The notes beneath the pieces are model-generated. The model saw nothing but the letters and a program-made list of their open reading frames with translations. It ran no database searches and was not told where the DNA came from. Position numbers and translations under genes: made by a program. Positions 1 to 64,000 of a stretch of 64,000 nucleotides of DNA are shown piece after piece; the first letter of the stretch is position 1; every line of letters starts with the position of its first letter. Source of the DNA: Candidatus Kuenenia stuttgartensis (GTDB lineage: Bacteria; Planctomycetota; Phycisphaerae; Phycisphaerales; SM1A02); NCBI GenBank assembly GCA_945902075.1, contig CAMDMA010000005.1, forward strand, positions 1-64,000. The letters run 5' to 3'.

Positions 1-302
1 CCAGTCACTGCACCAATTTCATCGACCGCTGCGGTGTCGAGTGGGTCGAGCATCGCGACAAGCAATCGACCGCCATCGATCGAGACGGGGACGGCTCCAA
101 GTCGCACGGCAATTTCCGGTGCGAGGAGTTCCGCTGCCGCGGGGTCGGAAACCGGCGACTTCTCAAGCCACGGGATTCCAAGCAGCGAGCACCGCTCTCG
201 GACGCCCGCGTCCTGCGATGCGGGCATCGCGACGGCGGGGGTGTCCTTGGGGGCGGGCGTGGCGATTGTGGTGCCGATCGATCCGTTGCTTCCTGGCTGC
301 AC
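1..302 (-). CDS. GspE/PilB-type secretion or pilus ATPase, N-terminal part only (cut by window edge)
   Basis: About 100 codons are visible; the rest lies beyond base 1. After a low-complexity Pro/Ala/Thr-rich lead the frame reads LGIPWLEK, then LLAPEIAVRLGAVPV and GGRLLVAMLDPLD. This is the pattern of the N-terminal domain of type II secretion / type IV pilus assembly ATPases (T2SSE_N / MshEN-like), which precedes the AAA+ motor in the cytoplasm. The GTG at 302 was chosen because AGAGGAA lies 6 nt upstream; an ATG at 227 is the alternative. It starts 49 bp after the preceding minus-strand gene, so the two may be co-transcribed. The ATPase core is not visible, so the family call rests only on this domain. 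Two pseudopilin genes lie about 22 kb away. Confidence 0.6.
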   Translation of the reverse strand, partial: MQPGSNGSIGTTIATPAPKDTPAVAMPASQDAGVRERCSLLGIPWLEKSPVSDPAAAELLAPEIAVRLGAVPVSIDGGRLLVAMLDPLDTAAVDEIGAVT

Positions 303-351
303 TCGAGTTCCTCTTCTCGGCGACGGATGTCGGCCGACGACAGCTGTGAAC

Positions 352-1758
352 TTACTTGTCCTGCTTCGCGCCCTTTGGGGGCGTCGTCTTTGAATTCGCT
401 CCTAAGGTTGGTGCCTTTGGAGAGCGGAATTGACTCGGCTTCTCCTGACCCTCAACGCTCAGTTCTGCACCGTCTGGCTTCGCAGGCGCTTCCGGCTCAG
501 CGTTTCCCGGCCCGATGACGTTGACATCTCCGCCGTAGGGCGTCGAATCACCCGCATCGGCGCCAACTTTGCCCATGCCCGGAATCGCTTGCTTCTGCGC
601 ATCGTTCAGGATGGCTGAGATGCGTTCGCGGTACTTGGTGAAGAGAGCGTCGCGCTCAGACTTCAGAACCTCAAGCTCAGGAGCCTCGGCGTACTTGATC
701 GTTCCACCCGCCGCCTTCGCAGCCGCCATTTCAGTGCGGCGTCGCGGCTCGCGCGGTTCCGTGAAACGATAGCCGTCTGCCATCTTCACTTGAAAGGCGG
801 GCCACTCCATGTTGAATTGTTCAAACAGGGACTTGAGTTGCGACTTCTGCTCGTCGGTGAGGTCTGGCAGTGATTGCGCGGCCTCAAACAGCGGGGTCAC
901 CGGGTCAGGACGATAGACCTGCGGAAACGCGCGCTGAAGGGCACTACGCTCAAACTTGGGGCCGTACTCAGCGCCAAGGGCGTCGCGGATTGCGACGATC
1001 GCGGCATCCTGCACGGTGCGCACCGCAACGCGGCGCGCCATGATTTGCTCTTGAAGCTGAACCCCGCCCTGCGCGTCGCTTGAAGACATCGCCTTGAGAA
1101 GAGGGGCAACCGATGACTCAAGAAGCTCTTCGCGCGCTGCAAGGGCGGCGTCGAGGTTCAATTCGTACTCATCAAGCGGGAGCCGAGCTGCGTCAGCCGC
1201 GCCGGTGGAGGCATCAAGTTCACGCATGATGAAGAAAAGATTGAGAGTTTCGCCCGACAACTCACCGTTCGGCAGGCACTTTTCCCGGCGCATCGCGCGC
1301 TCGAAGCGCGGCCAAAGTTCGGTCTGTGAGTCGCCGAGTTGTGACTTCACATTGGCGAGAAAGTCAGCACGAAGCTTCGCTTTCTCCTCTGTCCAAGCGA
1401 CGAGGGGCCGCGAAACCAATTCGATCACCTTGTCGGGGCTCGTTCCAGCGGCCACATCCTTGAGCTGGCCCATGCTTGCCCGCACGCCATCGGCCGCCGT
1501 GGTGAAGTTCGTGTTGTAGTCGTCGAGGAGTGCCTCAAGGATGGGCCGTTGCCACTCCTCAAGTTGCAAGGAGTCGACAAACACCGGAAGGTCGCGCGCA
1601 AGAAAGTCCGGCATGAACATGGTCGCCATGCCGCCTCGACCACCGTACTGCGCATCCGAAGTGTTCGTGAGAGAGAGGGTTGTGCCAAGGACGAGGATTA
1701 CGCTTGCGAGTGTGGTGCGGGTGAGGCGTACAAGATCGAGGTTTCGAGGGCTGAGCAC
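352..1758 (-). CDS. Secreted protein of unknown function, about 468 aa
   Basis: A hydrophobic signal peptide (LASVILVLGTTLSLT, then a cleavage site near SDAQ) indicates export. The mature part is rich in Glu, Lys and Ala and looks mainly helical. It contains two similar segments (LQLEEWQRPILEALLDDYN near residue 65 and LTDEQKSQLKSLFEQFNMEW near residue 295) that resemble the repeated 'LTxEQ' helices of Spy/CpxP-like periplasmic proteins, but I cannot assign a family. The tail is Pro/Lys/Thr-rich and hydrophilic. GTG at 1758 was chosen because AAGGAG lies 6 nt upstream; the more upstream TTG at 1764 directly abuts that Shine-Dalgarno sequence. The gene precedes the GspE-like gene on the same strand. 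Function unknown. Confidence 0.75.
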   Translation of the reverse strand: MLSPRNLDLVRLTRTTLASVILVLGTTLSLTNTSDAQYGGRGGMATMFMPDFLARDLPVFVDSLQLEEWQRPILEALLDDYNTNFTTAADGVRASMGQLKDVAAGTSPDKVIELVSRPLVAWTEEKAKLRADFLANVKSQLGDSQTELWPRFERAMRREKCLPNGELSGETLNLFFIMRELDASTGAADAARLPLDEYELNLDAALAAREELLESSVAPLLKAMSSSDAQGGVQLQEQIMARRVAVRTVQDAAIVAIRDALGAEYGPKFERSALQRAFPQVYRPDPVTPLFEAAQSLPDLTDEQKSQLKSLFEQFNMEWPAFQVKMADGYRFTEPREPRRRTEMAAAKAAGGTIKYAEAPELEVLKSERDALFTKYRERISAILNDAQKQAIPGMGKVGADAGDSTPYGGDVNVIGPGNAEPEAPAKPDGAELSVEGQEKPSQFRSPKAPTLGANSKTTPPKGAKQDK

Positions 1759-2177
1759 GGGCAACTCCTTCTTGGAGATCGTGAGAGATCATGAGAGATC
1801 GCGCGAGGCGGGTACGAGGCGGTTGACTGCGAGTGGGGCTGTCTAGAGAGCCTTCACCGGAAGGAGGCTTAGGATCGAAGCAAGCCCCGAAGTAGGCTTC
1901 GAATCGAGACAGGAATCGGACGGTGAGCGCGTGACGCGCAGGGATTGTTCCAAAAGTCTGTGCATGCGTTGCCCAATCTGACAGCAATGAACGAACTGCG
2001 TGCGTTTCTGATGCGGCCGTCTTGGGCGATTCGATCGGACGGATGGCAGCGGACGCAAGCGTGAGTTCCAAAGATCGACCGATCTGAGTTTCTGCTCCAC
2101 AAGCGTTTGCGATCAAGGCGCGAAGTTTCAAGGTGCGACGCAAGCTTTACGACCAATAACTATGCAAGAAGCACGGC
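1759..2177. other. Intergenic stretch with a 10-bp repeat and a possible unassigned minus-strand frame
   Basis: About 420 bp separate the secreted-protein gene from the CoA-transferase gene. Three imperfect copies of a 10-bp unit (GAGATCGTGA, GAGATCATGA, GAGATCGCGC) occupy about 1775-1804, just upstream of the secreted-protein start. A minus-strand frame starting at TTG 2143 stays open through this stretch and has plausible amino-acid composition, but it runs into the start of the next gene out of frame and matches no family I know. No RNA gene or terminator hairpin was recognised. Confidence 0.5.
1775..1804. repeat. 10-bp imperfect tandem repeat, 3 copies
   Basis: The unit GAGATCRTGA is repeated almost three times immediately upstream of the start of the secreted-protein gene at 1758. 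It contains repeated GATC/TCATGA palindromic cores and could be a binding site or simple slippage; nothing else supports a role. Confidence 0.6.
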
Positions 2178-2879
2178 TCAAATGCTCGTTCGGACCGTCC
2201 GCTGCTCAATCCGCTTTTCAGACACGGTTTGAACAATGCGATCGACATAAATCCCTGGGGTGTGAATCTGGTCAGGGTCGAGTTCGCCAACTCGCACAAC
2301 CTCCTCGACTTCAGCCACACAGGCCTTTCCGCACATCGCCACCATGGGATTAAAATTTCGCGCGGTCTTTCGAAACACGAGGTTTCCACTTTCGTCGGCT
2401 TTCCATGCTTTCACAAGGCCGAGGTCTGCGCGAATGCCGCGCTCGAGGACGTAGGTTTCCCCGTCGAAATCTTTCGTCTCCTTTCCCTCGGCGACGACCG
2501 TGCCCACACCAGTCTTCGTGAAAAAGCCGGCTATGCCCGCGCCGCCCGCCCTCATGCGTTCGGCGAGGGTTCCCTGTGGATTGAACTCGAGTTCGAGTTC
2601 GCCGGACATGAACTGGCGCTCAAACTCCGCGTTCTCGCCGACGTAACTTGAGATCATGCGCTTGATTTGGCGCGTCTTCAGTAACAAGCCGAGGCCCCAA
2701 TCATCAACGCCCGCGTTGTTGCTCACGGCAGTGAGGCTCGTGACGCCGGTGTCGCGCAGGGCGAGGATGAGCTGTTCGGGAATTCCGCACAATCCGAAGC
2801 CGCCCACGGCCACTGTCATGCCGTTGTGGACGAGTCCTTCGAGCGCGGCGGCGGGGTTGTCGTAAACCTTGCTTTGCAT
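2178..2879 (-). CDS. CoA-transferase subunit A (succinyl-CoA:3-ketoacid CoA-transferase type)
   Basis: The 233-aa product has the CoA-transferase family I subunit A signature GGFGLCGIPEQLI near residue 28, followed by the conserved AVSNNAG and the later ARNFNP segment; length fits the usual 220-240 aa. These enzymes move CoA between acyl-CoA and short carboxylic or 3-keto acids, and the catalytic glutamate is on subunit B. Start is ATG 2879 (MQSKVYDNP); the frame is open for 48 more codons upstream, but those residues do not fit the family. Subunit B is normally adjacent (scoA-scoB, atoDA) and is not found next to this gene, so it must be elsewhere or lost. Cytoplasmic. The exact substrate cannot be read from sequence. 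Confidence 0.9.
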   Translation of the reverse strand: MQSKVYDNPAAALEGLVHNGMTVAVGGFGLCGIPEQLILALRDTGVTSLTAVSNNAGVDDWGLGLLLKTRQIKRMISSYVGENAEFERQFMSGELELEFNPQGTLAERMRAGGAGIAGFFTKTGVGTVVAEGKETKDFDGETYVLERGIRADLGLVKAWKADESGNLVFRKTARNFNPMVAMCGKACVAEVEEVVRVGELDPDQIHTPGIYVDRIVQTVSEKRIEQRTVRTSI

Positions 2880-2950
2880 GGGATTGACAGTGTAGCGCGG
2901 GCAAGGAATGCACAAGGTCCACGGCAATCGTGCAATCTGTCGCGAACGAA

Positions 2951-2979
2951 AAAGCCGGGACACGAGGTGTCCCGGCTTT
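2951..2979 (-). terminator. Rho-independent terminator after the sigma factor gene
   Basis: A perfect 13-bp stem (AAAGCCGGGACAC / GTGTCCCGGCTTT) with a 3-nt loop lies 40 bp past the stop of the sigma factor gene. On the minus strand it is followed by a run of T (TTTTTCG), as expected of an intrinsic terminator. It separates the sigma gene from the CoA-transferase gene. Confidence 0.85.
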
Positions 2980-3019
2980 GTGAATCGGTCGTCGTGATCG
3001 GTCGTCGTGCGACCGAGCG

Positions 3020-4291
3020 TCAATTCATCGTCGTGACGATGCGACCTTCGCGCTCGGCGATGTCTGCGGCAAGCTCTTTCGCCGCCGCGGGATTCGATGT
3101 CTGTAACGCAGACCTAATTTTCTCAAGAGCCTTGTTTTGGATCTGCCGGACTCGTTCCTTTGTCACGCCGATCACTTGGCCGACTTGTTCGAGTGTCAGA
3201 GGAGCGCCGAGGTCTTCGGTAGTACTTGACGACGACAAAACGATCGAAGTCTCAAGACCAAAACGGTGACGAATGACCTGCTTCTCGATGTCGGAGAGGT
3301 CAGCCTTGTTCGCCAAAACAATGTGCTTCACCTCATCCGCGCACTCTCGTTCATGCGTTGCTCGAACTGTTTCAAGGTGATTCGACTTTTCGAGTGCCGG
3401 ATCGTACTCAGCGCCGAATCTCTTGCGATGCGTGGTCACCTTGATGCCATGTCGGCTGAAGGCCTTCAGAATTGCCCGACAAGCGTAAGTGGAGAACTTG
3501 AATCCGCGGCCGCAGTCGAACTTGTCAACAGAACGCATAAGCGCCATGTTGCCCTCGCTGATGAGGTCGGCAAAGTCGATTTCGCAGAGCCGAACTCGCT
3601 TGGCCATCGCCAACACCAACGCGAGGTTGGTCTCGGCCAACTGCTCTCGGTACTGCTTTGCGACGGAATGCCACTTGAGCACGGCGCGGGCCTCTTCGAG
3701 CGTCAGCGCCCGCGATGCAGCTTGTTGCTGGATCTCGGAAACGCTGAACCGAGCAAAGTTGTACTTCATGAACAGGATGCGCTCCTGCGCACCGGTGAGG
3801 AGGATCGAAGACTGCGACTTCGGGGTGCGAGCGGGGCGATTCCGGACCGCGACGAAATCGTCCATGAGTGGGCGATACCAGGTGACATCCGGCCGCTCAA
3901 TTTCCGCGATGCCGTAGATGCGTTCTTCTGCGCCGTCGAGGTGATATTCCGCGTGGTCGATGTAGTCCATCGGCTCAGCAAGAAGTTTTTTGAGAAGGCG
4001 CTGCTCGGGGGTTGAGAGCGGCTCAAGCGCGATGCGAGACGTCACCTTTGAAGCGCCCGACCGTCGAATCGAGAGGGGTCGCTTTGCGGGATCCTCTCGG
4101 TCAGGGGTTCCGGTTGGGACCGAAGCCATTGGCAGTCCGGTGCCCTGACGGGGCCTCAGCGAAATCCCGTTGCGTCGCTGCGATCGCTGCAGCGGCGACT
4201 CGGGGGTGGCCGCGCCCACGGCCCGGACGGACGCGTTGGCACGGTCTGTTGGGCTGTTGATACGTTCGGAGAGATGAGGCAGTGACCGCAT
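3020..4291 (-). CDS. Sigma-70 family RNA polymerase sigma factor (RpoD-like architecture, divergent region 2.4)
   Basis: The 423-aa product has a basic, poorly conserved N-terminus of about 100 residues. Region 2 follows: AETNLALVLAMAKRV, DFADLISEGNMALMRSVDKF and GRGFKFSTYACRAILKAF. Region 4 is at the C-terminus (LTLEQVGQVIGVTKERVRQIQNKALEKI), a clear helix-turn-helix for the -35 element. Region 2.2 for core binding is well kept. The segment after FSTYA, normally TWWIRQAI in housekeeping factors, reads CRAILKAF, so the two tryptophans used to melt the -10 region are missing. It is therefore probably an alternative sigma factor. Start ATG 4291 has a G-rich sequence just upstream; shorter starts are possible. 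It is monocistronic with its own terminator. Confidence 0.9.
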   Translation of the reverse strand: MRSLPHLSERINSPTDRANASVRAVGAATPESPLQRSQRRNGISLRPRQGTGLPMASVPTGTPDREDPAKRPLSIRRSGASKVTSRIALEPLSTPEQRLLKKLLAEPMDYIDHAEYHLDGAEERIYGIAEIERPDVTWYRPLMDDFVAVRNRPARTPKSQSSILLTGAQERILFMKYNFARFSVSEIQQQAASRALTLEEARAVLKWHSVAKQYREQLAETNLALVLAMAKRVRLCEIDFADLISEGNMALMRSVDKFDCGRGFKFSTYACRAILKAFSRHGIKVTTHRKRFGAEYDPALEKSNHLETVRATHERECADEVKHIVLANKADLSDIEKQVIRHRFGLETSIVLSSSSTTEDLGAPLTLEQVGQVIGVTKERVRQIQNKALEKIRSALQTSNPAAAKELAADIAEREGRIVTTMN

Positions 4292-4474
4292 GGGGACCCC
4301 CAGAGTTTGAGATTTGGAAAATTGACTTTTGGTGTAGAGGTTCAGCAGAATGTCGAAACGACAAAGAAGGGATCAAGATGACGGATTTTCGCGGCAGTTA
4401 GAGCATTTACTAAATCATCAACAAGGAGTCGTAACGTGTGTAAATTCGATCTTCTTACCAGTCCTTTCAGCCCC

Positions 4475-4516
4475 GTTCATCCATCCCAGTCCATTCATCC
4501 CCGTCCATTCATCCCG
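4475..4516. repeat. 14-bp imperfect tandem repeat, 3 copies
   Basis: Three consecutive units (GTTCATCCATCCCA, GTCCATTCATCCCC, GTCCATTCATCCCG) lie in the non-coding stretch upstream of the sigma factor gene. The last two differ only in the final base. Function unknown. Confidence 0.7.
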
Positions 4517-4936
4517 AGCTTTCATTTCATTGTGAAACATAGTCCACAATGTCTAAATTGAAACACGGTGTGTCCGCAGAAAAACCCGGTTGAAGGCCAC
4601 CGCGATCGATTCAATTGGATCCGAGCCACGTAAGACGCTCCTCGCGCTCACTTTGTTCGGGTCCACGTTCTAAATGTTCGAAAGTTCCCAAGAGGCGATT
4701 CAACCGAACATCGTGGTTTGGGTTGCCGCGCCAAGATTTCAGAGCTAGCCGAAGAACGCAGACGTCATCGCGTCTTGAAGCGTTCCGAAACACAATCTAC
4801 TTCATGAACTCCGAAGCGCAGCTCGCGAGATGCCGCTTCGCCGAGAGATTGGGGACGAAGGGGTTCATGCCCCGGCGTAGAAATCCCCCCGACGGATCGT
4901 GGTTTGATCGTCACCTGAACCATTGGCGCCAAAGAG

Positions 4937-4961
4937 AAAGGGCGGCTTGTGGCCGCCCTTT
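4937..4961 (-). terminator. Rho-independent terminator after ndk
   Basis: A 10-bp stem (AAAGGGCGGC / GCCGCCCTTT) with a 5-nt loop lies 30 bp downstream of the ndk stop codon on the minus strand. It continues into a T-containing tail (TTTCTCTTTGG), a moderate U-tract. Confidence 0.7.
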
Positions 4962-4993
4962 CGGGTTCGAACTAGATTCTTATGGTGACGCGT

Positions 4994-5464
4994 TCACTCC
5001 GCCTTGCCGGATGAACTGTCGTAAACCCACCGATCGGATGCACGCGGGAAGTCGAGCACCTCGCCAGCCTTAAAGAACAGACCGAGTTCGCGTTCGGCGG
5101 CTTCGGGACTGTCGGATCCGTGGATAAGGTTGAACGAGTTTGACACACCGAAATCGCCGCGGATTGTGCCCGCAGCTGCCTTCGAGCCGAACGTCGCGCC
5201 CATCATTCCACGGCAGATGGTGATTGAGCCGATGCCGCGAATTGCGAGCACGAGCACGGGTGAACTCGTCATGAAGCCAACAAGCCCGTTGTAGAAGCCC
5301 TTCCCCTGGTGATCCTTGTAGTGGGTCGCCGCGAGTTCGGGGGAGATCTGCATCAGTTTGGCACCGACGACCTGAAGCCCCTTGTCCTCGAAGCGGGAGA
5401 TGATGCGACCCATGAGGCCGCGCTGGACGGCATCTGGCTTGAGGATGATGAGCGTGGTTTCCAT
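4994..5464 (-). CDS. ndk: Nucleoside diphosphate kinase
   Basis: The 156-aa enzyme transfers the gamma-phosphate of ATP to nucleoside diphosphates through a phospho-histidine, balancing NTP pools in the cytoplasm. It begins METTLIILKPDAVQRGL, and has GTIRGDFG and the active-site block FNLIHGSDS, whose His is the phosphorylated residue. Length is close to the usual 140-155 aa, with a short extra C-terminal tail. ATG 5464 gives the canonical N-terminus; the same frame stays open for almost 290 more codons upstream, but that is antisense to top6B. It is transcribed divergently from top6B with 165 bp between them and ends at its own terminator. Confidence 0.97.
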   Translation of the reverse strand: METTLIILKPDAVQRGLMGRIISRFEDKGLQVVGAKLMQISPELAATHYKDHQGKGFYNGLVGFMTSSPVLVLAIRGIGSITICRGMMGATFGSKAAAGTIRGDFGVSNSFNLIHGSDSPEAAERELGLFFKAGEVLDFPRASDRWVYDSSSGKAE

Positions 5465-5629
5465 GGCGTGATTCCTAGTGTTTGGCGTGGACGGAAGGGG
5501 GGAGAGTGTAACCCAATTCGTGCACGAAGGTCGAATCCTCGGGAATTCGCATGGGTGTGCACGAAGCGATCGGTCTTCCGTTACTGTCGGGTAAGAAGTT
5601 GGGCGACGGACCGCCCGGAGAATCCACCG

Positions 5630-7801
5630 ATGGAGAGCGAAGTGAAGGAACGAAACGCTCAGCCGACGAAGTCGCGCCGTGGTGCCACTGCCGAAGAAAT
5701 GTCGGCGCGTCAGAAAGAAGTCTCGGTCAGCGAGTTCTTCGTCAAGAACCGGCATCTGCTCGGGTTCGACAATGCGCGTAAGGCGTTGTTGACCACCGTG
5801 AAGGAAGCGGTCGACAACTCGCTTGATGCATGCGAAGAGGGCGGGATCCTGCCCGAGATCGCGGTGATCATCGAGGATCTTGAGCCGAAGCGGCTCGCAA
5901 CCGCGAAGAGTTCGCGCTACCGAGTGACCATTGTGGACAATGGTCCTGGCATCGTTCGCAAGCAGGTGGAGAACATCTTCGGTCGTCTGCTGTATGGATC
6001 CAAGTTCCATCGACTGAAAATGTCGCGTGGGCAACAAGGCATTGGCATCTCTGCGGCGGGTATGAACGGCCTGATCACAACCGGTCGGCCGATGGTGATT
6101 CACACGAAGCCCGGTGCAAAGCAAGCTGCGCACCATATTGAGCTCGCGATGAACACCAAGACAAATAGGGCAGAGGTGACGCTCGACAAGGAGACGGCTG
6201 ACTTTCCGCCCATGCGCTTGCGGGCGATTTCTGCGGGAACAAAGCAACTCGCTGGTGAGGGCGCATTTCTTTCCCCAGACGTGTTCCGAACAGGCACAAG
6301 CGTCGCGATTGAACTCGAGGGTAAATACCAAAAGGGACGCGGGTCAGTTGATGAGTTTCTTGAGCTGACCGCCATTGCCAACCCGCATGCGCGCATCATC
6401 TTCGTACCGCCGTCGCGCGTGGTCGCCGATGAGGTCGACGACATGCTTCCGGGGACAAGCGCCTCAGCAGCAGAAGCAGCGAAAACGACAGCACCCTCGC
6501 AGACGACAGAAACCGGTGGTGTCACGGTGTATCCACGCGGGGTGCAGGAGTTGCCACCCGAGACAAAGGAGATTCAACCGCATCCTAAAGGTATTGAGCT
6601 TGGGATTCTCCTGCAGATGCTCAAGGACTACGAGGCGAGCGAGAAGGGAACTCTTTACGAGTTTCTACAGACGCGCTTTTGTAGGGTGTCTTCGTCGACT
6701 GCGAGCAAGTTCTGCTCCGCAATCGGAGTGACGAGTCGAACGCGCGCAGCTGATATCGAGGCCCCGCAGGTTGAGAAGTTGTTCAAGGTGTTCGAGGATG
6801 AGCGACTCGCGCCGCCACCGACGGATTGCCTTGCTCCGATTGGTGTGCGCCAACTCCTCGCGGGACTTCTTAAGGGTGTTCGCGCGGAGTTTTACGCAGC
6901 ATCGACGCGCGAAGCAGCGGTTTATAAGGGTCGACCATTTCAAATCGAGGCAGCGATTGCTTTCGGTGGCGATTTGCCCGGTGACCAACAGGCGCGCGTT
7001 ATTCGGTTTGCGAATCGTGTCCCTCTGCTCTTCCAACAAAGTGCCTGTTCCAGTTTCAAAGCGGTGGAGGAGACGCCGTGGAAAAACTACTCCATGTCAC
7101 AGCCGCGCGGAGGGCTTCCCGTTGGTCCTCTCGTTGTGATGATTCACATGGCAAGCGTTTGGGTCCCGTTTACCAGTGAGTCGAAGGAAGCCATCGCGGA
7201 TTACGATGAGATTCGCAAGGAGATGCGCCTCGCGCTCATGGAGTGCGGGCGCAAACTCGGGACCTATCTTCGGAAGCGTCAGAAAATGCGGCGCGAGGGC
7301 GAGCGCCGTGATGTCTTCGAGCGGTACATCGGTGAGATCGCCAAGGCGCTGCATGCGATTACCGGCGAGGATGCCCGGCGAATGTACGACGCACTGCTTG
7401 AGCAAGCGCGGGCGAAGACGCGAGTCGCAGATCAGCAACTCGACGAGGATGGTCGGGTTGTCAGGGAAGAGGAGGACTTTGACGACGAAGGCGTGATCGT
7501 TGTCACAAGTGCGATCGCACCTATCGAGACGGCAGCACCGATCATCGCCCCTGATTTTGAGACGGCTCTCGCAGGCAAGTCGGCGACACCCAAGCCCACT
7601 TCCAAGTCCACTTCCAAGTCCACTTCCAAGTCCACCTCGACGTCGGCGGGCACAACAGCACCCGCGACGAAGAGTCTCGAGTCCCAACGGTCTGGTCCTG
7701 TCATCGTGACCAAAAAGGATCTCGCGGCGCGACGTGATGCTGACACAACCAGTGGACCCGGTAAGAAGCCTTTTGCGGACGATGATCCGCGCCTGTTCTG
7801 A
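5630..7801 (+). CDS. top6B: DNA topoisomerase VI subunit B (GHKL ATPase)
   Basis: This is the ATP-binding subunit of a type IIB topoisomerase, which with Top6A passes one duplex through a transient double-strand break. The GHKL motifs are clear: KEAVDNSLDA near residue 58 (Mg/ATP Asn), VDNGPGI near 102 and GQQGIGISAAG near 135. A helix-two-turn-helix-like middle and a transducer follow, with the WKNY motif at about residue 484 and the switch lysine region FTSESKEAIA. At 723 aa it is longer than archaeal Top6B (about 530-620 aa), because of a Ser/Ala/Thr-rich insert near 280-310 and a hydrophilic C-terminal tail built partly of a 12-bp repeat. ATG 5630 has GGAG 9 nt upstream. top6A follows after 23 bp, so the two form an operon. 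Confidence 0.95.
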   Translation: MESEVKERNAQPTKSRRGATAEEMSARQKEVSVSEFFVKNRHLLGFDNARKALLTTVKEAVDNSLDACEEGGILPEIAVIIEDLEPKRLATAKSSRYRVTIVDNGPGIVRKQVENIFGRLLYGSKFHRLKMSRGQQGIGISAAGMNGLITTGRPMVIHTKPGAKQAAHHIELAMNTKTNRAEVTLDKETADFPPMRLRAISAGTKQLAGEGAFLSPDVFRTGTSVAIELEGKYQKGRGSVDEFLELTAIANPHARIIFVPPSRVVADEVDDMLPGTSASAAEAAKTTAPSQTTETGGVTVYPRGVQELPPETKEIQPHPKGIELGILLQMLKDYEASEKGTLYEFLQTRFCRVSSSTASKFCSAIGVTSRTRAADIEAPQVEKLFKVFEDERLAPPPTDCLAPIGVRQLLAGLLKGVRAEFYAASTREAAVYKGRPFQIEAAIAFGGDLPGDQQARVIRFANRVPLLFQQSACSSFKAVEETPWKNYSMSQPRGGLPVGPLVVMIHMASVWVPFTSESKEAIADYDEIRKEMRLALMECGRKLGTYLRKRQKMRREGERRDVFERYIGEIAKALHAITGEDARRMYDALLEQARAKTRVADQQLDEDGRVVREEEDFDDEGVIVVTSAIAPIETAAPIIAPDFETALAGKSATPKPTSKSTSKSTSKSTSTSAGTTAPATKSLESQRSGPVIVTKKDLAARRDADTTSGPGKKPFADDDPRLF
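7595..7642 (+). repeat. 12-bp in-frame tandem repeat in top6B
   Basis: Four 12-bp units (consensus TCCACTTCCAAG; the last is degenerate) encode a PTSK-STSK-STSK-STST linker in the C-terminal tail of Top6B. The unit is a multiple of three, so copy-number change would keep the frame. Confidence 0.85.
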
Positions 7802-7824
7802 ACGCGCGATCAAAGGAGCACCTC

Positions 7825-8988
7825 ATGGCAAAGAAAACAACAACTCCCGCACCTCGCGCGAATTCGATTTCCGCAGCGATGGAAGGTCGAATCAAGGCGC
7901 GCGACGCGGCAACGCAGCAGAAGATCCTCGCACTCGCAACAGAGATTGCCCGAAGATCACTCAGTGGGCACGAGCCGATGGTTCGGATCCCAGCGCGAAC
8001 CAAGTCGAACACGATTTGGAACAAGAAGCGCGGCATCCTCGAGATGGGTGACGCTGCGGCGGAACGCCCACTTTTCGACTTAAAAACCGCAAAGCAGTTC
8101 ATGCAGACGATGCTGCACGCAAGCACGATCAAGGATCTGATTGAGGCACAAAAGACGAGTTCGCTCCGCGGTGTTTTTTACAAAGCGAAGCACACCGTCG
8201 CAGGAACCAAAGAAAATACCTTCGACACGCAGGATGAATCTGACCCGATCCTCGAGGACCTTGAGGTCGCGCTCGGCGCTCTCCGCGAGGAGCTCCACGT
8301 GTTTGCAGAAAACCGTGGTTCAATGGTCGGCAATATCACGATCGTGGATCGTGGCGACGAAATCGATTGTCGACGTATGGGCTCGGGCGGTTATGCGTTG
8401 CCATCGATTGTCGAGCCAGACATCATCCAATTCAAGAAGTGCGAGGCAAAGTTTGTGTTGCACGTCGAGAAAGGTACGGTCTGGAATCGCTTCAACGAAG
8501 ATCGATTTTGGGAGAAGCACAATTGCATTCTCACGCACGGCGCGGGGCAACCTCCGCGTGGATGTCGGCGGCTTCTCCAGAGGCTGAGTCAGGAGCTCAA
8601 TCTGCCGATTATCTGCGTGCTCGACAATGATCCTTGGGGGCACTACATCTACAGCGTCATCAAGCAGGGCTCGATCTCGTTGGCATTTGAGAGTTCGCGT
8701 TTGGCGATTCCGAAAGCGAAGTTTCTCGGCATTCGCGCGAAGGATTTCCGAGAATGCGGTCTCGATGATGCGGTGAAGATTGATCTCACTGACAACGACA
8801 TCAAGCGCGCAGGTGAGATTGCAGCCTACCCATGGTTTGAAAGTCACAAGGGTTGGCAACGCGAGATTGACGGCCTCCTGAAAAACGGCTTCAAGATGGA
8901 GGTCGAGTCGCTCATCACCAAAGATATCTCCTACGTGAGCGAAACCTACGTACCAGAGCGCCTCAAGGCGAAAGACTGGTTGGAGTAA
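7825..8988 (+). CDS. top6A: DNA topoisomerase VI subunit A (Spo11-like cleavage subunit)
   Basis: The 387-aa catalytic subunit forms the 5'-phosphotyrosyl link to DNA. The winged-helix active site reads TSSLRGVFYK, placing the catalytic tyrosine at residue 119. The TOPRIM metal site is complete: HVEKG (Glu215) and LDNDPWGHYIY (Asp267 and Asp269). Length matches archaeal and plant Top6A/Spo11 (360-400 aa). ATG 7825 has GGAG 6 nt upstream. It is the second gene of the top6B-top6A operon and converges on a histidine kinase gene with an 18-bp gap. With both subunits intact, a functional enzyme is expected. Confidence 0.96.
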   Translation: MAKKTTTPAPRANSISAAMEGRIKARDAATQQKILALATEIARRSLSGHEPMVRIPARTKSNTIWNKKRGILEMGDAAAERPLFDLKTAKQFMQTMLHASTIKDLIEAQKTSSLRGVFYKAKHTVAGTKENTFDTQDESDPILEDLEVALGALREELHVFAENRGSMVGNITIVDRGDEIDCRRMGSGGYALPSIVEPDIIQFKKCEAKFVLHVEKGTVWNRFNEDRFWEKHNCILTHGAGQPPRGCRRLLQRLSQELNLPIICVLDNDPWGHYIYSVIKQGSISLAFESSRLAIPKAKFLGIRAKDFRECGLDDAVKIDLTDNDIKRAGEIAAYPWFESHKGWQREIDGLLKNGFKMEVESLITKDISYVSETYVPERLKAKDWLE

Positions 8989-9009
8989 CGCGCGAACACG
9001 GTCGCGTTA
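8986..9009. other. Small inverted repeat spanning both convergent stop codons
   Basis: TAACGCG (containing the top6A stop) pairs with CGCGTTA (containing the stop of the opposing kinase gene) across a 10-nt loop. The symmetry is exact for 7 bp, but there is no T-run on either side, so termination activity is doubtful. Confidence 0.4.
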
Positions 9010-9951
9010 GTGCTCGATCGATTCAGCGCGACGGAAGAGGCGGTCGAGTACCGTCTTGCGTGCGACGTCGTCCGCGCCTTCTGTCTGGCTCGCAGTTGGT
9101 CCGGCAACCGGAAGCCGGACCGTGAAATCGCTCCCGCGGCCGGGCTCGGAGTGAAGTTCGATCCGACCTCCATGCTCCTCGACGATGCGACGAGTGACGG
9201 CGAGTCCGAGGCCCGTCCCGCCCTTTCGGCCGGTGACATAGGGTCTAAAAATTTCGGCATGCCTTTCCGCGGGAATCCCGGGACCCGTGTCGATCACATG
9301 GATGGCGATCTCCTCGGGCTCCAGAGTCTTCGAAGCCCTTTGGACTTGCGGTACAACGCGTTCGAGCCTGATGAGGAGTTCCCGTCCTGGTGCGTCTACG
9401 CTTCCCATTGCTTGTGTCGCATTGATCATCAAATTGAGCAGCGCCTGTTTCACGAGCGCGGGGTCTACGCGCGCAACCGTTGCAGTCGCGGGGAGGTCGG
9501 AGCGCAGTGTGACTTGTTGGAGCAAGCATTGCGGACGGTAAAAGTCGACGAGTTCTTCGATGATCTCGCGGAGATCGCACTCGATGGGCGCGAGTTTGAT
9601 GCGGCCGGCGAAGCGCAGAAAGTCGTTAAGGATATTGGCGAGCCGGGTCGATTCACGACTGACGGTTTCTACTCGGCGGACAAGCATCAAACGTTCATCT
9701 TCGGGAAGCGCAGATTCGCTGATCGCCTCACTCGCAAGTTGTACGTTCAAACCAATCGTTGAGAGCGGATTCTTGATCTCGTGCGCAAGCCCTGCAGTCA
9801 ACGCACCGAGTTCAGCGAGTCGCTCTTGACGCCGCGCGCGCGCCTCTGCGGCGCGCAGGCGCACGATTCGCCGTGTGATGGCGCTCGCGGCAACCAACAG
9901 CGCAAGTGCGCCGCCGACGAGTCCGCCGATGAGGAAAGATGCCCACTCCAT
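9007..9951 (-). CDS. Membrane sensor histidine kinase
   Basis: The 314-aa protein has one N-terminal membrane helix (residues 5-25) and no large sensor domain. A dimerisation/phospho-acceptor domain follows, with H-box LAHEIKNPLS (His57). The HATPase has N-box NLMINATQAM, G1 box VIDTGPGIP and G2 box GTGLGLAVTRR. It should autophosphorylate and pass the phosphate to a response regulator, but none is encoded nearby, so the partner is unknown. The lack of an extracytoplasmic loop suggests sensing within the membrane or through another protein. Start is ATG 9951. The gene runs toward top6A. Confidence 0.92.
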   Translation of the reverse strand: MEWASFLIGGLVGGALALLVAASAITRRIVRLRAAEARARRQERLAELGALTAGLAHEIKNPLSTIGLNVQLASEAISESALPEDERLMLVRRVETVSRESTRLANILNDFLRFAGRIKLAPIECDLREIIEELVDFYRPQCLLQQVTLRSDLPATATVARVDPALVKQALLNLMINATQAMGSVDAPGRELLIRLERVVPQVQRASKTLEPEEIAIHVIDTGPGIPAERHAEIFRPYVTGRKGGTGLGLAVTRRIVEEHGGRIELHSEPGRGSDFTVRLPVAGPTASQTEGADDVARKTVLDRLFRRAESIEH

Positions 9952-9998
9952 GACAACGAGCGTATCAAGTGAGGCAGATGAACCGCGGCGCGTGGGCT

Positions 9999-10283
9999 TT
10001 AGCTCGCGGTGCGTGGGCTTCGGCTATTCGGCCGCTCGGCCGGCGGTACGCGCGAGCCGAGTGACTTCGCGTGTGTTGCTGACCAGCCTTTGTCCCCATC
10101 ATTCGCTGAGTACGACACGCGCTCTCCATCGCGGAGTGCGCGGAAACCCTCGTGCTGCTCGATCACCGAGAAGTGCACGAAGATGTCCTGTCCCTCTGGT
10201 CCAACGATAAAGCCGAACCCTTTACGGGCGTCGAACCACTTGACAACCCCTTCGACCTCACTGAGCGTCTGCGTTTCTGCCAT
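9999..10283 (-). CDS. Cold-shock-domain protein (CspA family) with a C-terminal extension
   Basis: The first 70 residues form a cold-shock domain that binds single-stranded nucleic acid: GVVKWFDARKGFGFIV contains RNP1 and DIFVHFSVIE contains RNP2. A basic, Ser/Pro/Arg-rich tail of about 20 residues extends beyond the usual 65-70 aa. ATG 10283 has GGAG 7 nt upstream. A sigma-70-like promoter about 75 nt upstream would give a leader able to form small hairpins, as in other csp genes. Likely role: RNA chaperone. Confidence 0.93.
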   Translation of the reverse strand: MAETQTLSEVEGVVKWFDARKGFGFIVGPEGQDIFVHFSVIEQHEGFRALRDGERVSYSANDGDKGWSATHAKSLGSRVPPAERPNSRSPRTAS

Positions 10284-10358
10284 CACCGGGCTCCATCATG
10301 ATCATCGAGGAGCTTGCGCTCCCGTGGTTCGAACTAGCGGGGACGAGCCCGCAGGTTT

Positions 10359-10387
10359 ATTGTGCGTCCGGATTGCCGAAGGTGCAA
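10359..10387 (-). promoter_or_regulatory. Predicted sigma-70 promoter for the cold-shock gene
   Basis: On the minus strand TTGCAC (-35) and CACAAT (-10) are separated by exactly 17 nt; each matches 4 or 5 of 6 consensus bases. The expected transcript has a leader of about 70 nt before the cold-shock ATG, containing a GCGGG/CCCGC hairpin. This is a prediction by eye only. Confidence 0.4.
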
Positions 10388-10426
10388 GCGCAACCCAATC
10401 TTCACGGCGGAAACCTTGAAAAACAA

Positions 10427-10459
10427 ACGCGGGAGCGGCGAATTGTGCCGCTCCCGCGT
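10427..10459 (-). terminator. Rho-independent terminator after pnp
   Basis: A 13-bp perfect stem (ACGCGGGAGCGGC / GCCGCTCCCGCGT) with a 7-nt loop lies about 55 bp past the pnp stop. On the minus strand it is followed by TTGTTTTTC, a good U-tract. Confidence 0.85.
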
Positions 10460-10512
10460 GGAGCTTTTTAAGCGTAAGTGCTGCTGTTCCGAGCACTTCA
10501 CGTCGAGTTGAC

Positions 10513-12666
10513 TCAGACTCGCGCAGTGGCCTCTGGCGCTGGGAGCATTGCCTTGCGCGAAAGTTTGATGCGGCCGTTGTCGTCGATGTTGATCACCTTC
10601 ACGGTGACGACGTCGCCAACCTTGACCTGCTCATCGACCTTCTTGACAAAGCCGTGGGCAAGTTCGCTGACGTGAACCATGCCGTCTGTGCCTGGCGCGA
10701 GCTCAACGAAGCAGCCGAACTCCTTAATCGCCACGACTTTGCCGGTGTAGACCGCGCCGATGCGGATCTCCGCACCGAGGGCTTCGACCGCAGCCTTGGC
10801 CTGCGCAGCCTTTTCAGCATTCGAGCATGCGATGAAGACCGTTCCGTCTTCCTCGACATTGATCGTGGCGCCGGTGGCCTCCTGAATGCCGCGAATCGTC
10901 TTGCCTCCCGGTCCGATGAGCTTGCCAATCTTCTCCGGATCGATCTTGACGATCGTGATGCGCGGAGCAAGCGGGGAAATGTCGGCGCGGGGAGCCGCGA
11001 TGACCTTCTCCATCTCGGCGATGATGTGCAGTCGGCCTTCCTTTGCCTGGGTAAAAATCTTCTCGATCTCGGCGACGGAGAGGCCCCGCGCCTTCAGGTC
11101 AAGCTGGATTCCAGTGATGCCCTCGCGGGTGCCGGAGACCTTGAAGTCCATCTCGCCGAAGAAGTCTTCCTCACCAATGATGTCGGTGACGTGGGTCACC
11201 TTGCCATCAGTGTCGGTGAAGCGTCCGACCGAGATTCCAGCGCAGGTATTGCGGATCGGGACGCCTGCGTCCATGAGCGCGAGGCAGCCACCGCACACGC
11301 TCGCCATCGACGACGAGCCGTTCGACTCAGTGATGTCGCTGACAAGGCGAATGGTGTACGGGAAGTCTTCGCTGGTCGGGAGGATGCCAAGGAGCGATCG
11401 CTCGGCGAGCGCGCCGTGACCGATCTCGCGACGGCCCGGTCCCATGATGCGGCCAGCTTCGCCGGTGCAGAAGGGTGGAAAGTTGTAGTGGAGGTAGAAC
11501 TTCTTCGCGTATTCAGCGAGGAGGCCATCGACGATTTGCTCGTCCTTGACAGTGCCGAGCGTGCAGGTGACAAGCGACTGCGTCTCTCCGCGCTGGAAGA
11601 ACGCAGAGCCGTGCGTGCGTGGGAAGACCTCGACCGACATGTCGAGGTCGCGGATTTGATTGAGCTTGCGGCCATCGGCGCGGATGGAGTGCTGGGCCAC
11701 GAGGTAGTGCGTGACCTTCTTCTCAAGAATGCGGAACGCTTCTTTTGCCTGCTTCAACTTCTTCTCAGCGGCCATGTGCTCGGAGTAGCTGATGCCTTCT
11801 GGAATCGCGAAGTGACCCTTGAGAAGCTCGCCCTTGATCGCATCGACCGCGGCGTTGCGCTCCTTCTTCCCGTGGATCTTGCGTGCCTCGACCAGGCGGT
11901 CGTAGGCAATCTCTTTCACCTTCTTGGTGATTTCGTCGCTCGGGGTCGTAAGTTCACCCATGCGAACAGCCGGCGCGCCGCACTTCACGCGAAGTTCTTC
12001 GATCATTTCGAGGATCGGCTTGATGCCTTCCTCGTAACCGAAGTTGATCGCGCGGACCATCGTGGCCTCGTCGACTTCGGCGGCGCCGACTTCAATCATG
12101 TTGATGCCGTCCTTGTGTCCGGACAGCACGAGATCGAGATCGCTGAATTCCATCTGCGCCTGGGTCGGATTCACGACAAAGCGTTCGCCTTGTTCAGTGA
12201 TGATGCGGCCAACGCGAACCGTTGCGACCGGGCCTTGGTAGGGCGCATCGGTGATGTAGAGCGCGGCGGACGCTGCGGTGCAGGCGATGACGTCCGCGTC
12301 ATTCTGTCCGTCATGGCTCATGACCCATGCTTGAAGCTGAATCTCGTCGCAGAAGCCATCGGGAAAGAGTGGGCGGATCGGACGATCGATCATGCGCATC
12401 GTCAAAACTTCCTTCTCATTCGGCTGGCCTTCACGCTTGCGGAAGCCGCCGGGGAACTTGCCCGCAGCACCGGTTTTTTCGCGGTAGTCGCAGGTGAGTG
12501 GGAAGAAGTCGATACCCATGCGGGGATCGGCGCGGACGCAGGTCGCAAGGACGCAGGTTTCTGCGTAGGTTGCCATGACCGAACCGCTTGCAAGTTTGGC
12601 AACGCGTCCGGTTTCAAAGCGGAGCGTGCGCCCGCCGATGGTCTTCTCAACGATGGTGACTGGCAT
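10513..12666 (-). CDS. pnp: Polyribonucleotide nucleotidyltransferase (PNPase)
   Basis: The 717-aa enzyme degrades RNA 3'-5' by phosphorolysis and takes part in mRNA decay. Two RNase PH domains flank a helical domain. The second carries the conserved FPRTHGSAFFQRGETQSL and GPGRREIGHGALAERSL blocks. A KH domain (KIGKLIGPGGKTIRGIQ) and a C-terminal S1 domain (GKVVAIKEFGCFVELAPGTDG) complete the standard architecture, and length is typical (about 700-720 aa). ATG 12666 has AGGAG a few nt upstream. It follows rpsO by about 200 bp, the conserved rpsO-pnp order, with a strong hairpin in between, and ends in a clear terminator. Confidence 0.98.
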   Translation of the reverse strand: MPVTIVEKTIGGRTLRFETGRVAKLASGSVMATYAETCVLATCVRADPRMGIDFFPLTCDYREKTGAAGKFPGGFRKREGQPNEKEVLTMRMIDRPIRPLFPDGFCDEIQLQAWVMSHDGQNDADVIACTAASAALYITDAPYQGPVATVRVGRIITEQGERFVVNPTQAQMEFSDLDLVLSGHKDGINMIEVGAAEVDEATMVRAINFGYEEGIKPILEMIEELRVKCGAPAVRMGELTTPSDEITKKVKEIAYDRLVEARKIHGKKERNAAVDAIKGELLKGHFAIPEGISYSEHMAAEKKLKQAKEAFRILEKKVTHYLVAQHSIRADGRKLNQIRDLDMSVEVFPRTHGSAFFQRGETQSLVTCTLGTVKDEQIVDGLLAEYAKKFYLHYNFPPFCTGEAGRIMGPGRREIGHGALAERSLLGILPTSEDFPYTIRLVSDITESNGSSSMASVCGGCLALMDAGVPIRNTCAGISVGRFTDTDGKVTHVTDIIGEEDFFGEMDFKVSGTREGITGIQLDLKARGLSVAEIEKIFTQAKEGRLHIIAEMEKVIAAPRADISPLAPRITIVKIDPEKIGKLIGPGGKTIRGIQEATGATINVEEDGTVFIACSNAEKAAQAKAAVEALGAEIRIGAVYTGKVVAIKEFGCFVELAPGTDGMVHVSELAHGFVKKVDEQVKVGDVVTVKVINIDDNGRIKLSRKAMLPAPEATARV

Positions 12667-12744
12667 AGAAATCTCCTGATGCCGCGAAGATTCGCGGGAT
12701 GGGCGCTTCGTGCGCCCGGTTTTGGGGAATTGAAAAGTTGTGGA

Positions 12745-12779
12745 GCGCCGGAGTCATATCAAAGACACAACTCCGGCGC
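12745..12779 (-). promoter_or_regulatory. Hairpin in the rpsO-pnp intergenic region (possible processing site or attenuator)
   Basis: A perfect 10-bp stem (GCGCCGGAGT / ACTCCGGCGC) with a 15-nt loop lies between rpsO and pnp. There is no T-run directly after it on the minus strand, so it resembles a structured processing element more than a terminator. In Escherichia coli the pnp leader is cut in a hairpin by RNase III and PNPase then represses its own message; the same role here is inference. Confidence 0.5.
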
Positions 12780-12864
12780 GTTGCGCCGCGGATGCGGGCG
12801 TGCATGCGTGCGGACGAGCCGCGACAAATCAGCACATGCGACCGCGATCGCGGCGCGTGAACGA

Positions 12865-13116
12865 TTACTTGCGGAGGCCGAGCCGCTTGATGAGGCCGAG
12901 GTAGCCTTCGCGATTGGTGGACGCGAGGTACTTCAGCAGGCTGTTGCGCTTGCCGACAAGCAGCAGCAAACCGCGGCGGGACGCGTGGTCCTTCTTGTGT
13001 GCGCGGAAGTGGTCCTGCAGTTCCGCGATGCGCACGGTGATAGCCGCGATCTGCACTTCGGTGGAACCGGTGTCGGTGGCATGGTGACGGCTGGCTTCGA
13101 CGATCTGGTTGCTCAT
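12865..13116 (-). CDS. rpsO: 30S ribosomal protein S15
   Basis: The 83-aa protein binds 16S rRNA in the central domain of the small subunit. It contains the family core [37 protein letters not shown] and the C-terminal LIKRLGLRK. It is a few residues shorter at the N-terminus than the usual 88-89 aa. Start ATG 13116 (MSNQIVEAS) fits the family; the 30 residues of open frame upstream do not. It is the first gene of the rpsO-pnp pair. Confidence 0.97.
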
Positions 13117-13328
13117 GATTTTTCTTTCAAGCGGCATTCCCGCCGCCAATCTCCTACGGGTTGAAGAGGATCGGAGAGGATACAGGAGGCTGCATGTCTG
13201 ACGCAAGGGGGATGAAGGGTGAGTCGTCGGACTGAGGGAAGTGGTTCTCGGAACCTTTCTCGTCCTCGCCCAATACCCGGAGCCGTGAGGACTCAGGCTT
13301 TGTCTATTCTCCGCGCTTCGCCCTTCCG

Positions 13329-14990
13329 ATGCCCGACGAGGATGCCATGACTGTAACTGCCACGATGCTTGAAACCAAGACCGCCGAGTACCTCGCCGAG
13401 GCGGCGAAGATCGAGGAGGGCGGCGGTCTATCGGGGATCGAGCGCCAACATCGCAATGGTCGACTGACCGCGCGTGAGCGGTTGGCGCTGCTTGCCGATG
13501 CGGGTGCGAGGTCGATGGAATGCGGGCTCTTCAGCGCGTGGGGGATGTACCGGGAGTACGGCGGTGCGCCGTCCGCGGGCGTTGTAACCAGCATCACTGA
13601 GGTCGATGGCAGGCTGACGATGGTGATCGCCAACGACGCGACCGTGAAGGCGGGTGCGTTTTTTCCAATGACCTGCAAGAAGATCATTCGTGCGCAGATG
13701 ATCGCAGAGCGCGCACGATTACCGTTGCTCTATCTCGTCGACAGCGCAGGAGTTTTTCTCCCACTCCAAGAGGATGTTTTTCCCGACACCGATGACTTCG
13801 GTCGCATCTTTCGCAACAACGCCGTGATCAGTGCACAGGGAATTCCGCAGATCGCCGCGATCATGGGAAACTGCGTTGCAGGTGGCGGCTATCTGCCTGT
13901 GCTGTGTGACACGCTTCTCATGACTGAGGGTAGTGGTCTTTATCTCGCAGGTCCCGCGCTCGTAAAGGCGGCGATTGGGCAGGAAGTTTCGAGCGAGGAA
14001 CTCGGTGGCGCGGAGATGCACGCACAGATCTCCGGGACCATCGATTTCCGCGAAAAGGATGATCCTGCGTGTATCAGCCGATTGCGTCGAGTTTTTTCTG
14101 CGGTGCGAACAGCTCCGCCGAAAGCAAGAGCGCCATTTGCGGTGGTTGAACCGCAGCGGCCGAGCGCGGATGTCGCCAAGGTTTTTCGCAGCGAAGCTGG
14201 TTCGCAATACGACATGGTGGAACTTCTCTCCTGCATCGTCGATGCGGATAGTTTCGACGAGTATCGCCGCGAGTTTGGCTGTTCTCTTGTGTGCGGCTAT
14301 GCGCGCATTGGTGGATTTCCGTGCGGCATTGTCGCGAATCAAAAGAAGTTGACGCAGCGGAAACTGCCCGGCGGCAAGGCCGGACCATCGAGCGCGACAA
14401 ACATGCCCGCGGTCATTTATGACGACAGCGCCGACAAGAGCGCGCGATTCATTATGGACTGTAATCAGAAGGGCATTCCGATCATCTTTGTGACCGACAC
14501 CACAGGGTTCATGGTCGGGCGCGATAGCGAGCAAGGTGGAATCATCCGCGCGGGTGCGAAGATGGTGAACGCCATGGCAAACTGCGTCGTGCCCAAGATT
14601 TCGCTTGTAGTCGGTGGTTCATTCGGTGCTGGGAATTACGCGATGTGTGGACGCGCATTCGATCCCTTGCTCACACTCGCGTGGCCCGGGGCACGCTTTG
14701 CGGTGATGGGTGCAGCACAGGCTGCGGGGACGCTGCTTTCGATTGATCTCGCAGCCCGGGAGCGGAAGGGCGAGAAGGTCGATGATGTCATGCGCAAGCA
14801 ATTGCTCGACGCCATCACGGCGAGTTACACCGAACAACAAGACATTCGCTACGCGGCAAGCCGCGGTTGGGTTGATCGCATCATCGATCCGAAGGACACG
14901 CGTGATGAACTCGTCCTTGCGCTCGCCGTGGCTGCGCAGGCCCCGATTGCGCCGACAGGTTCATTCCGCACCGGAGTGCTTCAGACGTGA
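13329..14990 (+). CDS. Acyl-CoA carboxylase carboxyltransferase (beta) subunit, methylcrotonyl/propionyl-CoA type
   Basis: The 553-aa product has the two crotonase-fold halves of biotin-dependent carboxyltransferases. Conserved blocks include [89 protein letters not shown] and, in the second half, [15 protein letters not shown] and [16 protein letters not shown]. The pattern is closest to methylcrotonyl-CoA carboxylase beta (leucine breakdown), though propionyl- or geranyl-CoA specificity cannot be excluded. A second ATG at 13347 (MTVTATML) is an alternative start. No biotin carboxylase/carrier subunit lies nearby, so it must be encoded elsewhere. Confidence 0.92.
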
Positions 14991-14993
14991 GCA

Positions 14994-15773
14994 TCATCCG
15001 CGTCGGCGACGACTGACAACGAGTGCCGCAGCGGCCAATAGAGCGAATGGGCCGGGCGTCGGAACGGTGGCGAACTCGATCTCGAGTCGCGGAACAATTC
15101 CGCCTTCTGCTCCGCTGTCCGCGCTGTCGAAGCGTCGTGCCGTGCCCGCGGCCGACTCGTCGCCGAGGATGAACCAACCGAGATTCTGCGACGGATTCTG
15201 CGCGAAATTGCGCACATCATCGAGAAGCCCGGCCGAAGTCCAGGTGTAGAGCCCGAGCGCCTGTGTGGCGACGGATGCGCTTGCGGTCGTCGCGAAGTCG
15301 CCACCGACGATCTGCCACGGAGTTCCGCCGCCTGCTCCGTCGGAAGTCGAGTGCGTCCACGTGCAGTCGCCGATGAGCGTTGGTGCGCCGAGGCTTTCAG
15401 TATCTGTTGGATCGGTCGCGCCTGTCGTCCAGCCTTGGAGGGCTCGGTGGAGCGATACCGAACGTGCGAGACCAGACGAATTCGCTTGGCTGAGGTTCAT
15501 GATGAGGCGCACGGAAGTGATCTCGGCGCCGTTCGGGAGTACCGCGGCGACATCGAAATACGTCAGCGCACGTCGGACGAGGTTTTGGTTCGTTCGGCCC
15601 GCAAAGAGGTAGCGACCGGCGCCATTCGCGGCGTTGCCGTCATTCGACTCATACAGCGTGGCGTCACGCGTGGCAAAGATGGACACGGTGTCAGCGTGCG
15701 CCATGCCAGCAAACGTCGTCGCCGTCGCGATCATGCCGCCGAGAAGCCTGTCAACGCCTGCCGTTCCGCTCAT
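14994..15773 (-). CDS. Secreted DNRLRE-type protein with a C-terminal sorting-like tail
   Basis: The 259-aa product begins with a weak signal peptide (IATATTFAGMAHA). It then shows the DNRLRE-domain pattern: TVSIFATRDATLYE, RRALTYFDVAAVLPNGAEITSVRL and SVSLHRALQGW, ending FILGDESAAGTARRFDS and RLEIEF. This beta-sandwich is common in surface proteins of environmental bacteria. The last 22 residues (PTPGP, a hydrophobic stretch, then VSRRRRG) look like a PEP/MYXO-CTERM-type anchoring signal. ATG 15773 has GGAGG 7 nt upstream. It converges with the carboxylase gene after 3 bp. A surface or extracellular role is inferred. Confidence 0.75.
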   Translation of the reverse strand: MSGTAGVDRLLGGMIATATTFAGMAHADTVSIFATRDATLYESNDGNAANGAGRYLFAGRTNQNLVRRALTYFDVAAVLPNGAEITSVRLIMNLSQANSSGLARSVSLHRALQGWTTGATDPTDTESLGAPTLIGDCTWTHSTSDGAGGGTPWQIVGGDFATTASASVATQALGLYTWTSAGLLDDVRNFAQNPSQNLGWFILGDESAAGTARRFDSADSGAEGGIVPRLEIEFATVPTPGPFALLAAAALVVSRRRRG

Positions 15774-15837
15774 ATCTGTCCTCCGCGCGATAGCCTGTCA
15801 GGGCTTTCCGCTTCGGCAAGGCAACGGAGGTCGAAAC

Positions 15838-16431
15838 ATGCAGAAACTTGTCATCGCCACATCGAACCCGCACAAGGTAGACGAGATTTCTGCCGTTCTC
15901 GGACAACTCGGGGTGCGATGCGCTCCGCTTGGTCGCACCGACATCCCGGAGCCTGTGGAAGATGGTGCAACGTTTGAAGAAAATGCGCGCATCAAGGCCG
16001 TCGCGTACGCCCGTGCATTGGGTGCCATGGTGCTCGCCGACGATTCTGGTCTTGAGGTGGATGCGCTCGGTGGCGCGCCTGGTGTGCATAGTGCGCGATA
16101 CGCCGGTCTTGGCGTGACACGCGCGGAACGAGATGCTGCCAACAATGCGCGGCTTCTCGAGGAACTTCAAGGTGTGCCTGATTCCGCGAGAGCTGCGCGC
16201 TTCGTGTGTGTGCTTTGTATCGCTGATGCGTCGGGTGTGATCCATGCGGAGACGAGAGGGCACTTTGAAGGTCGCATCGGACATAGGCCGCGTGGATCAA
16301 ACGGATTCGGCTACGACCCACTGCTTGTTCTCGCCGACGGTCGGACCAGTGCCGAACTCACCGAAACTGAGAAGAATGCGCGCAGTCACCGTGGCGAAGC
16401 ACTACGAGCACTTTCGAAGTTGCTGCGATAG
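15838..16431 (+). CDS. rdgB: RdgB/HAM1 family non-canonical purine NTP pyrophosphatase
   Basis: The 197-aa enzyme hydrolyses ITP, dITP and XTP to the monophosphate, keeping deaminated purines out of nucleic acids. It has the N-terminal VIATSNPHKVDEI, the ADDSGLEVDALGGAPGVHSARYAG-type core with the metal-binding acidic residues, and GSNGFGYDPLLVL followed by LTETEKNARSHRGEALRAL. Length is standard. ATG 15838 has GGAGG 8 nt upstream; longer starts would run antisense into the secreted-protein gene. It is divergent from that gene and convergent with the YkgJ-type gene. Confidence 0.96.
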   Translation: MQKLVIATSNPHKVDEISAVLGQLGVRCAPLGRTDIPEPVEDGATFEENARIKAVAYARALGAMVLADDSGLEVDALGGAPGVHSARYAGLGVTRAERDAANNARLLEELQGVPDSARAARFVCVLCIADASGVIHAETRGHFEGRIGHRPRGSNGFGYDPLLVLADGRTSAELTETEKNARSHRGEALRALSKLLR

Positions 16432-16460
16432 CGTGCGCTGCGCGCATCAGGATTGCGCGT

Positions 16461-17717
16461 CTATATCCCGTCACGAATGATGCGGCGCAGGCCATCATCA
16501 AGCCGGAAATACTCGAGACGAAGGCGTTCGCCCACTGATCCGAGCCACGGCGCACGCCCGGCGTGGCGATCGATTCGTCCAAGGGCGTCGCGAACGTCAT
16601 CGAGCGTTGCGTGCGGATGGCCGCGTGCGGCGGCGAGTGCGCGCGCAGTCCAAGCGGTGCATGCGATGTTGAGAACAAGCGCTTGGAGTCCACGCACCGC
16701 GGGCCAGCCGTAGTAGCCCGCACCCCACGCGCGATTTCCGAGAATCGTCGCGCGCGCATAGCGCGTCAGTAGTTGGTCAATCGCATCGCGATCGGGGCTC
16801 TCTGTGAGCGCTGGAATCGCGGAAATTCGCGCAAAATCAGTACCAACGAGGAGTCCCTTCGCGACCGGCGGCACAGCGCCCTTGCCTCGCGTGAATGCTC
16901 GACTCGCGAGAAGTTGCGTAAGCACAGTGCGCCATCGGCCTTTCGTCTTCGCGGTGCCAACCTGTACATCCTCAAGGCGCGCGTAGACCGCCTGTCGGAG
17001 CAGCCGGACTTGCTTGGGAAGTACGGTCTCTACGGGCAGGTGTTCGAGCTCACCCGGTACCGCATTGACGAGCACGTTGACAAGTTCCCGGAAACGCGTC
17101 GCTCGAACTTCCGCAAGCTTCGCACGTCCGAGGCTCGCGGCGATCCAAGCGAGACCATCAAAGCGGTCCCGCATCACAAGGTCGTCGCGCGAGAGCATGC
17201 GATCGAGCAACTGCGCGAGCGCATCAAGTTCACCATCTTTCGCGGACATCGCATCCGCAAGCATCGCTGTGTAGGTTGCCGCCCGTGTCTCTGGGACAGC
17301 ACGACTCATGCGATCAATCTCATTGATGTGCGACCGGAGTTCCGCACCCTTATTTTCGCGCACACTTTGGCATGCAAAACTGATACCCACTCGTGTGCGC
17401 GCGTCATCCGGAACAAGGACAAATGGAAAGAGTTGACAAGCGATGGGCTTCTGCGCGAAGCCAAACTCCTTGTGAATCCTGCAGAGTCCGTCATCGAGGA
17501 GGAACACGCAGGCGCCGTCGTCGCGTTGGCGGAGATAGGTTGTTCCGCGGAACTCGCTGGTGACAGCATGGCCGAGTCGAGCTTCCCACTGTTGGGCCCG
17601 CAGCGTGTCGAGATCGGCAGGTCGAAGTTGGACGGTGAAGTCACGGCAGCAGTTGCCACAGCCATGACAGCTGTAGCGCTGCTGTTGAACTGGAAGCACG
17701 AGGATGGGAAGTGCCAT
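16461..17717 (-). CDS. YkgJ-family cysteine-cluster protein with a long C-terminal extension
   Basis: The N-terminal 110 residues carry the family's metal/Fe-S-type cysteines: YSCHGCGNCCRDF near residue 15, CVFLLDDGLCRIH near 70 and KPIACQLFPF near 90, resembling the FliB/YkgJ zinc- or iron-cluster fold. The remaining 300 residues are mainly helical and not recognised. Biochemical role is unknown; relatives have been linked to protein lysine methylation of flagellin and to metal binding. ATG 17717 (MALPILVLPV) starts 2 nt after the stop of the upstream membrane protein gene; a start at 17759 would overlap it by 40 nt. It is the last gene of the nfeD-floA run. Confidence 0.8.
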   Translation of the reverse strand: MALPILVLPVQQQRYSCHGCGNCCRDFTVQLRPADLDTLRAQQWEARLGHAVTSEFRGTTYLRQRDDGACVFLLDDGLCRIHKEFGFAQKPIACQLFPFVLVPDDARTRVGISFACQSVRENKGAELRSHINEIDRMSRAVPETRAATYTAMLADAMSAKDGELDALAQLLDRMLSRDDLVMRDRFDGLAWIAASLGRAKLAEVRATRFRELVNVLVNAVPGELEHLPVETVLPKQVRLLRQAVYARLEDVQVGTAKTKGRWRTVLTQLLASRAFTRGKGAVPPVAKGLLVGTDFARISAIPALTESPDRDAIDQLLTRYARATILGNRAWGAGYYGWPAVRGLQALVLNIACTAWTARALAAARGHPHATLDDVRDALGRIDRHAGRAPWLGSVGERLRLEYFRLDDGLRRIIRDGI

Positions 17718-17719
17718 CG

Positions 17720-18697
17720 TCACCGAGTCGAGGGTACGCGCTTGAGCCTTCGCGCGCACCAGAGTGCGCCAAGGATGCCGAGTGGAATGGTGACAATCGC
17801 CTCGCTCGCACTCTCAAGGAGCGCGAGTTGTGACGTGAGCGCATCAAGGCCTTCGCCCGTTTCGGAGGCAGTGACGACATAGGGTGCGACGAGCGCGACA
17901 AGCCCTTCTCGCCAACCGATGCGGCCGAGAGGGTTTCCCGCACCAAGGATGGCAACCGCCGCGAGCAGGGCTGCTTGTGCGGGGCCGAGTGTGACGCCGA
18001 CGATCTTCGCGGCCGCCCACATGCGCAGGCCCCACATCGCGAGATCGACCGAGCGAATCGCGAGGCCTTCGGCAAGCATTGTGGGCGAGTGCAATACGCG
18101 TTCGCCGCCCTTCAAAAAACGTCTCAGCGCGGGGATACGACCAATCATGATCGTTGCAGCTGAACCGAGCACGAGACATGCGCCGTAGGTGGCGAACCAG
18201 AGAAGGTCGAGCGAGAGTTCCTCGCGGCCAAGCTTGATTTGAACGACGCCGGCAGCAAGTGCAGAGCCGAGTGAGCCAAGGGTGACGATCGCAACGCCCG
18301 CGATCCATGCGGCGAGGTCGGTCGCCGGTAGACGCTCGACCCGCCAATGAAACGCGCATCGGAGTGCGAGCCCGAGCCGCACCGGTGCGTAGTTGAAGAG
18401 CGAGGCCATCAGATTGACCGCTTGCATTTCGATGTGGCCAAAGCGGCGAATGGGCTTGGCCACCGAGCGGAACACAAGTCCTGAGCAAAGGATCGAGACA
18501 AACGTTGCGCCGATGAGGACCCCAACAAGAGCGATTGGCGCCGCCCGGAGTTTGGCAAGGCCATCGCCGCCGTCGGCCCACGCTCGCTGCGCGCACCACG
18601 CAATCAGTACGCAGCCGAAGACGAACCCTACAACCTGAACCGCCATGCGGTACGTCGATGGTCGTTTGGAGGGCTCAGGCGCGGCTGCGGCGTTCAC
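17720..18697 (-). CDS. Polytopic membrane protein, LPG-synthase/flippase (UPF0104)-like
   Basis: The 325-aa protein has about eight predicted membrane helices and resembles the transmembrane domain of lysylphosphatidylglycerol synthase-like proteins (UPF0104). Supporting features are a central ASLFNYAPVRLGLALRCAFH segment and a late GAGNPLGRIGWREGLVALV segment, similar to the 'PxRxGE...R...E' pattern of the family. Such proteins often accompany glycosyltransferases and may move lipid-linked molecules across the membrane. The start GTG 18697 overlaps the stop of the glycosyltransferase gene by 4 nt (GTGA), indicating translational coupling. Family assignment is moderate; substrate unknown. Confidence 0.65.
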   Translation of the reverse strand: MNAAAAPEPSKRPSTYRMAVQVVGFVFGCVLIAWCAQRAWADGGDGLAKLRAAPIALVGVLIGATFVSILCSGLVFRSVAKPIRRFGHIEMQAVNLMASLFNYAPVRLGLALRCAFHWRVERLPATDLAAWIAGVAIVTLGSLGSALAAGVVQIKLGREELSLDLLWFATYGACLVLGSAATIMIGRIPALRRFLKGGERVLHSPTMLAEGLAIRSVDLAMWGLRMWAAAKIVGVTLGPAQAALLAAVAILGAGNPLGRIGWREGLVALVAPYVVTASETGEGLDALTSQLALLESASEAIVTIPLGILGALWCARRLKRVPSTR

Positions 18698-19437
18698 GCG
18701 CGCGAGTGTATCGCCCGTGCGGTCCGGCGCCGTTCGCGCCAGAGTACGACGAAGACCCGCAGACCATCCTTCATGCGGATCTTCTTACCCTCATCAAAGG
18801 ATCGAGGTGTGTAGCGCACAGGAACTTCGCGTACCCGCAGACGCGTCCGTGCCGCAGCGGCGACGATCTGTGGCTCGATACCGAACCGCTCTTCGTCGAG
18901 TTGGGGCAGGATGCTTCGCATCGCGGGAATAGTGAAGAGTTTCAGGCAGCACTCCATGTCATGGACTTTGAGCCCAGTCATGATGTTGCTTGCAAGCGTG
19001 AGGAATCCATTGGCGAGTCGATGCGCCATGCGCTTTAGTCCGGGCTGGGTCGCGCTCCATCGGTTACCAAGCACGATGTCTGCGTCACCCGCGATCACCG
19101 GGGTAAGTAGCGCAGGAAAGTCGGCCGCTTCGTACTCAAGATCTGCATCTTGGATGAGAATCGCATCGTCGGCCGACGCCAGTTCGAGTGCACGCGCGAA
19201 GCCCGTTCGAATAGCGGCTCCTTTCCCGCGATTTTTCGGGTGGAAACCAACCAGCGCGTCGCCCCTCGTGCCTAGACCGCGCACCGCCTCGACGGTTGAG
19301 ACATCCGATCCGTCGTCAATCAGCACCACTTGGCTCGTCCAACCTGCTGGGAGTGCAGCACCGCGCGCTCGAGTGACCGCCGCGACGAGCGTATCGGGCT
19401 CGTTGTAGACGGGGATCACGACGAAGAGAGTGGGCAT
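18694..19437 (-). CDS. Glycosyltransferase family 2 (dolichyl/polyprenyl-phosphate hexose synthase-like)
   Basis: The 247-aa GT-A enzyme starts LFVVIPVYNEPDTL, then shows LIDDGSD, HPKNRGKGAAIRTG and the metal-binding QDADLEYE, followed by VLGNRW. The order and spacing match DPM1/GtrB-like family 2 transferases that load a sugar onto a lipid phosphate carrier, although no C-terminal membrane helices are present. The C-terminal LRVREVPVRYTPRSFDEGKKI block is also typical of that subgroup. It overlaps the next membrane protein gene by 4 nt and follows floA by 25 bp, so it is in the same transcript. Cytoplasmic face of the membrane. Confidence 0.88.
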   Translation of the reverse strand: MPTLFVVIPVYNEPDTLVAAVTRARGAALPAGWTSQVVLIDDGSDVSTVEAVRGLGTRGDALVGFHPKNRGKGAAIRTGFARALELASADDAILIQDADLEYEAADFPALLTPVIAGDADIVLGNRWSATQPGLKRMAHRLANGFLTLASNIMTGLKVHDMECCLKLFTIPAMRSILPQLDEERFGIEPQIVAAAARTRLRVREVPVRYTPRSFDEGKKIRMKDGLRVFVVLWRERRRTARAIHSRA

Positions 19438-19462
19438 CAGTTCGTTCGCGCGAGAGCGCGGC

Positions 19463-20488
19463 TCAGCTCTGGGAAGGCGTGCCGCCGATGGCGCTGCGCA
19501 TCTGCGTGTCGGCAGTGAGATTCTGCATGCGGTAGTAGTCCATCAGCCCGAGTTTGCCGCTCCGAAGTGCCTCAGAGACAGCCCTTGGAATCTCCGCCTC
19601 AGCGAGCACAACAAGTGCGCGGTTCTTCTGTGCCTCAGCCTGATACTCAACATCTTGAGCAACAGCGAGCGCGCGGCGTTGCTCTGCCTCCGCTTGGAAG
19701 CGCTTCGTGTCAGCCTCTGCCTGCGCAGCTTGCAGTTGCGCACCGATATTCTCACCAACATCGATATCCGCGATATCAATCGAGAGGATTTCGAACGCGG
19801 TTCCGGAGTCGAGCCCCTTGGCAAGCACCGTTTTCGAAATGCGATCAGGATTCTCAAGCACGCTCTTGTGATCTTGTGCTGAGCCGATCGTCGAGATGAT
19901 GCCCTCGCCAACGCGGGCGATGATCGTCTCTTCAGTGGCACCACCGACAAGCCGGGCAATTGCGGTGCGGACTGTGACGCGAGCCTTCGCGCGAAGTTGA
20001 ATGCCGTCCTTTGCGACAGCATCGATGGTCTGTTTGCCGGATTGTGGGCTTGGGCAGTCGATGACCTTTGGGTTCACGGATGTCTGCACTGCGTCAAGGA
20101 TGTCGCGGCCAGCGAGGTCGATCGCCGTCGCGCGGTTCCATGGAAGCTCGATGCCGGCCTTGTCGGCGGCGATCATCGCGGCCACAACGCGGCTGATGTT
20201 GCCACGGGCGAGGTAGTGAGCCTCCATCAGATCGGTGGAGACATCGAGACCCGCCTTCTTGGCGCTGATGCGGTTGATGACGATGAGGTCTGGCGGGACC
20301 TTTCTCAGCCGCATCATGATCAGGTCGAGCATGCCAACGCGTGCATCGCTAAAAAGCGCTTGCACGTAGAGCTTAAGCACGCCAAGCATCGCGAAAAACA
20401 GGAACAGTCCGAGTAGGCCCAATACGCCGAGGACAATCCAAAGTAGGACGGTGCCAGGGGTAACAGCTTGTGCAAGAGTCATCGTCAT
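19463..20488 (-). CDS. floA: Flotillin-like protein FloA (UPF0365)
   Basis: The 341-aa protein has an N-terminal membrane hairpin/helix ([22 protein letters not shown]), an SPFH/PHB-like domain and a long Ala/Glu/Gln-rich helical segment ([19 protein letters not shown]) typical of flotillins. Family landmarks include [16 protein letters not shown]-type sequence followed by [14 protein letters not shown]. FloA organises membrane microdomains and affects fluidity and signalling. ATG 20488 has GGAG 8 nt upstream. It follows two NfeD-family genes, the standard nfeD-floA pairing. Confidence 0.96.
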
Positions 20489-20511
20489 CGTTCAATCTCC
20501 AAGGGCGGGGT

Positions 20512-21051
20512 TCACCCGTTGTTGTGGAAGGTAGCAGGGTCTTGCGGCGTCCGCGGACGCACGCGCAGTTGGCCGTCGCGGATTGAGATCACCTCGATCG
20601 GGGTCGCTGCGTCGATCAGGTTGCCTTCGGCGCTTGCGTCGAGTCGTCGGCCATCGATGCGGACGAAGCCGGATGGTCGAAGCGGTGTGATCGACTCTCC
20701 AATCGCGCCGACTGGGGGAAGCGCGATCGAATTCTCGAAGATTCCCGAGCCGGTGCGCGCGGGATCTGCGGTGGAGAGGACCATGCGGCGGCCGATTGGC
20801 GACTTTGTTGCGAGGCGAAGCCCGAGCATCAGCATGAATGGCGCGGCGAGGGCATAGAGCGCAAGCAGCGACATGCCCAGGGTGGGATCGTGCATGAATC
20901 CGAGTGTGACCGATGCGATCGCACAGAGCACGCAGAGGATCGCGAGGATGCCGCCACTTGGAATCACGAACTCAATGAAAAACACCCCAAACGCAGCGGC
21001 GCCGAGGAGGATCGATGCAATCAACGCGCCTGAGGATTCGTCGCCATTCAT
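20512..21051 (-). CDS. Short NfeD-like membrane protein (NfeD C-terminal/OB-fold type)
   Basis: The 179-aa product has two membrane segments (LIASILLGAAAFGVFFIEFVI and the 75-100 region) followed by a small beta domain: GAIGESITPLRPSGFVRIDGRRLDA and then PIEVISIRDGQLRVRP. This is the NfeD OB-like C-terminal domain. It lacks the protease domain of full-length NfeD. The start ATG 21051 overlaps the stop of the upstream nfeD gene by 4 nt, and floA starts 23 bp downstream. It probably partners FloA in the membrane. Confidence 0.88.
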   Translation of the reverse strand: MNGDESSGALIASILLGAAAFGVFFIEFVIPSGGILAILCVLCAIASVTLGFMHDPTLGMSLLALYALAAPFMLMLGLRLATKSPIGRRMVLSTADPARTGSGIFENSIALPPVGAIGESITPLRPSGFVRIDGRRLDASAEGNLIDAATPIEVISIRDGQLRVRPRTPQDPATFHNNG

Positions 21052-22760
21052 ACGGTTTGCGTCCCTTCACGAGCAGAGGGCTCCACGATGACTGATGAGC
21101 CGAGTCTGCCGACCACGATGACGAGGGAGCCACGAGGGATGTAATCGCCGGTCGACTGCGCATCAAACAAATTGCCATCCAGTCGAATGCGACCGGATGG
21201 TCGGAGGTCACTATCGGCAATCGCCGCGCGTCCGGTTGCGGGGAGGGCCAGTTCGCCGCGCACGGGCGTGTCGTTCGCGCCAGCGATGGACGCAGAGAGA
21301 ATGGCGCGTCGGAAGATGGTGGTTTCACGAAACCAACGCGAGGCGAACCAGGTGAGAATCGCGCCGACTGCAAGACCCGCGATGGTCGTTGTGGTCGCTG
21401 TGACGAGCGTGGCGCGTTCGCCTGCGCTGGTCGGATCGGAACCAGTGAAACTCGCGACAAGACCGAAGAGCACACAGATTCCACCGGCCAGTCCAACGAA
21501 GCCAGTTCCGGGGAGAATGAAAACTTCCACGCCGATGAGTCCGATTCCTGCGACCACCAGCAGAATTTCCCACCACTCCGCGAGGCCAAGCATGGATGGT
21601 GCACCCACAAGAAGGAGCAAGGCGGCAGCAGCGACTGCTGCAGCAACGCCGATGCCAGGATGAAGCGTCTCAATCACAAGCGCGACCACAAAGATCGCGA
21701 TGAGAAGAATCCGAATCGGCCACGACACGAGCCAGCGCACAACCCCTTCCGTCCAACTCTCCGGGAAGCGCACCACCGATCGCGCTGCGAAGTAGGTTTG
21801 TAGTTCTGCATCATCTTTGACAAGTGCCTCCGCGAGGCCCCACCGAAGCGCCTCATTCGATTGCACGACAAGAAGGCGCTGTGCATCGTCGACCAACTCA
21901 ACAATCTCCCATGCGCCGCGCTGGTCGGCGGTAAGTGGAAGCTCGGAGGGTGTGAGTGGCGTCTGCGCTGTTGGCTCCGCGGCTTGCGGGGTGGGCCTCG
22001 CCGCGAGTCTCGTCGGATCAAGGCCGAGAGTGTCAAGGTCGGCGCGATCTGCGAATCGTCGCGCACGGTCTGACACGCGCTCGATGAGCCACAGTTCGCG
22101 TTCGGTTGCCACGAATGTTTGCAGCAGACGTGGATCATCTCCGCGCCGCTCGGCGGAGGCGTCGAGCTCGTCGAGGAGCGGCGACTCCATCTTCGCGCGC
22201 TCGGCGGCGGGGAGCGGGGTTAAGCCGAATCCGGGAATGGCGACGATCGGAGCGGCATCGCCGAAGACCGATCCAGGTGAGACAACAATCTCCCGGCAGG
22301 CAAGGGCGATGAATGTTCCCGCACTGAAGGCCTTCGGATGAATCCAGGCCACGGTGTTTGCTGGTGCGTCGCTTCGGATCCGCAGACAGATGTCGATCAT
22401 CGACGAAACTTGCCCGCCTGGCGTGTCGATTTCGAGAACAACCGCGTCGTAACCCTGCTCTCGGGAAGCGCGCAGTCGGCGCTCAAGCGACCAGAGGGTG
22501 ACATCGTCGATTGGACCTGTGACCGGGAGAATCGCGACCCGTTCAGCTTGTCGCCCAGCGGGTACGGCAACAATCGCTTGCGTCGTCGCAGAGTTGGAGG
22601 CAGAGTTTGAGGCGGAGTTTGTGGCGGAGTTTTTGGCAGGGTTTGTGGTGGCGGCTTGCGAGGCATGCACCTTCGCAGGGGCGATGCACACAGTCGCACT
22701 GGTCAGAAACCAGAGCAACGCCCTGTGCAGAAACCGCGGGATCCCCTGTGTCACCGACAT
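21048..22760 (-). CDS. Full-length NfeD: membrane-bound ClpP-class serine protease with OB-fold tail
   Basis: The 570-aa protein has a signal/anchor segment (LLWFLTSATVCIAPAKVHA), a Ser/Asn/Ala repeat linker, then a ClpP-like domain with VAILPVTGPIDD, YDAVVLEIDTPGGQV and HPKAFSAGTFIALAC, where the Ser before AGT is the likely nucleophile. About five membrane helices follow (residues 365-490). The C-terminal OB-like domain holds GELALPATGRAAIADSDLRPSGRIRLDG. ATG 22760 (MSVTQGIP) is preferred over the TTG eight codons upstream. It heads the operon with a short nfeD-like gene and floA. NfeD proteases of this type cut membrane-associated substrates such as stomatin-like proteins. Confidence 0.92.
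   Translation of the reverse strand: MSVTQGIPRFLHRALLWFLTSATVCIAPAKVHASQAATTNPAKNSATNSASNSASNSATTQAIVAVPAGRQAERVAILPVTGPIDDVTLWSLERRLRASREQGYDAVVLEIDTPGGQVSSMIDICLRIRSDAPANTVAWIHPKAFSAGTFIALACREIVVSPGSVFGDAAPIVAIPGFGLTPLPAAERAKMESPLLDELDASAERRGDDPRLLQTFVATERELWLIERVSDRARRFADRADLDTLGLDPTRLAARPTPQAAEPTAQTPLTPSELPLTADQRGAWEIVELVDDAQRLLVVQSNEALRWGLAEALVKDDAELQTYFAARSVVRFPESWTEGVVRWLVSWPIRILLIAIFVVALVIETLHPGIGVAAAVAAAALLLLVGAPSMLGLAEWWEILLVVAGIGLIGVEVFILPGTGFVGLAGGICVLFGLVASFTGSDPTSAGERATLVTATTTTIAGLAVGAILTWFASRWFRETTIFRRAILSASIAGANDTPVRGELALPATGRAAIADSDLRPSGRIRLDGNLFDAQSTGDYIPRGSLVIVVGRLGSSVIVEPSAREGTQTV
22588..22647 (-). repeat. 12-bp in-frame tandem repeat in nfeD
   Basis: Five imperfect 12-bp units (plus-strand consensus GCGGAGTTTGAG) encode an Asn-Ser-Ala/Thr-rich linker just after the signal segment of the NfeD protease. 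Units differ at one or two bases. Confidence 0.8.
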
Positions 22761-22790
22761 CGTCGCATCGTACGCGAACCACAAAAAGCA

Positions 22791-22830
22791 CCGCGGCCGG
22801 CTTGGTGATAGACACCGAAGCCGACCGCGG
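22791..22830 (-). terminator. Rho-independent terminator after the first pseudopilin gene
   Basis: CCGCGGCCGGCTTGGTG pairs with CACCGAAGCCGACCGCGG (about 15 of 17 bp) across a 5-nt loop, 45 bp beyond the pseudopilin stop. On the minus strand the stem is followed by TGCTTTTTGTGG. It lies just upstream of the nfeD start and isolates the two units. Confidence 0.75.
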
Positions 22831-22876
22831 AGGAAAGAGGGGGCCGATCACCCGAGGCGATCGGCAAGCTGAGGAT

Positions 22877-23737
22877 TTAGTCCCACACGATGGTCGGGGC
22901 GCCGGCGGTTGAGACCGCGGAGATCACCGTCAGCCACGAATCGGCCTTGTTCGCGATCGCCGGATCTTCTTCAGCGAAGATGTTGTCCGGCGTACCTGTG
23001 GTCGATCCCGCAGCCGCAAAGGTCGTAATACCTTCTGGCTGGAACTTGTTCTCGAAGAGAACGTGGTTGTCGTTAAAGCAGACGTTGCCTTCCCACTGCT
23101 TGGCACCGCCGTGGATCTGCAGAGTCTTCGAGTTGTTGTAGTCAGCGGCGGCAAGGCTACCGTTGCGGACGCCGCGGTTCCCGAGCACGACGAAGCGCGA
23201 GTTCTTGGTGTCGCGCCACTCCTTCGCCTTGCGGTTGTCCGCGAGGTGGCAGGTTCCGTAGCTCGTGTTGCAAATCGCACCGAGGTCTGACCTCAGGTTG
23301 GTATCCCAGTAGCGATCGTTCGCCGCCGTGACGTCGTACGCGTCGAAGTTGTAGTTCGCCATCGCAAGCACGTTGGTGCTGACTTCGGCCGGGCTCACGA
23401 GCGACTGGGTATCGAACGCGTTCTGCATGATGCAGGCCGAGTACATGTTGCCGTGGGTATTGAGGGCGACGTTCTCAGCGCCGACGCCCGGGGTGGTACC
23501 AACGCGGTTGATGATACCGGGGGTTGGGTACACGCCGTTAAAGTCGAGTGAGAGGGTGATGAAGCCCTTGTGGACCTGCTGGATCTGGGTCGAGTCCTTG
23601 ACGCGCTTCGCGGTCGCGCGGGCGCGGCCGAGGGCGGGCAGAAGGATCGCGAGAAGGAGGGCGATGATGCCCATGACGACGAGCAACTCGATCAGCGTGA
23701 ATCCGCGCTTGCTGCGGGGGGATTTTTGAGTGTTCAT
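22877..23737 (-). CDS. Pseudopilin-like protein with type IV prepilin N-terminus (copy 1)
   Basis: The 286-aa protein opens with SKRGFTLIELLVVMGIIALLLAILLPAL-type sequence: a prepilin peptidase site (G before FTLIE) with Glu at position +5 and a hydrophobic helix. The rest is a globular secreted domain with four or more cysteines and a late GNVCFNDNHVLFE block. It is likely a major or minor pseudopilin, assembled after cleavage and N-methylation by PilD. ATG 23737 gives the short leader expected. A paralogue lies directly upstream (23805-24734), and it ends at a terminator. Confidence 0.88.
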   Translation of the reverse strand: MNTQKSPRSKRGFTLIELLVVMGIIALLLAILLPALGRARATAKRVKDSTQIQQVHKGFITLSLDFNGVYPTPGIINRVGTTPGVGAENVALNTHGNMYSACIMQNAFDTQSLVSPAEVSTNVLAMANYNFDAYDVTAANDRYWDTNLRSDLGAICNTSYGTCHLADNRKAKEWRDTKNSRFVVLGNRGVRNGSLAAADYNNSKTLQIHGGAKQWEGNVCFNDNHVLFENKFQPEGITTFAAAGSTTGTPDNIFAEEDPAIANKADSWLTVISAVSTAGAPTIVWD

Positions 23738-23804
23738 GAATGGTCTCCGTGAGGAATCGAACTGTCGAATGATGGAATAAAACAAATACCTTCGCCGGAT
23801 GGCG

Positions 23805-24734
23805 TTAGTTCGCAGGTGCCTGACCGTTCGTCAGAAGTTCTTTGGACTCGGTGAAGAGTGTCGCGGTGATGGCATGGGCCATGCAAAGCCAAGTGTCGCC
23901 GCCCTGGAGTGTTCCACCGCAAGCTGTCGAGGTGAAGATCGGCGTGTCGACCGTGAAGATGTTGTCCTTCTGGAGCAGCGAGGCGCCGCACTCAAACTGC
24001 ACGGTGTCGGGGATGAAGCTGCGCTCGAGGGAGGTGTGGTTGTCGCCGTAGCAAATGTTGCCTTCCCAGGTGTCATCTGGCGCATGGAAGAGCAAGCTGT
24101 AGCTCTTCGAGTAGTTGTCGCCGGTGACCTTGCCCTTGAAGACGCCACGGTTTCCGAGCACCGGACGGGTGCCGTCAGAGCGGTTGCTCCAGTGGTACTT
24201 CTTGCGCTCGCCGATCAGAGCGAGGTGGGCGTACGAGGTGTTGCAGGCGTTCGTCGCAGCGCCGCCCGGGGCGGATTGAATGTTGGCGACGAAGTTCGGA
24301 TCCCAGTGGACCGGACCAGCGGTCGCAGCAGGATTGATGATGGTGTAGTTGTACTCAGCCTTCTTGACGACCGGATTGGTCTCCACAGGCGAGATGATGA
24401 CTTCCGGGGTGATGAAGCCCTTTCCGATCATCGCGCTGTAGAGGTTGGCAGTCTTGTTTTGAGTGACGTCCTCTTCGCCCTGGCCGGGGTAGTACACGCC
24501 GCCGACTTGGAGCCGACGGATCAGGCCCGGGATCGGGAGCTTGCCCTTCGGGTCCTGGTTGGCCCAGGTAAGGAAGCCCTTGTGGACCTGGCCGATGTTG
24601 GCCGCGTCGTTCAGGGTCTTCGCAGAGCGCTGCGCCTTGCTGAGTGCGGGAAGGAGCAGGCCGATGAGGAGGGCGATGATCGCCACGACGACGAGCAGCT
24701 CGACCAGAGTGAATCCGCTCTTCTTGTGCTTCAT
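23805..24734 (-). CDS. Pseudopilin-like protein with type IV prepilin N-terminus (copy 2)
   Basis: The 309-aa product has KKSGFTLVELLVVVAIIALL at its N-terminus, again with the prepilin peptidase site and Glu+5. Downstream it shares with copy 1 the QVHKGF segment, the CNTSY block, the RPVLGNRGV-type block and GNICYGDNHTSLE, so the two arose by duplication. ATG 24734 gives a six-residue leader. The gap to copy 1 is 67 bp with no clear terminator, so they are probably co-transcribed. Likely pili or secretion-pseudopilus subunits, secreted or surface. Confidence 0.88.
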   Translation of the reverse strand: MKHKKSGFTLVELLVVVAIIALLIGLLLPALSKAQRSAKTLNDAANIGQVHKGFLTWANQDPKGKLPIPGLIRRLQVGGVYYPGQGEEDVTQNKTANLYSAMIGKGFITPEVIISPVETNPVVKKAEYNYTIINPAATAGPVHWDPNFVANIQSAPGGAATNACNTSYAHLALIGERKKYHWSNRSDGTRPVLGNRGVFKGKVTGDNYSKSYSLLFHAPDDTWEGNICYGDNHTSLERSFIPDTVQFECGASLLQKDNIFTVDTPIFTSTACGGTLQGGDTWLCMAHAITATLFTESKELLTNGQAPAN

Positions 24735-25601
24735 GAGAGGTCTCCTGAGAAGGTGAACCAACAAGGTTCACAGGTTGGGGAATGAGGCGGCGAGAAATAA
24801 TCACGCCGATAACGGCTAGAGAAATCGAAGGGAGTGGAAGTACTCCTGCGATTGGCTTTCAGTTCTCGATTGCAGCCCCCCGATTGAGCGAGCGGAGCTC
24901 GCGCGCGTGGGTCAAATCAATCGACAACTGAGATGAGAGCTCGAGAAACCCGCCCTTCGTTTCGTACGGAGTTCCGCCATGAAGCACAAATGGCCACAAC
25001 AGATAGGCAGGACCGCACACAGGGGCGTTGTTCACGAGCGCCGGACCAAGTCCCGAACTGAGTCCACGAAAAACATGAAGGACTTGGGCCATGAAGGACA
25101 TGGGCCATAAAAGACTTGGGCCATGTAAGGACTTGGGCCAGCTGCGTCCGCCGTAGCGAGATACTCGCGAGGTCGATCCGTCTTCTGCGAATCATGTTGA
25201 TTCTCAGGTCGGATCGCGGGCCGTTTCATGATGTCGCGTGGTAGCGCGCCACCAAGCACAGAGTGAACCCCTCGCGGACGCAGGATCGGGATGTCGGCGG
25301 TTGCGGCGGAAAGCGTCGGAGAGCCGACAAAGAAAGAAAGCAGGACGGTTTGAAGAGGGATCGAAGATGAACCCCGCCTCGAGATTTGCCGCAACCGTCA
25401 TGAATGCATGGGCAGAGTAATACGAGCCACGAAGTTGTCAAGTTCCGGTCAAAGCGGAATTCCGGGAACAGGAATTTGTCGGAGGAAAAATCCCGACCAG
25501 CGCGGTGAGCCAACCGACCTGACGTTCGCTCTGTAGAGTGAGGCCAGCTCGAGGCTCGCCTCCCGGGCGACAGGCAATCGCCACCTCTACCCGAACAAAT
25601 C
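24735..25601. other. 870-bp stretch without a convincing gene, containing a 16-17-bp tandem repeat
   Basis: The stretch lies between the second pseudopilin gene and ridA. It holds four imperfect repeats (25075-25141). A minus-strand frame of 80 codons (24859-25101) runs out of the repeat and has unremarkable composition; I do not recognise it and it lacks a Shine-Dalgarno sequence. The region 25430-25600 should hold the ridA promoter, but no clear -35/-10 pair was seen. Confidence 0.5.
25075..25141. repeat. 16-17-bp imperfect tandem repeat, 4 copies
   Basis: The units read CATGAAGGACTTGGGC, CATGAAGGACATGGGC, CATAAAAGACTTGGGC and CATGTAAGGACTTGGGC. The unit length is not a multiple of three and no gene runs through it, so it is a non-coding minisatellite-like array. 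There are no spacers, which excludes CRISPR. Confidence 0.85.
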
Positions 25602-26081
25602 ATGTCGAACCCACACGCTGCCCTCGCCCATCTTGGAATCACCCTTCCCGCCGCTCCAAAGCCAGTGGCTGCGTATGTGCCCGCGGTGCGAACGGGGAAC
25701 CTCATCGTGGTCTCCGGGCAGCTCCCGATGGCAAATGGCGTACTCCTCGCGACCGGGCCAGTGCCCTCGAAGGTGTCCATTGAGGAAGCTCAGAAGGCGG
25801 CCAAGCAGTGCGCGTTGAATGCACTTGCTGTCGTTGCTGACCAACTGGGTGGGGACCTCAGCAAAGTCAAGCGAATTGTTCGGCTCGGCGTTTTCGTCCA
25901 GTCGGATGACCGCTTCGATGGGCAGCCAAAGGTCGCAAACGGCGCGAGCGAATTTATGCAGGAGGTTTTTGGCGAAGCCGGGCGCCATGCCCGCGCTGCG
26001 GTGGGAACCAACGCGCTTCCCCTTGACGCGACCGTTGAGGTTGAGGTCATGTTCGAGGTCATGGTCGAGGTTGAGGGCTGA
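25602..26081 (+). CDS. RidA/YjgF family protein
   Basis: The 159-aa protein belongs to the RidA superfamily of trimeric enamine/imine hydrolases or related proteins. It has the core pattern AYVPAVRTGNLIVVSGQLPM, the AAKQCALNALAVVADQLGGDLSKVKRIVRLGVFV helix-strand block and GRHARAAVGTNALPLDATVEVE. The active-site Arg of RidA (usually in R.a....LP....vE) aligns with GRHARAAVG, so catalysis is plausible. The C-terminus is extended by an acidic Val/Glu/Met run built from a 6-bp repeat (about 26034-26076). It stands alone, convergent with the kinase gene. Confidence 0.92.
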   Translation: MSNPHAALAHLGITLPAAPKPVAAYVPAVRTGNLIVVSGQLPMANGVLLATGPVPSKVSIEEAQKAAKQCALNALAVVADQLGGDLSKVKRIVRLGVFVQSDDRFDGQPKVANGASEFMQEVFGEAGRHARAAVGTNALPLDATVEVEVMFEVMVEVEG

Positions 26082-26151
26082 ACCCGGCGACAGTTTTCCG
26101 ACGACCAGTGCACTCGGCGGGGTGACGGAGTTGCGCAAGCGAGCTCTGTGC

Positions 26152-27597
26152 CTAGCGGAGCAGCACGATCACGAGCAGCACAAGATTGCCCACCGCAAGC
26201 GCGCCCATGATCAAAATTGCAGGCAGGCTTGCAAAAGAAGTCGTTGACTCCTTGCGAACGATCGCGACCGGCTCCTGCGCTGCGGTGTTGATCGCGGATG
26301 TGATCGTCGCGATATCAACAGCAGGTTTCGCGTGTTCTGGGTCTTTGCCAGCGATGACCAGTTCGAGGTCCGTGACGAGATCGCGCGCATTTTGATAGCG
26401 GTCGCGAGCGTCCTTTTTCATCATGGTTTCGATGATGAGCGCCGTCCCCGCCGAAACCTTTGGGTTGACATGGTCCGGCGGAACCAACGGGTCCTTGAGG
26501 TGGCGGTGCATGACCTGCGATGGCGTGGTGCCCTCGAAGGGGAGTTTGCCGGTGACCATGTGGTAAAAGGTCGCGCCTAGGCCGTAGATATCGGCTGGTG
26601 GTCCAATGTTGACGGAGCCGCGAATCTGCTCGGGCGAAATGTAATACGGAGTTCCGTAGGCGCGGCCAGACTCCGCCTCGGCAGCTTCCTTGTCGCTCAT
26701 CGCGCGCGCCAGCCCAAGGTCGGCGAGTTTCGCGACGTTTCCTGTCGTCATCATGATGTTCTTTGGCTTGATATCGCGGTGGACGAAGCCCATTTCATGC
26801 GCGTGCTGAAGCGCGGACGCGACCTGGCGAATGATCTCAAGCGCCTCACGTTCAGGAACCCGCTTGCGCGCGACGATGCGGTCGTAAACGGTGTCGCCAT
26901 CGACGTACTCCATCACGAAAAAGTGGTGTTCGCCCGATTGACCAATCTCGTAGGCGGCAACAATGTTGTTGTGCGACAACTTCGCCGCAGCGCGACCTTC
27001 GCGAACGAAACGTTCAATGAAGTTCTGATTCGCAGAGAACTTCTTGGGAAGCACTTTGATGGCGACGAGTCGGTCGAGCGAGACTTGCTTGGCGAGAAAG
27101 ACAGTTGCCATCGCGCCAGCGCCGAGCTTTCGAATGATGCGGAAACCCGGAATCTGTTGGCTGGTTTTCACCGCTTCAATGTCACCGCGTAGCCGTTCCA
27201 CTTGACGTTTCGTGAGGAACTCGCGCTCGACAAGCATCTCGGCGAGGGTCACGGGCGCAGATCCCGCGGAGCGCGTCTTCTGTTCCGAGTTGCACTGGTC
27301 GAGTTCCTCGTTACTCATGAGGCCGCGTTCGACCACAAGCTTTCCGAGCACGGTGTCAAAATTCGAGCCGCCACGTGAACCTTCATTCCCGGCATTTGAG
27401 GAACCGGGACTGCCCGGACTTTCGGGCTCGCCCACGATCCCGACGACTTTCGCTGGAGTGCGTGCTGCGGGGTTGGTGATGGGATCGGTCGGGTCTGGCA
27501 AGGCGAGGCCGATTGTGGATGCCGCTTCAGAGCGGTGACGGTTGGTCGGGAGAGAGCGAGGCGGGTTGCGTTGGAGCGTTTGGGAAGAGTCACCCAA
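26152..27597 (-). CDS. Membrane-anchored serine/threonine protein kinase (PknB-like)
   Basis: The kinase domain (about 275 residues) carries the Gly-loop KLGAGAMATVFLAK, VAIKVLPKK (catalytic Lys), the catalytic loop HRDIKPKNIM, a DLG metal-binding motif in place of DFG, GTPYYISPEQ and the DIYGLGATFYHM segment. Upstream is a helical LGKLVVERGLMSNEELDQ domain common in planctomycete kinases; downstream is a single C-terminal membrane helix, so the kinase faces the cytoplasm. The start is uncertain: TTG 27597 is used, GTG 27435 is possible and ATG 27318 would cut the helical domain. The frame stays open upstream but is then antisense to maf. It converges with ridA and diverges from maf. Confidence 0.9.
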   Translation of the reverse strand: MGDSSQTLQRNPPRSLPTNRHRSEAASTIGLALPDPTDPITNPAARTPAKVVGIVGEPESPGSPGSSNAGNEGSRGGSNFDTVLGKLVVERGLMSNEELDQCNSEQKTRSAGSAPVTLAEMLVEREFLTKRQVERLRGDIEAVKTSQQIPGFRIIRKLGAGAMATVFLAKQVSLDRLVAIKVLPKKFSANQNFIERFVREGRAAAKLSHNNIVAAYEIGQSGEHHFFVMEYVDGDTVYDRIVARKRVPEREALEIIRQVASALQHAHEMGFVHRDIKPKNIMMTTGNVAKLADLGLARAMSDKEAAEAESGRAYGTPYYISPEQIRGSVNIGPPADIYGLGATFYHMVTGKLPFEGTTPSQVMHRHLKDPLVPPDHVNPKVSAGTALIIETMMKKDARDRYQNARDLVTDLELVIAGKDPEHAKPAVDIATITSAINTAAQEPVAIVRKESTTSFASLPAILIMGALAVGNLVLLVIVLLR

Positions 27598-27703
27598 TCT
27601 GGGCTGATTGTCAATCCCGCTCGAGGCGCGGATCTTGCGGAGGGTACGCGGCGCAAGGGTTTGAGGACGCACGACGTACGGGCTTGGGCGTATCTTTCTC
27701 TCA

Positions 27704-28348
27704 GTGAACGTGATCGACGCACGCAGCGCACAACAATCTCCTCCGCGAGTGGCCGGGCTGGTCCTCGCGAGCGGATCACCTCGACGAATCGCCATGCTGC
27801 GTGATGCCGGTTTCGATCCCATAGTCGAGCCAGCAGACCTTGATGATGGAATGTTGACCCTTGGCGCCGTCGATGCACGGGAAGTCGCGCCAGCACTTGC
27901 GCACTTCAAGGCGCAGCGCGTTGTTGCCCGTCGCGCGGCGCGCGGCGCCGAACCCGCATGGGTGCTGGCTGCCGATACCGTTTGCGAGCGCGACGGCGCG
28001 GTGCTTGGGAAGCCGAGCGATATCGATGACGCCCGCAGGATGATCGGTTCGCTCGCACAGCGAGGCCATGGTGTGGTGACCGGCTGGTGTCTCCTCGGCC
28101 CGGATGGTTCGTGCCGGGTCGGGCGCGATGTCGCGTGGATTGTGATTGGTGCGCTGCCCGAGGCTGATTTTGAATTGTTCCTTGCGGAAGGTGCGTGGCG
28201 CGGGAAGGCCGGCGGCTACAACCTGCCGGAGGTCGTCGCGCGCGGATGGCCTATTCGCTGCGAGGGTGACCCGCAGACTGTTGTCGGGCTTCCCGTAGCG
28301 AAGCTCGAACCGATGCTGCGCGAACTTCTCGCGAGGCCGCAGTCATGA
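27704..28348 (+). CDS. maf: Maf family nucleotide pyrophosphatase
   Basis: The 214-aa product has the Maf signature near the N-terminus (LVLASGSPRRIAML), then VLAADTVCERDGAVLGKP and ARRMIGSLAQRGHGVVTGW, and GKAGGYNLPEV in place of the common GKAGAYGIQ. These enzymes hydrolyse modified or canonical NTPs to NMPs, acting in house-cleaning or in control of septation. The start is GTG 27704, or GTG 27710 (second residue pair). It overlaps the next gene by 4 nt (ATGA), starting the maf-membrane protein-lpxK operon. Confidence 0.93.
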   Translation: MNVIDARSAQQSPPRVAGLVLASGSPRRIAMLRDAGFDPIVEPADLDDGMLTLGAVDAREVAPALAHFKAQRVVARRAARGAEPAWVLAADTVCERDGAVLGKPSDIDDARRMIGSLAQRGHGVVTGWCLLGPDGSCRVGRDVAWIVIGALPEADFELFLAEGAWRGKAGGYNLPEVVARGWPIRCEGDPQTVVGLPVAKLEPMLRELLARPQS

Positions 28349-28815
28349 AGCCCCGCGAAGAGCAATTTGTTGCGATCACGCCTGGTCTTGATCCTGCGTT
28401 GGTCGGACGCGAACTGGGGCACTGGCACATGGTGTCCGCATGGCTCAGTGTGCCGATGGCGATCGGGATCGGCGCGTTGTTGTTGTGGTACTTCGTGCGA
28501 CTTGGGCGGCCAAGCGTGCCGCGTGGGCGGCGTCGATTGCGTCGTGCGTCCATCGGGTTTGCGCTCGTCGGATTGATTCCGCTCCTCTGCGGTATCACGT
28601 TCGTTCACCCGCACGAGCAGCGGTTTGCGTGGGCTGCGAGTTGGGCGCTCGCACTTCTTGCACTCCTTGGCTGGTTTTCGATTGCGTTGGTCGACTTTCT
28701 GCTTGTTGCCCGCTCCGGACTTCGTGAGTACGACGAACTTCGCCGCAAAGCGATCGGCGTCGATCCCGATCAGAAACGTGCATTCAAAAAAGGTGTCGGT
28801 GCGCACGATGCGTAG
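28345..28815 (+). CDS. Small integral membrane protein of unknown function
   Basis: The 156-aa protein has about three membrane segments (MVSAWLSVPMAIGIGALLLWYFV, ASIGFALVGLIPLLCGITFV and AASWALALLALLGWFSIALVDFLLVA) and charged loops rich in Arg. No family was recognised. It is translationally coupled to maf (ATGA overlap) and overlaps lpxK by 8 nt, so it belongs to the same operon; an envelope role is possible by context only. Confidence 0.8.
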   Translation: MKPREEQFVAITPGLDPALVGRELGHWHMVSAWLSVPMAIGIGALLLWYFVRLGRPSVPRGRRRLRRASIGFALVGLIPLLCGITFVHPHEQRFAWAASWALALLALLGWFSIALVDFLLVARSGLREYDELRRKAIGVDPDQKRAFKKGVGAHDA

Positions 28816-29872
28816 TGCGCCGGGACCTCTTCCGAGGATCGTCACGCCGCTGAGTTGGCTTCTGGCGCGGTGCTTTGGCGCCGCGGTTTCTCGTCGAAAC
28901 GCGCGGTTTGATCGAGGGACCGGCGTCGAAGCACTTGTGGTGCGCGATGTGCGCGTACCGGTGATCTCAGTCGGCAACATGACTGCGGGCGGAACTGGAA
29001 AGAGCCCCTTTGTCGCGCGGCTCGCGGACGAACTGATATCGATGGGTCGGCGTCCTGTGATCGCAATGCGTGGGTATCGCAGTCACACGGAGGCGAGTGG
29101 TGCGAGCACATCGGACGAGCAGCGTGAGTATGCGGTCTCTGCGCCAAATGCACTGGTCGTCGCTGATCCGAGGCGACGCGACGCGCTTGTTGTACGCCTT
29201 TCGCAAGAGGACTGTGCGAGCTGGCTTCGTGACGCGGTTGTCTTGCTTGACGACGGCTTTCAGCATCGCCAACTCTCGCGCGCGCTGGACATCGTTCTCG
29301 TCGACGCCACGCGGCCCGCGCTTGACGGCGATGTATTGCCTCACGGTTGGCTGCGCGAAGATGCGCGCGGCATCCGGCGCGCGAACTTCGTGGTGCTGAC
29401 AAAGGCTGACGACGCAAATGAAGTTTCCTCAGCGACGGCTTTGGTGCGCACGCTGCGAGGCACAGATCCGGATGCGGTCTGCAGACACGTTTGGGATTCT
29501 GTTGAGGTCTATGAAGCCGGTCGGATGCGCATGGAGTCGCTTGCGTGGCTCGCGACGCAACGGACTGCGACAGCGTGTGGACTCGGAAATCCAAGCCATT
29601 TCGAACGCATGACCCGTCGCTTGAGCGCGGAACTCGTTCAATCATTGCGGGTGGGTGACCATCGCGCATTGGCGACTGCGGATATCGACCGCATGATGTC
29701 GTCGCTCGGCGGCGGTGCGGTATGTGTGGTGTCTCGAAAGGACTTCGTCAAGTTCGACGCGATCCCGACTTCGGTGATGGTTGTGCCGAGACTCGCGATC
29801 AGTTTCGCCGAGCACGAAGCCGGTCTTCTCGCACTGCGCACGGCACTTCGCGCGGCGATTGTTGGCTCATGA
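28808..29872 (+). CDS. lpxK: Tetraacyldisaccharide 4'-kinase
   Basis: The 354-aa enzyme phosphorylates the 4' position of the lipid A disaccharide at the inner membrane, step six of the Raetz pathway. The membrane-proximal N-terminus (LSWLLARCFGAAVSRR) is followed by the P-loop VGNMTAGGTGKSPFV (residues 55-69) and the conserved VLLDDGFQHRQLSRALDIVLVDA block. These match LpxK closely. ATG 28808 (MRSAPGPLP) overlaps the upstream membrane gene by 8 nt; longer starts would overlap it by 190 nt. Its presence implies lipopolysaccharide synthesis, although no other lpx genes are in the window. Confidence 0.93.
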   Translation: MRSAPGPLPRIVTPLSWLLARCFGAAVSRRNARFDRGTGVEALVVRDVRVPVISVGNMTAGGTGKSPFVARLADELISMGRRPVIAMRGYRSHTEASGASTSDEQREYAVSAPNALVVADPRRRDALVVRLSQEDCASWLRDAVVLLDDGFQHRQLSRALDIVLVDATRPALDGDVLPHGWLREDARGIRRANFVVLTKADDANEVSSATALVRTLRGTDPDAVCRHVWDSVEVYEAGRMRMESLAWLATQRTATACGLGNPSHFERMTRRLSAELVQSLRVGDHRALATADIDRMMSSLGGGAVCVVSRKDFVKFDAIPTSVMVVPRLAISFAEHEAGLLALRTALRAAIVGS

Positions 29873-29902
29873 CCCGACACATGCGCGCGTCATGCGCGCG
29901 TG

Positions 29903-30220
29903 CTACCGAGCGAAGCGTTCGCGTGCGCGTGTGATGGTGTCGTAGTCGTTGTAGGGACGACCGTTCACGATCTGTTGACGATCGTACGTGCGAATCGTCG
30001 CACTCTCCGACACGCGCATGATGGCGTCGCGTTCCGTGCCGAGTGTGTCATCGTTGCGTGCGTTGAACTCCGCGGTCGCGCCGGCGACGAGCGAGGCAGA
30101 CACTCCGCTCCGGCTTGGGACGAAGGAGGTCGGCGCGTTTGTGCAGCCGCTCGACGCGAAAATCGCGGTCGAGGCGGCGATGGGGCCGAGAACTCGAATA
30201 CCAATCTTCAGGTTGTCCAC
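29903..30220 (-). CDS. Small putative lipoprotein
   Basis: The 105-aa product has a signal peptide ending in a lipobox-like FASSGC, so Cys26 would be lipidated and the protein anchored to the membrane. The mature part (about 80 residues) is polar, with a tail of RPYNDYDTITRARERFAR; no family recognised. The GTG start at 30220 has GGAGG 8 nt upstream. It converges with lpxK. Confidence 0.7.
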   Translation of the reverse strand: MDNLKIGIRVLGPIAASTAIFASSGCTNAPTSFVPSRSGVSASLVAGATAEFNARNDDTLGTERDAIMRVSESATIRTYDRQQIVNGRPYNDYDTITRARERFAR

Positions 30221-30368
30221 GCGTTGTCCTCCATCGCGAACGTGCCACGCGTCTGGTCGGATGCAAGTCTGATGGCAGGGGAACGCTTGCGCGATTCGTT
30301 TTTTGCCCTCACAGACCGAACTGCGTTCCCTCGGAGGAGTGGTCCCGTGCGCAATCTCCGATCAGTTC

Positions 30369-30398
30369 TTGACTTCCGATACCCGCTCACCGCATACT
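30369..30398 (+). promoter_or_regulatory. Predicted promoter of the HU-type gene
   Basis: TTGACT (-35, 5 of 6) and CATACT (-10, 4 of 6) are separated by 18 nt and lie about 60 nt upstream of the HU start. A GC-rich palindrome (CGGCCGGGGCCGGCCG, 30432-30447) sits between the promoter and the start. Prediction by eye only. Confidence 0.35.
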
Positions 30399-30456
30399 CG
30401 CGGACTTCCCTGAGTAAATGGTCCCTTCATACGGCCGGGGCCGGCCGAGGTGCAAG

Positions 30457-30780
30457 ATGGCAACGACAACGAAGAAAGATCTGATCGAGCGTGTCGCGCA
30501 AGACACGGAACTCTCGCGCACGGACGTCCGTCGCGCAGTGCAGAGTTTTCTCGAGCATGTAATCGATGAACTCGCGCGCGGCAATCGCCTTGAGTTTCGC
30601 GACTTCGGAGTGTTTGAGATTCGCGAACGCGCGGGGCGCTTGGCCCAGAATCCGAAAACGCTTGAGCGCGTTGCGGTTCCGCCGCGCAAGAGCGTGCGCT
30701 TCAAGGTTGGTCGACTGATGCAGCAGTCACTCGAAGATGGCCAGGTGGTCGTTTCGCGTGCAGGTGCCGCAGAGGAATAA
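30457..30780 (+). CDS. HU/IHF family DNA-binding protein
   Basis: The 107-aa protein folds into the HU/IHF dimer that bends DNA and compacts the nucleoid. It has KKDLIERVAQDTELSRTDVRRAVQSFLEHV (helical base), GNRLEFRDFGVFEIRERAGRLAQNPKT (beta arm, with the NP near the tip) and PPRKSVRFKVGRLM. Compared with the usual 90 aa there is a short charged C-terminal tail. ATG 30457 (MATTTKKD) is preceded by GAGG; residues upstream do not fit the family. Likely the gene's own promoter is at 30369-30398. Confidence 0.95.
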   Translation: MATTTKKDLIERVAQDTELSRTDVRRAVQSFLEHVIDELARGNRLEFRDFGVFEIRERAGRLAQNPKTLERVAVPPRKSVRFKVGRLMQQSLEDGQVVVSRAGAAEE

Positions 30781-30868
30781 TCGCGCGCATTGGTGAAGTC
30801 GCTGCGTGACGCGCGTGAATGCGTCGCGTGACTATTCAGGCGAGCATCGACCGTGTAGGCTCTGCGTT

Positions 30869-32443
30869 GTGAGCGACGAATCATCGAACATGTTCGGCGG
30901 AGCAGGAGACGACGGTCCTCGACGCGGTCGCGGCGCGCGACGCGGGCGTGACCACGCCCAATCGGAATCGCAGCGTCGTGATGTCGCAGCATTGTTTGGC
31001 GCGGAGCCTCCGGTCGCGATTGAGGCTGAGATGGGCCTCATTGGCGCGGTGCTGTGGGATCCGAAAATGATCGGCGATGTGATCACGGTCGTTCGGAGCG
31101 GCGATGATTTTTCGATGCCGCGCCACGGGCGCATCTATGACGCGATCATTGAGATTTACGAGCGACACGCGACGATCGACATCGTGCTGCTGAACCAACT
31201 GCTCGTCGATCGGAATCTCGTTGAAGCCGTCGGTGGTCTCGACTATCTGGTGCAATTGGCGGAGGGAGTTCCGAGTGCGGCAAACGCTGTGCATTGGGCG
31301 CGCGTGGTTCGCGAAAAAGCAACGACGCGTGAGCTTATTGCAGCAGCGGGCGAGATTCTCGAAGAAGCGCATTCGTCCCGACAGCCCGCACAGAACATGC
31401 TCGAGAGCGCGGAGCAGAAGATCTTTCGAATCGCTCAAAAGCGGGAGAGTGGAACGATCTCGACCGCCAGTGAGCTCGTCAATGAAACGATGCGGCTCAT
31501 CGAGGAGAGCGAAGGCAAAGGGTTCATGGGCGTTCGCACGGGCTTTTCAGAGCTCGACGAGATGACCAACGGACTTCAGCGCGGCGAAATGATCATCCTC
31601 GCTGCGCGGCCTTCGATGGGAAAGACTGCGCTCGCACTCAATCTGCTCGAGCAGGTCGCCCAGCACGGAACGCCTGCGGTGATGTTTAGTCTTGAGATGG
31701 GCAAACAGCAACTGATTCAGCGCATGTTGTGTGCTCTTGGGCAGATCGATAGTCAGAAGATGCGTCGCCACATGCTGGGTAGCGACGATTACCGTCGGCT
31801 GATGGCGGCCTGCGGCGAAATCTCTAAGTTGCCCATGTTTATTGATGACACGCCCGGACTTTCGCTTCTCGCGATGCGGTCGAAGGCGCGTCGATTGAAG
31901 GAGCGATATGGCATCGGCTTCATCGCGATCGACTACTTGCAGCTCATGAGTTCTGGAACTCGTGTCGAAAGTCGGCAACTTGAGGTCAGTGAGATTTCTC
32001 GAGGTATCAAGGCCATGGCGCGCGAGCTCGATGTACCTGTGCTGTGCCTCTCGCAGTTGAATCGTGCCGCTGAGCAACGAGAGGGTCACCGGCCGCGCAT
32101 GAGCGATCTCCGCGAGTCTGGCTCGATCGAGCAGGATGCGGACGTGGTGGCGATGCTCCACCGCGAGGATTACTACCACCGCGGCGACCCAAACTGGGCC
32201 GACGAGAACCCTGACAAGGTTGGTACGGCGGAGCTGATTTTGGCCAAGCAGCGCAACGGTCCTACCGGCACGGTGAACCTCATGTGGGACGGCAGCACAA
32301 CGCGCTTCAAGAGCCAGTCGTATTCGACGCCGCCCGAGGACATGCCGCGGCGGGCTATCGCGCCGACGCGCGCGCGGGTGATGCAGGAGCCAGGCATGCA
32401 TGAATCCGCGAGGCGGAGCGCGTTCGACGACCTTCCACTTTGA
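30869..32443 (+). CDS. dnaB: Replicative DNA helicase
   Basis: The hexameric helicase unwinds DNA at the replication fork. After a basic, Arg/Gly-rich N-terminus of about 45 residues comes the DnaB N-terminal helical domain (PPVAIEAEMGLIGAVLWDP). The RecA-like motor has Walker A ARPSMGKTAL near residue 250, VMFSLEMGKQQLIQRM, Walker B-type FIAIDYLQLM and LSQLNRAAEQR, then SDLRESGSIEQDADVV and the arginine-finger region. Length is normal at about 524 aa. The start may be GTG 30869 or ATG 30890; neither has a strong Shine-Dalgarno sequence. No intein is present. Confidence 0.97.
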   Translation: MSDESSNMFGGAGDDGPRRGRGARRGRDHAQSESQRRDVAALFGAEPPVAIEAEMGLIGAVLWDPKMIGDVITVVRSGDDFSMPRHGRIYDAIIEIYERHATIDIVLLNQLLVDRNLVEAVGGLDYLVQLAEGVPSAANAVHWARVVREKATTRELIAAAGEILEEAHSSRQPAQNMLESAEQKIFRIAQKRESGTISTASELVNETMRLIEESEGKGFMGVRTGFSELDEMTNGLQRGEMIILAARPSMGKTALALNLLEQVAQHGTPAVMFSLEMGKQQLIQRMLCALGQIDSQKMRRHMLGSDDYRRLMAACGEISKLPMFIDDTPGLSLLAMRSKARRLKERYGIGFIAIDYLQLMSSGTRVESRQLEVSEISRGIKAMARELDVPVLCLSQLNRAAEQREGHRPRMSDLRESGSIEQDADVVAMLHREDYYHRGDPNWADENPDKVGTAELILAKQRNGPTGTVNLMWDGSTTRFKSQSYSTPPEDMPRRAIAPTRARVMQEPGMHESARRSAFDDLPL

Positions 32444-32554
32444 CCCGGGACGGCTCGAAGGAAGCTGCGGTTTTCCGCAATCTCCCCGCGCCACGAGCGT
32501 TACGCTGCGTGGAGAAGAAATGTTTCTTCGTCGCGCACGCACGCGGATCACACC

Positions 32555-33163
32555 TTGGACGAAACCGGCGACATCGGTTCCGGCGCAGAGTCCGGCGAAC
32601 TTGAACGGCAACTCAAGCGAGCCGCCGCAGGTGATTCGTCGGCATGGCGGGTGGTCGTCTCGACCTACGCGCCGCGCGTTTATGGATTGCTCCGCGCGCA
32701 GTGCCGGGACGAGGAGCTTGCTGAGGAAATCACCCAGTCAACGTTCTGTACGCTCGCAGCAAAAATTGCGGCGTATGTCGAGAGCGGACGGTTTGAAGCG
32801 TGGCTCTTTCGTATCGCGATGAATCGACTTCGCGATGAGATGCGCCGTCGTTCCCGCCATGCCCGAAACATTGCGGACGAATCGCTTCAGAGGTATGCCT
32901 CAGTTGCGGGCCGCGAATCGGATGGCATCACCGATGAGGTCCGAACAAAGCTCGTGCTTGGACTCGCGAAACTTTCGGAATCCGATCGAGAGATCATTGA
33001 GTTGCGTCATACCGGCGGCATGAGCTTTAAAGCATTATCAGACTACTTTGAGGAGCCGGTTGGCACGCTACTCGCGCGGCATCATCGCGCACTTAAGAAA
33101 CTGCGCGGCATTCTTGGACAGCTTGGCGTTGAGGCGCGAGACGCCGGAGGCCATGAGACATGA
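32555..33163 (+). CDS. ECF-type RNA polymerase sigma factor
   Basis: The 202-aa product has sigma region 2 (AYAPRVYGLLRAQ-type start at AWRVVVSTYAPRVYGLL, then DEELAEEITQSTF and FEAWLFRIAMNRLRDEMRRR) and region 4 (LSESDREIIELRHTGGMSFKALSDYFEEPVGTLLARHHRALKKLR, a helix-turn-helix). It lacks regions 1 and 3, as in the ECF group. The only fitting start is TTG 32555. A gene for a membrane protein with a cytoplasmic N-terminus follows after 136 bp and is the likely anti-sigma factor. Confidence 0.94.
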   Translation: MDETGDIGSGAESGELERQLKRAAAGDSSAWRVVVSTYAPRVYGLLRAQCRDEELAEEITQSTFCTLAAKIAAYVESGRFEAWLFRIAMNRLRDEMRRRSRHARNIADESLQRYASVAGRESDGITDEVRTKLVLGLAKLSESDREIIELRHTGGMSFKALSDYFEEPVGTLLARHHRALKKLRGILGQLGVEARDAGGHET

Positions 33164-33299
33164 CAACTGCATCGCGTGACGGGTTTGGGTGGACGGGGCA
33201 GCCCGCTTTGGGCGGGAAAGTTGGCAGCTGTGGGGTTGGTTGGCAATCGACATCCCATTGGTCCGTTCGATGGACACAGCGGAAAGGAGCACCTGAAAG

Positions 33300-34034
33300 A
33301 TGAGTAAGGATTCGAACAACTCTTTCGACTCGTTCAACGAGCGACCTGTCAGCCCGAACGGGCCAGATGGCGGTGCGGAGTTTCGCGCGCTTGTTCGCGA
33401 ACTTAACGCTGTTGGTGCTTCCCATCGCGCCACGCTCTCGGAGGCTGCGTTGGAGCGGATCTTCGCGGCGAGCGACTTGCAATTGCCGATTCCGTCAGCA
33501 CCGATCGCGGGTCGGATCGGTCCAACGTTCGGTCGAACTTTCGGCGCGCGTTTCTCGACGGTGTTTCGCATCGCAGCAGCCGCAGCGGTTGTTGTGGGAC
33601 TCGGAGCGATCGCCGTGATCTTGGTTCGTGCGAACTCGGGTGTCGGTCCTGCGACCGTCCCGGGCGGAGCCTTGGTGGAAGCGCAGCCCGCGCCGACCGG
33701 ATTTTCTGAGGGTTCAGTGGGCGAGGCGGGGGTGTCTCTGACGCCGAAGCCCCGCGCTGCTCAACCGACGCTCGCCGCCGAGCACCTTGATTCCGCGTTG
33801 TCGGACGACTTTTCCGTCCGCACGACGTCTCGGTCAGCGTCCGGAGTGATTGTCGTCCTTGATACGTCGAGATATTCCGTTGGGTATACAGGTGGGTCTT
33901 CAGCGTCGACGATGTTCGAGGGTGGTCGAGCTGAAGCGTTTGCACCGAACTTCTTCGACGGCAGCGAGACGACCTATGAAGATCTATCGAGCGAGTTCGC
34001 GGCGCTCGTCTCCCAATCGGCGTTGCGGCAGTAG
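33300..34034 (+). CDS. Single-pass membrane protein, probable anti-sigma factor
   Basis: The 244-aa product has about 95 cytoplasmic residues with a helical segment (AEFRALVRELNAVGASHRATLSEAALERIF), one membrane helix (residues 90-110, FRIAAAAAVVVGLGAIAVILV) and an extracytoplasmic Ala/Pro/Ser-rich domain. No zinc-binding HxxxCxxC motif of the ZAS type is present, so the anti-sigma role is inferred from position after an ECF sigma gene and from topology. ATG 33300 has AAGGAG upstream. No family recognised. Confidence 0.7.
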   Translation: MSKDSNNSFDSFNERPVSPNGPDGGAEFRALVRELNAVGASHRATLSEAALERIFAASDLQLPIPSAPIAGRIGPTFGRTFGARFSTVFRIAAAAAVVVGLGAIAVILVRANSGVGPATVPGGALVEAQPAPTGFSEGSVGEAGVSLTPKPRAAQPTLAAEHLDSALSDDFSVRTTSRSASGVIVVLDTSRYSVGYTGGSSASTMFEGGRAEAFAPNFFDGSETTYEDLSSEFAALVSQSALRQ

Positions 34035-34093
34035 GCTTTGATTGCGCGTCGAGCCACCGTGCGTGGCAGACGCGCGCGTAGTTTCGATGATGT

Positions 34094-35071
34094 ATGTTTC
34101 CACTTCGACGACGCGATTTTCTTATGCAAAAAGAGCCTAACAACATCTTCGCGTCAAAGCGCTCGTCGACCCTTGCCTGTGGGTTGGCTGGCGTCATCGT
34201 CAGTGTTGTCTTTTCGGCGGCAAACGCGGGGACCCAAGAGACTCCCGCATCGAGTGACACGCGCGATCGGGGCGAGCCGCGCCCGCAAGTGGATCCCCGC
34301 GACCATCCGCGCCGCGAGGGTGGCACATCAAGGCAGGCGGCTCGATCCGAATTCGAGGCGATGCCGCTTCCTCCGGACTGGCCTCGTGCTGGTGGATTTG
34401 GGCCAAATCTTGGGTCCAATCTGAGTGGTGGTGCGGGTGGAGGACGCGCACGCCCACTGATCGAGGGGATGGTCATCGATGAAATGATGAGCGGCGAGTT
34501 CGGTCGTCGGGAGATGAGCGAGGCAGATGTCGCGCGCGTCGTCGCGGTCGCGAAACTTGTCTCGCCCGCATGGGGCGATGTTCTCGAAGCGCGCGCCAAG
34601 CAAGCTCCGGAGCAGTGGAGGCTTTCGTTGCGGTCCGATGGTCGAAGGCTCCTGGCATTGGTTGCGCTCCAAGAGCGTGCGCCGAAGGTGTTTGAGGCAA
34701 AGATCGTCGAGCTCCGTGCACAGGCAGAAACAGCGCGAATCGCAGGGGAATTGCGGCGCGCGACATCAGAAGTTGATGCCGAAGCGGCAGCTCCCGCGAA
34801 CAACGTCAATGTTGCTGAACTCGAGAAATCGCTCGAAGAGGCGGTTGCCGCGCAAGTGGCGGCGACGCTGGCCACGCGTCGCGAGGAACTTCTCGCGATC
34901 GAACAACGACTTGAGAAAATGCGTGCAGACCTTGACGCCGACGACGCCAATGCCGCGGCACTCGTCGAGGAGTTGAAGACACGCGCCCGCGCTCCGCGCA
35001 AGCCATCACGGGATTCGTCACGGGATTCGTCACGGGATTCGTCACGTGAATTGGAGCGCGAATCTCAGTAG
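34094..35071 (+). CDS. Secreted coiled-coil protein of unknown function
   Basis: The 325-aa product has a signal peptide (LACGLAGVIVSVVFSAANA), a disordered Pro/Arg/Gly-rich stretch, then a long Ala/Glu/Arg helical region (residues 130-300, with AELEKSLEEAVAAQVAATLATRREELLAIEQRLEKM-type heptads) and a C-terminal DSSR repeat. ATG 34094 is used; ATG 34124 (MQKEPNN) gives a more typical signal peptide. It is third in the ECF module and may be the target or sensor partner. The ABC permease gene follows after 10 bp. Confidence 0.65.
   Translation: MFPLRRRDFLMQKEPNNIFASKRSSTLACGLAGVIVSVVFSAANAGTQETPASSDTRDRGEPRPQVDPRDHPRREGGTSRQAARSEFEAMPLPPDWPRAGGFGPNLGSNLSGGAGGGRARPLIEGMVIDEMMSGEFGRREMSEADVARVVAVAKLVSPAWGDVLEARAKQAPEQWRLSLRSDGRRLLALVALQERAPKVFEAKIVELRAQAETARIAGELRRATSEVDAEAAAPANNVNVAELEKSLEEAVAAQVAATLATRREELLAIEQRLEKMRADLDADDANAAALVEELKTRARAPRKPSRDSSRDSSRDSSRELERESQ
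35006..35053 (+). repeat. 12-bp in-frame tandem repeat in the secreted coiled-coil gene
   Basis: Three perfect units TCACGGGATTCG followed by a degenerate fourth encode the SRDS-SRDS-SRDS run at the C-terminus of the preceding protein. Perfect identity between units suggests recent expansion. Confidence 0.9.
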
Positions 35072-35081
35072 CATTCACAGG

Positions 35082-36104
35082 ATGCATGCAGCTCGCGTCG
35101 CAGTCGAAGCAGGTCGTCCAACGCCGCGGGTGAGTCTCGGCTTCGCCGGACGTGCGGGATTCCTCGTACTTTCCTGCATTCTGTTGGCGTGCGTCGCGAC
35201 GCTCCCTTGGTCGATGGGTGCGGTTTCGACGGGCGCAACCCAACTTCCGAGATACGAAGCGTCGAACCTTTCGTTGAACCTTCTTCCTCCGTGGTGGCAG
35301 TCGCTCGAGGAGGTTGATGCTGCGCGTGTCGATGCCGCGCGCGAGGCTCGTCAATACATACCCGGTCGCGTGCTCGGGACCGATCGGCTTGGTCGCGACG
35401 TCCTCGCGCGCCTGCTCGTTGGCGGCTCGATTAGTTTGCTCGTCGGTTTGAGCGCCGCGTGCATCGCCGTGGTTGTAGGAACGCTCTACGGTTCCATCGC
35501 GGGTGCCGCTGGCGGCCGAACGGATGCAGCACTCATGCGCTTTGTCGACATCCTGTTCGGACTCCCATCGATCCTCCTCGTCGTACTTCTCGCAGTCGCC
35601 GTGGACGGCCTTCTCGAACGCCGTGGCGCTGATCTGCCGTTGGCATCACGACAACTCATCAATATTGCGACGCTTCTCCTCGCGATTGGCGGAATGAGTT
35701 GGCTCACGATGGCGCGTGTCATTCGCGGACAAGTCATGTCCCTCCGCGCAAAGCCGTTCATGGAATCCTGTCGAGCGATTGGCGTGGGTGCGCCGCGACA
35801 GTTCTTTGTCCATCTGTTGCCAAACCTCGTTGGGCCGATTGCCGTTTATGCGGCCCTCGCGGTACCGGCGGCGATCCTCTCTGAAAGTTTCCTGAGTTTC
35901 CTTGGGATCGGCGTCCGCGAGCCCCTCCCAAGTTGGGGCAATCTCGCTGCCGATGGACTGGGCGAACTCAACAGCGTCGACAGCCGTTGGTGGCTTCTCG
36001 CCGCGCCGTGCGGCGCCATCGCGTTGACCTTGGTATCGCTGAACTTTCTCGGCGATGAGTTGCGGGAACGGTTCGACCCAATGCGAGGTCGTCGTGCGGC
36101 GTGA
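35082..36104 (+). CDS. Peptide-type ABC transporter permease (DppC/OppC-like, copy 1)
   Basis: The 340-aa inner-membrane protein has an N-terminal helix, a periplasmic loop, then GRVLGTDRLGRDVLARLLVGGSISLLVGL, the HPLGTDxxGRD-type hallmark of OppC/DppC. The coupling EAA-like loop is CRAIGVGAPRQFFVHLLPNLVGPI, and the C-terminal SFLGIGVREPLPSWGNL block is family-typical. It should form a heterodimer with a B-type permease. ATG 35082 follows the secreted-protein stop by 10 bp. A second C-type permease lies at 39757-41253, so the locus has two. Confidence 0.92.
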   Translation: MHAARVAVEAGRPTPRVSLGFAGRAGFLVLSCILLACVATLPWSMGAVSTGATQLPRYEASNLSLNLLPPWWQSLEEVDAARVDAAREARQYIPGRVLGTDRLGRDVLARLLVGGSISLLVGLSAACIAVVVGTLYGSIAGAAGGRTDAALMRFVDILFGLPSILLVVLLAVAVDGLLERRGADLPLASRQLINIATLLLAIGGMSWLTMARVIRGQVMSLRAKPFMESCRAIGVGAPRQFFVHLLPNLVGPIAVYAALAVPAAILSESFLSFLGIGVREPLPSWGNLAADGLGELNSVDSRWWLLAAPCGAIALTLVSLNFLGDELRERFDPMRGRRAA

Positions 36105-36224
36105 TGTCTTCTCATGCCCGAATTGCAGAAGGGTCGGCAATGGCCGGAAAAAGTGACGGAGCCGTCGGCCTGATCGAGTGAGCGGTTAGGATGCGCCCCC
36201 CGTGTTACCGGGGAAGGTGCCACC

Positions 36225-38162
36225 ATGAACAACCGCTTTGGCTTCAAGGACTTCATTCAGATCGTGCTGCTCGGCGCGGTCGTTGTACTCGTGTGGCTGC
36301 AGATGGTGCAGGTCGATCGTGACCGCGTACTACAGCAGGATGTGCTCGCCAAGCTTGGCGCCATTGAAAAGCGGTTGGCAACCGGTGGTCAGGATGGTGG
36401 CTCTTCGAAGGAGCTGCTCTCGAAACTCACCGCGCTCGAGGATCGCCTTGCGAAGGGGGTCGTCGCTATCGCGAGCGGAGCCACGGCGGCGTCACCTCGC
36501 GGTGATGAGTCGTGGGCGCGGCCCGGGATTCGAATCTCGTGGCAGGAGCCATGGAACTTCGCCTCCGATCCGACAAAGGTTCCGGGCTTCACGGAGGGCG
36601 GCGAGTTCACCGAGATTTTCGAGGGTCAGCCAGCGAAAGTGACGCCATACCTCTCGAGCGACGTCTACGGACGACGCGTGATCGATCGAGTCGCCGACTC
36701 ACTTGGTGCCTACGACCCGCAATCGCTTCGTTTTCGCGGTGTTCTCGCGGCGGCCTGGCAGCAGGACCCGGATGGTTTTTGGATCCGCCTGCGCCTGCGC
36801 GATGGCGTGAAGTTCTCTGACGGCGAGCCACTCACCGCGGAGGACGTGCGTTGGACGTTCAAAGATTTCATTTTCAACCCATCTATCGAGGCGGAGCGGA
36901 CGCGATCGACTCTCGATCAGATCGTCGATGTAAAGGTGATCGATCCGCTCACCGTGGAATTCACTTTCTCGAAGGCACTCTCATTCAATCTTGAGTATGC
37001 GCTCGGCCAGTACGTACTTCCCAAGCACTTCTATTCGAAGTTTGAGCCCTCGCAGATCAACAGCTCGACAGGGCTGCTCGTCGGATCGGGTCCGTATCGG
37101 CTTGAGCGACTCGATCCAAGTGATCAGTGGACTCCTGGCAAGGACCTTGTTCTTGTGCGCAACGAGAACTACAACGGTCCGAGGTCGCCGCTTGACAGGA
37201 TGCGCTTCAAGGTCGTTCAAGACGATCTCGCGAGGCTGGTCGCCTATCGCAACGGTGAAGGCGACATGATCATCCCAACAAGTCCACAATTCGTGAAGAC
37301 CACGAAAGAGCCGGGTTGGGATGACACGAATCAGTCGCTCCAATGGATCAACATGCGGTCCGGGTACTCGTTCATCGCTTGGAACGGCGGTAAGCGCAAC
37401 GGGCGTCAGACGCCGTTTGGCGACAAGCGCGTTCGACAGGCGATGACGCTGTGCCTCGATCGCGAGAAGATGATCAATGACATCTGGGAAGGCATCGGCG
37501 TGGTTGCGAAGGGATCCGTAAACCCGGAAAGTCCTGCGTCAGATCCCGCGCTCAAGCCGTGGCCCTTTGATCCAATCAAGGGCAAGGCGCTACTCGCGGA
37601 ATGTGGTTGGCAGGATCGCAACGGCGACGGCATCCTTGAAAACGAAAAGGGCGAGCCGTTTCAATTTGAATTCACGCGTTCGGGTGGTGGCGAGATCGCT
37701 GAACGCATCTCGAACTTCGTGAAGGATAGTTATACAAAGGTTGGCATCGTCGTCACCGTGCGCGTCATCGACTGGTCGATCATGCAGGAAATTAGCAAGA
37801 GCCGAGATTTTGATGCGCTCACGATGGCTTGGTCAGCGAGCGCGCCGGAGAGCGATCCGCGGCAGATTTTCCATTCGGAATCGATCAAAGAAGGCGGCGA
37901 CAACTTTGTCCAGTGGAACTCGCCGCGCGCGGATGAACTGATCGACAAGGTTCGCTCGACGCTTGATTACGACACGCGCATGCAAGTCTGGCACGAGTTT
38001 GAGGCGACGCTGCACGATGAGCAGCCTTACACCTTTATTCGTGTCGCGCCGTGGTTGCGCTTCGTGAAGAAATCGATCGGCAACGTGCAAATGCATAAGA
38101 CTGGGCTGGAGCCCTGGGAGTTTTTTCGCATGGGCGCGGGCGCTGTTCCGCAGGCAAACTAA
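36225..38162 (+). CDS. ABC transporter substrate-binding protein (SBP_bac_5), membrane-anchored
   Basis: The 645-aa product carries the family 5 peptide/nickel-binding domain (about residues 130-610): FRGVLAAAWQQDPDGFWIRLRLRDGVKFSDGEPLTAEDV-type block, SGPYRLERLDP and GDKRVRQAMTLCLDREKM. Instead of a lipobox it has an N-terminal uncleaved-looking helix (IVLLGAVVVLVWLQMVQV) followed by two short coiled-coil segments (LAKLGAIEKRL, LSKLTALEDRL). It would therefore be tethered in the periplasm by a stalk. ATG 36225. It lies between the two permease groups and probably delivers oligopeptides, but ligand is unknown. Confidence 0.92.
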   Translation: MNNRFGFKDFIQIVLLGAVVVLVWLQMVQVDRDRVLQQDVLAKLGAIEKRLATGGQDGGSSKELLSKLTALEDRLAKGVVAIASGATAASPRGDESWARPGIRISWQEPWNFASDPTKVPGFTEGGEFTEIFEGQPAKVTPYLSSDVYGRRVIDRVADSLGAYDPQSLRFRGVLAAAWQQDPDGFWIRLRLRDGVKFSDGEPLTAEDVRWTFKDFIFNPSIEAERTRSTLDQIVDVKVIDPLTVEFTFSKALSFNLEYALGQYVLPKHFYSKFEPSQINSSTGLLVGSGPYRLERLDPSDQWTPGKDLVLVRNENYNGPRSPLDRMRFKVVQDDLARLVAYRNGEGDMIIPTSPQFVKTTKEPGWDDTNQSLQWINMRSGYSFIAWNGGKRNGRQTPFGDKRVRQAMTLCLDREKMINDIWEGIGVVAKGSVNPESPASDPALKPWPFDPIKGKALLAECGWQDRNGDGILENEKGEPFQFEFTRSGGGEIAERISNFVKDSYTKVGIVVTVRVIDWSIMQEISKSRDFDALTMAWSASAPESDPRQIFHSESIKEGGDNFVQWNSPRADELIDKVRSTLDYDTRMQVWHEFEATLHDEQPYTFIRVAPWLRFVKKSIGNVQMHKTGLEPWEFFRMGAGAVPQAN

Positions 38163-38198
38163 GCGTCGGTATGAGTGCGCGAGAGGAATGGTGACCGG

Positions 38199-39764
38199 AT
38201 GCTGAATTACATCGTCAGACGCATCCTCTTCATGTTGCCCACGGTGGTGGGGATCACGTTTCTCGTGTTCCTGCTGCTGGCGTTGTCGCCAGGTGGCATT
38301 GGTGCCGCAGTGTCTGCATCGACCGGTCAACAGGACGCGTCAAAGGCTGCGCTCTTGCAGGCCTATCTCGAGGATCGATACGGGCTCAACGACCCGGTGA
38401 TCGTGCAGTATGGACGTTGGCTCCATCGGCTTTCACCGGTCAAGTTCGGAACGCGCGATCAGTTGACACCGGCGGGTGAGCGGCTGCGCTCTCCGAAGGT
38501 GATTCCTGAGCCGCTGCTCGTCGGTTGGGGCGAGAGTTTAGGCTCGCGGTTGAAGACTTCGGAGGAGCTTGATGCAGCGGCCGCACTGATCATGGGAGTC
38601 GATGGAATCGCGCTCGACGCGGTTGATTCGACGGATCGGCAACGCGCCTATCGCAAAATCGCCAATGACGCGCTGACCACTCGCTCGCGCTATCTCGCGT
38701 CGAAGCGTTCATTTGAGAGTGCGCTCGTGGACTATGCGAATGCCGCTGGTCGTCAGGAGCTTCTCGACGCGAAGGGCAAGATCAAGTTGGGTGTGCTGGC
38801 GGGCGAAGAGCCTGACGCGGCCAATGGAGCGTGGCCGGGGGTTGTCTCTGCCTACAGCACGATGATTGACGCCTATCACGGTGCGCTTGCGGCGCGCGTG
38901 GTGTTGGAGCGGGCGTTCGCGGAGCGCGCGTTCCCAGAATCTGGATTCAACATCGTGCCCGGAGTGGTGTGGGTCGGGCTGCCCGATCTCGGAACGGCAT
39001 TCTCAAAGAGCCGTCCGGTGACAGAGCTGATCGCCAACGCACTCCCGGTGACGCTCTTACTCAACCTCATTGCGTTTCCCTTTATCTATCTCATCGCGAT
39101 CCCGTCTGGCGTACTCGCAAGCGCCCGCGCCGGATCGTGGTTCGACAAGTTGTCGGGTGCGACGTATGTGGCGCTCTGGTCGATTCCCACAGTGTGGGCG
39201 GGAGTGCTCGCGGTTGGATACCTCGCGAATCAGCAGTATCTCGGGTTGTTTCCCGTGTCGGGGCTTCACGATCGCGCTGCGGATGCGTGGACCTTTCTTC
39301 CTGGGACCCAAGCCGATGGATCGTGGGCAATGGGTTGGCTTCTCGACACGCTCTGGCACATGGTGCTGCCGATTGCCTGCTTGGTGTACGGTGGATTTGC
39401 TGTGCTGTCGAAGCAAACTCGTGCGGCAATGCTTGACAACTTCAACGCAGATTACGTTCGAACTGCGAAGGCGAAGGGCGTCGCCCGTAATGATGTCGTG
39501 ATTCATCACGTGTTCCGCAACAGCCTGCTCCCGCTGATCACAATGTTTGTCACCGTCTTTCCCGCAACCCTTGCCGGCTCGGTCGTGATCGAGCGGATCT
39601 TCTCCATTCCGGGGATGGGTAGCTTGATCCTTGACGCAATCAATCAGCGCGATCGTGAGTTGATTCTTGCCAACACGTTCATGATTGCGTGCGTCAATCT
39701 AAGCGCACTGCTGCTCGCGGACATTTTGTATGCGGTTGCCGATCCGCGGGTGAGCTATGAGTGA
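38199..39764 (+). CDS. Peptide-type ABC transporter permease (DppB/OppB-like) with a large periplasmic insertion
   Basis: The 521-aa protein starts MLNYIVRRILFMLPTVVGITFLVF (first helix), has RYGLNDPVIVQYGRWL as in OppB, and later LLLNLIAFPFIYLIAIPSGVLAS and the EAA loop VRTAKAKGVARNDVVIHHVFRNSLLPLI, followed by IERIFSIPGMGSLI. Relatives are about 310-340 aa. Here roughly 180 residues (about 85-270) are inserted in the first periplasmic loop, splitting the conserved GDLG-S segment. ATG 38199 has GAGAGGA upstream. It overlaps the next permease gene by 8 nt. Confidence 0.92.
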   Translation: MLNYIVRRILFMLPTVVGITFLVFLLLALSPGGIGAAVSASTGQQDASKAALLQAYLEDRYGLNDPVIVQYGRWLHRLSPVKFGTRDQLTPAGERLRSPKVIPEPLLVGWGESLGSRLKTSEELDAAAALIMGVDGIALDAVDSTDRQRAYRKIANDALTTRSRYLASKRSFESALVDYANAAGRQELLDAKGKIKLGVLAGEEPDAANGAWPGVVSAYSTMIDAYHGALAARVVLERAFAERAFPESGFNIVPGVVWVGLPDLGTAFSKSRPVTELIANALPVTLLLNLIAFPFIYLIAIPSGVLASARAGSWFDKLSGATYVALWSIPTVWAGVLAVGYLANQQYLGLFPVSGLHDRAADAWTFLPGTQADGSWAMGWLLDTLWHMVLPIACLVYGGFAVLSKQTRAAMLDNFNADYVRTAKAKGVARNDVVIHHVFRNSLLPLITMFVTVFPATLAGSVVIERIFSIPGMGSLILDAINQRDRELILANTFMIACVNLSALLLADILYAVADPRVSYE

Positions 39765-41253
39765 TCTGAAGCAAGGCGAGCCGCGCGCCATCAGCGGCAT
39801 CGAAGCGATGCGCGGTGTGGGAGCCGGGCGAGCGAAGGGTTTCTGGGCCGACGCGTGGGAGCGCGTTGTCGGGCGATTTGGCGCGCGATTGGCACTTGGC
39901 TGGATCGGGGCGATCGCATTCTTCGCGATTGCGGCGCCAGTGCTGGCGAATGCGCACCCAATGCTCCGGCGCAATCTCTCAACTGGTACGTGGGATTCAC
40001 CGCTCTGGCAGAATCTGACTGCGGTTGATCTCGTGCTGCTCGCGGGCGCTGTCTTCGGACTCCCGTTTGTCTGGATGCCAGTCGGTCTTGCAACTCGGTG
40101 CGGGATTGCCGAGCGCTCGACGAGACTCTCACTGCTACTCCTACTCGGGACTCAGGCTGGCATCACCGTCGTCGGCGCAAGTGCGATCTCAGCGTGGTCA
40201 CGCAATTTGGAAAGTGTGCCGTGGATTCGCGAGTTCGGTCGCGAGCCTTGGGCGCCATGGATCGCAGCAGGAGCGGTCGGGGCGATTGCCGCGACCCTGG
40301 CGGCCGCTGCCGTTGGCTTTCGCGCGTTCCGAACGGGGTTGGTTTTGATCGCGGCGATCATCGCGGTCTCGGCAGGCGCGTCGCGTTGGACGGATCGACT
40401 CGTCAATTTCGACGTATACGACGAGCAAGAGGCGTCGGGTGCGTATGCGATGACGTACACCCTTGTGCCGTTCTCGCCAGAATTTGGGCGTTCCGATCTC
40501 TACGTGCTGCCTCCGCTCACCAAGATCGCGGATGAGATTCCGGAAACGAAAGATCGCCCGATCGGCAATCGAGTGGTGCTCCTTGGAAGCGACGCGATCG
40601 GTAAGGACGTGCTCTCGCAGATGATGTGGGCGTGCCGACTGTCGATCTCCATCGGGTTGGTTTCGACGGGTCTTTCTGTCCTCATCGGCGTCACCATGGG
40701 CGCGATCATGGGCTACTTCGGCGGGTGGGTTGACTTGCTGCTTTATCGCATCGTCGAAATCTTTATGGCAATTCCAGTGCTCTTTCTGCTGATCGTCGCT
40801 GCTGCGGTGTTGCCGCGGAACACCTACATGATGATGGCGATCATCGGCTGTGTGTCTTGGACAGGAGCGGCGAGATTTACGCGTGCAGAGTTTTTGAAAC
40901 TCCGCAAACAGGACTTCGTGCAAGGTGCGCAGGCAGCGGGCCTGCCACTGCGGTCCGTGCTCTTTCGGCACATGCTGCCAAACGGCGTGACGCCGGTACT
41001 TGTTGATGCGTCCTTCGCGGTTGCTGCCGCAATCATTGCTGAGGCGACGCTGTCGTTTCTCGGTCTCGGCCCTGACGGACAGGCATCGTGGGGCAAGTTG
41101 CTGTCAAGCGCGACCGGAACTACGGGAACCTTCGTCTGGTGGCTCGCGATCTTCCCAGGCTTCGCCATTTTCTTCACGGTTCTGAGTTACAACATGCTCG
41201 GCGAAGCCATGCGCGATGCGATCGACCCGAAGCTCCGAAAGGCGGCGCACTGA
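39757..41253 (+). CDS. Peptide-type ABC transporter permease (DppC/OppC-like, copy 2) with extra membrane segments
   Basis: The 498-aa protein has the C-type hallmark [28 protein letters not shown] and the EAA loop [27 protein letters not shown], then [18 protein letters not shown]. It is about 200 residues longer than usual: between helix 1 and the core there are about four additional hydrophobic segments (residues 88-220). It overlaps the B-type gene upstream by 8 nt and the ATPase gene downstream by 1 nt, so all three are translated together. Confidence 0.92.
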
Positions 41254-42374
41254 TGACGGCCATCGCGAACCAGTCTGCGGATACCGCTGCGATGCGCACG
41301 AAACCGCTGCTTGAGGTGGCCGATCTTGCAGTGAGTTTTGCGAATTCTGCGGGTGGCCCGCGCATCCAAGCAGTTGCCGGCGTGTCGATGACCGTCCATC
41401 CGAATCAGACGCTCGCAGTCGTTGGCGAGTCTGGATGCGGGAAGAGCGTGACGGCGATGAGCACGATGCAACTCATTCCAAGACCTCCGGGACGCTTTGA
41501 CCGTGGGTCGATTCTGTTCGAAGGTCGCGATCTTCTGTCGCTACCTGAGCGGGAGATGTTGTCGGTTCGTGGTGGGAAGATCGCGATGATCTTCCAGGAG
41601 CCGATGACGAGCCTCAATCCGGTCTACACGATCGGTGATCAGATCATCGAGGCGGTACTGCTTCATCAGCGCGTGGGAGCAGAGGAGGCATGGAAGATTG
41701 CCGTTCGAGCGCTCACCGATGTGGGCATCACGAAGGCGGACGAGCGCATGCGAGCGTATCCGCACCAGTTCTCTGGCGGAATGCGCCAGCGCGTGATGAT
41801 CGCGATGGCGCTCGCGTGTCAGCCGACGCTGCTTCTCGCCGACGAGCCGACAACGGCACTCGATGTCACGATTCAGGCGCAAATCCTCGAGCTTCTTCGC
41901 GATCTTCAGCGCACACGGGGAATGGGAATCATGCTCATTACCCACAATCTCGGCGTGGTTGCTGAGAATGCCGACGTCGTTTGCGTGATGTACGCCGGTC
42001 GGGTTGTCGAGTATGCGCGCGTTTTTGAACTCTTTGATAACCCGCTTCACCCGTATACGCGCGGACTGTTTAACTCCATTCCGTTGCTCAAAGAGCGGAA
42101 GCATCGACTGACGACAGTGGAGGAGGTGGTGCGCGATCCAGCGCAGTACCGCGTGCGGGTGGGTGTCGGTGAAGCTGTGCGCGACGGAGGTGATCTCGTG
42201 CCGTGGTGGCCCGACGCACCGCAAGGAGTGAAACCCCCGATTGCCCGCGACCGAGACGAATACGCACTTGTGCAGGTCGCACCGACGCGTTGGGTCGCGT
42301 GTTTCAACACGCAGTGGGTTGAGGAACACCCAAGTCCGCGACCAGATCTCGACTACCGACGCGACGACTTTTGA
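41253..42374 (+). CDS. Peptide-type ABC transporter ATP-binding protein (DppD/OppD-like)
   Basis: The 373-aa ATPase has Walker [16 protein letters not shown]-loop [10 protein letters not shown], signature [15 protein letters not shown], Walker [13 protein letters not shown] and switch His in ITHNLGVV. The C-terminal oligopeptide/dipeptide domain with [12 protein letters not shown] and a further 90 residues follow. OppD-type ATPases normally pair with OppF; none is adjacent, so this one may act as a homodimer or with a distant partner. The ATG at 41253 overlaps the permease stop (TGATG). Confidence 0.95.
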
Positions 42375-42473
42375 GACGAGGTTTCGTAGAGCACGCGCTC
42401 AATCGCGTGTCCGCGCAAGGCCCCTTGATGAAACGATGCATCCACATTCGCGAAGACGCGAAAGGGACCGTCT

Positions 42474-43202
42474 ATGCCAAAGACCACCAAGAAGAAGGCC
42501 CCCAGCAAGCCTGCGAAGAAGACCGCGAGCAAGACCACGAGCAAGACCACGAGCAAGACCACGAGCAAGCCTGCGAGCAAGACCACGAGCAAGGCCACGA
42601 GTAAGCCGATTGTGGGAGAGAAGTCCCGGCCAGTGGTGGCGTCGGCGGAGCGCGGGTCTGTCAAGGCAACGTCAGCCAAGACAGTCGCTCGACCATCAAA
42701 CGGGCTCATCGAAGTTGGAGCAGCTGCGCCACCGTTTACGCTGCAAAATGCAGCTGGCAAGTCGGTGTCGCTCGCAGATTTCGTTGGCAGCGGAGCGAAC
42801 ACCAAGCCAGTTGTCCTCTACTTTTATCCGCAAGATGACACGCCGGGCTGCACGGTCGAGGCATGCGCATTTCGGGATAATCGTCCGAAGTTTGCCAAAC
42901 TCAGTTGCACGATTCTCGGGGTGAGCCCGGATTCGCCGGAGAGTCATCGAGCGTTCGACGCGAAGTTCAAGCTCGGACTCACCCTGCTTGCCGACACGCC
43001 TGGGGCAGATGGTGTCCCACCACTCGCGGCGAAGTATGGCGTATGGCAGGAGAAGAACATGTACGGAAAGAAGTACATGGGAATCGTGCGGACGACCTAC
43101 GTGATTGCGCCGAATGGAACCATCGCCGCGCGATTCGACCGGGTAAAGGTCGATGGTCATGCGGAGGCAGTGCTCGCAGCCGTAGCCTCTATCGGAGCGT
43201 GA
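42474..43202 (+). CDS. Peroxiredoxin (BCP/PrxQ type) with a Lys/Ser/Thr-rich N-terminal tail
   Basis: Residues 75-242 form a thioredoxin-fold peroxiredoxin: GLIEVGAAAPPFTLQNAAGKSVSLADF, the active site YFYPQDDTPGCTVEACAFRDN (peroxidatic Cys in PGCT, resolving Cys five residues later) and YGVWQEKNMYGKKYMGIVRTTYVI, typical of BCP. It reduces hydroperoxides with thioredoxin. The first 75 residues, rich in Lys, Ser and Thr and built from 12-bp repeats, resemble histone H1-like tails and are absent in relatives (about 155 aa). The start could be internal near GLIEVG, but the tail is in frame and open. Not part of the ABC operon by spacing (100 bp). Confidence 0.9.
   Translation: MPKTTKKKAPSKPAKKTASKTTSKTTSKTTSKPASKTTSKATSKPIVGEKSRPVVASAERGSVKATSAKTVARPSNGLIEVGAAAPPFTLQNAAGKSVSLADFVGSGANTKPVVLYFYPQDDTPGCTVEACAFRDNRPKFAKLSCTILGVSPDSPESHRAFDAKFKLGLTLLADTPGADGVPPLAAKYGVWQEKNMYGKKYMGIVRTTYVIAPNGTIAARFDRVKVDGHAEAVLAAVASIGA
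42528..42599 (+). repeat. 12-bp in-frame tandem repeat in the peroxiredoxin gene
   Basis: Six units of consensus AGCAAGACCACG (one reads AGCAAGCCTGCG, one AGCAAGGCCACG) encode SKTT/SKPA/SKAT repeats in the basic tail of the peroxiredoxin. The first three copies are identical. Confidence 0.9.
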
Positions 43203-43292
43203 CGCGCGGCAAGCGCAGATCGACCTCGGCTGAGTGAGTTCATCGCGACGAATGGGTTCGCTGCGTCGGCGGCCAAGCGTTACGCTGCATCG

Positions 43293-43751
43293 ATGGAAAG
43301 CATCTCCATTCAGATCAAGAGGCTGCGGGATTCGGCGGTACTTCCGATCTACCAGACGGACCAAGCCGCGGGCATGGACCTTTCCGCGGATATAGACGCG
43401 CCGGTTGTGATAGAGCCAGGCGAGATCGCATTGATCCCGTGTGGCTTCGCGATGTCGATGCCACGAGGGTTTGAGGCGCAGGTTCGGCCGCGTTCGGGCC
43501 TTGCCACCAAGCATGGGATTTCGATGCCCAACGCGCCGGGAACGGTCGACTCGGATTACCGCGGTGAGATGAAGGTTCCTCTCATCAATTTGGGTCGGGT
43601 TGCGTTTGTGGTTGAACCAAAGATGCGCGTTGCCCAAATGGTGTTCGCACGAGTTGCGCGTGCGGAAATATCTGTCGTAAATGAACTTAGCGAAACGAAT
43701 CGCGGGTCGGGAGGTTTCGGTTCGACCGGCACCGGTCACGGACCTCGGTAG
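43293..43751 (+). CDS. dut: Deoxyuridine 5'-triphosphate nucleotidohydrolase
   Basis: The 152-aa trimeric dUTPase hydrolyses dUTP to dUMP and PPi, preventing uracil incorporation. All five motifs are present: AAGMDLSAD, PRSGLATKHG, GTVDSDYRGEMKV, RVAQMVF and RGSGGFGSTG (the P-loop-like C-terminal arm). Length is standard. ATG 43293. It stands alone ahead of the aminotransferase gene. Confidence 0.97.
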   Translation: MESISIQIKRLRDSAVLPIYQTDQAAGMDLSADIDAPVVIEPGEIALIPCGFAMSMPRGFEAQVRPRSGLATKHGISMPNAPGTVDSDYRGEMKVPLINLGRVAFVVEPKMRVAQMVFARVARAEISVVNELSETNRGSGGFGSTGTGHGPR

Positions 43752-43907
43752 TTGCGCGGCGCGGGTTTTCGCTGATCGCCTTCTGCGTCGGCCTTCGGTT
43801 CGAGCCAATCGCCCAACCCTCCCGAAGTGCCGGCGACCTCTTCCCCAAAGAGCCCAGAATCGTCACAATGGCCGATCTCCGGTAGGCCGGAGGAACTGGA
43901 GCCCATC

Positions 43908-45113
43908 TTGACGACCGCGACCGCTGCTTCTGTAAATGTCCCGCTTCTTGACCTGAAGGCGCAGTACGCGACTATCCGCGCGGAGATCGAGCCCGTCGTC
44001 AAAGAGGTGATTGAGAGCCAGTACTTCATCGGCGGACCGAAAATCGCCGAGCTTGAGGCTGCGACTGCGACCTATTGCCATGCGAAGCACGCGATCGGCT
44101 GTGCGAACGGTTCCGATGCCATTCTTCTTGCGCTTCAGGCACTCGACATCAAGCAGGGGGACGCGGTGCTTTGCCCGACGTTTACCTTCTTCGCCACGGC
44201 TGGAAGCGTGCATCGCCTAGGAGCGACGCCGGTCTTTGTTGACTGCGACCCAGCGACCTACAACATCTGCCCGGAGTCGACTCGAGCGGCGTTCCGCTGC
44301 CACAAAAACATCAAGGCAATCGTGCCTGTCCATCTGTTCGGGCAGGCTGCGGACCTCGATGCGATGTTCGACATCGCCAACGAGCATGGCGTTCCGGTGG
44401 TCGAGGACGCGGCGCAAGCAATCGGCACGGAAGATCATCGTGGTGTCCGCGTTGGTTCGCGTGGCGTGATTGGAACCTTCAGCTACTTCCCGTCGAAAAA
44501 CCTCGGCGGGTTTGGTGATGGCGGCATCATGACGACGAATGATGACGCGCTTGCCGATCGCATCAAGCGGCTACGTAATCACGGCATGGAGCCGAAGTAT
44601 TACCACGATGAGGTCGGCATGAACTCGCGTCTCGATGCGCTGCAGGCGGCGGTGTTGCTTGTGAAGATGCGGCATCTCGATGCATGGAGTGCGGGGCGGC
44701 AGCGCAACGCAGCGTTTTATGACGCTACTTTCCGGGCGGCGGGTGCGGTCGACTCAGGCACGCCGATCTCTGAAGGCGGCTTCGCGCTTCGCTATCCGAA
44801 GGCAGCCGCAAAGGGTGCGCGCCACATCTACAACCAGTACACGATTCGTGTGCCGGGTGAGATTCGTGATGCGATCCGACAAGATCTTGCCGACCGAAAG
44901 ATCGGCACGGAAATCTACTACCCAGTGCCCCTGCACATGCAGAAGTGCTTCGCGCATCTTCATTACACAAAGGGCATTTTCCCGCACGCAGAGCGTGCTG
45001 CGCTCGAAACGATTGCACTGCCGATCTTCGCAGACCTTGTTCCTGCCCAACTTGAGCATGTTGCGACCTCGGTGATTGAGTGCGTTCGCAATCGGACGGC
45101 GAGCGCGCGATGA
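43908..45113 (+). CDS. DegT/DnrJ/EryC1/StrS family sugar aminotransferase
   Basis: The PLP enzyme of about 400 aa transaminates nucleotide-linked keto-sugars for surface polysaccharide synthesis. It shows VPLLDLKAQYATIRAEIE, FIGGPKIAELE, GCANGSDAILLALQAL, VEDAAQAIGTE and the PLP-lysine site FSYFPSKNLGGFGDGG, then LRNHGMEPKYYHDEVGMNSRLDALQAA. It is closest in pattern to WbpE/ArnB-like enzymes. TTG 43908 has GGAG 6 nt upstream; GTG 43827 would add 27 residues. It overlaps rnd by 4 nt. No sugar-synthesis partners lie nearby. Confidence 0.92.
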   Translation: MTTATAASVNVPLLDLKAQYATIRAEIEPVVKEVIESQYFIGGPKIAELEAATATYCHAKHAIGCANGSDAILLALQALDIKQGDAVLCPTFTFFATAGSVHRLGATPVFVDCDPATYNICPESTRAAFRCHKNIKAIVPVHLFGQAADLDAMFDIANEHGVPVVEDAAQAIGTEDHRGVRVGSRGVIGTFSYFPSKNLGGFGDGGIMTTNDDALADRIKRLRNHGMEPKYYHDEVGMNSRLDALQAAVLLVKMRHLDAWSAGRQRNAAFYDATFRAAGAVDSGTPISEGGFALRYPKAAAKGARHIYNQYTIRVPGEIRDAIRQDLADRKIGTEIYYPVPLHMQKCFAHLHYTKGIFPHAERAALETIALPIFADLVPAQLEHVATSVIECVRNRTASAR

Positions 45114-46378
45114 ATCTAAATTACCGACGAAAAAAGCGGGAACGTCATCACGCGGCATCTCAGGACGATGACTCGGCAAGTTCGCCGCACCTTGAGCACT
45201 TACTGGTGCCGCGTGGAGATGCGCAACTTGTCGCTTCCGCGACCGAACTGCAAGAAGTGCTCGAGCACGTGCGTGCACAGGGGATCTTTGCCTATGACAC
45301 GGAGTTCATCGGCGAGGAGAGCTACTGGCCGCGCATCTGCGTTGTGCAGATCGCGACCACTGAGCGTGTCATCCTCGTCGATGCGGTCGCAGTGCCCGAT
45401 CTCGCGCCGATTTTCGAACTTGTCGCCGATCCCGAACTTCTCACCCTTGTCCATGCGGGTACGCAGGACCTCGAGCCGGTTCGCCGAATTCTTGGGCGTG
45501 AGCCGTCGAACACGCTTGATGTGCAAGTTGCCGCAGCGTTTGCAGAGATGCCGTGGCCTGCGGGTCTCGAGAAACTTGTCGAGCGCTTCGCTGGACACAA
45601 GATTTCGAAGGGGCACACGTTTACCAACTGGGACGCGCGGCCACTCTCTGCGTCGCAGTTGCGTTACGCGGCAGATGATGTGCGTTACCTCCCGCTCGTG
45701 TGGGAACGCCTGCGCACGGAACTCGAGCGACGCGGATCGCTCGACTGGGCGATGCGTGAGTGTGAGCAAAGCGGCAAGATTCCTGCGCGTTTTGACGAAG
45801 AATCGCAGATTCGCCGCACGCTGAAGAGTTGTCCGATGAAGCCCACGCAAATCCCAACGCTGCGGCTTCTCACGCGCTTGCGTGACACCATCGCGCGAAC
45901 AGAGGATCTGCCTCATCGCGTCGTCATGCCTGACGAGACTCTTGCCGAGATGGTCAAGCAGCGGCCTTCAACCGTCCAACAACTTTCTGCGCTGCGTGGT
46001 TTCCCCAAGCGATTTGCGCAAAAGTATGGCGACGAAATTGCCCAGGCGATTGATGAGGGCGGCAAGCTCCCCCCGGAGAAGTTGCCGCATGGAAAGCTCA
46101 CCGAGGAGACTGGTGAGGATCGTGCGCGTATCGATGCGCTGCTGGCGATCGCAAGTGCACGCTGCATTGCGATGGGCCTTGCGCCGGGAATGGTGTTAAC
46201 TCGAGGCGACCTCTCACGATGGTGGATGTCGCGCGAAACGAGTGCGCCGATACCGCTCTTTGACGCGGGAGATTGGCGTATTGAAGCGTTCGGCCAATGG
46301 CTCGAGACCTTCTTGAAGGGTGATGCCATCGTTTCAATCTCGTGGAGAGACGGACGGCCGTTTCTCGCGGACTCGTGA
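45110..46378 (+). CDS. rnd: Ribonuclease D (3'-5' exoribonuclease)
   Basis: The 422-aa DEDD exonuclease trims 3' ends of structured RNA, including tRNA precursors. It has ExoI IFAYDTEFIGEESYWPRICVVQIA, ExoII LVHAGTQDLEPVRRI and ExoIII LRYAADDVRYL, with GLEKLVERFAGHKISKG between. An HRDC domain (RLRDTIARTEDLPHRVVMPDETL, then LSALRGFPKRF) follows. ATG 45110 overlaps the aminotransferase stop (ATGA). A basic N-terminal extension of about 35 residues precedes the catalytic domain. The coupling to an aminotransferase gene has no obvious functional sense. Confidence 0.95.
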   Translation: MNLNYRRKKRERHHAASQDDDSASSPHLEHLLVPRGDAQLVASATELQEVLEHVRAQGIFAYDTEFIGEESYWPRICVVQIATTERVILVDAVAVPDLAPIFELVADPELLTLVHAGTQDLEPVRRILGREPSNTLDVQVAAAFAEMPWPAGLEKLVERFAGHKISKGHTFTNWDARPLSASQLRYAADDVRYLPLVWERLRTELERRGSLDWAMRECEQSGKIPARFDEESQIRRTLKSCPMKPTQIPTLRLLTRLRDTIARTEDLPHRVVMPDETLAEMVKQRPSTVQQLSALRGFPKRFAQKYGDEIAQAIDEGGKLPPEKLPHGKLTEETGEDRARIDALLAIASARCIAMGLAPGMVLTRGDLSRWWMSRETSAPIPLFDAGDWRIEAFGQWLETFLKGDAIVSISWRDGRPFLADS

Positions 46379-46460
46379 TGGCGCGGCTGCGTGTGCGATC
46401 ACGTGATGCGGATACTTTCTGTTTGACTTCCAGAATTCGAAGCTTGGGAGAATGCACAAC

Positions 46461-47882
46461 ATGCGATCGGTAAATCCGTCGACCGGTGATGCGATTGGCG
46501 CGGATTTCCCCCGTTCATCGCGCGCAGATCTTGAGGCACTCGCTGACACGGCTTTCGATGCGATCGATGCGCTTGCCGATGCTCCGGGTGCAAAAATCGC
46601 TGGATTTCTCGAGGATTACGCGGCGAGGCTCGACTCTGATCGCGCTGGCATCGCTGCAATTGCGCACGAGGAAACTGCGCTTCCGCTCAGCCCCCGACTC
46701 TCCGAGGTTGAGTTCAACCGTATGACCTTTCAATTGCGTGCAGCGGCAGAGTGCCTGCGCGATGAATCTTGGCGCGAGGTCGCACGCGACGAGAAAAACG
46801 GATTGCGTTCGACGCTTGTACCTCTTGGTGGCGCGGTTGTTTGTTTTGGTCCGTCGAACTTTCCGCTCGCGTTCAACGGCGTGTCGGGTGGAGATTTCTG
46901 CGCCGCGATTGCCGCCCGTAATCCGGTGATCGCGAAGGCGCATCCTGCCCAGCTCAACACAACGGCCCGACTCTTCGCACATGCCTGCGCGGCGCGCGAT
47001 GGCGCGGGGCTACCAAAGGCCGCGGTTCAGTGCTTTTACGACTGCGACGCCGACGATGGCGAAGCGTTGATGACGCATGCGGCGGTCGCCGCGCTCGGCT
47101 TCACGGGATCGCGCGCCTCAGGGCTTCGGCTGAAGGCGGTCTGTGATCGGTTTGGGAAGCTGTCGAGTCTCGAGATGTCGAGCGTCAACCCCGTATTCGT
47201 TGCGAGCGCAGCTGGGTTGGAACGGGCGGAAGGCATCGCGGACGCCTGGGCCGCGTCGGTACTCCTCGGCGGTGGGCAATTTTGCACGAAGCCAGGTGTC
47301 ATCTTTGTTTCCGGCGAGGCTGCAGCCGCACGCATTGCGGAGCGCGCCACTCAAATCCTGCGCGCTGCGCAGCCCACGGTGCTGTTGAGCGAAGGTATTC
47401 GCACACATCTCGCGCAATCGCTTGATGCATTACGCGGTATCGGCGCGCGACTCATGTGCGGCGGAAATCAAGTCGGCCCCGGATTCCGCTTCGAACCGAC
47501 GCTTTGCGTGCTTGATGCGGGCAAGGCGCGCGCGAATCGTTCGATTGCGCTGCGGGAGGCATTCGGTCCGCTCGGGCTCGTGATTGCGATTGAAGGGGAT
47601 GCGCAACTCGTCGACTTTGCGCGCATGCTTGACGGCCAACTCGCCGCGACGATGGTCTCTGACGCAGCCGACGCAGCAACGCGAGACACCCTGCTCAGCA
47701 TCCTTCGATTCAAAGTGGGACGGCTGCTTGATGAGGCGATGCCCACCGGAGTGACGGTGTCGCCTGCGATGGTGCATGGCGGCCCGTTTCCCGCGACCGG
47801 TGATATGCGCTTCACCGCGGTCGGTATTCCGACCGCAGTGAAGCGATTTTCCAAACTGCTGTGTCTCGATCGAGTGCGATGA
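46461..47882 (+). CDS. 2,5-dioxopentanoate (alpha-ketoglutarate semialdehyde) dehydrogenase-type aldehyde dehydrogenase
   Basis: The protein of about 473 aa has aldehyde dehydrogenase motifs: VCFGPSNFPLAF (Asn), GSRASGLRLKAV, SLEMSSVNPVFV (general-base Glu near 238) and GGGQFCTKPGV (catalytic Cys near 275), plus FTAVGIPTAVKRF at the end. The GPSNFPLAFN, LGGGQFCTKPG and HGGPFPATGD features are those of the NADP-dependent ketoglutarate semialdehyde dehydrogenase branch. The enzyme makes alpha-ketoglutarate, the last step of hydroxyproline and some sugar-acid pathways. ATG 46461 has GGGAG 10 nt upstream; ATG 46452 is too close to it. DapA-family and proline-racemase-family genes a few kb away support the hydroxyproline role. 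Confidence 0.88.
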   Translation: MRSVNPSTGDAIGADFPRSSRADLEALADTAFDAIDALADAPGAKIAGFLEDYAARLDSDRAGIAAIAHEETALPLSPRLSEVEFNRMTFQLRAAAECLRDESWREVARDEKNGLRSTLVPLGGAVVCFGPSNFPLAFNGVSGGDFCAAIAARNPVIAKAHPAQLNTTARLFAHACAARDGAGLPKAAVQCFYDCDADDGEALMTHAAVAALGFTGSRASGLRLKAVCDRFGKLSSLEMSSVNPVFVASAAGLERAEGIADAWAASVLLGGGQFCTKPGVIFVSGEAAAARIAERATQILRAAQPTVLLSEGIRTHLAQSLDALRGIGARLMCGGNQVGPGFRFEPTLCVLDAGKARANRSIALREAFGPLGLVIAIEGDAQLVDFARMLDGQLAATMVSDAADAATRDTLLSILRFKVGRLLDEAMPTGVTVSPAMVHGGPFPATGDMRFTAVGIPTAVKRFSKLLCLDRVR

Positions 47883-47885
47883 GGC

Positions 47886-48668
47886 TTAGTTTGTCCAGTT
47901 CGCAAGCAGCAGCGAGAGATCGGCTGCGCCAGTTGTGCCATCTTCATCGATATCGCTGATGCCTTGCATGTTCCAGTTTGCGAGAAGGATTGAGAGATCG
48001 GACGCGCGAACAACACCATCGCCGTCGAGATCGCCGATGGGTGCGCACCAGTCGAGCAGTCCATCGCCATTCGTGTCCGAACCGAGACCGAACGCAAGCA
48101 CGAGCGAGTCTGGAATGAGATCGCTGTCGCAGTCGAGCATGGTCGCGGGGAATGCGACGACAGCACGACGAACGTTACTCTCGCCCGTACCAATCGGTGC
48201 GTCAGTCCACTGTTGCGAGTGTGCGTGCATCACAGCACCGAGGGCGAGCTCAGGCGAATTTGCCGGGCCACCTTTGCCGAACGCGAGATAGTCAGCAGTG
48301 TCTCCCTCGACGGTTTGCCAGTTCATCCCACCGTAACCATTCGGAATGTGGACGATTCCGAGCCATGCTGCGTTGTCATCCGGGTTGCCTGAATCAATGA
48401 GAAGGAGGCTGATGGCCGCGCTGAAGTTGTCGTTCCCATCCGCGGGAATCGCAAGGCAACCTCCGAGCGGTGCGACGACGGCCTGCACGTCCTGCGGGAG
48501 TACGCCAGAAGCGAACTCAATGGCGACATAGTTGATCTCGGCACCATCACGGCTGAATCCGTAACCACTGATCGCGGTGACCGGGGGCAGCGCAGAAGCG
48601 GTTGGGATTGCGACGACGGGGAGGACGACGGCGGTGGTGATGGCGATGTTGGCGAAGAGATTGCTCAT
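47886..48668 (-). CDS. Secreted protein with C-terminal dockerin-like calcium repeats (1)
   Basis: The 260-aa product has a signal peptide (IAITTAVVLPVVAIPTASA) and ends with two calcium-loop repeats: DLDGDGVVRASDLSILLANWN and DIDEDGTTGAADLSLLLANWTN, the dockerin/EF-hand-like module common in Planctomycetota surface proteins. An additional DTNGDGLLDWC motif precedes them. The middle domain (about 150 aa) is unrecognised. It converges with the aldehyde dehydrogenase gene (3-bp gap), and the second dockerin-like protein gene follows upstream on the same strand. Role probably extracellular, substrate unknown. Confidence 0.8.
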   Translation of the reverse strand: MSNLFANIAITTAVVLPVVAIPTASALPPVTAISGYGFSRDGAEINYVAIEFASGVLPQDVQAVVAPLGGCLAIPADGNDNFSAAISLLLIDSGNPDDNAAWLGIVHIPNGYGGMNWQTVEGDTADYLAFGKGGPANSPELALGAVMHAHSQQWTDAPIGTGESNVRRAVVAFPATMLDCDSDLIPDSLVLAFGLGSDTNGDGLLDWCAPIGDLDGDGVVRASDLSILLANWNMQGISDIDEDGTTGAADLSLLLANWTN

Positions 48669-48895
48669 AGATCAACAAATCGGCCGTGCTCCTTTCTGGG
48701 TACAGCCGGAGATCAAATGTGAAGAGTAAAAAGTGAAATTGAGATGCCCGTGCGTCGTCGAAATAGACCGCTCGTGCCGATTGGGTGATTCGCGCGGGCG
48801 TGCGCAATAAGCATGCGAGTGAGAGCATCGCGTCGCATGTCGCCGCGACGCGCGCGCGCTGCGTGCCCGTCAACTCGCGTTGCGATGTGGTGACT

Positions 48896-49726
48896 TCAGG
48901 ACCAATTCGCAAGCAGTATGGAAAGATCCATGGCGTTCACCGCTCCATCGCAATTGAGATCGGCGACGTCGCCTCCGACGCCAAAGTTCGAAAGCAGCAG
49001 GCCGAGATCCGCAGCACCGACCTGTCCGTCGCGATCGATGTCTCCAAAGATATTGCCTTTTGAAGTGCAGCTATCCGGGACAGCGTCGCCGTTACAGTCC
49101 ATCGCGAGCCCGGTCGCGAGGGCAAGGTCGTCGGGAACTCCATCCTCATCGCAATCGTCGAAGGGGAGCGCAACGAGAAAGAGGGCGCGCTGGCAGCGCG
49201 AACCTGCTTCCGGGCCGCTGGTGTTTGCGTGCCACTCGCCAGAGTCGGGAGCGATCGTGGCCACGAGCGGAATACGCGGAGTGATCACAGGGGTGCCGAT
49301 CGCGAACGCCGAAAAACGAAGCGGTGCGTTGTCAACATCGCGCCACGCAAAGGCGTTGCTTGCGATCGGTAGATGCGACGCGCCGATCCACGCCAATGGG
49401 CAAGTTGGCTCGCTGCTCCCGAGAGGATCGGGAAGGCTCCCAAGCGTCAAGGCGAAGAGCGCGTTCTCGTCCGAGTTTGTGGGGAGCGCAAGCTCGCCCG
49501 CAAACGCGCGCGCGGTCGCCTCAGATTCGGATGCCGAGACCGATGCAGTCCACTCGATCGCGATGAGTTGAAACGGAATCCCGCCGCGCGAGAGTGACGC
49601 CGACATCGCAGCTTGCGCGGGCGGTGCCGCATTCGCGGTCGCGCCAACCCCTGTTGCCAAAAGCGTCGCGATGCCAACATTGGCTCGCATCGCCATTGAG
49701 GGCGTCACACCCGAAAGAATCCTCAT
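48896..49726 (-). CDS. Secreted protein with C-terminal dockerin-like calcium repeats (2)
   Basis: The protein of about 276 aa has a signal peptide (VGIATLLATGVGATANA) and C-terminal repeats DIDRDGQVGAADLGLLLSNFG and DLNCDGAVNAMDLSILLANWS, as in the neighbouring gene, plus DCDEDGVPDDLALATGLAMD resembling a thrombospondin-type calcium motif. The cores share the pattern of an LxG(S/N)...AWIG segment and a calcium-rich stretch, so the two are distant paralogues. The start is uncertain (ATG 49726, 49774 or 49696). It diverges from the FAD oxidoreductase gene. Unknown function. Confidence 0.75.
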   Translation of the reverse strand: MRILSGVTPSMAMRANVGIATLLATGVGATANAAPPAQAAMSASLSRGGIPFQLIAIEWTASVSASESEATARAFAGELALPTNSDENALFALTLGSLPDPLGSSEPTCPLAWIGASHLPIASNAFAWRDVDNAPLRFSAFAIGTPVITPRIPLVATIAPDSGEWHANTSGPEAGSRCQRALFLVALPFDDCDEDGVPDDLALATGLAMDCNGDAVPDSCTSKGNIFGDIDRDGQVGAADLGLLLSNFGVGGDVADLNCDGAVNAMDLSILLANWS

Positions 49727-49898
49727 CCGTGCAACGGATAGCTTCGGCGAACTGTGGAGATTAGGCGAATTCATCTTGTGCGAGAGCAGTTTACGTTTAG
49801 ATTGCACGGGTTCGGCCCGAGAGCAACTCAAAATCGGCGTCATTCCCCAACATTGTGTGAATCACGCGCTGCTTCACGATCGCCACTCAGGGAAACTT

Positions 49899-51386
49899 TT
49901 GTCAAACCCGACCTCCATCTCTCGTCGTCTGGTGTTGCGTGTTGGAGCCGCTGCTGCTCTTTCGCCGCTGATCCGCGTCCCGCTCCACGCGGGCGACCCA
50001 CCGTGCAACGGGTCAATCACGGAGACCGATCTTGCGTTGCTTGAGAAAGCGCTTCCTGGGCGAGTGCTGTTCGCTGCGCACGGAGACTACCCGGCACTCA
50101 GTCGGAGTTGGAATGGCCGTCATCTCTCGCGCCCCATCGCCGTGGTTCGCGCTGCGGATGCGAGCGATGTGAGCGCTGCCGTCCAATGGGCACGGGTCCG
50201 CGATGTCGCGGTCGTCGCGCGCTCTGGCGGACACAGTTACATCGGTGATTCGATCGGTAACGGGATTATCGTTGATGTCTCGCCGATGTCGTCGATCGCA
50301 TTCAATGCGCTCTCAGGACAGGTGCGAGTTGGTGGTGGAACAAGGCTTGGGCCACTTTACTCAAGCCTCTATTGCGAACACGGGCAGCGCACGATTACAA
50401 GCGGCTCGGGTTCAAGCGTGGGAGTCTCAGGAATCACCCTCGGCGGCGGCTACAACTCGTCGTCGCGGCTGTTTGGGCTCACGATCGACGCGCTGCGCGC
50501 CGCCGAGGTCGTACTCGCAGACGGTTCGATCGTGCAAACCGATAGCACTCACGAGCCGGATCTCTTTTGGGCGATTCGCGGGGGCGGCGCATCGTTTGGA
50601 ATCGTGACGGCGCTTGAGTTTGAAACGCGCCCATGGGTTCCGCTGGCGGTTGTCACGATGACGTGGGCGTGGGCCGATGCCGCGACTGCTTTTGCGGCTT
50701 GGAGTCAGTGGATCGCAAGCCTTCCGGCGGGCGCGACCAGCTCGAGTACTTGGGTTTCTTCTGGCACGAAATCAAGCCAGCGCTTCCGAACGACCGTTCG
50801 CTCTGTTGGTGGGAGCGCTGCCGCAACCGCACTCGCTGATTCTCTTGAAAAGGCGGTCGGTGCGATTTCGACGCGCGTTGCATCCGTTTCGACTGCGCCC
50901 GTCTGCGGTGATGATGGCATTGCGACCGGCGCACCTTCGAAGAACACCTCACTGCTGCCAACCGACGATGTTCCACTTGCAGCGGCTGCGCAGATTGCCT
51001 CCGCGATCGAAGCGCGTATCGGCACACCGAATCTGCCACGCGGTGATGTCGCCCAGATTTTCTCACATGCCTTCGGAGGCGTTGTCGCTGCGGTCGGTGT
51101 CGGTGATACAGCGTTTCCTCATCGCGGCGCGCGCATGATCACGCAACTCATCTCCGGGTGGTCGAATGGCGCGACCGTGGCTCGGGTGGACGCAAACATC
51201 GCGTGGCTTCGGAACTTGCACTCCGCGCTCCGACCAGCATTTGGACCAAGTTGCTACCTCAACTACGCGGACGAGGGAGTTGCCGATTGGCGCACGGCAT
51301 ATTGGGGAGCGAATCTTCCCCGCCTCGAGCAGATCAAGCGCGCGTATGACCCTTCGCGATATTGGCGAGGAAAGCAGTTCGTCTAA
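49899..51386 (+). CDS. FAD-linked oxidoreductase of the berberine-bridge-enzyme type, with a Tat signal
   Basis: The 495-aa product starts with a twin-arginine signal (SISRRLVLRVGAAAALSPL), so it is folded with FAD in the cytoplasm and exported. The FAD-binding domain has VVARSGGHSYIGDS, with His112 as likely covalent flavin attachment site, and GVSGITLGGGYN, SRLFGLTIDAL and RGGGASFGIVTALEF. The C-terminal BBE block (CYLNYADEGV, YWGANLPRLEQIKRAYDPSRYW) is clear. The second covalent-attachment Cys of bicovalent relatives is not present (region reads SGSGSSVGVSG). TTG 49899 has AGGGA 5 nt upstream. Substrate unknown; family members oxidise sugars, alkaloids or amines with O2. Confidence 0.88.
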   Translation: MSNPTSISRRLVLRVGAAAALSPLIRVPLHAGDPPCNGSITETDLALLEKALPGRVLFAAHGDYPALSRSWNGRHLSRPIAVVRAADASDVSAAVQWARVRDVAVVARSGGHSYIGDSIGNGIIVDVSPMSSIAFNALSGQVRVGGGTRLGPLYSSLYCEHGQRTITSGSGSSVGVSGITLGGGYNSSSRLFGLTIDALRAAEVVLADGSIVQTDSTHEPDLFWAIRGGGASFGIVTALEFETRPWVPLAVVTMTWAWADAATAFAAWSQWIASLPAGATSSSTWVSSGTKSSQRFRTTVRSVGGSAAATALADSLEKAVGAISTRVASVSTAPVCGDDGIATGAPSKNTSLLPTDDVPLAAAAQIASAIEARIGTPNLPRGDVAQIFSHAFGGVVAAVGVGDTAFPHRGARMITQLISGWSNGATVARVDANIAWLRNLHSALRPAFGPSCYLNYADEGVADWRTAYWGANLPRLEQIKRAYDPSRYWRGKQFV

Positions 51387-52319
51387 TCATCGCGGGCGCT
51401 TGGCAATTGCGTGGCGAATGATCTCAAGTGCGCGTGCGCGCTCCGCACCATCGACTGGTTGGCGCGGCGCACGCACGCGCTCGTCACCCGTCTGTGTTTC
51501 TGCCATCGCGAGTTTGATGAGCTGCACGAAATCCGGCACGGTGTCCAAACGCAGAAGCGGAAGAAACCACGCGTAGAGCGCGTCGCATGCCGCTCGATTC
51601 GTCGCGTCAAGCGACTGAGCAAGCGTGAACAGGTGCACGCTCTCCAGTGGCATGGCGTTGGCAAGACCAGCGATCCAGCCGCACGCACCGATACGCGCAC
51701 CTTCGACCGCGCAGTCATCAAGTCCGACGAGCGCACCGACCTTGCGAGTGCGAGTCGAGCTTCCGGCGACAAGCGCGGTCAGACGTCGCGCGTCACCGGA
51801 CGAGTCTTTGACCGCAACGAGATTCGCGTGACGGTCCGCTATTTCAAATGTCTGCTCCGCGCTCACATCAACGATGTACGCGGCCGGATTGTTGTAGAGC
51901 ATCATCGGTAGTGCCGCTGCCGAGAGCATTGCTTCGAAATGCGCGCGATACTCGCGCCAAGATCCCTTGTGCACATATGGAGGAAGAATCATGCAGCCGC
52001 GCACGCCGATCTCCGCAGCGTGCTCGACCTGACGGACCGCATCGCGGGTGGACGCTGCAGAGATGGTGGCGAAAGTGTTGCCTTTCCCCTCACTTGCGGC
52101 GCAAATCGTTCGCCAGCCCTCAATGCGCTCGTCTAAGGCGAGCGTCTGTCCCTCGCCAAGCGAGCCGGGCCAGACGGTGCCGGTGCAACCTGCGTCAAGC
52201 ATGCGGTGGGTGAGTTTCGCGATGCCGGTCACGCAAAGGGAACCGTCCTCACGAAACGGTGTGACGAGCGCAGGGATAACACCGCGAAACGGCGAGCCGA
52301 CGGAATCGGTGGACAGCAT
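51387..52319 (-). CDS. Dihydrodipicolinate synthase-family enzyme, likely Pyr4H2C deaminase (hydroxyproline pathway)
   Basis: The 310-aa TIM-barrel aldolase/lyase has the Schiff-base lysine in VAVKDSSGDARR (Lys171), the tyrosine in LYNNP (Tyr142) and PALVTPF near the N-terminus. The usual GTTGE reads GSLGEGQTL here, so it is not DapA itself. Adjacent, divergent to a hydroxyproline-epimerase gene (38-bp gap), it most likely deaminates/dehydrates 1-pyrroline-4-hydroxy-2-carboxylate to alpha-ketoglutarate semialdehyde, the substrate of the dehydrogenase encoded at 46461. The alternative is a keto-deoxy sugar-acid dehydratase. ATG 52319. It converges exactly on the FAD oxidoreductase gene. Confidence 0.85.
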   Translation of the reverse strand: MLSTDSVGSPFRGVIPALVTPFREDGSLCVTGIAKLTHRMLDAGCTGTVWPGSLGEGQTLALDERIEGWRTICAASEGKGNTFATISAASTRDAVRQVEHAAEIGVRGCMILPPYVHKGSWREYRAHFEAMLSAAALPMMLYNNPAAYIVDVSAEQTFEIADRHANLVAVKDSSGDARRLTALVAGSSTRTRKVGALVGLDDCAVEGARIGACGWIAGLANAMPLESVHLFTLAQSLDATNRAACDALYAWFLPLLRLDTVPDFVQLIKLAMAETQTGDERVRAPRQPVDGAERARALEIIRHAIAKRPR

Positions 52320-52357
52320 CGCCGCAGAGTAGCAGCGACGCGCAGTATGCTGCGTGC

Positions 52358-53335
52358 GTGAAAATCGAGCGATTCGTCGACAGTCATACGGAAGGTGAGC
52401 CGACCCGCGTACTGCTTGCGCCGGACGGCGGACTTTTTCAGCTCACGCTCCCTGAGTTACTCGTGCGTTGGACCCATGACGGAGTCTTACAGATCCCGCC
52501 GGAGTGTCTCGCACTCGCTGCCAATCCACGCGCGGCCGACGCAACGGTTTGTGCGTTGGTCTGTCGCGGTTCAAAACCGGGGGCGATGTGCGGCGTTCTC
52601 TTTTGGAATGCTTCGGCCCCGCTTGGAATGTGCGGTCATGCGACCATTGGCCTCGCACGCACGCTTGTCCATCTCGGATTCGAGCTCCCCGCGCGAGCAA
52701 TAGTCGAGACACGTGTTGGTGATGTTGTAGTTCGTGTGCTTGAGGATGGTCGTATCGCGTTTGACAATGTCGTTGCCCACATCCATGCACGCGATGTTGA
52801 AGTCGTGCTCGACCAAGGTGGTGTTGCGCGCGGCGATATCGCATGGGGCGGCAACTGGTTTTTCATCGTTCGCCATGACGGTGCCAAGGGCCGCGCGATG
52901 CGCACACACACTGAGGAACTCGCGTACGCAGCGTCGATCCTCCGAGCGCTCGAACGCGCAGGGATCAAAGGTGGAACAGCAAATGGTGGCGTGATTGACC
53001 ATGTCGAACTTCTGTTCAATCCGTCCCGACCCGAAGCAAACGCGCGCAACTTTGTGCTCTGCCCAAACGGAACATTCGACCGATCGCCCTGCGGAACCGG
53101 AACAAGTGCGTTGCTCGCGTCGCTTGCCGCGCGCGGCGAACTCTCGCCGGGTGCAGTTTGGCGGCAGGAATCTGCGATTTCGAGCATGTTTGAGGCTCGT
53201 TACGCAGTCGTCGAGGCGGATGTAGAAGCGATCCTTCCAACGATTGCCGGTCGCGCTTTTCTCGTGGCCGAGGGCTCGTTCGTACATGACGCTGCCGACC
53301 CATCCCGTGGTGGCGGATGGAAGGAAGTTCGATGA
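52358..53335 (+). CDS. 4-Hydroxyproline 2-epimerase (proline racemase superfamily)
   Basis: The 325-aa enzyme carries both catalytic cysteines of the racemase/epimerase type: GMCGHATIGLA (Cys92) and DRSPCGTGTSAL (Cys245). This excludes the trans-3-hydroxyproline dehydratases, which lack one of them. The N-terminal DSHTEGEPTRVL block is family-typical. It interconverts trans-4-hydroxy-L-proline and cis-4-hydroxy-D-proline in the cytoplasm. GTG 52358 is the only fitting start. It diverges from the deaminase gene and overlaps the malic enzyme gene by 4 nt, so it feeds the carbon flow to pyruvate. Confidence 0.9.
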   Translation: MKIERFVDSHTEGEPTRVLLAPDGGLFQLTLPELLVRWTHDGVLQIPPECLALAANPRAADATVCALVCRGSKPGAMCGVLFWNASAPLGMCGHATIGLARTLVHLGFELPARAIVETRVGDVVVRVLEDGRIAFDNVVAHIHARDVEVVLDQGGVARGDIAWGGNWFFIVRHDGAKGRAMRTHTEELAYAASILRALERAGIKGGTANGGVIDHVELLFNPSRPEANARNFVLCPNGTFDRSPCGTGTSALLASLAARGELSPGAVWRQESAISSMFEARYAVVEADVEAILPTIAGRAFLVAEGSFVHDAADPSRGGGWKEVR

Positions 53336-54942
53336 GGAAAGACGCGCACGAGATTTTGTACAACCCGCGACTCAACAAAGGCACGGCATTCGGTGAGGCA
53401 GAGCGGGAACTCCTCGGGCTCACGGGACTCTTTCCAGATGCGGTCGAGACTGGCGAATTGCAACGCATGCGCGCGCTCGCGCAACTCGCCCATCGTGCCA
53501 ACGACCTCGAACGCTACATCTATCTCTCCGAGCTCCAAGACCGCAACGAACGCCTCTTCTACCAACTTCTGCGCGCGGATCCCGTGCGTCATATGCCGAT
53601 TGTCTACACCCCGACCGTCGGCGAGGCATGTCAGAAGTTTGGGCACATCATGCGTCGACCGAAGGGGCTCTATGTTTCGCTGAAGCACCGTGGGCGCATC
53701 GCGGACATCCTGCGCAACTGGCCTGAATCGGATGTGCGCATCATCTGTGTCACCGACGGCGAGCGGATTCTTGGATTGGGTGACCTTGGAATATGCGGCA
53801 TGGGAATTCCGGTCGGAAAACTGGCGCTCTACACCGCGATCGGCGGGGTACATCCTGCGCGTTGCATGCCGGTGGTGCTTGATGTGGGCACCAACAACCA
53901 GGGATTTCTCGAGGATCCGCTCTATCCCGGCCTTCGCGCACCGCGGACGCGCGGGCCGGAGTACGACGCGTTTGTCGAAGAATTCGTGGTCGCGGTGCAG
54001 CAGGTCTTCCCACGTTGCTGCATCCAATTCGAGGATTTCCACAACACGACAGCGATTCCACTTCTCGCGCGATATCGCGATCGTGTGTGCTGTTTCAATG
54101 ACGACATCCAAGGCACCGCTGCAGTGGCGGTCGCGGGCTTATTCGCTGCGTGCCGGGCGCTCAACAACACGCTTGCGGATCATCGCTATCTGTTTTTCGG
54201 CGCAGGTAGTGCTGCGACAGGAATCGCCGAACTCGTTATCGAGGCCATGAAGTCGCGTGGAGTGAGCGAGACCGATGCGCGCGCACGTATCTGGCTCATG
54301 AATTCGAAGGGACTTGTTGTCCGCGACAATCCTGGCATTCAGCCGCATCAGCGCGAGTTCGTTCGTGAGGGGCGCCTTGAGCCGACGCTACTTGAGGCAG
54401 TGAAGGCGGTGCGGCCGACGGTGCTCATCGGAACAAGCACCCAGCCCGCCACCTTCACTCGCGAGGTTCTTGGGTCAATGCGCGACTATTGCGATCAACC
54501 GGTCGTGTTCCCGTATTCGAACCCGACATCGCGCTCGGAGTGCACCGCGGAACAAGCGTGGACCTGGACAGACGGCATGGCGATCTTTGCCTCAGGTTCG
54601 CCATTCGCGCCGGTCGCGATTGATGGTCGCGTACTCATTCCTGGTCAAGGCAACAATGTCTACATCTATCCTGCCGTTGGGCTCGCGGTGTTTGCAACGG
54701 AGGCATCGCGTGTGACCGACGAGATGTTTCTTCGCGCAGCAGAATCGCTGGCTGCCCGTACGTCAGACGCGGAACTTTCGGTTGGGCTCATTTATCCGCC
54801 GATTGAGCGCATTCATCAGTCGGCAGTCGAGGTCGCGGTTGAGGTCGCTGAACTCATTTTCGATCGAGGCCTCGCTCGTGTCGAGCGACCATCGGACATC
54901 AACGCGTGGATCCGCTCGAAGGTCTACGACCCTGCGTATTGA
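53332..54942 (+). CDS. NAD(P)-dependent malic enzyme (large, oxaloacetate-decarboxylating type)
   Basis: The 536-aa enzyme decarboxylates malate to pyruvate. Conserved blocks: YTPTVGEACQKFGHI (Tyr), GLGDLGICGMGIPVGKLALY (Lys), FEDFHNTTAIPLLARYR and FNDDIQGTAAVAVAG (metal-binding Glu/Asp), and FFGAGSAATGIAEL (nucleotide binding). The length and the N-terminal RGTAF-type segment (LNKGTAF) fit the MaeA/SfcA family (about 540-565 aa). The ATG at 53332 overlaps the epimerase stop (ATGA). Ketoglutarate from hydroxyproline would pass through the TCA cycle to malate, so this enzyme fits as the exit to pyruvate. Confidence 0.95.
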   Translation: MRKDAHEILYNPRLNKGTAFGEAERELLGLTGLFPDAVETGELQRMRALAQLAHRANDLERYIYLSELQDRNERLFYQLLRADPVRHMPIVYTPTVGEACQKFGHIMRRPKGLYVSLKHRGRIADILRNWPESDVRIICVTDGERILGLGDLGICGMGIPVGKLALYTAIGGVHPARCMPVVLDVGTNNQGFLEDPLYPGLRAPRTRGPEYDAFVEEFVVAVQQVFPRCCIQFEDFHNTTAIPLLARYRDRVCCFNDDIQGTAAVAVAGLFAACRALNNTLADHRYLFFGAGSAATGIAELVIEAMKSRGVSETDARARIWLMNSKGLVVRDNPGIQPHQREFVREGRLEPTLLEAVKAVRPTVLIGTSTQPATFTREVLGSMRDYCDQPVVFPYSNPTSRSECTAEQAWTWTDGMAIFASGSPFAPVAIDGRVLIPGQGNNVYIYPAVGLAVFATEASRVTDEMFLRAAESLAARTSDAELSVGLIYPPIERIHQSAVEVAVEVAELIFDRGLARVERPSDINAWIRSKVYDPAY

Positions 54943-55007
54943 GTGGGCGCACCGACGGAAGGTACGGACGCCCGTGAACGAATTGATCCGAGACCGAAGT
55001 GCTGCGA

Positions 55008-55664
55008 TCAGACATGTGCCAGAGGATCGGGTTTCTTCGATCGCTTCCGCATGATTAGCACGGGAATGCCGCAGCCGAGCGCAAGGAAGAGGCCGCACAC
55101 AGCCACACATCCGCCGCTGAAACCCTGGAGTAGCGCAATTCCGGATTGCGCCATGCGCTCCGCCTGAGCCTTATCTGTTGCGGCGATCATGATGGCTGCA
55201 GGGGTGTCGCTACCGTCCGATGCGCGCACATCAAAGGTGTATTTGCCTTGCTTCTCGACCTCGAAGAATCCCAGCATCTCAAACGGCGCGCCTGGGTTAC
55301 GCGGCGCTTGGTTGGCCTCGAACTTCAGCACTTCGCCATCTCCGCCAGTGATCTTGACGTTGAACGTGACTCCAATGGGTGGCGGTCCGATGCGCTTGTC
55401 GCCGACCGCCCCATCGGGCTGGAATGCAACAATTCCGCCGCCTTGAGGAAGTTCGATCTCGACCGATCCAGGTGCTTCCATGACGGTCGAACCCTCGACG
55501 ATGCCCGTGATTTCGGCACCGAGATTCTTTGCCGCCGCACCGACGTCAGAGGTCGCCAGGCTGACGATGCCGCCAACGAGAAGCAGAATTCCGATGACGG
55601 CGAGGCCAAGCAGTGCTTGGAAGAGGCAGGCTCCGCGACGGAGTGTGGGGGCGGTTCGGTTCAT
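55008..55664 (-). CDS. Membrane protein with two helices and an extracytoplasmic beta domain, unknown function
   Basis: The 218-aa protein has one N-terminal membrane helix (FQALLGLAVIGILLLVGGIVSLA), about 120 extracytoplasmic residues that look beta-rich (VEIELPQGGGIVAFQ, KYTFDVRASDG), and a C-terminal helix (SGGCVAVCGLFLALGCGIPVLIMRK) with a basic cytoplasmic tail. No family recognised; the architecture resembles small accessory membrane proteins. It converges with the malic enzyme gene. ATG 55664 precedes the helix by about 12 residues. Confidence 0.75.
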   Translation of the reverse strand: MNRTAPTLRRGACLFQALLGLAVIGILLLVGGIVSLATSDVGAAAKNLGAEITGIVEGSTVMEAPGSVEIELPQGGGIVAFQPDGAVGDKRIGPPPIGVTFNVKITGGDGEVLKFEANQAPRNPGAPFEMLGFFEVEKQGKYTFDVRASDGSDTPAAIMIAATDKAQAERMAQSGIALLQGFSGGCVAVCGLFLALGCGIPVLIMRKRSKKPDPLAHV

Positions 55665-55786
55665 CAGCGAAGAGTACCGCAGTTGGGCGACGAATACTGC
55701 AGATACGAAAGTGGTGATGACCTTCGAACAGTTCGGCCGATATCGCGCAACCTTGCGCGATCAACCACAAGCGAAAGGCGGTCTCT

Positions 55787-56599
55787 GTGAGGCTTTGTAA
55801 CGCATCCGTACTTCGAACTGCCCTTGGCGCACTATGCGCCGCGGCGATGGCGTGTGGACCACAGGCGTGCGGAACCGTCCCGGAAACGGGGCGATCGCAA
55901 TTCAATGTCCTCTCGGCGGGTGCTGAGCGGCAGCTCGGCGCCGAGGCATATGCGGAGACGCTTTCGGGCGCGAGGACCCTCTCGACGGGGCCCGAGTTTG
56001 ACCGCGTGCAGCGAGTCGGTAGGCGAATTGCCGAGGCTTCAGGTCGGCGGTACCCGAAGTCGGTCGCGGGTTTCGAATGGCAGTTCGCTGTCATCGACAC
56101 GCCTGAGGTGAACGCTTGGATGCTGCCCGGTGGAAAAAGTGCGGTCAATACTGGCCTTCTCAAACTGGCGACCAGCGACGACGAACTCGCGATTGTGATG
56201 GGCCATGAGGCCGCGCACGCCATCGCCCGACATGGCGCAGAAAGAATCTCCCGCGGGATGGCTGCCGAGATCGTCTTCGGCGTTGCTTCGGCAAGCGGCG
56301 AAATCGATCCGGTGCTCGTCGATGCCACCGCGACGGCTTACGGTGCCATGGGCGAAACCGCTTTCAGTCGGAGCGAGGAAAGCGAGGCCGATCATATTGG
56401 GCTCATGATCGCGGCTGATGCTGGATACGACCCGCGCGCATCACTTTCTTTTTGGAAAAAGATGGCTGCGAACGGCGCGAACGCACCTTTCGAGTTTCTC
56501 TCCACCCATCCGAGTGATGAAACCCGCGTGAAACGGCTCGAACAACTGCTTCCGAAAGCGGAAGCGGTTTACGCGCAGGCAAAGAACAGGACTCCATGA
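55787..56599 (+). CDS. M48 family zinc metalloprotease, lipoprotein (BepA/LoiP-like)
   Basis: The 270-aa protein has a signal peptide with a Cys-containing end (LGALCAAAMACGPQACG), so it is probably lipidated and periplasmic. The metalloprotease core has VNAWMLPGGKSAVNTGLL, the zinc site MGHEAAHAIARHG (HExxH) and the third ligand in SEESEADHIGLMI, then LSTHPSDETRVKRL. Relatives maintain outer-membrane proteins. GTG 55787 is the only fitting start. It overlaps the MlaE gene by 4 nt, so it is the first gene of the lipid-transport operon. Confidence 0.93.
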   Translation: MRLCNASVLRTALGALCAAAMACGPQACGTVPETGRSQFNVLSAGAERQLGAEAYAETLSGARTLSTGPEFDRVQRVGRRIAEASGRRYPKSVAGFEWQFAVIDTPEVNAWMLPGGKSAVNTGLLKLATSDDELAIVMGHEAAHAIARHGAERISRGMAAEIVFGVASASGEIDPVLVDATATAYGAMGETAFSRSEESEADHIGLMIAADAGYDPRASLSFWKKMAANGANAPFEFLSTHPSDETRVKRLEQLLPKAEAVYAQAKNRTP

Positions 56600-57741
56600 G
56601 GAACCGCGCGCGGCATCAGGATGCATTGGCTGACAAGGCCACGATCGACGTGCGCGTCGAGGGCGGTGGGCTTCGTGTGACACCAGAGGGGGCACTGACC
56701 TCCGAAACAATCGGTGTGATGCGCGAAAAACTCGAGCGAGGTATTCCTGCGAAGTTCAGCGGCGCCATTGTGTTTGACCTCTCGAAGGTCGCGCAGATCG
56801 ACGCATCCGGCGTCTCGCTCGCGGTCTTTCTCTATCGCCTTGCGAAGGCTCGTGGGCTTTCCTTCGAGACGAGCGGCGGCGATAAGGATCGCCGGCTGCT
56901 CGTCGACCTCGCACTTCGTGGACAGGATCCGGAAGCGACCATTCCCCCGATTGGTTTTGTGCGGGAAATGGGCGTCGCCGCGCTCTCGCTGCAAGAAATC
57001 CTGTTGGATCTCATCCGCTTCATCGGCGAGATCTCACTGGTGCTCGTCCGGATCGCTCGTCGCCCGGCGCTCCTGCGGTTGCGCGACACCATTGCCGCCA
57101 TGTCCCGTCACGGCACCGACGCCATTCCCGTTGTCAGTCTCCTTGGATTACTGATCGGTGCGATCATTGCGTTTCAGACGTTCGATCCGCTGGCGAAGTA
57201 CGGGGCGAAACTGCAAGTGGCAGATGTCGTCGCGATCTCAATCGTGCGTGAACTTGGCCCACTCATCACCGCGATCATCCTCGCTGGTCGTTCGGGCAGC
57301 GCCTTCGCTGCTGAGATCGGGACGATGAAGGTGACGCAGGAACTCGACGCGCTGCGGACCTTCGGTATCGATCCCGTGCGGTTCTTGGTGATTCCTCGGC
57401 TTCTCGCTGTGGTGGTGGTGACGCCGATGCTCTCGGTGTACGCATCTATCCTCGGAGTCGCCGGTGGCTACTTTATCCTTGGACCACAGGGATTCACCGT
57501 GACGCAATACCTCACCGAAGTTCGTGAGGCACTCACGATCGGCGGATTTCTGCAGGGGCTCGCCAAAGCGGCTGTCTTTGCCATCCTCGTTGCCGCGATT
57601 GGTTGCCTCGCCGGGCTTCGTACAGGCCAGGGTCCAGGAGCCGTTGGACTCAGTACCACGCGCGCGGTCGTCGCGGGGATCGTCGCGATTGTCGTTGCCG
57701 ACAGCGTGCTTGGGTCGTTCTTCTACGCGCTTGGAATCTGA
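56596..57741 (+). CDS. MlaE-type ABC permease with an N-terminal STAS domain
   Basis: The 381-aa protein has a STAS domain at about residues 15-110 (LRVTPEGALTSETIGVMREKL, FDLSKVAQIDASGVSLAVFLYRLAKARG) followed by the MlaE permease (about 260 aa, five or six helices) with VVSLLGLLIGAIIAFQ, VRELGPLITAIILAGRSGSAFAAEIGTMKV and QELDALRTFGIDPVRFL. In Escherichia coli the STAS protein is the separate MlaB; here it is fused. It moves phospholipids across the inner membrane with MlaF and MlaD, encoded downstream. ATG 56596 overlaps the protease stop. Confidence 0.95.
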   Translation: MRNRARHQDALADKATIDVRVEGGGLRVTPEGALTSETIGVMREKLERGIPAKFSGAIVFDLSKVAQIDASGVSLAVFLYRLAKARGLSFETSGGDKDRRLLVDLALRGQDPEATIPPIGFVREMGVAALSLQEILLDLIRFIGEISLVLVRIARRPALLRLRDTIAAMSRHGTDAIPVVSLLGLLIGAIIAFQTFDPLAKYGAKLQVADVVAISIVRELGPLITAIILAGRSGSAFAAEIGTMKVTQELDALRTFGIDPVRFLVIPRLLAVVVVTPMLSVYASILGVAGGYFILGPQGFTVTQYLTEVREALTIGGFLQGLAKAAVFAILVAAIGCLAGLRTGQGPGAVGLSTTRAVVAGIVAIVVADSVLGSFFYALGI

Positions 57742-58557
57742 ATGAGCGACGCCCCAACACCACTCTCTGCTTCTGCCGGAGCTGCTCGCGATACATCGCG
57801 ACGAGACGTTGCTATCGGGCTCCGGGGCGTCGCGATTGGTTATGAAGGTAAGGCAATCGTTCATGGCATCGACCTTGACATTCTCGCTGGCGAAATCATG
57901 TTTATTGGTGGCGGATCGGGCTGCGGAAAGACCACGCTACTCTCGTGCTTGACTGCGCTGCGGAAACCAATAGCTGGCTCAATCGTGATCGATGGCATCG
58001 ACCTCGCGCGTGCGAACGCCGATGAGATTCAGCGCGTTCGCCGTCGCTTCGGCGTGATGTACCAACTCGGTGCGCTATTCGGCGGGAAGTCGTTGCTCGA
58101 AAATGTGCGGCTTCCACTTGAGGAGTTCACTGACCTTTCGGACGACGTAATGGACGACGTCGCGCGTGCGAAGCTTGGGCTTGTTGGGCTTGGTGCACAT
58201 GCGCACAAAGAGCCATCTGAGATCTCTGGAGGCATGCAAAAGCGTGCCGCGATCGCCCGTGCACTCGCGCTTGATCCGCCGATTATCTTTCTCGATGAGC
58301 CGAGCGCAGGGCTTGATCCTGTCACGAGCGCCGATCTTGACGCGATGATCGTGGCGCTGAACCACATGCTTGGTACAACGTTCGTCATCATCTCGCATGA
58401 GCTTGCGAGCATTTACGCGATCGGGCATCGGTTCGCGATGCTCGATGGCGCGCGTAAGAAACTGGTTGCACTTGGTCCGCCCGCTGAGCTGCGCGACAAG
58501 TCGCCTGACGAATGGGTTCGACGCTTTCTCAATCGCGTCCCTACGGCGGAGGCATGA
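57742..58557 (+). CDS. MlaF-type ABC transporter ATP-binding protein
   Basis: The 271-aa ATPase has Walker A GGGSGCGKTTLLSC, Q-loop MYQLGALFGGKSLLENV (typical of the Mla group), signature ISGGMQKRAAIARALAL, Walker B IIFLDEPSAGLDP and ISHEL. ATG 57742 directly follows the MlaE stop. It powers MlaE. Confidence 0.96.
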   Translation: MSDAPTPLSASAGAARDTSRRDVAIGLRGVAIGYEGKAIVHGIDLDILAGEIMFIGGGSGCGKTTLLSCLTALRKPIAGSIVIDGIDLARANADEIQRVRRRFGVMYQLGALFGGKSLLENVRLPLEEFTDLSDDVMDDVARAKLGLVGLGAHAHKEPSEISGGMQKRAAIARALALDPPIIFLDEPSAGLDPVTSADLDAMIVALNHMLGTTFVIISHELASIYAIGHRFAMLDGARKKLVALGPPAELRDKSPDEWVRRFLNRVPTAEA

Positions 58558-58633
58558 GCATGCAGCATCACGAATCAACCCATCAGGAACCGCAGCACGC
58601 GAACCGCCTGGAGCACCGCAGAAGGAGCCACCG

Positions 58634-59779
58634 ATGAGCGCATCCAAGGAATTCAAGGTCGGTGTGTTTGTGATTGTGTCAACATCGCTTGCGCTTGGGG
58701 GCGTGATCGCGCTCGGTTCCGGTCGCCTGTTCAAGGATACCGAGACGATTGAGACGTCGACCACAGACTCTGTCAATGGACTTCAGATCGGAAGTCCGGT
58801 GAAGTATCGAGGCGTGCCGATCGGTGAGGTGAAGTCCATTTCGTTCACCGATCGCTACTACCCGGAGCAGGACCGCAACTCCGAAGAGTTCGATTTTGGG
58901 AGTCCGGTCATTATTCGTATGGAGGTCCGGCTCGACGTCTTTGGCGATCTGCAGTCCAGCCTCTTCACGAAAAATATTGAGCGCGGCGTGACGCGCGGAC
59001 TGCGCGCTCGGTTGACCTCAGCGGGGTTAACCGGTGGACTCTTCGTTGACCTCGATTTGACTGATCCAACACAAAACACCGTGCCGAAGCTGGCCTACGT
59101 TCCTGAGTATCCATTTATTCCGAGTGCGCCGAGCAGGCTTGATCAACTCATCGACCGGATTCAGGTGATCTCGGGCAATCTCGCGGAGGTCGACTTCTCG
59201 TCACTCGCGTCCTCGCTACACACGACGATTGACAATATCGACGGCGTCGTGACCAGGCGCGTCGATCCGATGATGGCAGACGCGGGCAAATTCATCGCAG
59301 AACTCCGCGTGTCAAACGACAAGATTCAAAAGGTTCTCGATGATCCGGGTATCTCCGAAACCATCGCGAATGTTGAGGCGTTGACAAGCGACCTCAAGGG
59401 TGCTTTCGTGGGGTCAAGCGACGAACTACGCGAGGGCATTGCAGAGATTCCGAAGATGATGAAGGCCGCCCGTGAGGCAGCGGAGAGGCTCGACACGTTG
59501 ATTGCGTCGCCACGCGTGGAGTCGATTCTGAGCGGGCTCGACGACGCAGCGAAGGAACTCGGTCCAACGATTGAGGAATACCAAGGTATTGGCCGGCAAG
59601 TCACCGATTTCCTCGAGAGCGAGAGCTATGAACTGCAACAGCTGATCTCGGCACTTCGCCAGACCTCGCAGAATCTTGAGCAGTTGACCAACCGCATCCG
59701 CCGCGACCCGCCGTCGTTGTTCTTTGCCGAACCGCCCAAGCAGGTGAAGCCGGGTACGCCGATTCCGTCCACTCCTTGA
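58634..59779 (+). CDS. MlaD/MCE family periplasmic lipid-binding protein
   Basis: The 381-aa protein has one N-terminal helix (FKVGVFVIVSTSLALGGVIAL), the MCE domain (VNGLQIGSPVKYRGVPIGEVKSISF, RARLTSAGLTGGLFVDLDL), and a long helical C-terminal part (residues 170-350) likely to form a coiled coil or tube. MCE hexamers form the periplasmic lipid tunnel. ATG 58634 has GGAG upstream. It follows MlaF by 76 bp. Confidence 0.94.
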   Translation: MSASKEFKVGVFVIVSTSLALGGVIALGSGRLFKDTETIETSTTDSVNGLQIGSPVKYRGVPIGEVKSISFTDRYYPEQDRNSEEFDFGSPVIIRMEVRLDVFGDLQSSLFTKNIERGVTRGLRARLTSAGLTGGLFVDLDLTDPTQNTVPKLAYVPEYPFIPSAPSRLDQLIDRIQVISGNLAEVDFSSLASSLHTTIDNIDGVVTRRVDPMMADAGKFIAELRVSNDKIQKVLDDPGISETIANVEALTSDLKGAFVGSSDELREGIAEIPKMMKAAREAAERLDTLIASPRVESILSGLDDAAKELGPTIEEYQGIGRQVTDFLESESYELQQLISALRQTSQNLEQLTNRIRRDPPSLFFAEPPKQVKPGTPIPSTP

Positions 59780-59867
59780 CGCGTGCATTGGAGCACCGGT
59801 GTACCCCGGCGCCTGCGCGTGAACAACGTCCCTCGAACTCTCCGCAAACTGCTTCACGGAATACAGC

Positions 59868-60590
59868 ATGACCGCCACTCCTATGAAACGCTCCGCATCG
59901 CTCCTCTCCGCGACGACCCTTTGCGTGACGAGTCTCGTTGTGAAACCCGCGTGTGTTTCGCTTCTCGCGTTTGCGACGCTGCAGGGTTGTTCGATGTTCA
60001 GCCGCTCGTCGGTCCCGGGCGCGAAGTTTTTGATCGATCCACCAGCGATGACACCAGTTGAGGGCGCGAAGATTGAAAATATTCTGGTGCGCCGATTCAG
60101 CGTTGTCCCGCCCGCGAATGGTCTGACCTTTGTCTACCTGCTCGCCGACGGTAGTTGGCGTACCGATGAGTACAACGGATGGATCGCGGACCCTGCGGAT
60201 ATGTTCAGTGACGCGCTGGCGACCGCTTTGACCGAGTGCGGACGCGTTGGGATGGTCGGCGTTGAGGGGGTGACGGTGCGCTTCGATTTTGTCGCAGAGG
60301 GTGTGGTCGAGAATCTCTACGCGGATTACTCAGATCCGTCGAAACCCACCGCCAATGTCGACATCCGAATCTACTTGCTCGACCGCCGCAACACGATGCC
60401 GCGTTTGGTTGCGTCGGTGCATGGTTCTGGCACTGCGCCGATCGTTGCCGATGGCGCGCCGGAAGTCGCGAAGGCATTCTCTGTCGCCGCGGGCGCCGCG
60501 ATCGCCCAAGCGATTGAGGCGATGCCCAAGGACATTGCGCCGGCAGAGCCGAAGAGCCCTGTGCATGTTCAGCCGCAAAAAGTGGGCTGA
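59868..60590 (+). CDS. ABC-type transport auxiliary lipoprotein (PqiC-like)
   Basis: The 240-aa protein has a signal peptide ending in the lipobox LLAFATLQGC. The domain (residues 55-220) matches the pattern of ABC transport auxiliary (PqiC/YmbA-like) components: KFLIDPPAM near the start, ILVRRFSVVPPANGLTFVYLL and WIADPADMFSDALATALTECG. It should sit in the outer membrane and dock MCE tunnels. ATG 59868, with ATG 59883 as a shorter alternative. Last gene of the Mla group. Confidence 0.85.
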   Translation: MTATPMKRSASLLSATTLCVTSLVVKPACVSLLAFATLQGCSMFSRSSVPGAKFLIDPPAMTPVEGAKIENILVRRFSVVPPANGLTFVYLLADGSWRTDEYNGWIADPADMFSDALATALTECGRVGMVGVEGVTVRFDFVAEGVVENLYADYSDPSKPTANVDIRIYLLDRRNTMPRLVASVHGSGTAPIVADGAPEVAKAFSVAAGAAIAQAIEAMPKDIAPAEPKSPVHVQPQKVG

Positions 60591-60623
60591 CAGCACGCGC
60601 GCGATCGCCTAGCCTACGGCCCA

Positions 60624-61985
60624 ATGTCCGCAGGTTCGTTTCATAGTTGTGCTGCCCAAGATGACGCTCCGAGGTCGGCTGTGCGTGCGGCGTCGGAACT
60701 CGCGACGAAGGTCGCGCAGCTCGGCGGGATCAAGCCGCATGAGATCGTGCGCTTTGAGTCCACGCTTGAGCCATGCGATATTCTCGCGTGGCTTCGGCGG
60801 GCACCATCTGGATCGCGGCGGTACTTTCGCGATCGCAGCTCGAAACTTGAAATCGCAGGCGTTGGGACAGCCGCGCGTGCGCAATTCGGAACGCATGATC
60901 GTTGGGTGCAGTTAGAGACCAGTACTGGCGAGCGTCGCGCGCCCGCATGGTTCATCGCGCTGCCGTTTGATCCTTCGCGAGAGAGTGATGCCGCGTGGGC
61001 GCCATTTCATGCAGAATCGTGCGCGCTTCCATCGATCGAGTTGCGTCGCGACGGAGAGCAGCATGTGCTCGCGGTCAACGTGACGGCGACGACATGTCGA
61101 GCGACTCTCGAGCATGATCTCGCACAGCTTATGATGCCGGTCGAGTCATGCGTGGTCGAGCCAGCGCTCGTGCGCGAGTCAGATGGTGATGGCGAGGCGA
61201 TCTGGACTCGCACCGTTCGCGCTGGACTTGAACGAATTCGCTCGGGCGCACTTCGAAAGATCGTGCTTGCCCGCACACGCAGTTACACCGCGAGCGGTCA
61301 GCTCGACCCGGTGTCGGTGCTGATGCGGCTTGCGTCGCGTGAAATTCGCGGGTTTCGCTTTCTGATGGAAGCTGGCGAAGGAAAGTCATTTCTCGGAGTG
61401 ACACCTGAGCGACTGATTTCGCGAAGTGGCCGTATCGCGCGCAGCGAAGCGGTTGCTGGAACAAGGCCGCGCGGTGTTGACGGCGTTGCTGATCGGTTAC
61501 TCGGTGAGTCCCTCCTCGCGAGTGCGAAGGATCGGCGTGAGCATGAATTGGTCGTCGAGCGCGTGCGCGAGGCACTCACCTCGTGCTCGACCACTTTGCG
61601 AATCGATGCGGAGCCGCGGCTGCTTCGCCTTGCCTACGTCCAGCACCTCGCGACGCGTGTGCAGGCCGAAATTCGTACGGGGGTCACCGACATTGACCTT
61701 GTTCGCTTGCTTCATCCCACTCCAGCCGTCGCGGGTGCGCCGGTCGCGGCCGCGATCGAGGCACTTCGCGCTCTTGAGCCGTTTGATCGTGGGCTTTATG
61801 CGGGTCCCGTCGGGGTTGTTTCTCGTGACGGTGCAGAAATCGCTGTTGCGATTCGCTCCGCGCGCATCGATGGTGACAGGCTGACTGCCTATGCCGGGGC
61901 TGGCATTGTCGACGGCTCTGATCCGGCGGACGAATGGCGCGAGACAGGCCACAAGTTGCTCGCCTTCGAGCGCCTTGCGACCTGA
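60624..61985 (+). CDS. menF: Isochorismate synthase
   Basis: The 453-aa enzyme converts chorismate to isochorismate, the first committed step to menaquinone. The chorismate-binding domain has RKIVLARTRSYT (Lys base), FLGVTPERLISR, SEAVAGTRPRG, YAGPVGVV and AYAGAGIVDGSDPADEWRET (metal Glu). Context with menD and menH right after it makes menaquinone more likely than siderophore or salicylate synthesis. ATG 60624. Confidence 0.94.
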   Translation: MSAGSFHSCAAQDDAPRSAVRAASELATKVAQLGGIKPHEIVRFESTLEPCDILAWLRRAPSGSRRYFRDRSSKLEIAGVGTAARAQFGTHDRWVQLETSTGERRAPAWFIALPFDPSRESDAAWAPFHAESCALPSIELRRDGEQHVLAVNVTATTCRATLEHDLAQLMMPVESCVVEPALVRESDGDGEAIWTRTVRAGLERIRSGALRKIVLARTRSYTASGQLDPVSVLMRLASREIRGFRFLMEAGEGKSFLGVTPERLISRSGRIARSEAVAGTRPRGVDGVADRLLGESLLASAKDRREHELVVERVREALTSCSTTLRIDAEPRLLRLAYVQHLATRVQAEIRTGVTDIDLVRLLHPTPAVAGAPVAAAIEALRALEPFDRGLYAGPVGVVSRDGAEIAVAIRSARIDGDRLTAYAGAGIVDGSDPADEWRETGHKLLAFERLAT

Positions 61986-61997
61986 TACCTTTTGGCG

Positions 61998-63704
61998 ATG
62001 CTCAACGCGCCGAACATCAACCTTGCTTGGACGATGCTTGCCGCTGAAGAGTGTCACCGCCTCGGTGTGCGTCACGCGGTGGTGAGTCCTGGTTCTCGCA
62101 GCGCGCCGCTCGCAGTTGCGTTTGCTCGCCACCGCGGAATCACGGTTCATATCGCGCACGATGAGCGCGGAGGTGCGTTTCTCGCGCTCGGTCTAGCCAA
62201 GCAATCTGGCGTGCCTGCGGTGGCCATCATGACGAGTGGAACCGCGGTCGCGAACGCGTTGCCTGCGGTTGTCGAGGCGCGAATGACGCGCACGCCGCTC
62301 CTTGTGTTTGCAGCGGACCGACCGCCAGAACTCCGCGATTGCGGCGCAAATCAAGCAATCCCACAGTCGTCACTTCTCGACGGCGCGGTGCGTTGGTCGG
62401 TCGATCTTCCGTGCCCAACGCAGGATATTCCCGCTGAGTTTGTGCTCTCGACAGTCGATGAGGCGCACGCGCGCGCCTGCGGACTCGCGGGTTCGCAGGG
62501 TGGGGGGGTCCATGTGAATTGGCAGTTTCGTGAGCCGCTTGCGCCCGAGGCACGGCCATGGGATGTGGGGTGGTTGTGGAGCGTCGCGCGTTGGTCGAAA
62601 GATCGCGCGCGTCGGCCGTGGCGAACTTCAATCGCCGCACCTGCGAGCGAGATCGTGGTCCAGTCCGGAGTCGTCATCGCGGGACGCGCACCCGTGACGA
62701 TGCGCGCATCACTCGCTCGATGGAAGGGAACGCTCCTTGCTGATGTAACAAGCGGGCTCGCGCGCGGCGGTACCGCGGGTGCGGATCTCGTCTTGCGCTC
62801 CGCGTTTGATGGCGACAATCGCGCACTGCTGAAGGAGCTCGAGCCGTCTGAAATCGTTGTTGCAGGCGACGCTGTGGTCTCGAAGCGTATGCATGCGTGG
62901 ATCGCGCAGCACAAGGGTCCGGTGACGGTCGTTGGCCCGGGCGACCCGCGCGTTGATCCATCACATCGCGCGAATACTGTTGTCTCCGGAGCATCGGCCT
63001 TTGTCGGCGCAGCGGGTCTTCGACCGCACCCGGCGTGGCGTCGTGCACTCACCACCGCAACACGCGCAGCGCGAAAGGCACTCGACGGCGAGCGTGTCCT
63101 ATGCGAGCCAAGTGCGCTCGCCGACACGACTGAGGCGTGTTCGGAGCATGCACATGGGACCATTTTTTACGGCAGTTCGATGCCGATTCGCGACGCAGAC
63201 TTTCTGTCGATCCATCCGCCACGCGGTTGGGATGTCGGATCGAATCGCGGTGCAAGTGGCATTGATGGGCTGGTGGCAACCGCGACCGGACACGCCCTCG
63301 CATCCGCACTACCCGTTGTGGCGTTTATTGGCGATGTGAGTGCGCTGCATGACCTCAACAGCTTGCAACTCGCATCGAAGGTGCAGACGCCGCTGGTACT
63401 TGTCGTACTCAACAACGACGGCGGTGGCATCTTCCGGTACCTGCCGATCGCGCGGCATGCGGATGTGTTTGAACAGTGCTTTGTAACGCCGCACGGACGC
63501 GCGATCGCGCCTTTCGCCAAGGCGTTTGGAATCGCGAGCGAATCGCCGACAACGCGCGCGGCAATGTCCAAGTCGGTTGCAAAGGCGTTGCGGCGTGCCG
63601 GTGCGACGCTTCTCGAGGTCACGTGTACTCGCGAGTCGAGCGAGACGATGCGGACGCGCGTCGCGACGGCTGCGATGGCGGCACTCGCGCAGGACTTTCA
63701 CTGA
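61998..63704 (+). CDS. menD: 2-Succinyl-5-enolpyruvyl-6-hydroxy-3-cyclohexene-1-carboxylate synthase
   Basis: The 568-aa ThDP enzyme adds the decarboxylated succinic semialdehyde unit of 2-oxoglutarate to isochorismate. It has the N-terminal VVSPGSRSAPLAVAFARH, HDERGGAFLALGLAKQSG (catalytic Glu), MTSGTAVANALPAVVEA, and in the C-terminal half SNRGASGIDG, GDVSALHDLNSL (ThDP/Mg) and LNNDGGGIFRYLP. ATG 61998 is used; TTG 61992 is the upstream option. It overlaps menH by 1 nt. Confidence 0.97.
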   Translation: MLNAPNINLAWTMLAAEECHRLGVRHAVVSPGSRSAPLAVAFARHRGITVHIAHDERGGAFLALGLAKQSGVPAVAIMTSGTAVANALPAVVEARMTRTPLLVFAADRPPELRDCGANQAIPQSSLLDGAVRWSVDLPCPTQDIPAEFVLSTVDEAHARACGLAGSQGGGVHVNWQFREPLAPEARPWDVGWLWSVARWSKDRARRPWRTSIAAPASEIVVQSGVVIAGRAPVTMRASLARWKGTLLADVTSGLARGGTAGADLVLRSAFDGDNRALLKELEPSEIVVAGDAVVSKRMHAWIAQHKGPVTVVGPGDPRVDPSHRANTVVSGASAFVGAAGLRPHPAWRRALTTATRAARKALDGERVLCEPSALADTTEACSEHAHGTIFYGSSMPIRDADFLSIHPPRGWDVGSNRGASGIDGLVATATGHALASALPVVAFIGDVSALHDLNSLQLASKVQTPLVLVVLNNDGGGIFRYLPIARHADVFEQCFVTPHGRAIAPFAKAFGIASESPTTRAAMSKSVAKALRRAGATLLEVTCTRESSETMRTRVATAAMAALAQDFH

Positions 63705-64000
63705 TGGCAGTAGCTCGAGTCACGCTACTCCACGGCTTTCTCGGTTCACCCGCTGACTGGGCCGATGTGCTCGGCCATCTCGCAGCCGAGATTACATGTG
63801 ACTGTGTGGCACTCGCCGAGCTTGGTTGCACCTCGATAGATGAAGCCTCCCGACAGCTTGCGACGCGACTCGAACGCTCGCCATGTGATCTGTTGGTGGG
63901 GTACTCGCTTGGCGGTCGAATCGCACTTGATCTTGCCGCCACGCGCCCTGCGCTCGTTCCGCGACTCGCCTTGTTTGCGGCGGGAATGGGGATCGAGGAC
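63704..64000 (+). CDS. menH: MenH-type alpha/beta hydrolase (SHCHC synthase), cut by the window edge
   Basis: The first 99 residues are visible. They show TLLHGFLGSPADW, the strand-turn before the catalytic residues, and the nucleophile elbow VGYSLGGRIALD (Ser in GYSLGG). MenH removes pyruvate from the MenD product. ATG 63704 overlaps the menD stop (TGATG), and the menF-menD-menH order is the common one. The catalytic Asp and His lie beyond the window. Confidence 0.9.
   Translation, partial: MAVARVTLLHGFLGSPADWADVLGHLAAEITCDCVALAELGCTSIDEASRQLATRLERSPCDLLVGYSLGGRIALDLAATRPALVPRLALFAAGMGIED

Follow-up and report, generated by a model that had tools for sequence, protein, structure and literature searches.

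A probable trans-4-hydroxy-L-proline catabolic island in a planctomycete, with its candidate oxidase encoded elsewhere and a berberine-bridge-type flavoenzyme as likely passenger

The epimerase pathway of trans-4-hydroxy-L-proline breakdown is described from loci of the P. aeruginosa LhpA/LhpB type and from the hyp locus of S. meliloti pSymB, where an epimerase (HypE), a DapA-family lyase and a dehydrogenase resembling ketoglutarate-semialdehyde dehydrogenase (KGSADH) are encoded together. In a neighbourhood network study (PMC4113996), HypE goes together with the DAAO, DHDPS and aldehyde dehydrogenase families, and a second paper lists a D-amino-acid-oxidase-type (DAO) beta subunit in the hydroxyproline operon of Streptomyces coelicolor (PMC6608401). 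In the open-licence literature we found no paper joining hydroxyproline, proline racemase and Planctomycetes, and only an unrelated one on Phycisphaerae and hydroxyproline. The window analysed here, a 64,000-nucleotide stretch of a Phycisphaerae contig, likewise carries epimerase, lyase and KGSADH-like genes together, but differs from the P. aeruginosa and S. meliloti loci in having no DAO beside the epimerase, in the malic enzyme that adjoins it, in the orientation of its lyase gene, which lies on the strand opposite to HypE and KGSADH, and in an insert containing a berberine-bridge-type (BBE) flavoenzyme. The features are as follows.

46452..47882, + strand: KGSADH-like aldehyde dehydrogenase (Pfam Aldedh, 134.8 bits), proposed last pathway step
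47886..48668, - strand: Peri1, secreted protein and paralogue of Peri2 (34% identical)
48896..49843, - strand: Peri2, secreted protein divergent to BBE, with a sub-cut-off dockerin match; homologues adjoin BBE in 18 of 23 loci
49671..51386, + strand: BBE-type flavoenzyme with a twin-arginine signal (Pfam FAD_binding_4, 87.2 bits; BBE, 45.4 bits)
51387..52319, - strand: DapA-family lyase (Pfam DHDPS, 142.3 bits)
52358..53335, + strand: HypE, putative 4-hydroxyproline 2-epimerase of the proline racemase superfamily, Cys/Cys (Pfam Pro_racemase, 211.6 bits)
53317..54942, + strand: malic enzyme, stable HypE neighbour (Pfam Malic_M and malic domains)
47883..51386, strand not given: lineage-specific insert between KGSADH and DapA comprising two secreted-protein genes and BBE; the flanking genes are 9-225 bases apart in nine congeners

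A preliminary description of this DNA had proposed a hydroxyproline island from these genes, and their positions and families hold up against Pfam and NCBIfam, as does the absence of a DAO-type gene between 46452 and 54942, for which a Pfam DAO search of the whole genome was used. The gene set fits the epimerase route. HypE is about 43% identical to the annotated P. aeruginosa enzyme, and both of its cysteines, in MCGHATIG and DRSPCGTGT, align with the catalytic cysteines of annotated epimerases. The lyase shares 31% identity with a DapA-family gene that neighbours the hydroxyproline genes of S. meliloti pSymB and, across the genus, adjoins HypE or shares its locus. The aldehyde dehydrogenase is 35% identical to an ALDH of the same pSymB region and has 3v4c and 1eyy as its nearest solved chains. 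The malic enzyme gene overlaps HypE, as previously noted, by 19 bases, scores 706.6 bits against PRK13529 (NCBIfam), above the model cut-off, and adjoins HypE in all 13 congeneric genomes that have HypE; the island genes, malic enzyme included, are kept in order in the genus.

By analogy with the described pathway, HypE would convert trans-4-hydroxy-L-proline to cis-4-hydroxy-D-proline, which an FAD enzyme encoded outside the island would oxidize to pyrroline-4-hydroxy-2-carboxylate. The DapA-family lyase would then deaminate this compound to 2-ketoglutarate semialdehyde, the aldehyde dehydrogenase would yield 2-ketoglutarate, and the malic enzyme may provide an exit from the citric acid cycle for the resulting carbon.

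Family-level Pfam matches are strong, but the NCBIfam scores of HypE, DapA and KGSADH, and of the DadA-type enzyme described below, all lie under their cut-offs. For HypE the best model is 4-hydroxyproline epimerase with 259 bits, below the 442-bit cut-off, and for the aldehyde dehydrogenase it is 2,5-dioxovalerate dehydrogenase with 77.6 of 750 cut-off bits, far below. Because the specific models for epimerase, lyase and aldehyde dehydrogenase are sub-cut-off, their substrates are predicted from the gene set. These scores, very low in the case of the aldehyde dehydrogenase, would also be compatible with an island acting on another substrate, for example in proline racemization or on 3-hydroxyproline, in which case DapA and the aldehyde dehydrogenase would serve other functions, and some members of the proline racemase superfamily are promiscuous (PMC4113996). 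We regard this as unlikely, although it is the best of the alternatives: in both NCBIfam and PDB matches the epimerase is nearest to 4-hydroxyproline epimerases, it has the Cys/Cys pair reported for the solved epimerase Q4KGU2 (PMC4113996), and lyase and aldehyde dehydrogenase are jointly present in conserved order.

The preliminary description had further held that the standard dehydrogenase is missing. This does not extend to the genome as a whole (97.25% complete, 70 contigs), in which the Pfam DAO search gave 21 matches, three of them spanning the whole domain. One is a DadA-type D-amino-acid dehydrogenase at C43:20647-22071 (L001:1348-2772), a full-length DAO with 231 bits. Like known DadA-type dehydrogenases it has PRK00711 (D-amino acid dehydrogenase) as its best NCBIfam model, but differs from them in scoring 237 bits, below the 383-bit cut-off, and it shares only 26-29% identity with LhpB, E. 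coli DadA (29%) and the DAO of S. meliloti. With a P. aeruginosa record annotated as D-hydroxyproline dehydrogenase subunit beta as LhpB query, no LhpB-type enzyme was found in this genome, the query matching only the DadA locus at 30% identity over part of LhpB. The earlier account had named a co-induced DAO elsewhere in the genome as evidence against its own proposal; as far as the gene goes, such a candidate is now found on another contig. At 97.25% completeness, a further DAO gene may possibly have escaped detection.

The second full-length match, on contig C34, is sarcosine/N-methyl-tryptophan-oxidase-like (DAO 141 bits; PRK11259 361.6 bits, above the 257-bit cut-off), and its type is found in 48 of 67 HypE carriers versus 53 of 114 other genomes of the family. 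That it performs the oxidation is improbable, slightly more so than a different substrate for the island, since the type is missing from 19 of the 67 carriers, including the well-assembled G305 and G358, and is not the type of DAO seen beside HypE. The third, on contig C3 (L002), is GlpD-like; it scores as a glycerol-3-phosphate dehydrogenase, lies beside a glycerol-kinase-like frame and was rejected as the oxidase.

Across 181 family genomes, surveyed at E 1e-25 or better for HypE and 1e-40 for the DadA type, there are 67 carriers of HypE, 134 of the DadA type, 101 of the C34-type oxidase and 24 of BBE. DadA is present in 60 of the 67 HypE carriers versus 74 of the 114 others, counts that are confounded by kinship. 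The seven carriers without it (G268, G285, G365, G388, G400, G407 and G408) are 68-88% complete, and when only genomes with a completeness of 90% or more and a contamination of 5% or less are counted, DadA occurs in 40/40 carriers versus 43/64 others, again confounded by kinship. A stricter list at about 48% identity gives 59/67 versus 24/114 and a far smaller p, but this threshold tracks kinship and the result was given no weight. In the family matches compared, DadA lies on a different contig from HypE. As DadA is also found in 74 genomes that lack HypE, it must have other work too.

Elsewhere, DAO genes are frequent neighbours of HypE. HypE occurs in 25 of 248 class genomes, and in 15 of the 24 loci besides our own a DAO gene lies nearby, within 600 bases in 14 and at about 4 kb in L057, where the identity of HypE is just 32%. 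The LhpB type accounts for ten of these DAOs (42-52% identity to LhpB), while four loci (L040, L043, L044 and L048) have a DadA-type DAO directly beside HypE, 32-34% identical to the C43 enzyme; two of the four are from the same order as our genome. The nine loci without a DAO near HypE comprise seven from the family, G131 and G160. A DadA-type match is present elsewhere in all but one of the nine genomes; the exception is G160, which has no DapA, KGSADH or DAO near HypE and no DadA match in the genome. Among the best 80 of 583 wider HypE loci, two of which appear from their length to be the G316 and G209 contigs, DAO is present in 69, DapA in 53, KGSADH in 24 and malic enzyme in 2.

In a tree of 55 DAOs, computed with a quick maximum-likelihood method and with many forks and the deep order unresolved, the C43 DadA falls in a clade of 28 rows (support 99) with relatives from the family and order and no HypE-adjacent member; the DadA-type enzymes that adjoin HypE fall into small clades of their own. 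The tree thus limits any claim that the C43 DadA is a dedicated enzyme, and a DadA of broad specificity would do. Conversion of cis-4-hydroxy-D-proline by an archaeal D-proline dehydrogenase is reported (PMC4364671). In G131 the order HypE-KGSADH-DapA is found without a DAO, and its DAO, encoded on a different contig, clusters with the one beside HypE in G066 (96% SH-aLRT), by which G131 appears to be a parallel for an oxidase gene unlinked from HypE. We regard the system as the known pathway in a planctomycete with the oxidase gene unlinked: on balance, this is probably an ordinary trans-4-hydroxy-L-proline island, with the C43 DadA as best candidate for the oxidase and the BBE as an exported passenger.

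In the preliminary description the BBE was instead suggested to replace the missing step. Sixteen congeneric genomes including our own were compared, and the KGSADH-DapA junction could be judged in 12, the other four having contig ends or no island contig. In nine of the 12 (G316, G318, G322, G323, G325, G327, G328, G209 and G084) the two genes abut, 9-225 bases apart and without BBE, while the rest of the island is kept. In our genome BBE and both secreted-protein genes lie fully inside this junction; partial views of the same arrangement are given by G319 (KGSADH, secreted protein, BBE, then contig end) and G321 (DapA, BBE, then contig end). Since two further genera of the family likewise have a short gap (about 95 bases in L049 and about 79 in L191), the adjacency of KGSADH and DapA is probably ancestral, and the BBE would have been inserted between them, probably together with its secreted-protein partners.

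Like the BBE-like flavoenzymes EncM and 6-hydroxy-D-nicotine oxidase, the island enzyme has FAD_binding_4 and BBE domains and retains the RSGGHS motif with its histidine. It differs from them in a twin-arginine signal and in a glycine at a position where seven of seven aligned relatives have cysteine (a further relative, L158, is unaligned there); a cysteine at this position often makes a second flavin bond. The Tat signal noted earlier is indeed present, its SRR motif is common to the relatives in G317, G319 and G321, and judging by this signal translation probably begins at a TTG near 49899. Among solved structures the BBE is closest to 9p1o and EncM; 6-hydroxy-D-nicotine oxidase (2bvf, 109 bits) is more distant.

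6-Hydroxy-D-nicotine oxidase oxidizes a pyrrolidine ring, so activity of the BBE on D-hydroxyproline is chemically possible, and the gene sits within the island in our genome and also in G319 and G321, up to the point where their contigs break off. Distribution points the other way: BBE shows no association with HypE across the family, being found in 12 of 67 HypE carriers versus 12 of 114 others (Fisher p 0.18), shares a contig with HypE in only two of the 12 genomes with both (G000, our own, and G321), and at E 1e-10 was found in none of the best 80 of 583 wider HypE loci. Moreover, the BBE has a twin-arginine export signal and none of this kind was noted on epimerase or lyase, and EncM-type enzymes and 9p1o are closer to the BBE than the nicotine oxidase is. 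That the BBE, in the few species whose island includes it, oxidizes D-hydroxyproline outside the cytoplasm is therefore very improbable, and we reject it as the missing dehydrogenase of the pathway on insertion pattern, distribution and export. It is most likely a passenger rather than a pathway enzyme.

The BBE has other regular neighbours. We examined 23 of 27 BBE loci, leaving out four partial class loci, and a secreted-protein homologue lies beside BBE in 18, of which 16 are divergent, one convergent and one tandem; the other five have none in the stretch examined, one of these stretches being truncated where its contig ends. Since dockerin-like tails by themselves occur widely in our genome (47 matches), the pairing rests on matches beyond the tail. 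The dockerin matches of Peri1 and Peri2 themselves are weak and below cut-off. Pfam Lectin_C was found in 5 of 10 partner proteins, above cut-off in one, and not in Peri1 or Peri2, which may be lectin-like by homology; an AlphaFold prediction for Peri1, made from two aligned rows, gave no usable fold (mean pLDDT 33.2). As a speculative proposal to which we give low odds, BBE and its partner could form an undescribed cell-surface oxidase module. The lectin-like partner, perhaps anchored through a dockerin, would bind a glycan or a glycoprotein, for example a hydroxyproline-rich one from algae, and the exported flavoenzyme would oxidize it; insertion into the island in some species would then be selected via the shared food. 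No paper joining berberine bridge, planctomycetes, C-type lectin and dockerin was found in the open-licence literature.

Overall, the island illustrates that a pathway may look incomplete when one of its genes is unlinked, and cautions against filling the gap with the nearest flavoenzyme. The pair of BBE and secreted protein is a separate lead. In Phycisphaerae, the hydroxyproline oxidase may belong to one of at least two types of DAO, the LhpB-like and the DadA-like, or be encoded apart from the epimerase.

The gene for the exported berberine-bridge-type (BBE) flavoenzyme repeatedly lies beside one for a secreted protein: this pairing occurs in 18 of the 23 BBE loci examined and is divergently oriented in 16. 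The paired secreted protein is lectin-like in some members only. The features considered here are:

Window 35046-42374: ABC transporter of the dipeptide/oligopeptide type, comprising permeases, a family 5 binding protein and an ATPase
Window 47886-51386: BBE/secreted-protein pair; also at loci L155, L158-L172 and L096
L196 (G262 C8:22499-23614): weak LhpB-like D-amino-acid-oxidase-type (DAO) protein

In the window BBE (49671-51386), a glycine occupies the column that holds cysteine in all seven aligned relatives, and its flavin may thus be held via one covalent bond only. Searching the whole window genome (G000) with the window's secreted protein gave 47 matches (E 1e-5), mostly to the C-terminal tail of large proteins, a distribution that suggests a widespread sorting or anchoring tail.

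One family genome, G262, encodes its weak LhpB-like DAO (28%) approximately 2.7 kb from its own 4-hydroxyproline 2-epimerase.

The ABC transporter precedes the island by a few genes, and its ATPase gene also lies upstream in several congeners. Hydroxyproline peptides could be the substrate that it imports.
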